DNA of 27,427 bases from a virus. The stretch lies in IMG/VR virus record IMGVR_UViG_3300025000_000359, positions 1 through 27,427 of that record; one strand, written 5' to 3'. The position numbers and the translations under genes were made by a program. The notes under the pieces were generated by a model. It saw only the letters and a program-made list of their open reading frames with translations. It made no database searches and had not been told where the DNA came from. Numbering within the stretch: the stretch's first letter is position 1; every line of letters starts with the position of its first letter. Positions 1-27,427 of the stretch are shown here, piece by piece.

Positions 1-2463
1 CGTCGCCAGATATGCGCCGGACAACCGGTCGACCTGATACCCGAGTTCGATGTGGTTGACCAGGTCCCGGACCGGCTGCCGCTCGGCCCTGATCGATTTC
101 AGCTGATAATTGTCCGGGCCGAGGTATTTGGTCACGGTCTGCTCGGCCGAGGTCCGGCGCAGCACCAGCTTGGCCGTGCCGCCGCTCCAGAACAGCCTGG
201 AGCGGGCCTGGCGGCAGATTTTGCGCACGGCATCCTGGACGGTCAGCTCGCCGTCAACCACCCCGTCGATCGCGTAGGCGCGGCTGGCGTACTCGGCGCC
301 GGCATCGGCAAAGCCGGCGGTATCTACAAAGCCTGCCGGCAAACCGGCTTTGCCGAGCAGAACCTGCAGCACCTGATCCGGCCGGTTGCCGCCGCTGCTT
401 GCCGCCGTGGCCGTGACCGCGTCGCTGAACACCTTTTGCCTGGGCCGGTACTCGATGGTGAAGGTCAGCCAGGGAATGAAGACATTGACGCTGTCGCTAC
501 CGGCGTTGACATAGCGGATCTCGATGCGCCGCCCGACGAACCAGTCCCATGTCGGCAATACGTAATCGCTCAGATCAAACTTGTCGGTTAAGGTCCGCGC
601 CGGAGAGCCCATTTCGGTGAAATCGATGATGCGGTTATCTGTTGTCAGATCAGAAACCCGGCCGGCGCTGTTAACATACGCCGACACCCCGGTGTCGTTG
701 ACGTCTACCGTTTTGAGCAGGGCTGAGTAGGAGATCAGGGGCAGCTTATAGTAGACAGTTACCGAGCCGTTATTGACGTACAGAGCCGTTCTGATTTTTA
801 TCCAATAATTCTGATTGCTGGCTTGCCGCGGCCATGATCCGCCGGCCAGGGTGATGGTGCCAACCGCGCCGGTGACGGGATCGAAGTTATCCAATAGCAG
901 AGTTCCGCCCCACTCTGTAATTATCTCAATAAAATCTATCCGTGCCGTGCCGCCGCTCCGAATAGTGCTGACGTTGACGCTGATGGTGGAACTGATGGCC
1001 TCTGCCGACAGGTCGTTAAACCAGACGGTGGTTTCCTTCGTGGTCCCGTATGCCCCGTTCGAGCCGATGCCATGGCCGAATGACGAGGGGGCGCCGTTCG
1101 CCGCCCGACCGGCGGTGGCCCCGGTATTGTGCGGGTGGGTCGGGTCGCTGGTGGCGAGTCCCGGCTGGGTGTTGCCATGCGGATGATCGATATCGACATT
1201 GGCGTTCAGATCGATGACATCATCGACCGATGGTCGGGCCAGGCGGCCGACGACACCGACACCATCAACCCATACGTCGCAATAATCATGCTGATAGAGA
1301 TTGCTGGCCCAATGCTGCACCTCAAGATACGCCGTCACTATCAGCCCGAGATCGGGCAAAGGGTCAGCGCCGAGCGCCAGCGCCAGTGTCGGATACGACT
1401 GACTGACCAGGGCGCTGGAGCTGGATTTGTCGGCATCGACGGCAAAGTGAGCCTGCCAGGCCGTATTCCCGTCCGCCACGAGCCAGCCGGGCGGCTGATA
1501 ATCTTGGGCGGATGCGGCGAACTGCCATGAGTAGGGCTTCTGGCTAAAAACGATCTGGCCGTAGGTGCCGGTCAGCGAGGTCGTATAGATGCCAGCCGGC
1601 GCCGGATAGCCATCCACCTTAACATTGGTGATGGTACCGCCCGGCATCTCCCCGACTATATACGTATGGTCGGTGATCAGCTGGTGGACCTCGGCGTTGT
1701 CGGGGTGGCTCTCCGGTTCGGTACCGCCGTAGCCCCGAGCCTGGACAGTAAAGACCTTGTCGCCGCGGGAACTGTATTGGATCTGCTCATCCTCGACCTG
1801 GATGATGCCGGCGGCGGGGAATGGGGCCAGGGACTCGTTGCATTCGACGGTCAGCGAGCCCCGGGCGATCGACCCCCTGAGCGTGGCCTTGGGCGCGGTC
1901 TTGACGCAGAGGGTTTTACACTCACCGGCCTCGCCGAAAATCAGGGGGATGTGTTGACCGACATGTGCCGGCATGGCGTCGGGCCACGTTTCGGTTGTGA
2001 CCGTGGCGCCGCAGCGGCCAACGTAACGCATGTTGACCGACACCAGGTCCAGGGTCAAAAGCCGAGATGATTCATCAAATTTGATCGGATCCTGGACCAC
2101 GAAGCGGTCGACCAGGGCCTTGTCGCTATCGGCCAGGCCGGCGAACCACTGATAGAGGAGGGCCTCGACGTTCTCGGGATCCTCCTGAAGAAAAAGATCG
2201 GAAATCGGGCGGCTGCCGCCGTTGAGCAGGGTTATCGACATCTGCCGGACCTCGGCGGTGAAATCGCTGTCGGTCCCCGCCGCCTCGGTCAGTTCACCCC
2301 AATCCTCGACCAGGGCCTGGTAGGTCACGCCGCCGAGCGTGATGTTCTGGTCCGAGAGATAGACGTTGCCGGCTACCGGAAACTGCAGGACCAGGAGCTG
2401 CCGGGGCCTGCGGCTGCTGCTGTCCTTGGCGGCAATAAAGGCTGCGGGCAGGTCGCTGCGCAT
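1..2463 (-). CDS. Tail hub / central tail protein (partial, runs off the left edge)
   Basis: An uninterrupted minus-strand frame runs from an ATG at 2463 to base 1 (821 codons, no stop), so the protein is incomplete. The ATG shares a base with the stop of the upstream gene (TGATG). The first ~150 residues look like the N-terminal domain of phage tail-tip proteins (a VYLSDQNITLGGVTYQALVEDW-type start, shown here only in part). A middle region holds a His/Gly/Asn-rich patch around residues 423-465, with HPHGNTQPG and THPHNTG. Residues ~690-821 (VLQVLLGKAGLP, then TVQDAVRKICRQARSRLFW and LGPDNYQLKSIRAER) look like a hub or baseplate-type domain. Position after the tape measure and a small tail protein supports a tail-tip hub that organises the fibre and probably contacts the host surface. 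I recognise the role mainly from context, and the exact family is not certain. Confidence 0.75.
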   Translation of the reverse strand, partial: MRSDLPAAFIAAKDSSSRRPRQLLVLQFPVAGNVYLSDQNITLGGVTYQALVEDWGELTEAAGTDSDFTAEVRQMSITLLNGGSRPISDLFLQEDPENVEALLYQWFAGLADSDKALVDRFVVQDPIKFDESSRLLTLDLVSVNMRYVGRCGATVTTETWPDAMPAHVGQHIPLIFGEAGECKTLCVKTAPKATLRGSIARGSLTVECNESLAPFPAAGIIQVEDEQIQYSSRGDKVFTVQARGYGGTEPESHPDNAEVHQLITDHTYIVGEMPGGTITNVKVDGYPAPAGIYTTSLTGTYGQIVFSQKPYSWQFAASAQDYQPPGWLVADGNTAWQAHFAVDADKSSSSALVSQSYPTLALALGADPLPDLGLIVTAYLEVQHWASNLYQHDYCDVWVDGVGVVGRLARPSVDDVIDLNANVDIDHPHGNTQPGLATSDPTHPHNTGATAGRAANGAPSSFGHGIGSNGAYGTTKETTVWFNDLSAEAISSTISVNVSTIRSGGTARIDFIEIITEWGGTLLLDNFDPVTGAVGTITLAGGSWPRQASNQNYWIKIRTALYVNNGSVTVYYKLPLISYSALLKTVDVNDTGVSAYVNSAGRVSDLTTDNRIIDFTEMGSPARTLTDKFDLSDYVLPTWDWFVGRRIEIRYVNAGSDSVNVFIPWLTFTIEYRPRQKVFSDAVTATAASSGGNRPDQVLQVLLGKAGLPAGFVDTAGFADAGAEYASRAYAIDGVVDGELTVQDAVRKICRQARSRLFWSGGTAKLVLRRTSAEQTVTKYLGPDNYQLKSIRAERQPVRDLVNHIELGYQVDRLSGAYLAT

Positions 2464-2828
2464 CAGACCAGCTCCAGGAGCAGCTCGCCGGAAAACCGCT
2501 GGTGGCTGGTTTCCGGGAAGTTGAAGGGGCTGGTCAGCATCCGCACCGTCATGGCCTGCCCATCCTCGTCATAGTAGGTGAAGGGGTTGAGCGCCCCGCA
2601 AGCGATGGTGTCAAACCAGTTACAGAGGGTGTCATAGTCGGTCTGCGGGAGGTTTTTGAATGACAGGACGCGGGTTTTGATATCGACGCCCAGATCCTCG
2701 ACCTGCAACGATCCGCCGGCGGTGCGGTCGGTTATCTGTAATTTTTCGTGGGGTTTCTCCACTGGGAAGCGGATGCTGCGCGAGAACTGCAGGACATTGG
2801 CCCCTAATTCGAATCTTGGCTTTGCCAT
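2463..2828 (-). CDS. Minor tail / distal tail-type protein
   Basis: This is a 121-aa protein starting MAKPRFELG. It lies between the tape measure gene and the large hub gene, overlapping both by one base (TGATG at each junction), so it is translationally coupled. It is rich in beta-strand-like segments (LQVEDLGVDIKTRVLSF, TYYDEDGQAMTVRML) with no signal peptide or membrane segment. In siphophages a small distal tail or tail-completion protein commonly follows the tape measure and caps the tail tube before the hub. That context supports the call. I do not see a motif that fixes the family, so the specific function is inference. Confidence 0.65.
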   Translation of the reverse strand: MAKPRFELGANVLQFSRSIRFPVEKPHEKLQITDRTAGGSLQVEDLGVDIKTRVLSFKNLPQTDYDTLCNWFDTIACGALNPFTYYDEDGQAMTVRMLTSPFNFPETSHQRFSGELLLELV

Positions 2829-4723
2829 CAGCTCCGTGCCTCCCGCCGCTTGGTTTCATTGGCGATCGCCACCGCGTCCGACCGGCTCATTTGTTGGTTG
2901 AAGTTGATGATAGTGGTTCCAGCCGCGTTTTTGCCGTAATAAGCCGATTCGGCCGCCGCGACCTGGCTTGCCGACATGTTGGGATCGGTGTTCTGATAGC
3001 CGCCTGATGCGAGTGTTGATACTGCCGGGACGGATGAGGTGGCGGCGGACACCTCGGTGTTCAGCCGCTGTATATCTTGGATCAAGCTATTGACCCCCGT
3101 GACCACCGCGCTGCCATCTAGGCGGGCGGCCAGGACTATCTCCTTGCCGTTCAATTCGTCGGCCTTCATTCCCAATCTCTCCAGGGCTTTGGCTCCGTCG
3201 GTTTCTGCCTCGTTAAACTGCTCCGTGATGGTGCCGGTCATGTCCTTGATCGATTGCACATTCTGACTTGCCGCCAGTTCGCCTGCTTCAAAGGCCTTGT
3301 CGGCGAGCTTGCCCAGCTGGTCATAGAGCCATTGCTCAACCGAATACACATCGGCGCCGGCTTTTTTCCATCGTGCAGCCTTTCGCACCAATTCAGTCGC
3401 TTCAGAGGAGAAATACTTTTCAGCGCCAAGGCCGGCCTCTTCGTACATTTCCTTCTCGGCGTCGGCTTGTTTTTCGGCTTCCGACTTGTGCTTGTCGAGA
3501 ATTTTCTGCCGCTCTTTCTCCTGGTACTTGAGGGCATTGGTTGTCCGATTAATCTCGTTTTGAAGACCTTTCTGCCCCTTGGCGCCTTCCTGAGCCAGCG
3601 CGGCCTGGCTCTTTGCAACAGCCTCAGTGGATCCGAGCATAATCTGGTAGGACTGGTTAGCCTTCATAGCCAACTCATCGGCTGCGCCGAAGGCGGCTTC
3701 GGCATTCATCTTCCACTCAGCCGCTGCATTGTTGGTAATATGGAGCTTGTCCGTCAGGCCGGTTACCCCTTCAATGATTTTGAAAATGCCTCCGGAGACT
3801 GCCAAGGATGCGGCGGCGACCGCCTGGAAGCCTCCTCTGAAAAAATAGAAGACGCTTTCGCCGGCGCCGAGAATCGCCCCAGATACGGCTCGTATCTCAT
3901 CTTTCCAATCAACCATCCGGTCGGTCGCCCAGTTCATGAAATCGGCAAAGACCGGGGCAAGTTCGGCGGCGATGGAATCCTTCAGGCCGCCGAAGGCGCT
4001 GGTGGCTTCCCTGGTCGCCGCGCCGGCTTCCCTCAATTTTTTGCTGTCGACCTCGCTCAGGGCAATGCCCAGCTCCTTGGCCCGGGCGGCCTGCTCTTTC
4101 AGCGCCTGGCCGTTTTTCTCGAGGAGCGGAATCAGCAGGGTAGCGTCGTCGGCTATCGATTCCAGATAGAAGACCTGCTCGGCGGCGCTGACATTGGCGT
4201 CATCCATGGCCTTTTTCACCGCCACCAGCACGTCCGGGCCAGAGAGCTTCTGCAGCTGTTCGACGGTCAAGCCGACCTTGGGCGCGACGTTTTCCATGAA
4301 GTCCAGGAACTCGCCGCCGCCGGTGGCGATGAAATCGCCGAGCTTGTCCTGGACGTCCTTGCTGATATCGGCAAACTTATCGAGGGGTATCCCGGCGGAC
4401 TCCGCGGCATAGGCGTATTCCTTGAACTCGCCGCTGCCCATTTTCGCCAGCCGGGCCAGGTTTTCCAGCTCTTTTGCTTCTTTGGCGGAGGTGATCACCA
4501 GGGCGGAGACGGCGGCAAAAGCAGCTGTCGCCGCAGCGGTAACCATGCCCCAGACGCCGACCACCTTCGACCAGGAGCCGCCGATCTTATCAGCCGCCCC
4601 GGACCCGGAGGACTCGACCTTGCGGAATTCTTCCTGCGATTTGCCGGAGAACTCCTTAACCCGCACCGACCCCTTGTCGTCGACGTACAGTTCGATAGCT
4701 ACTTTGGCGTTCTGTTGCGGCAT
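2828..4723 (-). CDS. Tape measure protein
   Basis: The 631-aa product is chosen from the ATG at 4723 (MPQQNAKVAIELYVDDKG). The open frame extends upstream to 4885, but that part lies inside the chaperone gene. The start comes 8 bases after the end of the frameshifted chaperone frame and lacks a good ribosome site, which suggests coupling. The N-terminus is followed by a hydrophobic stretch near residues 55-80 (VVGVWGMVTAAATAAFAAVSALVI), a long Ala/Lys/Glu-rich helical region and a second hydrophobic part near residues 280-310. A coiled-coil segment (INRTTNALKYQEKERQKIL) comes later. This is the usual build of tape measures, which fill the tail tube and set its length. With the usual ~1.5 angstrom per residue rule, 631 residues would imply a tail near 95 nm. 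That estimate is inference. Confidence 0.88.
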   Translation of the reverse strand: MPQQNAKVAIELYVDDKGSVRVKEFSGKSQEEFRKVESSGSGAADKIGGSWSKVVGVWGMVTAAATAAFAAVSALVITSAKEAKELENLARLAKMGSGEFKEYAYAAESAGIPLDKFADISKDVQDKLGDFIATGGGEFLDFMENVAPKVGLTVEQLQKLSGPDVLVAVKKAMDDANVSAAEQVFYLESIADDATLLIPLLEKNGQALKEQAARAKELGIALSEVDSKKLREAGAATREATSAFGGLKDSIAAELAPVFADFMNWATDRMVDWKDEIRAVSGAILGAGESVFYFFRGGFQAVAAASLAVSGGIFKIIEGVTGLTDKLHITNNAAAEWKMNAEAAFGAADELAMKANQSYQIMLGSTEAVAKSQAALAQEGAKGQKGLQNEINRTTNALKYQEKERQKILDKHKSEAEKQADAEKEMYEEAGLGAEKYFSSEATELVRKAARWKKAGADVYSVEQWLYDQLGKLADKAFEAGELAASQNVQSIKDMTGTITEQFNEAETDGAKALERLGMKADELNGKEIVLAARLDGSAVVTGVNSLIQDIQRLNTEVSAATSSVPAVSTLASGGYQNTDPNMSASQVAAAESAYYGKNAAGTTIINFNQQMSRSDAVAIANETKRREARS

Positions 4724-4728
4724 GGTCG

Positions 4729-5492
4729 TTAAATGGTCGCGGTTCGTTGTTGATGATACTGTTTGATCGTTCGATGGATGCCGATCAGGCAGCGCCTGGC
4801 CAGGCGGCGATCGGCCGGGGCGATCTCCAGATCGTCCATGGCCTGGGGCACTGCCGACATGACCAGGTCGCCCCAGGGGCAGCACCGGTCATGCAGGGCC
4901 AAGAGTCGCCGGGTCAGCATATCCCAGCCATCAACCGGACAGCCTGCACATTCCGGTTCAATTTCGTCGTCTTCAAGGTTTTGGCGGCACTGCCTGCACT
5001 CGACCTTCGGATAGTCGAGCTGGAACTGCACCGCCTCTAGGACTTTTTTTCGGCCTCGGCCTCCCGCTCCGCGTTGAAGCGCTCGATGTCGAAGGTGACC
5101 CGGTTCAGCCAGGCGGTAAAACCGGGCGCCCAGGTCATGAGGAGTCGCCGCGAGGTCTTGTCGAAGGCGATCTCCCCGGTGAAGCCTTTCAGCTTCTGAA
5201 AGTCCTCGATCAGGACCAGCCGCCGCAGATCCGCAACCGTCAGGCCGCGCCAGTCGACTATCACGTAGTCGCCAAACATCTCCTGATACTTGTCGCTGCT
5301 GAACACCGGCCGCTTCTTCATCAGGGCCAGATCCCACTGCAGCTCGGTTGCCGCCTCCACGAACTCCTGATGCTTGCCGCCGATCGGCCGCGCCAGGACC
5401 TCGAAAGTCGCGGAGCCGGGGTAGGCCACCCAGATCGGTGGCTGTTCGTCCCGGGTGTCGATGATGTCGGCGAGTTTCAATGTCTCATCCAT
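4729..5492 (-). CDS. Tail assembly chaperone, long -1 frameshift product (G-GT type)
   Basis: This is read as a ribosomal frameshift product: frame 0 from 5492 to the slippery site A AAA AAG at 5043-5049, then -1 frame to a TAA at 4729, about 254 aa in all. The short form stops at 5037. In lambda-like and many other siphophages the gene before the tape measure encodes two chaperones by -1 frameshifting, and both bind the tape measure during tail assembly. The extension of about 104 residues carries paired cysteines (VECRQCRQN and PECAGCPVDG) that look like a zinc-binding knuckle, followed by a helical tail with RRLLALHDRCC. No start codon of its own precedes the extension in a sensible place, so frameshifting explains the second frame best. 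Position, slippery sequence and open -1 frame are seen directly; the expression ratio is unknown. Confidence 0.82.
5037..5492 (-). CDS. Tail assembly chaperone, short (frame 0) form
   Basis: This is a 151-aa protein starting MDETLKLADIID, ending EAEKKS just after the slippery run. It lies between the tail tube gene and the tape measure gene, the fixed position of tail chaperones. The N-terminal half has the beta-rich pattern of TAC proteins (WVAYPGSATFEVLARPIGG) and the C-terminal half is helical. The ribosome site is weak. It should bind the tape measure protein in the cytoplasm during tail tube growth and not be part of the finished virion, as known for lambda gpG. Family assignment rests on position, size and the frameshift rather than on a diagnostic motif. 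Confidence 0.8.
   Translation of the reverse strand: MDETLKLADIIDTRDEQPPIWVAYPGSATFEVLARPIGGKHQEFVEAATELQWDLALMKKRPVFSSDKYQEMFGDYVIVDWRGLTVADLRRLVLIEDFQKLKGFTGEIAFDKTSRRLLMTWAPGFTAWLNRVTFDIERFNAEREAEAEKKS
5043..5049 (-). other. -1 ribosomal slippery heptamer A AAA AAG
   Basis: On the minus strand the frame-0 codons are GAA AAA AAG TCC TAG. The last A of GAA plus AAA AAG forms A AAA AAG, a classical bacterial -1 slippery heptamer, two codons before the frame-0 stop. After slipping, the -1 frame reads AAA AAA GTC CTA GAG and stays open to 4729. Confidence 0.85.
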
Positions 5493-5501
5493 GGAGGGTA
5501 C

Positions 5502-6545
5502 CTAAGCCAGAAGACCAGTGGTTTTGGTGTTGACCAGTTCGAACTGCAGCGGCTCGGTCAGGTCGGTCATGCCCGCCGGCGCCGTATCGGTACCGTAGCC
5601 GGACAGCTTCATCGAAAAGGGGATCTTGCCCGGGCCGGAAAACGCCGCCTCCGGGGTGTCCACCCGTAGATGCGGCAACCTGATGGTCAGCGAGTAGTAC
5701 TGGCCTGTCACGATCAGTTTGCCGGTGAAGGTGATGTCCATTTTTTTCGGCGTCCCCGCCGCCCAGGCATCGAAAAAAGCATCGTTGGCCGTGTTGTAGC
5801 GGGGGAACTTGAGGGTCAGCGACACGGCCGGGAAGCCGTTGTCGTCAGGCTCCGCCACACCGGCCTGGCCGGCGACCGCCTCGGTATCCATTGGCCTTCC
5901 GACGGTCAGCTCGAACCCGGACGGCTTGATCACGTCACCAGCCCCGAGAGCCGCGGCGGTCTGGTCGTTCATTCTGAAGACCGCGGCGCTCTGCATCATG
6001 ATCCGGTTGCCTTTTGCCACCGTGATGCCCGCCATGGTGGCAACGGTGTTCACCAGGCTGTCGCGGACTAACCGATCACCGGTCAGGTCGAACGATGCCT
6101 TGAGCGGCTTATTGGCCTCGCCGGAGAGTTTTAAGCCGTGGATCTTGGCGCTCGGATATTCCCAGGTCTTGTTCGCCAGCTTTTTTTCCGCCAAGGTGCC
6201 GAAGAGGCCATAAATCTGGCTGGCCATGTCGATGGTATGACGATAGGCGATGGTGGCGGAGATCTGGGCGACCGAGGCGCTGCCCATCAAGAGCGCCAGC
6301 GGCAGGCCGAGGCCATCATAGCGGGCATACATCTCGATGTTGCCGGCGCAGGTCATCTCGCCGGGATCGGTGTCGGTGACCCACGGCTGCCCGGCGGAAT
6401 CGTCGTCCTCCATTTTGATCGCCGGCTTGATGCCGTCGGAGAGGAGCAAGAGCCCGTTCCCCGCTCCGCATGCCGCCGCCGTTCCCCAGGTGGTTCCTTT
6501 CTTCAGGCCGCAGACGAATTCTCGGCCGGTTATTTCATTCGCCAT
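5502..6545 (-). CDS. Major tail tube protein
   Basis: This 347-aa protein (MANEITGREFVCGLKKGTTW) has an excellent ribosome site (AAGGAGG about 10 bases upstream). Its start matches the tail tube proteins of transposable siphophages, where an MANEITGRE-like opening is followed by a beta-sandwich fold. Segments such as GEMTCAGNIEMYARYDGLG and LTLKFPRYNTANDAFFDAW fit subunits that stack into the non-contractile tail tube. There is no sheath gene beside it, which separates this phage from contractile-tailed Mu. It lies between the head-tail connector genes and the chaperone pair, as expected. Highly expressed structural proteins often have such strong ribosome sites. The length, longer than minimal tube proteins, leaves room for an extra surface domain. 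Confidence 0.82.
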   Translation of the reverse strand: MANEITGREFVCGLKKGTTWGTAAACGAGNGLLLLSDGIKPAIKMEDDDSAGQPWVTDTDPGEMTCAGNIEMYARYDGLGLPLALLMGSASVAQISATIAYRHTIDMASQIYGLFGTLAEKKLANKTWEYPSAKIHGLKLSGEANKPLKASFDLTGDRLVRDSLVNTVATMAGITVAKGNRIMMQSAAVFRMNDQTAAALGAGDVIKPSGFELTVGRPMDTEAVAGQAGVAEPDDNGFPAVSLTLKFPRYNTANDAFFDAWAAGTPKKMDITFTGKLIVTGQYYSLTIRLPHLRVDTPEAAFSGPGKIPFSMKLSGYGTDTAPAGMTDLTEPLQFELVNTKTTGLLA

Positions 6546-6560
6546 TTAGGAAATTCCTCC

Positions 6561-6992
6561 TTAAATAAGTTCCCGTTCCAGGGTGTAGATCATGGTCCGG
6601 ACCAGCTTGACTATCCATTGCTTGTTCTCGGCCTGGAACATTTCCGTCGGCCGGTCCGGGCCGATCTCCACCTTATCGATGTCGGCCAGCCCGAGATCGT
6701 TGTGCATGAGCAGATCACTGGCATCGTCCATGAACTGGTACAGCCCGGTAACCGCCTCGCCGCCGTCGGCGGTCATCCTGACGAAGGCGGCCAGCTCGAC
6801 CCGCATGGTCAGCTCAAGCACCCCGCTTGCCTGTTCCTCCCGTATCACCCCGCCGTCCTTGATACCGAGGCACGACTGCCTGGTCCCGGTCGGCATGTAG
6901 TTGACATGGGGAGTGATATAGCAGTCGCTCCGCCTCGGCAGCTGGGGCAGGGTCTGCAGTACGTTCTTGATGGCCGGGAGCAGGGTCTGCAT
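6561..6992 (-). CDS. Mu gp37-like tail terminator / head-tail joining protein
   Basis: This is a 143-aa protein starting MQTLLPAIKNVLQTLPQ. It directly follows the DUF1320 gene: its ATG comes right after that stop. Mu-like phages keep a protein of this size (gp37 type) here, between the adaptor gp36 and the first tail protein, and it is thought to complete the tail end that joins the head. The central part (GVLELTMRVELAAFVRM) has the strand pattern of tail terminators, and the C-terminus (WIVKLVRTMIYTLERELI) is helical. Assignment rests on synteny and general fold pattern; I see no catalytic residues and none are expected. Confidence 0.68.
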   Translation of the reverse strand: MQTLLPAIKNVLQTLPQLPRRSDCYITPHVNYMPTGTRQSCLGIKDGGVIREEQASGVLELTMRVELAAFVRMTADGGEAVTGLYQFMDDASDLLMHNDLGLADIDKVEIGPDRPTEMFQAENKQWIVKLVRTMIYTLERELI

Positions 6993-7418
6993 TTAAATGT
7001 CCTTTAAAGTCTTCCGCGAAAAGAGCCGATCGGGGCCTGCGAAGACCGCCGCCGAACTGCCGGCGGCGGCCTTCTCTTCGCCGCCCAGGGTCTGCTTGCC
7101 GGTCGAAAGCCGCTCAAGGGTCTTGACCGCTTCCCTGTAGCGATCCTTCCTGTTCTCCGGCACCCCGCTCGCATCGAGCGAGTAGAGGTTCCAGATGGCG
7201 ATGTCGACGGCCAGCGTCGAAAGCAGCGGCTGAGACCCGGCAAGCGGCAGTTCATAGCGATCGTCAACAGCGAGATAGCTGTCGATCTCGACATCCGCCG
7301 CTTCCAGGGCCGCCTCGATGGTGGCGGTGTTGACCAGGCCGCTGTCCGCCTCATCGGTGAGGCGGATCAGCTCATCCTGGGTGATCCGCTTGTTCAGATC
7401 GTCGACTGTGGCGTACAT
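6993..7418 (-). CDS. DUF1320 head-tail adaptor (Mu gp36-like)
   Basis: This is a 141-aa protein opening MYATVDDLNKRITQDELIRLTDE, the characteristic DUF1320 start. The helical core EAALEAADVEIDSYLAVDDRYELPL continues with AVDIAIWNLYSLDASGVPE and a YREAVKTLERLSTGK segment. These features are typical of gp36 of Mu-like phages, an adaptor forming the neck between portal and tail. The C-terminal ~35 residues (GGEEKAAAGSSAAVFAG) are low-complexity, as usual in this family. It lies four bases after the gp35-like gene and is followed immediately by the gp37-like gene, so the trio is probably co-translated. Confidence 0.85.
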   Translation of the reverse strand: MYATVDDLNKRITQDELIRLTDEADSGLVNTATIEAALEAADVEIDSYLAVDDRYELPLAGSQPLLSTLAVDIAIWNLYSLDASGVPENRKDRYREAVKTLERLSTGKQTLGGEEKAAAGSSAAVFAGPDRLFSRKTLKDI

Positions 7419-7421
7419 CGC

Positions 7422-7646
7422 TTATTCCTTTTTGTCCGGTTCGGCCGGGGCGGTTTTTGCTTCCTTGCCTTTTTTACCCTTTTCCGCCGGCTCCCCTTCC
7501 GAAAGAACGACCGTGAGCATGGGCTCATCCTGCAGGGCGGCAAGTTCCTTTTTGCTGAACGTATCATCCGCATAGCTTGTCGGGGCAGTCGAGTGAGCGA
7601 TCCCGCACCGCCGAAAGCCCTCCTTTTTGCTGATTATCGTGACCAT
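7422..7646 (-). CDS. Mu gp35 / FluMu N-like small head protein
   Basis: This is a 74-aa protein starting MVTIISKKEGFRRCGIAHS. The N-terminus (I-x-S-K-x-E-G-F-R-R-C-G-x-x-H) matches the short Mu gp35 / Haemophilus FluMu family found right after the major head gene. The rest is a TFSKKELAALQDEPMLTV helix and a Lys/Ala/Glu/Pro-rich tail (KGKKGKEAKTAPAEPDKKE). It has a good ribosome site (AAGGAG) ahead of the start. Its role in the capsid or neck is not established in the family; I only claim the family match and position. Confidence 0.8.
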   Translation of the reverse strand: MVTIISKKEGFRRCGIAHSTAPTSYADDTFSKKELAALQDEPMLTVVLSEGEPAEKGKKGKEAKTAPAEPDKKE

Positions 7647-7666
7647 CGTTTTCTCCTTATGTTCAA

Positions 7667-7692
7667 GGCGTGAAGGAAAAAACCCTCACGCC
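7667..7692. terminator. Hairpin between major head gene and gp35-like gene
   Basis: The arms GGCGTGAAGG (7667-7676) and CCCTCACGCC (7683-7692) pair over ten positions with one G-T pair and a six-base A/T loop. The hairpin fills the only real gap (about 70 bases) in this part of the late operon, just after the major head gene's stop. It lacks a trailing T-run on the transcribed strand, so it could be a partial terminator, an RNase stop protecting the capsid message, or both. Confidence 0.5.
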
Positions 7693-7718
7693 GATTCATC
7701 TCTCGGGCCGAGCTTGAA

Positions 7719-8612
7719 TTATGCCAGCCAGGGCACCTCGATCAGCTTGACGCGGTTGAAGTTGGTGTTGGACTCGCCGCCGGCGAGGTTCTGGGCGGTG
7801 ATGATCTTCCGGGCCTTGCTGGCGTTCGACGGACCGACCGCCAGGAGGCTCGGCACCACCCCGAGGGGTTTGCCGGAATCGCCCTTGAAGGCACCCATGG
7901 CGTCATAGGCCGCCTCGAAGTTGGTGGCGTCCAGTGTCGCCTTGGAGCCGAAGGCCATCTGCCAGAAGCCGAAACCGACGTTGCAGCGGCTGTCGACGCC
8001 GTAGAGCAGCTTCTTCTGCATGAAGACATTCTGGTCGGTCTCCTTATCGAGGGCCACGAAGTTGGCCTTCTTCCGATCCTGGAAGATGATCGGCTTCAGG
8101 GCCCGACGGGTATCGAGGAGGAACCAGGGACTGCCGGCCCCTGCCTGGACGTTGTTGACCGAGGCGACACTGCCGTCAGCCTGGATCACCGGATGATCTG
8201 AGTCGAAGAAATACTGGCCGTCGTAACAGGGGGGAGCAAAGCCCGAGGCCATCAGCCCGAAAACGAGCACGTCCGGATGCACCTTGCCGTTCTGGCCGAG
8301 CATCTCGAACATCGGCGCATAGATGCCGTACTGATCGTCCTCAATGTGGTCGCGATTGACCCCCACTGTGGACTCGAAGGACTTGTTCTTGATCGTGTAG
8401 CCGTGCTGCTTGAGATTGTTGATCTGCCGATCGCCGATCCATTCGCGCATGCCGGGAATGTCCCCGAGCCAGCCGTAGTCCTCGATCGCCGTGGACGACG
8501 GGACGGTGGTGGCCACCTCCTGATACATCGACGGGGCCCCGTCGAAACCTTTCTGGAACGACGCCTTGAAGGCCCTGTTGAGAATTGCCAAATTGCCGCT
8601 ATTGAGAATCAT
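7719..8612 (-). CDS. T: Major head subunit (Mu gpT-like)
   Basis: This 297-aa protein (MILNSGNLAILNRAFKASFQ) matches gpT of Mu-like phages in size, opening and motifs. These include PSSTAIEDYGWLGDIPGMREW, the NKSFESTVGVNRDHIEDDQYG segment and the YFFDSDHPV motif. It forms the icosahedral capsid shell. The start is preceded by AAGGAGAGC, a strong ribosome site, and the message ends in the hairpin at 7667-7692, both consistent with high expression. It follows the decoration gene, as in the Mu-like gene order. Confidence 0.95.
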   Translation of the reverse strand: MILNSGNLAILNRAFKASFQKGFDGAPSMYQEVATTVPSSTAIEDYGWLGDIPGMREWIGDRQINNLKQHGYTIKNKSFESTVGVNRDHIEDDQYGIYAPMFEMLGQNGKVHPDVLVFGLMASGFAPPCYDGQYFFDSDHPVIQADGSVASVNNVQAGAGSPWFLLDTRRALKPIIFQDRKKANFVALDKETDQNVFMQKKLLYGVDSRCNVGFGFWQMAFGSKATLDATNFEAAYDAMGAFKGDSGKPLGVVPSLLAVGPSNASKARKIITAQNLAGGESNTNFNRVKLIEVPWLA

Positions 8613-8658
8613 ACTGCTCTCCTTTTGTGAATTGTGGTATCGCCGAAACTGGTCCCTG

Positions 8659-9069
8659 TTACCTGAAGTCTACCCAGACGCCCAGAGCGTCGACGTCGAA
8701 GACCTTGCCCGCCACCGATCTGGTGCTGGTGCCGTTGGTTTTGGCGACCGTCTGATCGTCGACGATGTAGCAGTCGTTGCCGATGTCGGCCCGGGCAATC
8801 AAATCGCCCGACGCCGAGTTGCCGAAGCGGAAGATGCCCCTGTCGATCGGCACCGCAAGATCCCCGGCAGCTCCTCCCGAGTTGTCCACCGTTTCCGCCG
8901 CCCGGCCGACGCCGCGCAGGGTGGTCGCTACCGCGCCCGGGGTGGCGTTGCCGCTCGCGTCCCTGGCGACCAGGGATCCGGCGTAAATTTTCTTTGCCGC
9001 CGCAACGGGCAGGCTGAGATTACTGCCGCCTCTCTCGACGGTATCGCGGTCTGCTGTCAGTGCTGCCAT
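8659..9069 (-). CDS. Head decoration / stabilisation protein
   Basis: This is a 136-aa protein starting MAALTADRDTVERGG. It sits between the I/Z scaffold-protease gene and the major head gene, the usual place for the capsid decoration protein in Mu-like phages. The pattern GSLVARDASGNATPG and GRAAETVDNSGGAAGD followed by a short beta-rich core (GIFRFGNSASGDLIARADIGNDCYIVDDQTV) fits the DUF2190-like family, which trims the outer surface of the capsid. The ribosome site AAGGAG is seven bases from the ATG. No enzymatic motif is present. Confidence 0.82.
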   Translation of the reverse strand: MAALTADRDTVERGGSNLSLPVAAAKKIYAGSLVARDASGNATPGAVATTLRGVGRAAETVDNSGGAAGDLAVPIDRGIFRFGNSASGDLIARADIGNDCYIVDDQTVAKTNGTSTRSVAGKVFDVDALGVWVDFR

Positions 9070-9113
9070 GATCTACTCCTTTTTTGAATGTGACTTTTTC
9101 CCCGCCGAAACTC

Positions 9114-9605
9114 TCAGCAGGCCGTTTTCTTGAAGTCTTCTTCGCTGATGCCAAGGGCCGCGCAGACTTTCTTCTCCTCGGCGTTGAGGGCGGTTTTGGT
9201 ATCGTCCGCCTTTTTGCCGTCCAGGCCCGACTCGCCGCCGATCGCCGGCGCCGCCTTGCAGTACTCGGTGAACCGGGCAAGCCCGCCTTCCTGCCGGCAC
9301 TGGGCCTTGTGGTAGTCGGCGGTGGCCGGGGTGATCTTGCCGTCTTTGAGGGCCTGGTCGATGGCGGCGTTCACGGCGGTTTCGAGTTGTTCATCCTTCA
9401 CCGTCTTGAGGGCCTGTTCGGCATTGGTGGCTCTCGCCAGCGCCCCGTCGTAATCGCCCCTGGGCACGAACTTCGCAAGACTCGGGTTCTCGGCCCGATT
9501 GTTGGCGGTCGAAACTTCATTTTTCAGTTCCTTGATTTTGGCCACCGCGTCTTCTTCGGTGGCGGTCTCCGGCAGCCCCAGGGCCACGAGAATTGATTTC
9601 AGCAT
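9114..9605 (-). CDS. Z: Internal-start scaffold protein (Mu gpZ-like)
   Basis: The in-frame ATG at 9605 (MLKSILVALGLPETATEEDA) within gene I is preceded by AGGAGG five bases away, a better ribosome site than that of the full gene. Translation from it gives 163 aa that equal the C-terminal helical half of I. In Mu, Z is made exactly this way from an internal start in I and acts as the capsid scaffold. The helical core AVAKIKELKNEVSTANNRAE and the C-terminus fit a scaffold. The dual product is inferred from the internal ribosome site and the Mu precedent. Confidence 0.82.
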   Translation of the reverse strand: MLKSILVALGLPETATEEDAVAKIKELKNEVSTANNRAENPSLAKFVPRGDYDGALARATNAEQALKTVKDEQLETAVNAAIDQALKDGKITPATADYHKAQCRQEGGLARFTEYCKAAPAIGGESGLDGKKADDTKTALNAEEKKVCAALGISEEDFKKTAC

Positions 9606-10091
9606 TGCTTCCTCCTTGTTTGCGGGGCTTGCTGGCCCCAGCTGACTATTGAGCGCCGGCAGCACCAGGTTCGGCTGGTTGGTCAAACCGACCGAAGTGA
9701 GCCCGACGATGATGCCGCTGTCGCGGTTGTAGACGATCACCGGGCTCACATACCGGTAAGCCCGTTCGCCGATAAGTTTTTTGCCTTCCGGGTTCCAGTC
9801 CACCCGGCCCCAGATCTCACCGTTGCGCACAGCCAGTTCTGTTACCCAGCCTACCGCCGGCGCCGGCTCGCCCAAGGGTGCCTTCAGTTCGCTGCTATGC
9901 TCGATGTCGAACGGCAGATCGCGGGCGAGCGCGGTGAAGGCCGCGAGGATCCCCTCCGGCTGACTGTTGAGCCAGGACCGCCCATCACGGCCGGCGGCCT
10001 GGCCTGCCGGAATAAGCTGTATCCATTCCGGGGCCTCGCCGGGGGCGGCCTGTAGTTCAATGGTATTCAGGGCGATCGCGCCGCGTTTCAT
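9114..10091 (-). CDS. I: Mu gpI-like head maturation protease with scaffold C-terminus
   Basis: The start is placed at the ATG at 10091 (MKRGAIALNTIELQAAPGEAP), which overlaps the upstream stop as ATGA. The open frame runs a little further up but inside the G gene. The product is 325 aa. The first ~150 residues resemble Mu gpI proteases (DLPFDIEHSSELKAP, then GWVTELAVRNGEIWGRVDW and YRYVSPVIVY). This protease cuts itself and the scaffold during capsid maturation. The rest is a helical, charged scaffold region (KELKNEVSTANNRAEN) that also has its own internal start (Z form). Conserved H/S residues around EHSSE are candidate active-site residues, but I cannot prove catalytic roles from the sequence. 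Confidence 0.9.
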   Translation of the reverse strand: MKRGAIALNTIELQAAPGEAPEWIQLIPAGQAAGRDGRSWLNSQPEGILAAFTALARDLPFDIEHSSELKAPLGEPAPAVGWVTELAVRNGEIWGRVDWNPEGKKLIGERAYRYVSPVIVYNRDSGIIVGLTSVGLTNQPNLVLPALNSQLGPASPANKEEAMLKSILVALGLPETATEEDAVAKIKELKNEVSTANNRAENPSLAKFVPRGDYDGALARATNAEQALKTVKDEQLETAVNAAIDQALKDGKITPATADYHKAQCRQEGGLARFTEYCKAAPAIGGESGLDGKKADDTKTALNAEEKKVCAALGISEEDFKKTAC

Positions 10092-10546
10092 AACAAGTCT
10101 CCTATGAGGATGTATTCTTCCAGCTGCTCCGTGATATCCGGCCAATCCTCATCCTGGACCATGAGGTAAGGCCTGGCCGGGATCGTCACCTTGTGGCCCC
10201 GCCCGGCCTGGCCGCCGAACTGGTGGATGGCGCCATACTTTTTGTCAGTGCCGACCATGACGGAGTTGTTCTCGGGCTCGGAATGGATCGAGCCCATCAG
10301 CCCGCCGGCAAAGCCCTTGCCGATGAGGATCTTGCCGCCTTTCTTCATGGCCAGCGTCACCGGTGAGAGCTGCTGCCAGCCGTTCGGCCGGCCGCCGTCC
10401 TGGAAGTTCTCGACCACGGAGGACTTGACCGTCTCGCCGATGATCTGCATGGCGGGCAGCAAATTGCCGCAGCGCTTGGCGATCGCCGCCAGTGCGCTTG
10501 TCATCTGGCTGTCATCTATCTTTATGCGGATCGTCGTTCCGGCCAC
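10088..10546 (-). CDS. G: Mu gpG-like virion morphogenesis protein
   Basis: This 152-aa protein (MAGTTIRIKIDDSQMTSAL) uses a GTG at 10546 with AGGAG seven bases upstream. It ends by overlapping the I gene as ATGA. The GGRPNGWQQLSPVTLAMKKG motif, the GSIHSEPENNSVMVGTDKKYGAIHQFG segment (shortened here) and a closing IPARPYLMVQDEDW are the marks of the Mu gpG / phage tail S (virion morphogenesis) family. That family is needed for stable head-tail joining. The residues R-P-Y near the end are conserved in the family. No catalytic function is expected. Confidence 0.92.
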   Translation of the reverse strand: MAGTTIRIKIDDSQMTSALAAIAKRCGNLLPAMQIIGETVKSSVVENFQDGGRPNGWQQLSPVTLAMKKGGKILIGKGFAGGLMGSIHSEPENNSVMVGTDKKYGAIHQFGGQAGRGHKVTIPARPYLMVQDEDWPDITEQLEEYILIGDLL

Positions 10547-10590
10547 TTGTAACTCCTGTCAACCTGAGGTACTATTTTGTTTACGGTTAT

Positions 10591-10650
10591 GGCGATTGAG
10601 CCGCGAATCGATAATCGCCGTACAGTGTGTGAGGATGTCGTGGCATCCTC
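10591..10650. repeat. Two hairpins in the F-G intergenic gap
   Basis: The 111-base gap (10547-10657) between F and G contains two separate inverted repeats. One pairs GGCGATT (10591-10597) with AATCGCC (10613-10619). The other pairs GAGGATG (10631-10637) with CATCCTC (10644-10650), loop tcgtgg. No gene is visible; a 19-codon ATG frame inside has no good ribosome site. The hairpins may help stop or trim the F message. Confidence 0.45.
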
Positions 10651-10657
10651 CGCTGTC

Positions 10658-11893
10658 CTATTCCTTCCGATACACAAGCTTCCCCGACCGTTGGTCATTG
10701 AGATATTTGCCCTGCTTGGTCGGCAACATCGTCCAGGCCTCCAGCCAGCCATCCTTGACGTCCGCGACAATCAGGATCGCTTTTTCTTTGCCCAGTCCCA
10801 GAACCTTGACGATCCTTTGCCGCAGGATCACCTTGCCCGTCCCTATATGCCTTTCGAAGCGTATCCAGACCTCTTGCGGATCGGTCAGCACTTCGGGGAT
10901 GAACGGTAAAAAGGGACTGCGACCGGGATCGATATGACTGCCGAGAACCTCCGCATTGACCAGCAGGTCATAACGGAACCCATCCGTTGCAAAGCTGAAG
11001 ATTTTCTCCTCTCCGCCGAGGATTTCGGTTAAGGCGGCCACCGTGGCTTCTTTGTTCGGCAAAGTCGGGCCAAGCTTCGCTTCAGGCTGGGCCGCCGGCA
11101 ATGTCGCGGGCAGGCCGCTGGTCATCCAGTCGCCGGGCGTGAGCTTCTCCCAGGCCTCTCCCTTCATCGCCTGATATTCCTTCATCGCATTCTCGGACAG
11201 CTTCCGCCCCCAGGCGGCCTGGCCGGGGCTATAATCCCAGCCGGGATCGATGCCGATCGGCACCTGGCTGACCTCGCCGGTCTTCTTGTTCACGTACTCG
11301 TAGGTGCCTTCATCCGGAGCCTCGGTCCGCAGCTTATCCTTGTTGCGCTGATATGCGGCGTTGCTCATGGTCGTTCTGCCGCACTTGCACCCCCAGCCGT
11401 TCGGCGGATCGTGTGTCTTCCACCAGGGATCGTCATGGCGGAGCACGATGCCGTACCACCGCATATGCTCTTTGCGCTGGTGGTCAGAACTGGACGGCAT
11501 GTATTTCCACCAGGGCCGCACCGCCAGCACGGCCGGTTCGGTGCTTGCGGCATAATGCCCGGCGCTGTAGGCGGTGGAGAGATTGGTGTCGAAGATCACC
11601 GCCGTCCGCCAGTCCCGGCCGCCGTTGTACTGCCAGCCGTGTTTCTCGATGGTCTTGTCGAAGTCTTTGCGGAAGTCGGCAAGGGTCGTGCCCTGGCTGA
11701 TCGCCTTGTCCACCGCGCCCCGCAGATCCGCGAGCAGCTGGCTCTTGGTCGCTCCGGCGACGACAAAGGCCCGGCTGTGCATCCCGCGTGAGAGATCGTC
11801 CCATTTCTTGGTCGGGAGACTGACTTTATCCCGGAAGAAACGGATCGCCTCATCGAAGGGCAGGTTGAGATATTCGGCGGATGGTGCGGTCAT
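10658..11893 (-). CDS. F: Mu F-like minor head protein fused to a PBECR2-type nuclease domain
   Basis: This is a 411-aa protein. Residues ~1-215 are the F / SPP1 gp7 head morphogenesis domain. It shows KPWWKY-like (here RPWWKYMPSSSDHQRKEH) and DDPWWKTHDPPNGWGCKCG motifs, with the CKC cluster at 169-171. This domain binds the portal and is packed inside the procapsid. A linker of about 60 residues (LPATLPAAQPEAK) leads to a second domain at ~285-411. That domain has H320, IDPGRSPFLPFIPE, DPQEVWIRFE and a LNDQRSGKLVYR ending, the pattern of PBECR2 (phage-associated Barnase-EndoU-colicin-RelE-like RNases). Such domains are often attached to F in tailed phages. The start ATG lacks a ribosome site and overlaps the stop of the 40-aa ORF, so it is coupled. 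RNase activity is inferred from family. Confidence 0.88.
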   Translation of the reverse strand: MTAPSAEYLNLPFDEAIRFFRDKVSLPTKKWDDLSRGMHSRAFVVAGATKSQLLADLRGAVDKAISQGTTLADFRKDFDKTIEKHGWQYNGGRDWRTAVIFDTNLSTAYSAGHYAASTEPAVLAVRPWWKYMPSSSDHQRKEHMRWYGIVLRHDDPWWKTHDPPNGWGCKCGRTTMSNAAYQRNKDKLRTEAPDEGTYEYVNKKTGEVSQVPIGIDPGWDYSPGQAAWGRKLSENAMKEYQAMKGEAWEKLTPGDWMTSGLPATLPAAQPEAKLGPTLPNKEATVAALTEILGGEEKIFSFATDGFRYDLLVNAEVLGSHIDPGRSPFLPFIPEVLTDPQEVWIRFERHIGTGKVILRQRIVKVLGLGKEKAILIVADVKDGWLEAWTMLPTKQGKYLNDQRSGKLVYRKE

Positions 11894-12012
11894 GACGGAT
11901 ATATGTTTAAAACATGTTTAATTTTTTCTGTGCTGGACGCACCGGACCGGGTCCGAGGGTTGGGGCGCGTCGGGCAGCAAATGCGAATTTGGGCATTCTC
12001 GCGCGTTTTCAT
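11890..12012 (-). CDS. Tiny 40-aa ORF tucked between portal and F
   Basis: The frame MKTRENAQIRICCPTRPN... runs from an ATG at 12012 to a TGA at 11890. It overlaps the portal stop as ATGA and the F start as ATGA, and AGGCGG lies just ahead of its ATG. It fills the whole 115-base gap that would otherwise separate two tightly packed genes, and would supply the coupled start that F lacks. Basic, with adjacent cysteines (ICCP) followed by an Arg/Pro-rich stretch and a KIKHVLNIYPS end. I do not recognise a family, and with only 40 codons the case rests on the two junctions and the ribosome site. Confidence 0.5.
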   Translation of the reverse strand: MKTRENAQIRICCPTRPNPRTRSGASSTEKIKHVLNIYPS

Positions 12013-13583
12013 TTTTCCGCCTCTTCGCCTGCGTCAAACCGGCCGGCCAGGTCGGCCAGAACCATCCCCCGCTGCAGCAGGTTGCCGAGTTCGGCGCCAT
12101 CCATTTTCGGGTACAGCTCGATGAACCGGTCCCGGAACTCTTCGAGGCTCGCCACTTCATCCAGCAACTGCCGCATCGGGGCGAGCAGGGGATCGAGCGC
12201 CGCCTCCCGGGGCAGGGCGTTCAGGATCTCCACCGGATGGGGCTCGGTTTTGTCTTCCTGATTGGAACTCCGTTCCTGCCGATTCTGGGCCGTCTCGGTG
12301 CCGGGCTGCTCCGGATCGGCGCCCGGTTGCACCTGGGTGGCCGGCGCCTGCAGGCATTTTGCTCCTGGCGCTGGGTCGGGCAGGCCGAGCTTGTCACGCA
12401 CCACCGACTGCTCCACCTCCAGGCCCATGGGGACCAGATCCTTGAGGGCGGTGGTCAGTGCGACGATGTCCTCTTTTTTCGGCTTCCGGATAAACAGCTC
12501 CGGATAAATCTCCCTGGGTCCGAAGTTGAGATCGATGAAGGGCCGGACCAGATCGCGGTTCAGGGTCTCAGCCAGTTGGACGGCATCGTCGTCCCTGATA
12601 TCCTCTCGTACCTCGGCCTGGGCATCGTCGCCACCGAGCTTGCCGGGCGTGCCCACCGTGGTGGCGGTCTGGCCGAGGATCCCCCGGCTGACCTGGGCAT
12701 CGAGATAATCGGCCAGCTTGTTGAACAGTTCATGACCGCCGGTCGACTTGGAACTCTCGGCGAATTCGATCTTCATCGAATCGGGGAAGACGGCCGCGGC
12801 GTCACTGCCGAGGTTGGCCACCGCCATCTTCAGGATGGCGATATCGTCGTCGCTGGCCCCCGACTGATACTTGCCCACCCGGAGCGGCATGCCGAAAATC
12901 TCGGCGAAGGCCATCCAGTCTTTCAGCGTGTAGTTCTTGAACATCCAGGCCCAGGCCGCGACGCGGGCAATGCCGCCCCGAATCGGAATGCCGGTCTTGA
13001 GATGCGGCAAGTGGGTGATGAACTTGTACGGGGCCAGCGGGATGCCTTCCGCCAGGTTCTCCGCATCGAGCAGGCGGATGGTTCGCCTGCTCACCCGGTC
13101 GAAGGTGAAGAAGCGCGGATCGCGCCATTCGTAGCAAGTCGGCGACCATTTCACTCCACGCTGCCAGATGATTTCGACAACCGAGTAGCCTTTGGCGAGC
13201 GCATCGAGCAGATCCTTCAAGAGGCCACGGAACCCGGCCATCTTGACCATCGCCCGCACTTCGTCGGCCAGATTCACGTCCTCCGCCTTGTCGGTCGCCG
13301 CTTCGACGATGATGGGAAGGGAGGCCGCCGCCAGCTTCCTCTTGCCGATCTCGCAGCGATAGTGGAGGTCTTTTTCCTCCATCTCTTCGGACAGAGTCAG
13401 GTAATCGTTCGGATCGCCTTCGGCCGCGCCCCTGAGGATGGCGGCGAGCCGTACCGGGGTGAGCCCTCCGGCAACGGACTGGTCCCAGACGGTGCGGATG
13501 CCGGTGAGGGCGGGGGCCGCGTGCTCGCTGGTCAAGGCTTTCGTTTTGACCGGGTTGCCCCGGTGATCGTAGATGGTCACCAT
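12009..13583 (-). CDS. Portal protein, DUF935 family (Mu gp29-like)
   Basis: The 524-aa product starts at the ATG at 13583 (MVTIYDHRGNPVKTKAL), overlapping the terminase stop as TGATG with GGGGG about eight bases ahead. A second ATG at 13589 is too close to that ribosome site. DUF935 motifs include LRDLLDAL-type helices (here LLKDLLDALAKGYSVVEIIW), FTFDRVSRRTIRLL, the LPHLKTGIPIRGG region, an IFGMPLRVGKYQ motif and GQTATTVGTPGKLGGDDAQAEV (in part). The portal forms the dodecameric DNA gate of the capsid and docks the terminase. The C-terminal ~100 residues (PATQVQPGADPEQPGTETAQN) are Pro/Gln-rich and probably flexible. Confidence 0.94.
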   Translation of the reverse strand: MVTIYDHRGNPVKTKALTSEHAAPALTGIRTVWDQSVAGGLTPVRLAAILRGAAEGDPNDYLTLSEEMEEKDLHYRCEIGKRKLAAASLPIIVEAATDKAEDVNLADEVRAMVKMAGFRGLLKDLLDALAKGYSVVEIIWQRGVKWSPTCYEWRDPRFFTFDRVSRRTIRLLDAENLAEGIPLAPYKFITHLPHLKTGIPIRGGIARVAAWAWMFKNYTLKDWMAFAEIFGMPLRVGKYQSGASDDDIAILKMAVANLGSDAAAVFPDSMKIEFAESSKSTGGHELFNKLADYLDAQVSRGILGQTATTVGTPGKLGGDDAQAEVREDIRDDDAVQLAETLNRDLVRPFIDLNFGPREIYPELFIRKPKKEDIVALTTALKDLVPMGLEVEQSVVRDKLGLPDPAPGAKCLQAPATQVQPGADPEQPGTETAQNRQERSSNQEDKTEPHPVEILNALPREAALDPLLAPMRQLLDEVASLEEFRDRFIELYPKMDGAELGNLLQRGMVLADLAGRFDAGEEAEK

Positions 13584-14929
13584 CACCATGTCCCCCTGGC
13601 GGCGCCGAAGCCTGCCGTGGTTTTGATCGCCCGAGTCTCTCGGTCGTCATTCATTTCGCGTTTTTTGACCGGGTGGTAGGCGTATTCGATCGTCTGCCCG
13701 TGCCCCGCATTGGCGGCGAGAAACTTCGCCCAGGTCCGGTCGGCATGGCCGCTGCTGTCGCTCTCGGCGATAAAGCGCGGGGTGCCGGTCGGGCCGACGA
13801 TTTTTTTCAGCTTATGCAGATCGGCTCGAAGAACCTTGTCGCCCATGGCGATCCGACACTTGCGGTTCTCGAACTGCTCCTTGCCGAGGGTCGCCATGAT
13901 CAATTTGTTCGGAGCGGTGAAAAGCACACCCTCGATCCGCGAACCATAAAGGGCCTGCGCATCCTGCACCGGCTTCTCGCCCATGCCGGTCTGGTCCATG
14001 CAGCAGCGGACCACCTTGTAGCGGGCGAACACTTCGGCCAAAAGAGCATCCTGCTCGGCAAAGCTGATCCGTTTCTTGGCAATGATCTCGCGGTTCCAGA
14101 AGACATCGCCGACCAGCTCATCAACCCAGATAACAAAGAGGTCGTTACGGGCGCCGATATCCACCCCGACGTAGCATGGGCCACCGCCGTACAGTTCGGG
14201 CCGGCCGGCCAGATCGTCCTCGCAGCCGCTGATCAGTTCGAAACTGAGCCAGGCGGAGGCCTCGTCCAGCCACTTCAATTCATATTCCTGAGCCCAGGCG
14301 TCCTCATCGCCGAGGGCGGTGCGCAGCTCCTCGATATCGCGGGGCAGACCATCGGCCACCGCCTGATAGATATCGGTGGTCTGGCGGTACCAGACCGGAT
14401 CGATACCGGTCATCAGGTCGTAGAACTTATTGCCCTTGCCGTTCGGGGTGGAGACCACCCGCAGCCGGTGTCCGGCGCTGATCACCGGGAAGAGGGCGGT
14501 CCAGATCTTGCGGCTGTCCTGATGAAAGGCAAACTCATCCAGGAAGACATTGGCGGAAAAGCCGCGCGCGGTGTCCGGATTGGCGGGCAGGGCGGTGATC
14601 TTCGAACCGTTCGGGAACTCGACCTCCAGGGCGCGGTAGCTGGCCCCGTCGGTGCGGTAATCGCTTTCATGGCTCTTAACCAGCGAGCCCAGGGCCTGGC
14701 AGTGGCGTTTCACCCCTTCCTCGATCGCTTCTTTCGCCTGGCGCTCGCCACGGCTGAGGATCACCCAGCGCATCCGCTTGCCGCCGAGATCCGCCAGCTG
14801 ACAATCGCTGGCGATCTCGAAGGTCGTGGTGAAGGTCTTGCCGGTCTGGCGGGCGAACATGCCGATCTTGAAGCGGCTGTCGTTGCCGGCCCAGCGTTGC
14901 TGGTATGGATAGAAGATTTCAGATCCCAT
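13583..14929 (-). CDS. Terminase large subunit (Mu gp28-like)
   Basis: This is a 448-aa protein. The ATPase half has a Walker A variant (ARQTGKT, residues 26-32), an ILSRGERQAKEAIEEG segment and Walker B VFLDE at 128-132. The VSTPNGKGNKFYD coupling motif follows at 159-171. The nuclease half begins at D257 in VGVDIGARNDLFV, the RNase H-like first acidic residue, and has further acidic positions downstream (DQTGMGEKPVQD). It pumps DNA into the prohead and cuts it headful. It overlaps the small subunit by 11 bases and the portal by one, so the three are translated together. Confidence 0.94.
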   Translation of the reverse strand: MGSEIFYPYQQRWAGNDSRFKIGMFARQTGKTFTTTFEIASDCQLADLGGKRMRWVILSRGERQAKEAIEEGVKRHCQALGSLVKSHESDYRTDGASYRALEVEFPNGSKITALPANPDTARGFSANVFLDEFAFHQDSRKIWTALFPVISAGHRLRVVSTPNGKGNKFYDLMTGIDPVWYRQTTDIYQAVADGLPRDIEELRTALGDEDAWAQEYELKWLDEASAWLSFELISGCEDDLAGRPELYGGGPCYVGVDIGARNDLFVIWVDELVGDVFWNREIIAKKRISFAEQDALLAEVFARYKVVRCCMDQTGMGEKPVQDAQALYGSRIEGVLFTAPNKLIMATLGKEQFENRKCRIAMGDKVLRADLHKLKKIVGPTGTPRFIAESDSSGHADRTWAKFLAANAGHGQTIEYAYHPVKKREMNDDRETRAIKTTAGFGAARGTW

Positions 14930-15524
14930 AGACCTTGCGTATCTCCGCCTGCAGTTCTTCCGGGGTCATCGCCCGATTATCTTCGGCCTGGCCCAGGCCG
15001 GCATCCTTTTGCTGCAATTTCTCCAACAGCTCCATGGCCTGCTGCAGTTCTTTAATCGCCGTCAAGTTAATTGTCCCCGGCTGAGACAGCAGCAGCGCCA
15101 CCTTGTTTTTTATCGCCTGACTGAGCCCCTGGACCATGTCAATGGGTTGCCCTTCCTGTGCCGGTTCTGGTTGGGTGGCTGTGGCCGCGGGACTCTGCGC
15201 CCGCTCCCGCGCCTCCTGGTCCAGCGCCTTGCCGCTGCTGACCAGGGCGGAAAAGGCATAGGCCTTCTGCGCGTCTTCGGTCTCGATGACCGATTCAATC
15301 AACTTGGCTTTCGCCAGCATCACCCCGCGCCGAACCGAAGTCTGCGCCTGGCGGTATTCGCGCCGGCGGTCACTCCAGGACGGGGTGCTGTCCATTCCCC
15401 AGCGTTTCAGCTGGGAGATGGAGACGCCGGTTACCTCGGCCACCTGCTCGTAGGTCCGGCCGTCTATTATATAGAGCTCCTCGGCGGCCTCGCGGACCTC
15501 CCATGAATACGACTCGGGACTCAT
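14919..15524 (-). CDS. Terminase small subunit / DUF1804-like
   Basis: This is a 201-aa protein opening MSPESYSWEVREAAEELYIIDG. The N-terminus has a helix-turn-helix (TYEQVAEVTGVSISQLKRW) that recognises DNA, as in small terminases that start packaging. Helical segments follow (LIESVIETEDAQKAYAFSALV) with a Gln/Ala/Pro-rich linker (PAATATQPEPAQEG). A C-terminal coiled-coil (LQQAMELLEKLQQKDAG) probably oligomerises the protein and contacts the large subunit. It sits directly upstream of the large subunit and starts in an ATGA overlap with the gene before. The DUF1804/gp27 role is inferred from HTH, size and place. Confidence 0.8.
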   Translation of the reverse strand: MSPESYSWEVREAAEELYIIDGRTYEQVAEVTGVSISQLKRWGMDSTPSWSDRRREYRQAQTSVRRGVMLAKAKLIESVIETEDAQKAYAFSALVSSGKALDQEARERAQSPAATATQPEPAQEGQPIDMVQGLSQAIKNKVALLLSQPGTINLTAIKELQQAMELLEKLQQKDAGLGQAEDNRAMTPEELQAEIRKVYGI

Positions 15525-15775
15525 ACAATCCCCAGGGCCTTCTTCATGTTGGCGATCTCGGCCAAGAGGCCAAGATACTCGGCGTGTTTGCCGGCAAGCT
15601 CAACCGCCTGGACCGCGGCCTGCTGGGCTTGCAGCTCCACGATCGGGGCAAAGGGCGGCAGCAGCATCCGGACCGTCGCGACATCGCCCTCGATCGACAG
15701 CGCCAGGTTGCGGGCATCCGCCTCTTTCACGGCCAGCCGGCCTCGTATGGTCAATCTTTCGGTATCAAACACCAT
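15521..15775 (-). CDS. Small conserved late protein, function unknown
   Basis: This is an 84-aa protein starting MVFDTERLTIRGRLAVKEAD. Its start overlaps the upstream gene by 11 bases and its stop overlaps the small terminase as ATGA. It has a beta-rich front and a helical, Ala-rich rear (AQQAAVQAVELAGKHAEYLGLLAEIANMKKAL, shortened). No motif gives a function. Small genes of this size commonly sit between the lysis cassette and terminase in Mu-like phages. Confidence 0.6.
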   Translation of the reverse strand: MVFDTERLTIRGRLAVKEADARNLALSIEGDVATVRMLLPPFAPIVELQAQQAAVQAVELAGKHAEYLGLLAEIANMKKALGIV

Positions 15776-16223
15776 TTCTGCGGTCCCCTTTGGTTATTGG
15801 GCAAAACATGTTGTTTTCGATTTTTTCGACCAGCTTGGTCATTACCTGGGTGCTCATATGGATGATGCCGGCCAGCTCGTTGGCGAGCTTCTGATAGTTC
15901 TCGACCAGCAGCACATTGCTCTCGTAATTCCGGACGACCGCCTCGAAACGCTTGTCCTGCTGGGAGATGATCTGCATCATCTGGCGTTTGAATTCGGCCA
16001 TCTCTTCCTGGTGCCGGGCCTCGGTCCTGCCCCGTTCTTCGACGATCTGCGACTGGCGGAGACCATCCGCCTTGACCGCCTCCAGCCGCTCCCGCTCGGA
16101 GCGTCGGTGGTCGGAGTACATAAAGGCCATGATCAGGCTCGGCCCGCCCATGCAGATAATGATGATCCCCGGCGCACCGAGGGTCTTGATGATGGTATCA
16201 AGCAGTCCAAGCTCAGGATTCAT
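15765..16223 (-). CDS. Membrane-anchored coiled-coil protein (spanin- or holin-associated candidate)
   Basis: This is a 152-aa protein. A single hydrophobic segment lies at residues ~14-36 (TLGAPGIIIICMGGPSLIMAF), then a long charged coiled-coil (ERERLEAVKADGLRQSQIVEERGRTEARHQEEM, quoted in part) to about residue 100, and a mixed C-terminus with one Cys (MFCPITKG). N-terminal membrane anchor plus coiled-coil is the layout of inner-membrane spanins (Rz type), which connect the inner to the outer membrane for the last step of lysis. No Rz1-like lipoprotein frame is clear within or beside it. It lies in the lysis region, two genes after the transglycosylase. The assignment is inference from topology and place. 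Confidence 0.5.
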   Translation of the reverse strand: MNPELGLLDTIIKTLGAPGIIIICMGGPSLIMAFMYSDHRRSERERLEAVKADGLRQSQIVEERGRTEARHQEEMAEFKRQMMQIISQQDKRFEAVVRNYESNVLLVENYQKLANELAGIIHMSTQVMTKLVEKIENNMFCPITKGDRRNGV

Positions 16224-16436
16224 TTACCTTGCCTTCTCCCATAGTTGCTGGCAATCCCTGCACCGGGTGCAGCCGGGGGCGGCCAGCCTGCGCCCTGCCG
16301 GTATCTCGTAGCCGCAATCCTCGCAGTGGGTGTTGCTCAATGTCGAGTTGCGGGTGTTCTCTTGCCGCCATATGTCTAACGCCTGCTGCTGGTAATAGGC
16401 GTCCAGATCCTGGGCGCGGTCGAACTGATCCGGCAT
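16224..16436 (-). CDS. TraR/DksA-type zinc finger protein
   Basis: This 70-aa protein (MPDQFDRAQDLDAYYQQQAL) has the four-cysteine DksA/TraR pattern: CEDCGYEIP followed by GCTRCRDCQ. Short TraR-type proteins in phages and plasmids bind the secondary channel of RNA polymerase and alter promoter choice without ppGpp. The start shares a base with the upstream stop (TAATG). It is embedded in the lysis block, as in several Mu-like siphophages. Effect on the host transcription is inferred from the family. Confidence 0.88.
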   Translation of the reverse strand: MPDQFDRAQDLDAYYQQQALDIWRQENTRNSTLSNTHCEDCGYEIPAGRRLAAPGCTRCRDCQQLWEKAR

Positions 16437-16594
16437 TACTTGCCAAGAGCCTTCTCAATTTTATGGCCGATGCCGACCAGGGCCAGCGCCGCGGTCAACT
16501 GTTGCAGCCCCGCCTCGGTATCGCCGTTCATCAAACTCACCAGGCCAAGTCCGGCCGTACACACGACGGCGAGCCATGTTTTCCATCCCTTCAT
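16436..16594 (-). CDS. Small membrane protein, holin-like candidate
   Basis: Starting at the ATG at 16594 (MKGWKTWLAVVCTAGLG) this encodes 52 aa. The longer frame upstream overlaps the lysozyme gene, and AGGAG sits ahead of this ATG, which also overlaps the lysozyme stop as ATGA. Two hydrophobic segments (WLAVVCTAGLGLVSL, ALALVGIGHKI) are separated by a polar NGDTEAGLQQLT loop, and a charged C-terminus follows. Its position right after the transglycosylase makes it a holin or holin-helper candidate. No holin family signature is certain. Confidence 0.6.
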   Translation of the reverse strand: MKGWKTWLAVVCTAGLGLVSLMNGDTEAGLQQLTAALALVGIGHKIEKALGK

Positions 16595-17070
16595 TTCTTT
16601 TTCTCCTGGGCGAGAGAGGCATGCCGGCCGGTGATCTCCGGCAGCGACATGGTGATAAACTCCCACCGGTCGGTGGGCAGCTTGGCCCGTTCCGCCAGTT
16701 GCTGGGCGCGGAGGATGTTCCCCGGTCCGGCGTTATAGCTGCCGAGCATGAAGCGGATGCGCTCGATGCCGTTCTCCTCTGCCCAGACATTCCAGCACTG
16801 CCGGTCGTAGGCGATGCCGAGCCGGATATTGGTATGCGGTAAATGAGGGTCACCGCCGAGCGTTGCCGCCATATCCGCCGCCGTGTCGGGCATCAGCTGC
16901 ATGATTCCGAACGCCCCGGCCGGAGATACCGCTTCCGGATTCAGGCCCGATTCGGCGATAGCCTGGGCCTTGAACCACTGCCAGGGCACGATCTTCGCAT
17001 AAAAAAACTCCAGGGCATACACCTGGAAGTAACGGTCGTAACAGTTGGAATATTGTCGTGGTCCCTGCAT
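16591..17070 (-). CDS. Lytic transglycosylase (endolysin), SLT family
   Basis: The start is set at the ATG at 17070 (MQGPRQYSNCYDRYFQVY) with GGGGGA ahead. The open frame goes further up but with no good ribosome site. The 159-aa product has the SLT signature: catalytic E40 in AIAESGLNP, AFGIMQLMPDTA at 53-64 and YNAGPGN at 112-118. It cleaves peptidoglycan between MurNAc and GlcNAc, forming anhydro ends. No signal peptide is visible, so it needs a holin to reach the wall. It leads the late transcript after the hairpin-rich region. Confidence 0.93.
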   Translation of the reverse strand: MQGPRQYSNCYDRYFQVYALEFFYAKIVPWQWFKAQAIAESGLNPEAVSPAGAFGIMQLMPDTAADMAATLGGDPHLPHTNIRLGIAYDRQCWNVWAEENGIERIRFMLGSYNAGPGNILRAQQLAERAKLPTDRWEFITMSLPEITGRHASLAQEKKK

Positions 17071-17100
17071 GCTTCCCCCATCAGTCGGTGAACCAGGCAA

Positions 17101-17129
17101 CCGGGATGGCCCGTGGTGGGCCACCCCGG
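17101..17129. promoter_or_regulatory. Strong hairpin ahead of the lysis genes
   Basis: CCGGGATGGCCC (17101-17112) pairs with GGGCCACCCCGG (17118-17129), twelve positions with one G-T pair, loop gtggt. A GGCAACC repeat flanks it on both sides. It lies between the presumed late promoter and the lytic transglycosylase start. There is no T-run, so it is more likely a leader structure of the late message than a plain terminator. Confidence 0.5.
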
Positions 17130-17227
17130 CAACCAGTCGGAGATCAGAATGTCAGTGGTAGATATAGGGGAATTATGGGGGTGGGGTAAGACTGAGTTGT
17201 TTCAGGTGTTGGGGTGCGGGGAGGGTG
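17130..17227 (-). promoter_or_regulatory. Probable Mor-dependent late promoter region
   Basis: No gene is seen here. On the minus strand it carries AT-rich blocks CATAAT and TATATC among C-rich runs and no good -35 box. Mor-type activators use promoters with weak -35 sites, and this lies just downstream of mor and ahead of the whole late block, so it is the natural place for the late promoter. The exact site is not defined. Confidence 0.4.
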
Positions 17228-17257
17228 AAGGGATCGCGCGCGGGCGCGCGATCCCTT
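17228..17257. terminator. Perfect 13-bp GC-rich hairpin after mor
   Basis: AAGGGATCGCGCG (17228-17240) and CGCGCGATCCCTT (17245-17257) are perfect complements with a four-base loop CGGG. It lies about 150 bases after the mor stop. No T-run follows in either direction, but the stem is strong enough to stall polymerase. It separates the early operon from the late promoter region, so it is probably the early-operon terminator. Confidence 0.6.
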
Positions 17258-17270
17258 AGTTGAGGTTTGC

Positions 17271-17400
17271 TCAGATCAGTTCACGGGCCTGGTCGATGGT
17301 TTTATTGATGTTGTCGAAGATCAGGCCCAGGCCGAACGCACCTTTTTCGGTGATGCCGTCATACTGGCCGTCGTGGGCCAGGGCCGGCGCAACAGCACCA
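17271..17400 (-). pseudogene. Possible gene remnant between mor and the terminator
   Basis: A minus-strand frame ending in TGA at 17271 reads AHDGQYDGITEKGAFGLG and then IFDNINKTIDQARELI, which looks like the C-terminus of a real protein. No ATG, GTG or TTG exists in this frame after the mor stop; the nearest (ATG at 17362) is in another frame. So it may be a gene truncated by deletion or frameshift, or chance. Family not recognised. Confidence 0.3.
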
Positions 17401-17407
17401 GCAGGCC

Positions 17408-17731
17408 TTAAAAGAGTCGCAACTGTCTGTCCTCGCCAGGCTCCTGGCCGAGGATGTTATAGACGTGCCGTTCGGACAGGCCATACTTCCTGGCCAGGTC
17501 GACAACCGACACGCCGCCCTTATCGTATTCCGCCCGGATCTGCCGATCGCGCCACACCACCAGCCAGCGGCGATGGCCGTACAGCCGGGCAGGCGTCCCG
17601 TCGAACAGCTCGGATATCTGCAGCGCCAGCCGCACCCCGACCTTTTCGGCGAGCATGCGCAGATCGCCCTTTAGCTCAACCACCGCAGGCAGGGCTTCAT
17701 CCGGCAGTTTATCGATGGTGTAGCTGCTCAT
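17408..17731 (-). CDS. mor: Mor-type transcription activator
   Basis: The start is the ATG at 17731 (MSSYTIDKLPDEALPAVV), overlapping the gemA stop as ATGA. The 107-aa product matches the Mor/C family: an N-terminal dimerisation part (GDLRMLAEKVGVRLALQISELFDG), a middle RLYGHRRWLVVW strand region and a C-terminal HTH (VSVVDLARKYGLSERHVYNIL). Mor activates the middle promoter in Mu, which leads to C and then late genes. No separate C gene is visible after it in this phage, so this Mor probably turns on the late operon directly. Confidence 0.92.
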   Translation of the reverse strand: MSSYTIDKLPDEALPAVVELKGDLRMLAEKVGVRLALQISELFDGTPARLYGHRRWLVVWRDRQIRAEYDKGGVSVVDLARKYGLSERHVYNILGQEPGEDRQLRLF

Positions 17732-18165
17732 TCGTCTACTCCCGCGCCCACTTGCCGTTTTTTCAGATCGGTGATCAGGACATGCAGCTGATGCGGATCC
17801 GTCACCCACTCGAACCGCTCGACCCCGAATTGCCGTTTGCACCGGCTATGCAACTTGTCCATGCCGTAGCCGAGAGAATTCCACATCGCCAGGACCTTGC
17901 GCTGCTGGGCGGCGGTGGGGCCCGGCTTGATGGTGATATAATTGCCGTCCCGCCGTATCTGCCCGGGCGCGGGGGCTGAGCCCTTCTTCGGCTTCCAGCC
18001 CTTGGCCCGGAAGAGATCGAGGAGCTGCTCGGCCTGGCGGCCGGTGAGCTCCTTGGCGCTTGCGGCCTTGAAGTGCAGGGCGAGGATATCGCGATAGGTA
18101 TCGTCGGTCAGCTGCAGCTCTTTTTTGGCGATGTGAATTTTGGCCAGTTGGGCTTTAGTTGGCAT
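17728..18165 (-). CDS. gemA: GemA-like (DUF1018) regulatory protein, gp16 family
   Basis: This 145-aa protein (MPTKAQLAKIHIAKKELQL) matches GemA/DUF1018. It has the DDTYRDILALHF motif, the GRQAEQLLDLFRAKGW segment, then TAAQQRKVLAMWNSLGYG. In Mu, gemA affects host gene expression and DNA supercoiling during lytic growth. GGAGG lies about ten bases ahead of the ATG, and it ends in the ATGA overlap with mor. The gemA-mor pair at the end of the early operon is the normal arrangement in transposable phages. Confidence 0.92.
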   Translation of the reverse strand: MPTKAQLAKIHIAKKELQLTDDTYRDILALHFKAASAKELTGRQAEQLLDLFRAKGWKPKKGSAPAPGQIRRDGNYITIKPGPTAAQQRKVLAMWNSLGYGMDKLHSRCKRQFGVERFEWVTDPHQLHVLITDLKKRQVGAGVDE

Positions 18166-18167
18166 GG

Positions 18168-18611
18168 TTAGCTTTCCTCCTGGATCTCATCAGTCCATGA
18201 CAGTCGACTTTCCGACAAAGCGCGATCACATTCCGGGCAAAGGCTTGCAGCACCGCCAATCAACACCCCGCAGCCACCACAAATCCGTTGTTTATCGACA
18301 TGATAATTTTCAAACCTGATCTTATCGCCGATAGCGATGACGATAACCCGGCCCTGCAAAGCCTCTCCATTGGCACAGCTGCAGAGATTTGAATGGGTTA
18401 CCATCGCAAAAAGAAACTCGGTAACCATCAAAGGACGATGCTTGCCGTAACCGTTACGAAAATGGATCTCGTCAAACCTCCGGTTCCATCCATCATCGTT
18501 GAAAATTCGTTTATGCCAGTAGGCAGTATCCTGTCGATACTCCATGGTCTTATTGCCCGATGCGATCAAGTCGAACCACGTGCGGTGAAGAGTGAGGTGT
18601 AATATTGGCAT
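18168..18611 (-). CDS. ASCH-domain protein with C-terminal zinc ribbon
   Basis: This is a 147-aa protein. The N-terminus MPILHLTLHRTWFDLIASGNKT followed by EYR is the ASCH (PUA-like) start; K21 and E24 lie in the conserved G-x-K-x-x-E-x-R motif (GNKTMEYR). ASCH domains bind RNA or modified nucleotides; some are nucleoside hydrolases. The C-terminal ~40 residues hold four cysteines as ICGGCG and LCPECD, a zinc ribbon. It is in the semi-essential early region, where phage host-takeover and anti-defence genes usually sit. It overlaps the upstream gene by a shared base (TGATG). Target unknown. Confidence 0.82.
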   Translation of the reverse strand: MPILHLTLHRTWFDLIASGNKTMEYRQDTAYWHKRIFNDDGWNRRFDEIHFRNGYGKHRPLMVTEFLFAMVTHSNLCSCANGEALQGRVIVIAIGDKIRFENYHVDKQRICGGCGVLIGGAASLCPECDRALSESRLSWTDEIQEES

Positions 18612-19168
18612 CAGTCCATCCCCTTGATGATCGTTGGGATACTATTCAAATGTATAGTATCGGCTGCAGCGCCATGCGTTGCGTCCCAGTCCCGCCGGGC
18701 TTTTTCCAATGGATCGAGCGAGGCGTCGGCAGGCCTGGTCCGGGTATAGGTTTTTGCCGCCTCGGTTTTGGTCTCCGTCTGGCGGGTGGTCTCGGTGGCC
18801 AGGTCATAGGCGACCTTGCTCAGATAGACATGGCCATTCGGCAAGGGGAGACTCAGGCTGCCCCGCCGCTCGACCATCTGCTCCATGGCCTGCGCCCAGA
18901 TCCGCGCCGGGCAGTCGCGATCGATACGGCCCTGGACGTGGACAAAACCCTTGCCGGTGAGAGCCTCAACTTCCAGCGCCAGCCGCAGGGCCTTCTTCCA
19001 GGTGAGCCCGTGCTGGCCCGGGCGGAAGAGGGAAATGTAACCCAAGGCGATTTCCGGCAGCGGTGCCGGCAGACGGCTGATGACCAACAAGGTCTCGCGG
19101 CAGTTGGCATCATTCGTCCAGCTTTCAGCGCTGCCTACGGCTGCGCAGGATGGGCATGTCAGTTTCAT
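18611..19168 (-). CDS. CxxC-containing early protein, family of transposable phages
   Basis: Starting at the ATG at 19168 (MKLTCPSCAAVGSAESW), this 185-aa protein begins with a zinc-binding CPSC. A helical core follows: LPAPLPEIALGYISLFRPGQHGLTWKKALRL (in part) with an LFRP motif, then AMEQMVERRGSLSLPLPNGHVYLSKV. Proteins with this CPxC start and LFRP core recur in the early operons of Mu-like siphophages, with no proven function. The C-terminus (TETKTEAAKTYTRTRPAD) is polar and probably disordered. The ATG shares a base with the stop of the tiny gene before it (TGATG). Confidence 0.72.
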   Translation of the reverse strand: MKLTCPSCAAVGSAESWTNDANCRETLLVISRLPAPLPEIALGYISLFRPGQHGLTWKKALRLALEVEALTGKGFVHVQGRIDRDCPARIWAQAMEQMVERRGSLSLPLPNGHVYLSKVAYDLATETTRQTETKTEAAKTYTRTRPADASLDPLEKARRDWDATHGAAADTIHLNSIPTIIKGMD

Positions 19169-19643
19169 CAGATCCTCTTCCATTTGCAGATATTGCCGTG
19201 CTTGTCCTTGCACCAGTCGCCGCGCGCCTTGCGGCACCACTCGATCGGACAACCGGAGCCGGCCGGATAGGCGATACAGCCGGGGAGCTCGACCGAGACG
19301 TTTTCTTTTGCCTGGGTGCTCTCCTCGGTTTTGACCATGACTTGTCACCTATCAGCCTGGCCGTATCGAGAATGGCGGCGGCGTCTTCGAGCTCCATCCA
19401 GCCGAGGACAGGGACATCCAGGGTTGCCCCTTCGGCATCGCACCATTGCTCGCCGTCATGGTAGCCCGGCCAGAGAAAGAGAATCTCATCGCCCAGCCGC
19501 AGCAGCACAGTCATGTCCGAGTCCGGCAGCGTGTCGGTTAGCCAATTTTGTTTTTTCAATGGTTCCAGCTTGTCGTAGGCATCGAGAACGGCCGCTGCAT
19601 ACGGGTCACGTTCCTCAATCGGTTTCAATTTTCGTATTGCCAT
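19125..19643 (-). CDS. Early protein with an extended, overlapping C-terminus
   Basis: The start is the ATG at 19643 (MAIRKLKPIEERDPYAAAVLD) with GGAGGGAG ahead. Residues 1-100 look genuinely coded (LGDEILFLWPGYHDGEQWCDAEG, VPVLGWMELEDAAAILDTARL, quoted in part). From about residue 102 the sequence becomes Arg/Ser/Ala/Pro-rich (KPRRAPRQKKTSRSSSPAV) and overlaps the whole next gene (19168-19338) in another frame and the beginning of the one after. That is what a lost stop or a frameshift near 19340 would give: the native protein was probably ~100 aa. The total is 172 aa as read. Function not recognised. Confidence 0.6.
   Translation of the reverse strand: MAIRKLKPIEERDPYAAAVLDAYDKLEPLKKQNWLTDTLPDSDMTVLLRLGDEILFLWPGYHDGEQWCDAEGATLDVPVLGWMELEDAAAILDTARLIGDKSWSKPRRAPRQKKTSRSSSPAVSPIRPAPVVRSSGAARRAATGARTSTAISANGRGSDETDMPILRSRRQR
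19168..19338 (-). CDS. Tiny cysteine-rich early protein (56 aa)
   Basis: The frame starts at an ATG at 19338 (MVKTEESTQAKENVSVELPG) with AGGTGA ahead. It ends at 19168, where its stop shares a base with the next ATG. It holds CIAYPAGSGCPIEWC and then GDWCKDKHGNICKWK: five cysteines in about thirty residues, well suited to bind zinc. It lies inside the frame of the gene upstream, but the ribosome site, TGATG junction and cysteine pattern make it the more convincing reading. No family recognised. Confidence 0.72.
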   Translation of the reverse strand: MVKTEESTQAKENVSVELPGCIAYPAGSGCPIEWCRKARGDWCKDKHGNICKWKRI

Positions 19644-19902
19644 TTTCTCCCTCCGTTTTAGGCTGCTCATCTTCTTCTCGGTACAAACGGCACCGCCTGG
19701 CGATCTGCCAGTCATTCATGACGACGGTGCCGTCATCGTCAGGCCCGTCCAGACCGGCAAACGCGCTGACCCGCACATAGTTTTGCGCAGGCCGGCCGTT
19801 CGTGCCGGGGACTCGTTTGATAAACTCGATGACCCGTCCTTGCCCACCGAGGCCGCACGGCCAGAGGAGTTTCGTCCCTGGCGCTAACTTTGTTGGCTTC
19901 AT
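19615..19902 (-). CDS. Small early protein, function unknown
   Basis: This is a 95-aa protein starting MKPTKLAPGTKLLWPCGLGG with GGAGG seven bases ahead. Beta-rich front (GRVIEFIKRVPGT, NYVRVSAFAGLDGPDDDGTVVMNDWQIARRC), acidic C-terminus (EEDEQPKTEGENGNTK). It overlaps the next gene by 29 bases. Its upstream gap carries alternative hairpins (19931-19975). SH3-like or nucleic-acid-binding folds would fit the strands but this is only a guess. Confidence 0.65.
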   Translation of the reverse strand: MKPTKLAPGTKLLWPCGLGGQGRVIEFIKRVPGTNGRPAQNYVRVSAFAGLDGPDDDGTVVMNDWQIARRCRLYREEDEQPKTEGENGNTKIETD

Positions 19903-19930
19903 TTGCTATCCTCCATGTAGGCTGCTTATT

Positions 19931-19975
19931 CAAACCGGCGGCACCACCCGCCGATGACCCCGGTTTGGCCGGGGT
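19931..19975. promoter_or_regulatory. Competing stems in an early-operon gap (attenuator-like)
   Basis: Three pairings are possible here. ACCCCGG (19957-19963) pairs with CCGGGGT (19969-19975). CGGCGG (19936-19941) pairs with CCGCCG (19948-19953). CAAACCGG (19931-19938) pairs with CCGGTTTG (19960-19967), and excludes the first and overlaps the second. It precedes the ribosome site of the gene at 19615-19902. Confidence 0.45.
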
Positions 19976-19988
19976 TTCGCTTTGTTAA

Positions 19989-20168
19989 TTATTCAGAAAT
20001 GGCAAGGCGCTCTCTGTATCTGGACGGTGCCCAATCGCAGACTTCATCCTCGGCAATATGCCCATATATTGCATTGCACCTTCGGAAGTGGACGCAGTCA
20101 TTACACGTTTTCCCTGCAGGCAAATCCATCTCGGCCTCTCGGCCTCTTTTGTATGGTTTTCTATCCAT
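19989..20168 (-). CDS. Tiny cysteine-rich early protein (59 aa)
   Basis: The frame starts at an ATG at 20168 (MDRKPYKRGREAEMDLPAGK) with AAGGGGA ahead, overlapping the end of the gene before by spacing only, and ends with TAA at 19989. The core CNDCVHFRRCNAIYGH with EDEVCDWAPSRYR is the pattern of a widespread small phage zinc-finger protein family, with C-x2-C, C and C-D-W-x-P-S-R-[FY]. Function not established. The product is too small for common gene finders, so it is easy to miss; I am confident it is real. Confidence 0.85.
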   Translation of the reverse strand: MDRKPYKRGREAEMDLPAGKTCNDCVHFRRCNAIYGHIAEDEVCDWAPSRYRERLAISE

Positions 20169-20170
20169 GA

Positions 20171-20383
20171 TTATTCCCCTTGATATCCACAGTTAACCGC
20201 CGACCCGTTGGCGTTCGTATTCGATCCCAGATAGTGCCCGCACGTTACCTTCTTCTTCGGATCGGTGATCATGCTCACACAGACACATTCCAGCGGGCAA
20301 TCGGCCACGGTGCAGGCCGAGGTGATGATCGCCATCCGCCGCACGCTCTGTCTTCCGTCCTCTGTCATCTGGTCTCTGCTCAT
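20171..20383 (-). CDS. Small cysteine-rich early protein
   Basis: The start is the ATG at 20383, sharing a base with the stop of the DUF3164 gene (TGATG). The 70-aa product has five spaced cysteines in a helical/turn pattern (SACTVADCPLECVCVSM), plus VTCGHYLGSN and a last one in VNCGYQGE. It is likely a metal-binding or disulfide-like small protein of the early region. Family not recognised. Confidence 0.7.
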   Translation of the reverse strand: MSRDQMTEDGRQSVRRMAIITSACTVADCPLECVCVSMITDPKKKVTCGHYLGSNTNANGSAVNCGYQGE

Positions 20384-20997
20384 CACACCCCCGAAAAATC
20401 CAGACTGATCTGGTTATAATTCCCCTCCTCATCCCGCTCATAGATGCGGTAGTAGGTGCACGAGCCGACCACCGTCACCGCGTCGCCGATCGCGTCCATC
20501 GCCTGCTTCCAGGTCGGATGCTCGATCTTCAGGGTGCGCAGGGAGAGGATCCGCTTGGCGTTGATCCGGCCCTTCTTGTCCACCTGGAAGGCGCTCTCGA
20601 CCAGGGTCCGCAGCTCCGGTCCGGCATCCTTGCTCCACTCCCTGAGGCAGGCGTCCACCAGTTCCTTCGCGGCCTGCAGGCGCTCGTCAAAGTCGAGCCG
20701 CTCACTGACCGCCCGGAGCACCTTGAACCGGCCGTCGTAGGAGGTGAGCGACAGATTGCCGCGCGCCCCGCCCAGGTCCGCCCCGTATTTTTCGGCGGAC
20801 AATTCGAGAAAGGCCTGCATGTCGCCGGCCAGCTGCCGCTTGAACTGGTCGAGGATCTCGCTTACCTCGCCGGCCTTGGCGACGACGCTCTTGACGAATT
20901 CATCCCGGGCCAGGTCGATCTCCTTGATGCTCTCGATCGGAACCAGGTGGCCGATGCCGTTCATCATGTAGCCGTCCGGCACTTTCGTTGTATCCAT
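20383..20997 (-). CDS. Internal-start DUF3164 protein (short form)
   Basis: The ATG at 20997 (MDTTKVPDGYMM) has GGAGG seven bases ahead (21005-21009), a better-than-average site, and the family normally begins at this point. The 204-aa product is the DUF3164 domain alone. Whether it is made besides the fusion is inference from the ribosome site. Confidence 0.65.
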   Translation of the reverse strand: MDTTKVPDGYMMNGIGHLVPIESIKEIDLARDEFVKSVVAKAGEVSEILDQFKRQLAGDMQAFLELSAEKYGADLGGARGNLSLTSYDGRFKVLRAVSERLDFDERLQAAKELVDACLREWSKDAGPELRTLVESAFQVDKKGRINAKRILSLRTLKIEHPTWKQAMDAIGDAVTVVGSCTYYRIYERDEEGNYNQISLDFSGV

Positions 20998-21171
20998 GGT
21001 CTTACCTCCGTAAACTTCCATCACCTTTTGCTTTATCCCAGCAGTATTGCCGGGATAGATACCGGCCACCGTCTGCGAGATGGTGGCCGGACTGTAACCG
21101 AGCCTTACGGCAACGCTGCCCTGGCTGCCTTCGGCGATGATCGCCTTACGCAGCAGATCGCGCCAATCCAT
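20383..21171 (-). CDS. HTH domain fused in frame to a DUF3164 protein
   Basis: The start is the ATG at 21171 (MDWRDLLRKAIIAEGSQGSV) with GGAGG five bases ahead; the GTG at 21177 sits too close. Residues 1-53 form a Cro-like HTH (VAVRLGYSPATISQTVAGIYPG). From residue ~59 (MDTTKVPDGYMMNGIGHLVP, then IKEIDLARDEFVKSVV) the sequence is a DUF3164 protein. This family, common in Mu-like phages, has an unclear role in early replication or host regulation. It has a conserved RFKVLRAVSERLDFDERLQAAKELVDACL-type core (in part). Usually these are two genes. Here no stop lies between them, but the second part keeps its own start and ribosome site. Both the fusion and the short form may be made. Confidence 0.82.
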   Translation of the reverse strand: MDWRDLLRKAIIAEGSQGSVAVRLGYSPATISQTVAGIYPGNTAGIKQKVMEVYGGKTMDTTKVPDGYMMNGIGHLVPIESIKEIDLARDEFVKSVVAKAGEVSEILDQFKRQLAGDMQAFLELSAEKYGADLGGARGNLSLTSYDGRFKVLRAVSERLDFDERLQAAKELVDACLREWSKDAGPELRTLVESAFQVDKKGRINAKRILSLRTLKIEHPTWKQAMDAIGDAVTVVGSCTYYRIYERDEEGNYNQISLDFSGV

Positions 21172-21379
21172 GGCCACCTCCGCACAGGCTGAGGGAACAC
21201 AGTTTTCGCACTGTCGCCAGGGTGTTCTCGGCGGCCATCACCAGTACCACCATAGCCTTGATATCACGGGGGTCGCCGTTGTCGATCATCGCCTGCAGGA
21301 CGGAGAGCTGTTCTTTCGCGTCATCGCGGCAACTGTCGAGGATCGTGTAAATTCTGTCTGTCTCCGGTGTGCTGCTCAT
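21146..21379 (-). CDS. Small helical early protein, function unknown
   Basis: This is a 77-aa protein starting MSSTPETDRIYTILDSCRD, with GGAGG nine bases ahead. It is mostly helical (AKEQLSVLQAMIDNGDPRDI, AMVVLVMAAENTLATVRKL). It overlaps the HTH-DUF3164 gene by 26 bases. No family recognised; its coding status rests on ribosome site, packing and amino acid pattern. Confidence 0.65.
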   Translation of the reverse strand: MSSTPETDRIYTILDSCRDDAKEQLSVLQAMIDNGDPRDIKAMVVLVMAAENTLATVRKLCSLSLCGGGHGLARSAA

Positions 21380-21380
21380 C

Positions 21381-21947
21381 TTATTCTTCCTCCATGGTTT
21401 GCAGTATTTGTCTGACTTCGCCGAGAGCCGTAGAAATGCTGTCGAGCTTGGTTATCATCCGCTTCTTCTTCAGGCGGATGTTGCGCAACCTGGCCGCCTT
21501 ATCCTCATCCACCGGCATCTCGGCGCTGTCGTTGATCAACACCCACAGGCCCGCCTTCCCCGGCTCCTGGATCTTGCGGGCCACCTCTCGCCGGACCAAG
21601 ATCACCAGCCATTGCCGGGCATAATCCCGGCTGACGCCGGCCATCTCCATCAGGTCGTCAACCGTCACCCGGCGCCGCATCTTGAGCAGCCGCCACATAA
21701 CTTCGCGCTTGTCCGGCTCGGCCGGGGTTGCTGTCGGCAAAGGGGGGCCGTAGACGCCCTGGCGGATGCGCCGCAACTTACCTTCTCCGGTCAGCTCGCC
21801 AAGAGTATTGAGCATCCTTTTATGCTCTTTCCTGTTCATGATCATCAACAGGGTGGAAAGACTATCGGTGGTTACCTCGCCTGATTTTTCTTTGCTGACC
21901 TTTAGCGCCATAAGGAGGACATCTTTCCTAAACGATTGATGTGCCAT
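21381..21947 (-). CDS. Winged-helix-type early regulator
   Basis: This is a 188-aa protein starting MAHQSFRKDVLLMALKVS. Two winged-helix-like units are visible. The first has TTDSLSTLLMIMNRKEHKRML and GEGKLRRIRQGVYGPP, where the wing is GVYGPP. The second has RRVTVDDLMEMAGVSRDYARQWLVIL, a clear HTH. The C-terminus is a coiled-coil (RLRNIRLKKKRMITKLDSIS). The start is four bases after the MuB stop with GGGGG ahead. It probably binds DNA in the early phase. Family unknown to me. Confidence 0.75.
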   Translation of the reverse strand: MAHQSFRKDVLLMALKVSKEKSGEVTTDSLSTLLMIMNRKEHKRMLNTLGELTGEGKLRRIRQGVYGPPLPTATPAEPDKREVMWRLLKMRRRVTVDDLMEMAGVSRDYARQWLVILVRREVARKIQEPGKAGLWVLINDSAEMPVDEDKAARLRNIRLKKKRMITKLDSISTALGEVRQILQTMEEE

Positions 21948-21951
21948 GCCG

Positions 21952-22671
21952 CTACCCCCTCAAACTCTGTTTGATTGCCACCTTGGCCATCTCCATGTCC
22001 GGAGCGGCCGTGCCCTTGGCGTTCATGATATTCACCAGGGAGATCAGATCCCTCTTGATTACCCGGAAACAGCCTTTGGCCTCGCGGTGCAGGGTCTCCG
22101 CCACATCGGCCGGCAGGTCTACTCCCGCCGACTCGCGGGCAAACATCACCACATCGCCGAGGCCCAGGGTCTCAAACTCCAGCAGCTGAAAGGTCCGGTT
22201 CCAGATCCTGGTCACCTGCTGCATATGGCTCTGCAGCTCATCCTCGCCGATCAGCACAAACGGCGCCGCCGACAGATCGGAAAGATCGCGGACCAGCTCC
22301 AGATGCAGGCGCGGCAATTTCTCGATCTCCTCGATAAACACCGGCCGGCCGCCCTGGGTGTTCAGCGCATCGAGCGCCGCCAGGAAGGCCGCGTCCTTGC
22401 GATGGGGGATGGTCTTGATGCCCAGCTCCCGGCACAGCGCCTGCAGGAAGCCCAGTTCGGTATGCCGCCAGATCGACAGGCAGCGGACAAAGGCGCAGCG
22501 GTTGTTCGCCGCGTACCACTGCGCCGTCCGCGTCTTGCCGCGACCGGCCGGGCCGATCACCGCGGCGAGGCGCCCTTCACCGGCCGACATCATCAGGGCG
22601 TCGATCATCGCCTGAAAGTTGCGCACGTTTCGGACGTTGACAAACTTGGGGAAAAAACGTATTTCTTTCAT
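21952..22671 (-). CDS. B: MuB-like AAA+ transposition ATPase
   Basis: This is a 239-aa protein with Walker A GPAGRGKT at 40-47 and a Walker B-like VFIEE at 111-115, where the first acidic position is E rather than D. A sensor-like VLIGEDEL lies at 139-146. The N-terminal HTH of Mu B (312 aa) is absent, so this is the short form common in other transposable phages. It binds target DNA, delivers it to the transposase and protects the prophage from self-insertion. It lies 36 bases after the transposase with an AGGAGG site. Confidence 0.92.
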   Translation of the reverse strand: MKEIRFFPKFVNVRNVRNFQAMIDALMMSAGEGRLAAVIGPAGRGKTRTAQWYAANNRCAFVRCLSIWRHTELGFLQALCRELGIKTIPHRKDAAFLAALDALNTQGGRPVFIEEIEKLPRLHLELVRDLSDLSAAPFVLIGEDELQSHMQQVTRIWNRTFQLLEFETLGLGDVVMFARESAGVDLPADVAETLHREAKGCFRVIKRDLISLVNIMNAKGTAAPDMEMAKVAIKQSLRG

Positions 22672-22707
22672 TACACCTCCTGGGTAAAACGACTTAAGGG
22701 TTGGTTA

Positions 22708-24951
22708 TTATCCGGCTGCAGCTTCACCTGCAGCCGGATTTTTTGCTCTGTGGAGGATGGCCAGCGCCGCTCGCTGACTATCCCAGTAATCGCGGTCCCG
22801 GTCATATTCCGGCATCTGCTCATAGACCCGCATGAACCGCCGCCACTCGCCGGTAAGCTCCTCGCCGCACATCTCCATTTCAAGCAATTTGCCGTAACGG
22901 TCGAACTCTTTCATATCCGCCAGGTCGGCTGCGAGCTGGGCTGCTTCCTGCTGCCGGTGATGACGCTGGGCTTCGTCAGCGTCGAGCATGGCCGCTTGCC
23001 GTTCTTCGCTAGTGAGTTTTATTGGCCGGTCTGCTCCCGGGAGCAGCTTGATGTTGTTTCTTCTGCCGCCGTTGCCGCCATTGAGGTTTTTTTGTTCGTC
23101 AGTGGCTGAGCCGAAACCGGACTCCTCGATCAGCCGCTGCGCCTCGGGGATCACGATCTCATCGGCCATGGCCTTGGCATGGGCCACCGTTTGTTTGCGC
23201 AGGCTGCCGACCATTTCCAGTTGATTTTTCAGGAGGGCGACATCCTTCTCGCCGCCGAGGACCAGGGCGGCGGGATGCACCTTGGCAACACGGGACGCCT
23301 CGCAGATAAACTCATCAGTGCGCTGGTCGTAGATCAGCACGGAGTCCCTTTCCTGCAGGTCGTACCGCACATATACCTGGTGGTTCCGGCCGTACAGCGC
23401 CGGGTGATAGTAATACTCGCCGCTGTCGTACACCTTGACGCCGCGGCCATAGATCTTACGCTCTTCCTTTTTCATCATCAGGATACGCAGGGCCTCCGGA
23501 TCGACGCCGGGGCCGCGCCCGGCGTCGAAGATCTCTTGCGGGCGGATCCCGGCCAGATGACTGTTCGGCCCTTGCTCGCGGCCGGCGTAGACGTCGAACC
23601 AGGCGGCGATCGCCCGGTGGCTGTCGATCATGGTCGGCACGTAGCCCCCGGTGATTTTGTCGTTGATCCGCCGGTGCAGCTTCTCGCCGCGGTTCAAATG
23701 GGCCGGTTTGGTGTCGATGGCCGTGCCGACAAAGGACGGCGACATCCGCTCCAACTCGCCGAAGGTCTTGAAGAACCGCTCGATGGTTTTCGATTGGCCG
23801 TGATAGGGCTTAGCGACGATCAGCTTTATCCCCAGGCGGCCGTACAGGCCGGGCAGCTCGGTCTGGTCGAAGTCGGTACCGGTAAAATACTGGCCTTTGA
23901 AGGCCCGGCCGTTGTCCAGATAGACGATCTTCGGCACCATGCCCAGGCGGATGATGGACCGGCGCAGGGCCGAGGAAATCGAGGCGGTGTTCTCTGTCGG
24001 CATGATCTCCCAGCCGCACGGCATGGAGCTTTTCATGTCGAAGAACAGCACCAGCATCATCCGCTGCGCCTTGCCGGTCCATGGGTTGATGATCAGGAAG
24101 TTGAGGATGTGGCCGTCCGCCACCAGGATATCGCCGACACCTATCGAGTCATAATCGCGCTCGGTCCAGAACAACACCTTATCATTCAGGCCCTTGTCGC
24201 CTTCGCGCCACCAGATCCATTCGTCGTAGTTGACCGCTACCCAGTCTTCGAGGAAACGGCGGTAGGTGGCCTCGGAGAGATTGTCGACTCCTTTCAGCTG
24301 CATGACGTTTTTCGCCAGGCGGATAATCTCGGATTTAGGCAGGCTCTTGCCTTTCGGCTGCCGGACCATGGCCAGGATGATCTGGGCCTGCAGGGGAGAT
24401 ATGGCCCGTTCGCCTTTCTTCTTGCCGCGCCGATCGGCGAGCTGGAGGGTATCGCCGCAACTCTTTTTCAGCGTGGTCTTCCAGCTTTCGACGGTCTTCC
24501 AGCTCAGTTCGCCAAGAACTTTATACAGTTCAGGATAGGCGGCGCCGCTGTTATAACCGACCATGAAGTTGTCGCGGGCCTGGACCTTGTGGCCCCAACC
24601 CGCGGAGGCCAGCGCCTGCAGGTAGAGCTTCACCAGCGATGCCTTGAGATTAGCCTTGCACGCCTGGCCGGCGCAGACGATGGTGTTGCCGGCTACGGCT
24701 ATGGTGGCGGGGAGGTTGGCGGCGCTATCCACGGGGACCAGGGCGTGGATCTCTTCCTGGTCGAGGATGGCCTTGCGGATATAATCCGGCAGCATGTAGG
24801 CGCGGTACATTTTGCATGAGCCTCCGCGCACCGTCTCCCAGTAGTATGGCCACTGCTCGCGGTCCGCTTTGCGGGCGATGGAGCGCTCGGTGTCAGGTAA
24901 CACCGGCAGGTTCATGGCCACCAGGTCTTTCACTGTATAAGCTGATTTCAT
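22708..24951 (-). CDS. A: MuA-like DDE transposase
   Basis: This 747-aa protein has the MuA-type layout. An N-terminal HTH-like end-binding region (YTVKDLVAMNLPVLPDTE, then IARKADREQWPYYW) comes first. The middle has an HTH-like SEATYRRFLEDWVAVNYDEW. The RNase H-like core has D279 (VADGH), D346 (YLDNGRAFKG) and E391 (GQSKTIERFF), close in spacing to Mu A D269, D336 and E392. A beta-barrel and a Mu-type C-terminal domain follow; the C-terminal end (KNPAAGEAAAG) is short. It cuts the phage ends and joins them to target DNA, replicating by transposition with B. The last codons form a perfect inverted repeat (see 22710-22744). Confidence 0.97.
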   Translation of the reverse strand: MKSAYTVKDLVAMNLPVLPDTERSIARKADREQWPYYWETVRGGSCKMYRAYMLPDYIRKAILDQEEIHALVPVDSAANLPATIAVAGNTIVCAGQACKANLKASLVKLYLQALASAGWGHKVQARDNFMVGYNSGAAYPELYKVLGELSWKTVESWKTTLKKSCGDTLQLADRRGKKKGERAISPLQAQIILAMVRQPKGKSLPKSEIIRLAKNVMQLKGVDNLSEATYRRFLEDWVAVNYDEWIWWREGDKGLNDKVLFWTERDYDSIGVGDILVADGHILNFLIINPWTGKAQRMMLVLFFDMKSSMPCGWEIMPTENTASISSALRRSIIRLGMVPKIVYLDNGRAFKGQYFTGTDFDQTELPGLYGRLGIKLIVAKPYHGQSKTIERFFKTFGELERMSPSFVGTAIDTKPAHLNRGEKLHRRINDKITGGYVPTMIDSHRAIAAWFDVYAGREQGPNSHLAGIRPQEIFDAGRGPGVDPEALRILMMKKEERKIYGRGVKVYDSGEYYYHPALYGRNHQVYVRYDLQERDSVLIYDQRTDEFICEASRVAKVHPAALVLGGEKDVALLKNQLEMVGSLRKQTVAHAKAMADEIVIPEAQRLIEESGFGSATDEQKNLNGGNGGRRNNIKLLPGADRPIKLTSEERQAAMLDADEAQRHHRQQEAAQLAADLADMKEFDRYGKLLEMEMCGEELTGEWRRFMRVYEQMPEYDRDRDYWDSQRAALAILHRAKNPAAGEAAAG
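22710..22744 (+). terminator. Terminator-like hairpin reading into the transposase end from the + strand
   Basis: ATCCGGCTGCAG (22710-22721) and CTGCAGCCGGAT (22728-22739) are perfectly complementary over 12 bases with loop cttcac, followed on the + strand by TTTTT (22740-22744). This is a standard intrinsic terminator for + strand transcripts, built out of the final codons of the transposase gene. On the minus strand it has A-rich bases before it and no T-run after. Confidence 0.7.
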
Positions 24952-24957
24952 GACCGA

Positions 24958-25854
24958 CTATCCCTGCACGTGCATGTCGTTCTGTAGGATAGTCTTGAAC
25001 GCGGCATCCATCTCTTTCAGCGACGCATAGGGACCGGCTGTTTGTATCCACCCCCCTTTTTCGCTGCGCTGCCTGATGGTCATGCTGGACCGGTCCATGC
25101 GGAAGATGGAAAAACCGGCTTTCTCCAGTTTATTCAAATCAGCCGACCCGCCGTGCGTTACACTATCCTCGATGGTGTCGCCGTCCTCGGCCAGTTCGGC
25201 GCGGAGCTGGTCGAGCGCCTTGATGATCATCTCGCGGGAGGTGTGCTTATAGTTGGCCTTACGTGCCTCGGAGATCTGTTCGGCAAAGGCATCGAAGGCC
25301 TCGGTAAATTCTGCGCTGCAGGTCTGGCTGACTTTTTGCCGTGCTGCATGGACGGTCTTTTTAATGTTCTCGCCAAGATAGCTTTTCACCACCTTATTGA
25401 CATGACTGGCTGTCACCTTGCCGTTTGGTGCCGAATGAGTAGCCTCTTTCCACATCGCTACTATCTTTTCGGGATGGCCTTTGAACTTTGTCAGCGGTCG
25501 GACCTGGGCCTCATTCAGAGGCAAGTTTCTTTCCTGCGAGCCATCCTGAGAATCTCCACAATTTGTGGACAAAAACTCACCGCACTGTAGTTGCAGCTGG
25601 CCGTATACTCCCGACGCATCGATCAGCTGGTAGGCTTTGCTCTTCGACATATCCCAGAGCTTTTTGCAGTATTGCTCGAAGGTCCGGCCTTCTTCGGTAC
25701 GATAAAGACGGAGCCTGTTAATTTCTGCTAACGCCTGGCCGACACGATAGAACGCGGCGAAATCTTTGACTATCGTGTGCTCATATTCTGCCAGCATCAT
25801 CGCCTCTCTCGCTGATAAAGGCTTCTCTATCACTTCGAGTTTGATTGTTTTCAT
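24958..25854 (-). CDS. DUF3102-like DNA-binding early protein
   Basis: This is a 298-aa protein starting right after the previous stop (TAA ATG) with an AGGA site. Residues 17-90 (EAMMLAEYEHTIVKDFAAFYRVGQALAEI, then YRTEEGRTFEQYCKKLWDMSKSKAYQLIDASG, quoted in part) match the DUF3102-type opening found in Mu-like and ICE proteins. It combines a helical N-terminus with an HTH-like WDMSKSKAYQLI. The C-terminus has GQ-like NGKVTASHVNKVVKSYLGE and an RKANYKHTSREMIIKALDQL helix. It precedes the transposase, so it may regulate the early operon or replication. Role unknown. Confidence 0.75.
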   Translation of the reverse strand: MKTIKLEVIEKPLSAREAMMLAEYEHTIVKDFAAFYRVGQALAEINRLRLYRTEEGRTFEQYCKKLWDMSKSKAYQLIDASGVYGQLQLQCGEFLSTNCGDSQDGSQERNLPLNEAQVRPLTKFKGHPEKIVAMWKEATHSAPNGKVTASHVNKVVKSYLGENIKKTVHAARQKVSQTCSAEFTEAFDAFAEQISEARKANYKHTSREMIIKALDQLRAELAEDGDTIEDSVTHGGSADLNKLEKAGFSIFRMDRSSMTIRQRSEKGGWIQTAGPYASLKEMDAAFKTILQNDMHVQG

Positions 25855-26091
25855 TTATTTCTTTCCTTTCATCGTCTTAGGCAGATCCAGATATTCAACC
25901 GGGCATCCCTTTTCGACCAGATACCGCAGCACCCGTTTATTGTTTTGCCTTCCGGCCAGAGTGTTGGCAACCAGGCTGTGACTCCTCATCCGCAGCGCGA
26001 TCTGGATATCCACACTGCGGATATCGTGTGTCAGCATCCAGACCCTGGCCTGCTTTCTGACATCCCGCGTCCTTTCAACCTGCTTGGTCAT
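25855..26091 (-). CDS. Small HTH regulator, Ner-like position
   Basis: The start is the ATG at 26091 (MTKQVERTRDVRKQARVWML), overlapping the gene before as ATGA; a longer frame exists but overlaps that gene. The 78-aa product has an HTH-like VDIQIALRMRSHSLVANTL followed by GRQNNKRVLRYLVEKGCPVEYL. This matches small Cro-like phage repressors with the G-R-x-N-N-x-R-V-L-R motif. It takes the place of Ner in Mu, the negative regulator of the early and repressor promoters. Function inferred. Confidence 0.75.
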   Translation of the reverse strand: MTKQVERTRDVRKQARVWMLTHDIRSVDIQIALRMRSHSLVANTLAGRQNNKRVLRYLVEKGCPVEYLDLPKTMKGKK

Positions 26092-26507
26092 AACTCCAAC
26101 TCCAGCTTGCGCATCCTGTTGCGCGCATCTTTGGCCCGGTGATACTCCTTGGCCCACAACAGCAGCTTCACCTCATCTTCATCGATCAACATTCCGCCCA
26201 GGGGCGCAAGCATCTCCCGCATCGGCGCCAGATCATCGAGCGCCGCGCAGAAAACCATCAAACTGTTAATGCCCGGCATATGTTCCATAGCTTCCGGATT
26301 AAGCCATTTTTCGAGCGTGGCCATGGTCAGCCCGCTGCCGTTGCCCTTGACCAAACGGACCCCGTAACGGCTGGCCAGATCGTTCATCCGGTCAAGCAGC
26401 TCTTCCCGGGAGAACTTGCTCTCCCGGGAAGACAATGCCATCTGCTCCTTGAGCTTTTTGCCGACATTCAAACTCGGCTGGCTGAATAGGTTGAGCTGCT
26501 TGACCAT
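26088..26507 (-). CDS. First early gene: putative phage regulator
   Basis: The start is the ATG at 26507 (MVKQLNLFSQPSLNVGKKLK) with AAGGA nine bases ahead; a TTG three bases upstream is also possible. The 139-aa product is helical. An HTH-like or helix-bundle core lies at residues ~30-80 (FSREELLDRMNDLASRYGVRLV and MATLEKWLNPEAMEHMPG). An acidic middle and a basic AKDARNRMRKLELEL end follow. The TMATLEKWLNPE-like core recalls phage CII/regulatory proteins. It leads the early operon, opposite the repressor. A perfect 13-bp inverted repeat lies inside its coding sequence. Confidence 0.7.
   Translation of the reverse strand: MVKQLNLFSQPSLNVGKKLKEQMALSSRESKFSREELLDRMNDLASRYGVRLVKGNGSGLTMATLEKWLNPEAMEHMPGINSLMVFCAALDDLAPMREMLAPLGGMLIDEDEVKLLLWAKEYHRAKDARNRMRKLELEL
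26401..26432. repeat. Perfect 13-bp inverted repeat inside the first early gene
   Basis: TCTTCCCGGGAGA (26401-26413) and TCTCCCGGGAAGA (26420-26432) are exact reverse complements, loop acttgc. It is coding (SSRES-KF-SREE on the minus strand), so a stable hairpin forms near the 5' end of the early transcript. Confidence 0.75.
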
Positions 26508-26704
26508 CAAATTCTATCCTTCAAATGACTCCATCCTTGTGCTACTTTCTCCGGGTAGTGCCAACTATGAGCCACCGTCTGTGCCCATTTAGTCGAATTG
26601 GAGCTACAACGTTTTTTTCACTGTCCGCCATACCCCCAGCTCACTATCTGAATTGAATCAAAACTCATACATTGATATCCGTCTTACCGATGTGGTAGAT
26701 TGCC

Positions 26705-26734
26705 CATATAGGCGGTAACAATTGTTACTGTTGA
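26705..26734 (-). promoter_or_regulatory. Candidate early promoter with a palindromic operator in its spacer
   Basis: On the minus strand TCAACA (26729-26734, 4 of 6 to the -35 consensus) and TATATG (26705-26710, 4 of 6 to -10) are 18 bases apart. The spacer contains the perfect 14-bp palindrome GTAACAATTGTTAC (26715-26728). A repressor bound there would block the promoter. A second weaker dyad GTTG-AA-CAAC overlaps the -35 side (26730-26739). Inference from sequence alone. Confidence 0.5.
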
Positions 26735-26776
26735 ACAACTATAAACGCAATATATGGCTTTTGTAAAGCATAAAAT

Positions 26777-26808
26777 GGCGTCCAGCTTGAAAGGAAACGC
26801 CGTTTTTT
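26777..26808. terminator. Weak hairpin with T-run in the switch region
   Basis: GGCGT (26777-26781) pairs with ACGCC (26797-26801), with further TCC/GGA contact in the loop. G and six T bases follow on the + strand. It lies between the leftward early promoter and the rightward repressor promoter and may insulate them. Confidence 0.35.
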
Positions 26809-26833
26809 GCTTTCTTTTCTAACCTCCTGTTTT

Positions 26834-26842
26834 TGCTATAAT
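26834..26842 (+). promoter_or_regulatory. Extended -10 promoter for the repressor
   Basis: TGCTATAAT at 26834-26842 is a perfect extended -10 element (TG, one base, TATAAT). No good -35 box is found 16-18 bases upstream; extended -10 promoters do not need one. Its start would be about 75 bases ahead of the repressor ATG at 26927, which has an AAGG site. Confidence 0.6.
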
Positions 26843-26926
26843 TACAAGATATTCTGTTTTATTGCTCGCTGTCCAGCTTTCTGTCTATCTTCCGACTATC
26901 AAAGTCAGACGCGAAATAAGGTGTAT

Positions 26927-27427
26927 ATGGGCGTAAGTGAGAAGCTAAAAAAAGCTCGTGAGTATCTTGGGAAAGGGCAAAAAGAAATGGCCGACCTTAT
27001 TGGAAGCGGCCATCGTTCCTGGCAGGGATACGAGCAGGGGACAAGTTACCCTGGCGGAAAAGTCTTCCAGGCGCTGTCCGACCTTGGCTTTAATACAAAC
27101 TGGTTCTTTAGCGATGATGTGCCGATGCTGTTACGGGAAACATCCGAACGCCCTTCGGTTGTCAAGGAGACCGTTGACGCCCTTCCTCTTCCCAGCGACA
27201 ACCTGGGCCTTGGCGAAAGCGTGGAACTGCTCGCCAAGATCTATAATTCAGGCAACAAGGTGTTGATCAGGGCCATCGCCGCCAACCTCAACGCCTTCGG
27301 CGAAGCCATTGACAACAAAGCCCTGGCCCAAAAAGCCATAGATATGATGGATGAAATGAACAAACGAATGCTTGCCATGGAGAAAGATCTTGCCAAACTG
27401 AAAAGTGAAAACGAAGAACTAAAAACA
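26927..27427 (+). CDS. Phage repressor, CI/Cro-type HTH (partial, runs off right edge)
   Basis: The frame starts at ATG 26927 (MGVSEKLKKAREYLGKGQKE) and is open to the window edge (167 codons). Residues ~8-45 are an HTH of the XRE/Cro type: GQKEMADLIGSGHRSWQGYEQG. The rest of the N-terminal domain has GGKVFQALSDLGFNTNWFFS. From ~95 the sequence becomes helical and ends in a charged coiled-coil (MMDEMNKRMLAMEKDLAKL). The only rightward gene in the window, it lies opposite the early operon as a lysogeny repressor should. No S24 peptidase part is visible in the available segment. Confidence 0.8.
   Translation, partial: MGVSEKLKKAREYLGKGQKEMADLIGSGHRSWQGYEQGTSYPGGKVFQALSDLGFNTNWFFSDDVPMLLRETSERPSVVKETVDALPLPSDNLGLGESVELLAKIYNSGNKVLIRAIAANLNAFGEAIDNKALAQKAIDMMDEMNKRMLAMEKDLAKLKSENEELKT

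Follow-up and report, generated by a model that had tools for sequence, protein, structure and literature searches.

A very probable dnaX-like −1 ribosomal frameshift at the tail chaperone locus of a Mu-like phage

Two overlapping reading frames lie between the tail tube gene and the tape measure gene of a virus, and they raise the question of how the second of them comes to be translated. The locus belongs to a stretch of 27,427 nucleotides (positions 1 to 27,427 of the IMG/VR record IMGVR_UViG_3300025000_000359), which we call the window. On its minus strand the order of genes is tail tube, chaperone, −1 extension and tape measure. The upstream neighbour (5502..6545, minus strand) is the tail tube protein (Pfam Phage_tube_2, E 4e-18), and the downstream one (2828..4723, minus strand) is the tape measure protein, with 631 residues (phrog_2854 tail length tape measure protein, E 7e-74). 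The phage is Mu-like: portal, F, protease, gpT, gp36, GemA and a Mu-type transposase are all found in the window. At the C terminus of the Mu F-like protein (10661-11893, minus strand) lies a PBECR2 nuclease-like domain. As to the host, a Desulfobulbales-type bacterium is probable, because the metagenome-assembled genomes where homologues of the locus are found bear the labels Desulfobulbaceae, Desulfocapsa, Desulfocapsaceae or unplaced Proteobacteria.

The first of the two frames, hereafter the zero frame, encodes a gpG-like tail assembly chaperone of 151 residues (5037..5492, minus strand), from an ATG start to a TAG stop. It is assigned to phrog_313, 'Tail assembly chaperone', with E 3e-6; the 12 family members that were scanned all match this group too. 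It is also about 30% identical, at a coverage of 90%, to tape measure chaperones of the T5 type. Its AlphaFold model is poor (pLDDT 44) and was left out of the fold search. A preliminary description of this DNA had recognized here the conserved chaperone trick of siphophages. Gene order and the phrog_313 assignment do fit the G/GT pair of lambda, but the phage is Mu-like, and 'siphophage' is a term that would be deduced from the tail genes.

Read directly on the minus strand, the 3′ end of the zero frame is GAG GCC GAA AAA AAG TCC TAG. The slippery heptamer A AAA AAG (5043..5049, minus strand), part of a run of seven A, thus sits in the zero-frame register, and the stop TAG (5037..5039, minus strand) comes a single codon, TCC, after it. 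Such a site in the zero frame, close to the stop at 5037, had been announced in the preliminary description, and it is indeed there, at 5049-5043; of the interval 5037-5049 then proposed, only 5043-5049 make up the slip site, while 5042-5037 hold the last zero-frame codon and the stop. An open −1 frame extends from about 5484 to a TAA at 4731-4729, and its first GTG is at 5337 on the minus strand. Counted from the slip, the extension (T-like domain; 4729..5049, minus strand) comprises 106 codons (5049-4732) followed by TAA, and its translation is KKVLEAVQFQLDYPKVECRQCRQNL...RTATI. The end of this frame at 4729 was rightly placed, but it had been put six bases ahead of the tape measure gene: five bases separate the stop from the ATG at 4723, six being the number of positions on going from 4729 to 4723. 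Taken alone, the heptamer is no rare word: AAAAAAG occurs 9 times in the window, where dinucleotide shuffles lead one to expect 2.9. Chance is exceeded by the register of the heptamer, by its position at the junction of two domains and by its conservation in 23 of 23 sequences.

The layout very probably corresponds to a programmed −1 ribosomal frameshift, built like the signal of Escherichia coli dnaX. We infer the action of the stimulators, the efficiency of the process, its protein products and their G/GT roles as follows. While the ribosome translates the 151-residue chaperone, its 16S rRNA would pair, through the anti-Shine-Dalgarno end, with GGGAGG, located 10 nt before the slip site, and the leading edge of the ribosome would meet a stable hairpin 7 nt past that site. 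Some ribosomes, holding tRNA-Lys on both codons of A AAA AAG, would slip to AAA AAA and continue in the −1 frame, adding about 104 residues before a stop that immediately precedes the tape measure gene; for the others, termination would come one codon past the heptamer. If lambda is taken as the model, the short, G-like form would be the one that binds the tape measure protein, and the long, GT-like form the one that recruits tail tube subunits. The peptide that spans the junction of the predicted fusion would be EAEKKVLEAVQF, also given as ...EAEKKVLEAVQFQLDYPK.

Searches of viral contigs and genomes retrieved 22 further distinct sequences, making 23 with the window; several of these searches used the zero-frame protein as query, so that the −1 domain was not presupposed. 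An in-register heptamer is present at the domain junction in all 23 (AAAAAAG in 20, AAAAAAA in 2, AAAAAAC in 1), and so is a −1 frame that remains open for 105-131 codons, although these counts are not independent events, the 23 sequences being related to one another. Homologues devoid of both the slippery site and the open −1 frame had been named beforehand as the case that would speak against a frameshift; the opposite was found. In 22 of the 23, the −1 frame scores as the same domain in a profile search. The most distant member, L030, has A AAA AAC and keeps the CxxC start of the domain in its −1 frame, with a score under the profile threshold.

Short runs of A are prone to sequencing errors, and one might therefore ask whether, rather than a programmed shift, the two frames reflect misassembly or the decay of the gene. 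The same site is found in a second contig (L002), the same frame break recurs in 23 distinct homologues, and this number is what leads us to exclude an assembly error; decay of the gene would not account for the protein-level constraint that bears on both parts. Among the homologues we found no relative with a single fused open frame, and even in L036, L038 and L040 the conserved domain is still in the −1 frame. An artefact or a pseudogene is accordingly hardly conceivable here.

This constraint appears in the variability of the three codon positions across 12 sequences. Before the heptamer it is the third position of the zero frame that varies most (0.22/0.17/0.39), and after the heptamer it is that of the −1 frame (0.26/0.15/0.47): the extension is conserved as a protein, in the shifted frame. 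The zero-frame stop, by contrast with the slip site, drifts among homologues; it may be TAA, TAG or TGA, and it may lie 0, 1, 2, 4, 13 or 92 codons further on. With the slip site fixed while the stop moves, it is the slip site, and not the stop, that is the conserved element.

A −1 domain under selection could also be made as a separate protein, by termination followed by reinitiation: the SD-like site would hold the ribosome, which would then restart in the −1 frame at a TAATG. Seven homologues have this TAATG right after the heptamer, which places an ATG of the −1 frame one codon past the beginning of the −1 part, and coupled restart is a possible function of SD sequences close to the ends of genes (PMC5009743). 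However, the window has no ATG there, its first start being a GTG four codons on, and 10 of the 23 homologues contain no ATG, GTG or TTG in the −1 frame, be it upstream or among the first 26 codons, yet conserve the same residues. Furthermore GGGAGG stands 19 nt from the TAATG start in sequences that have one, too far away for a good SD, and exactly 10 nt from the heptamer, the invariant register of which would be left without explanation. We hold this mode of expression for highly improbable.

The SD-like element, a candidate stimulator that the preliminary description had missed, is GGGAGG at 5060..5065 (minus strand), 10 nt upstream of the heptamer; the motif with this 10-nt gap is present in 17 of the 23 homologues. 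Its predicted duplex with the anti-SD has an energy of -10.3 kcal/mol, and the CGG GAG codons at the site are invariant in 12 of 12 sequences. Synonymous freedom elsewhere in the gene gives the measure of this constancy. In the zero-frame protein, 45 columns hold an invariant residue with a degenerate codon, and the codon itself is invariant in only six of them. Five of these six coincide with the two signals: three of them, one Arg CGG and two Glu GAG, stand in or just after the SD-like site, and two, Glu GAA and the first Lys AAA, at the slip site. Finding five of six invariant codons within the last seven such columns would happen by chance about once in 10,000, an approximate figure since the sequences are related.

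The second candidate, and a probable stimulator, is a stem-loop of 53 nt downstream of the slip site (4983..5035, minus strand), after a 7-nt spacer. In the window it has an MFE of -28.9 kcal/mol (z -4.0), and it is more stable than 1000 of 1000 synonymous-codon shuffles. The preliminary description had thought of a downstream pseudoknot; what folding of this region predicts is a long hairpin, and it gave nested structures only. Hairpins are predicted downstream in the homologues too, with pairing partners that vary by subclade, so that it is the hairpin that is kept rather than specific base pairs. RNAalifold counted no compensatory double changes in the close set, where sequences are too alike, and for this reason the synonymous-codon shuffle replaced it as the test of the hairpin: compared with the mean of such shuffles the downstream region is more stable in 12 of 12 sequences, and it beats at least 95% of them in 10 of the 12.

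Homopolymeric A may also deceive RNA polymerase, which would add an A at the run, normal translation of the resulting mRNA then yielding the fusion. Nine A slip efficiently in bacteria (PMC5009743), and the required length is elsewhere given as An with n>7 (PMC3711429). The run is A7 in the window, and only A6 in L034, where it amounts to exactly A AAA AAG, as well as in L030; six homologues reach A9 (L036, L038, L040, L042, L049 and L028). In L036, L038 and L040 the nine A come without a nearby zero-frame stop, as would suit slippage of the polymerase, and the zero frame remains open for 92 more codons, so that translation without a shift would end in a long, unrelated tail. As the explanation of the window site transcriptional slippage is very improbable: its run is A7, and the maintained codon register, the spacing of the SD-like site and the downstream hairpin suit the action of a ribosome, not that of RNA polymerase. 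It is conceivable, if rather doubtful, that access to the −1 frame changed within the family, most members using the dnaX-like ribosomal cassette with A6-A8, and the A9 subclade (L036, L038 and L040 for example) obtaining the same fusion partly or wholly through slippage of the polymerase.

What the ribosomal frameshift would append to the chaperone is a domain with 19 invariant columns in the alignment of 12 sequences, four of them cysteines. Comparison of this domain with Pfam, PHROGs and 50,697 phage records gave no usable match, and a fold search of the PDB with its model found nothing. The AF2 model has a mean pLDDT of 80, and its best viral fold match is a tape measure chaperone derived by frameshift, from Serratia phage Scapp (E 1.6, prob 0.91), a protein that is annotated as a frameshift product. 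This model-based resemblance is fitting, if weak; lacking a catalogue match of its own, the domain owes its proposed GT role to its position together with this weak fold match. Four invariant cysteines evoke a zinc ribbon, which we do not claim: the model is of low confidence in that region, and several homologues have insertions between Cys34 and Cys37. Glycine-rich in-frame insertions of varied lengths (GQGWPNIEGAMDGTGVTDGQDTGATGD and similar) occur in L004/L014, L006, L019 and L020, precisely between the third and the fourth conserved cysteine.

A −1 frameshift in the tail chaperone gene is a described rule for long-tailed phages (PMC5009743), and lambda G/GT is a case in point (Xu, Hendrix and Duda 2004, cited in PMC5009743 and PMC3483164). 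The lambda system shares with the window a gene placed between tail tube and tape measure, a −1 shift near its 3′ end and a C-terminal extension that reaches just short of the tape measure gene. The window differs by its A AAA AAG, the SD-like element 10 nt upstream and the long downstream hairpin, by a zero-frame protein that belongs to phrog_313 and by an extension without catalogued relatives. The parallel in signal layout is E. coli dnaX, with an SD 10 nt upstream of A AAA AAG and a hairpin 6 nt downstream (PMC11162774), against about 10 nt and about 6-7 nt when both systems are considered together (PMC11162774, PMC3711429). The gene is a different one, however, and the dnaX shift makes a shorter product, whereas here it would make a longer one.

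Tail chaperone sites with A AAA AAG have already been published, for AH2, VT1-Sakai, psiM2, PVL, PV83, ul36 and Borreliapro in the part of PMC3483164 that bears on them, and for Paenibacillus phages (PMC6003738). Of those named, VT1-Sakai and PVL are phages that carry toxins. Burkholderia phage AH2 (gp55/gp56) has the same heptamer as the window, but its zero frame runs well past it before reaching a stop; AH2 is absent among the matches listed in a sequence search with the window proteins. In the AH2 sequence (L052) we noticed a GGAGG 7 nt upstream of the published heptamer, which goes unmentioned in that part of PMC3483164. A literature search of limited scope found no internal SD stimulators in tail chaperones; since AH2 also has an SD-like site, we do not claim that the one described here is unique. 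The T5/Sugarland-type pair (T5p139/T5p138; L021, L022) has a zero-frame protein about 30% identical to ours and the same place in the tail cluster. In contrast, the open frame of its second chaperone is +1 (or −2) and shares 26-38 nt with the end of the first (L021:2474-3308 for T5; L022:2498-3320), and no frameshift signal was predicted for chaperones of this type (PMC6256483).

To say, with the preliminary description, that the chaperone frameshift is here seen directly would be to overstate a case that the DNA nevertheless supports: what can be read from it is the register, the open frame, the conservation and the candidate stimulators. The device is familiar from many tailed phages; the locus is a well-supported case of it but not an unusual one, and specialists will find in it a good example, not a surprise. 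Its interest lies in a frameshift signal that is complete and comparatively supported, with SD-like site, slip site and hairpin, and with codons that stay fixed amid varying synonymous sites, a dnaX-type layout within a phage assembly gene. The full layout with its comparative support and the uncatalogued −1 domain are the contribution of this locus. Many members of this domain family lack a start codon of their own, and for that reason gene callers will often overlook them. Tail chaperone sites of an HK97-like family that were assayed gave 6-7% frameshifting (PMC3711429). As both candidate stimulators are present in the window, the share of fusion protein made by this phage is predicted to exceed that of lambda, about 1 in 30.
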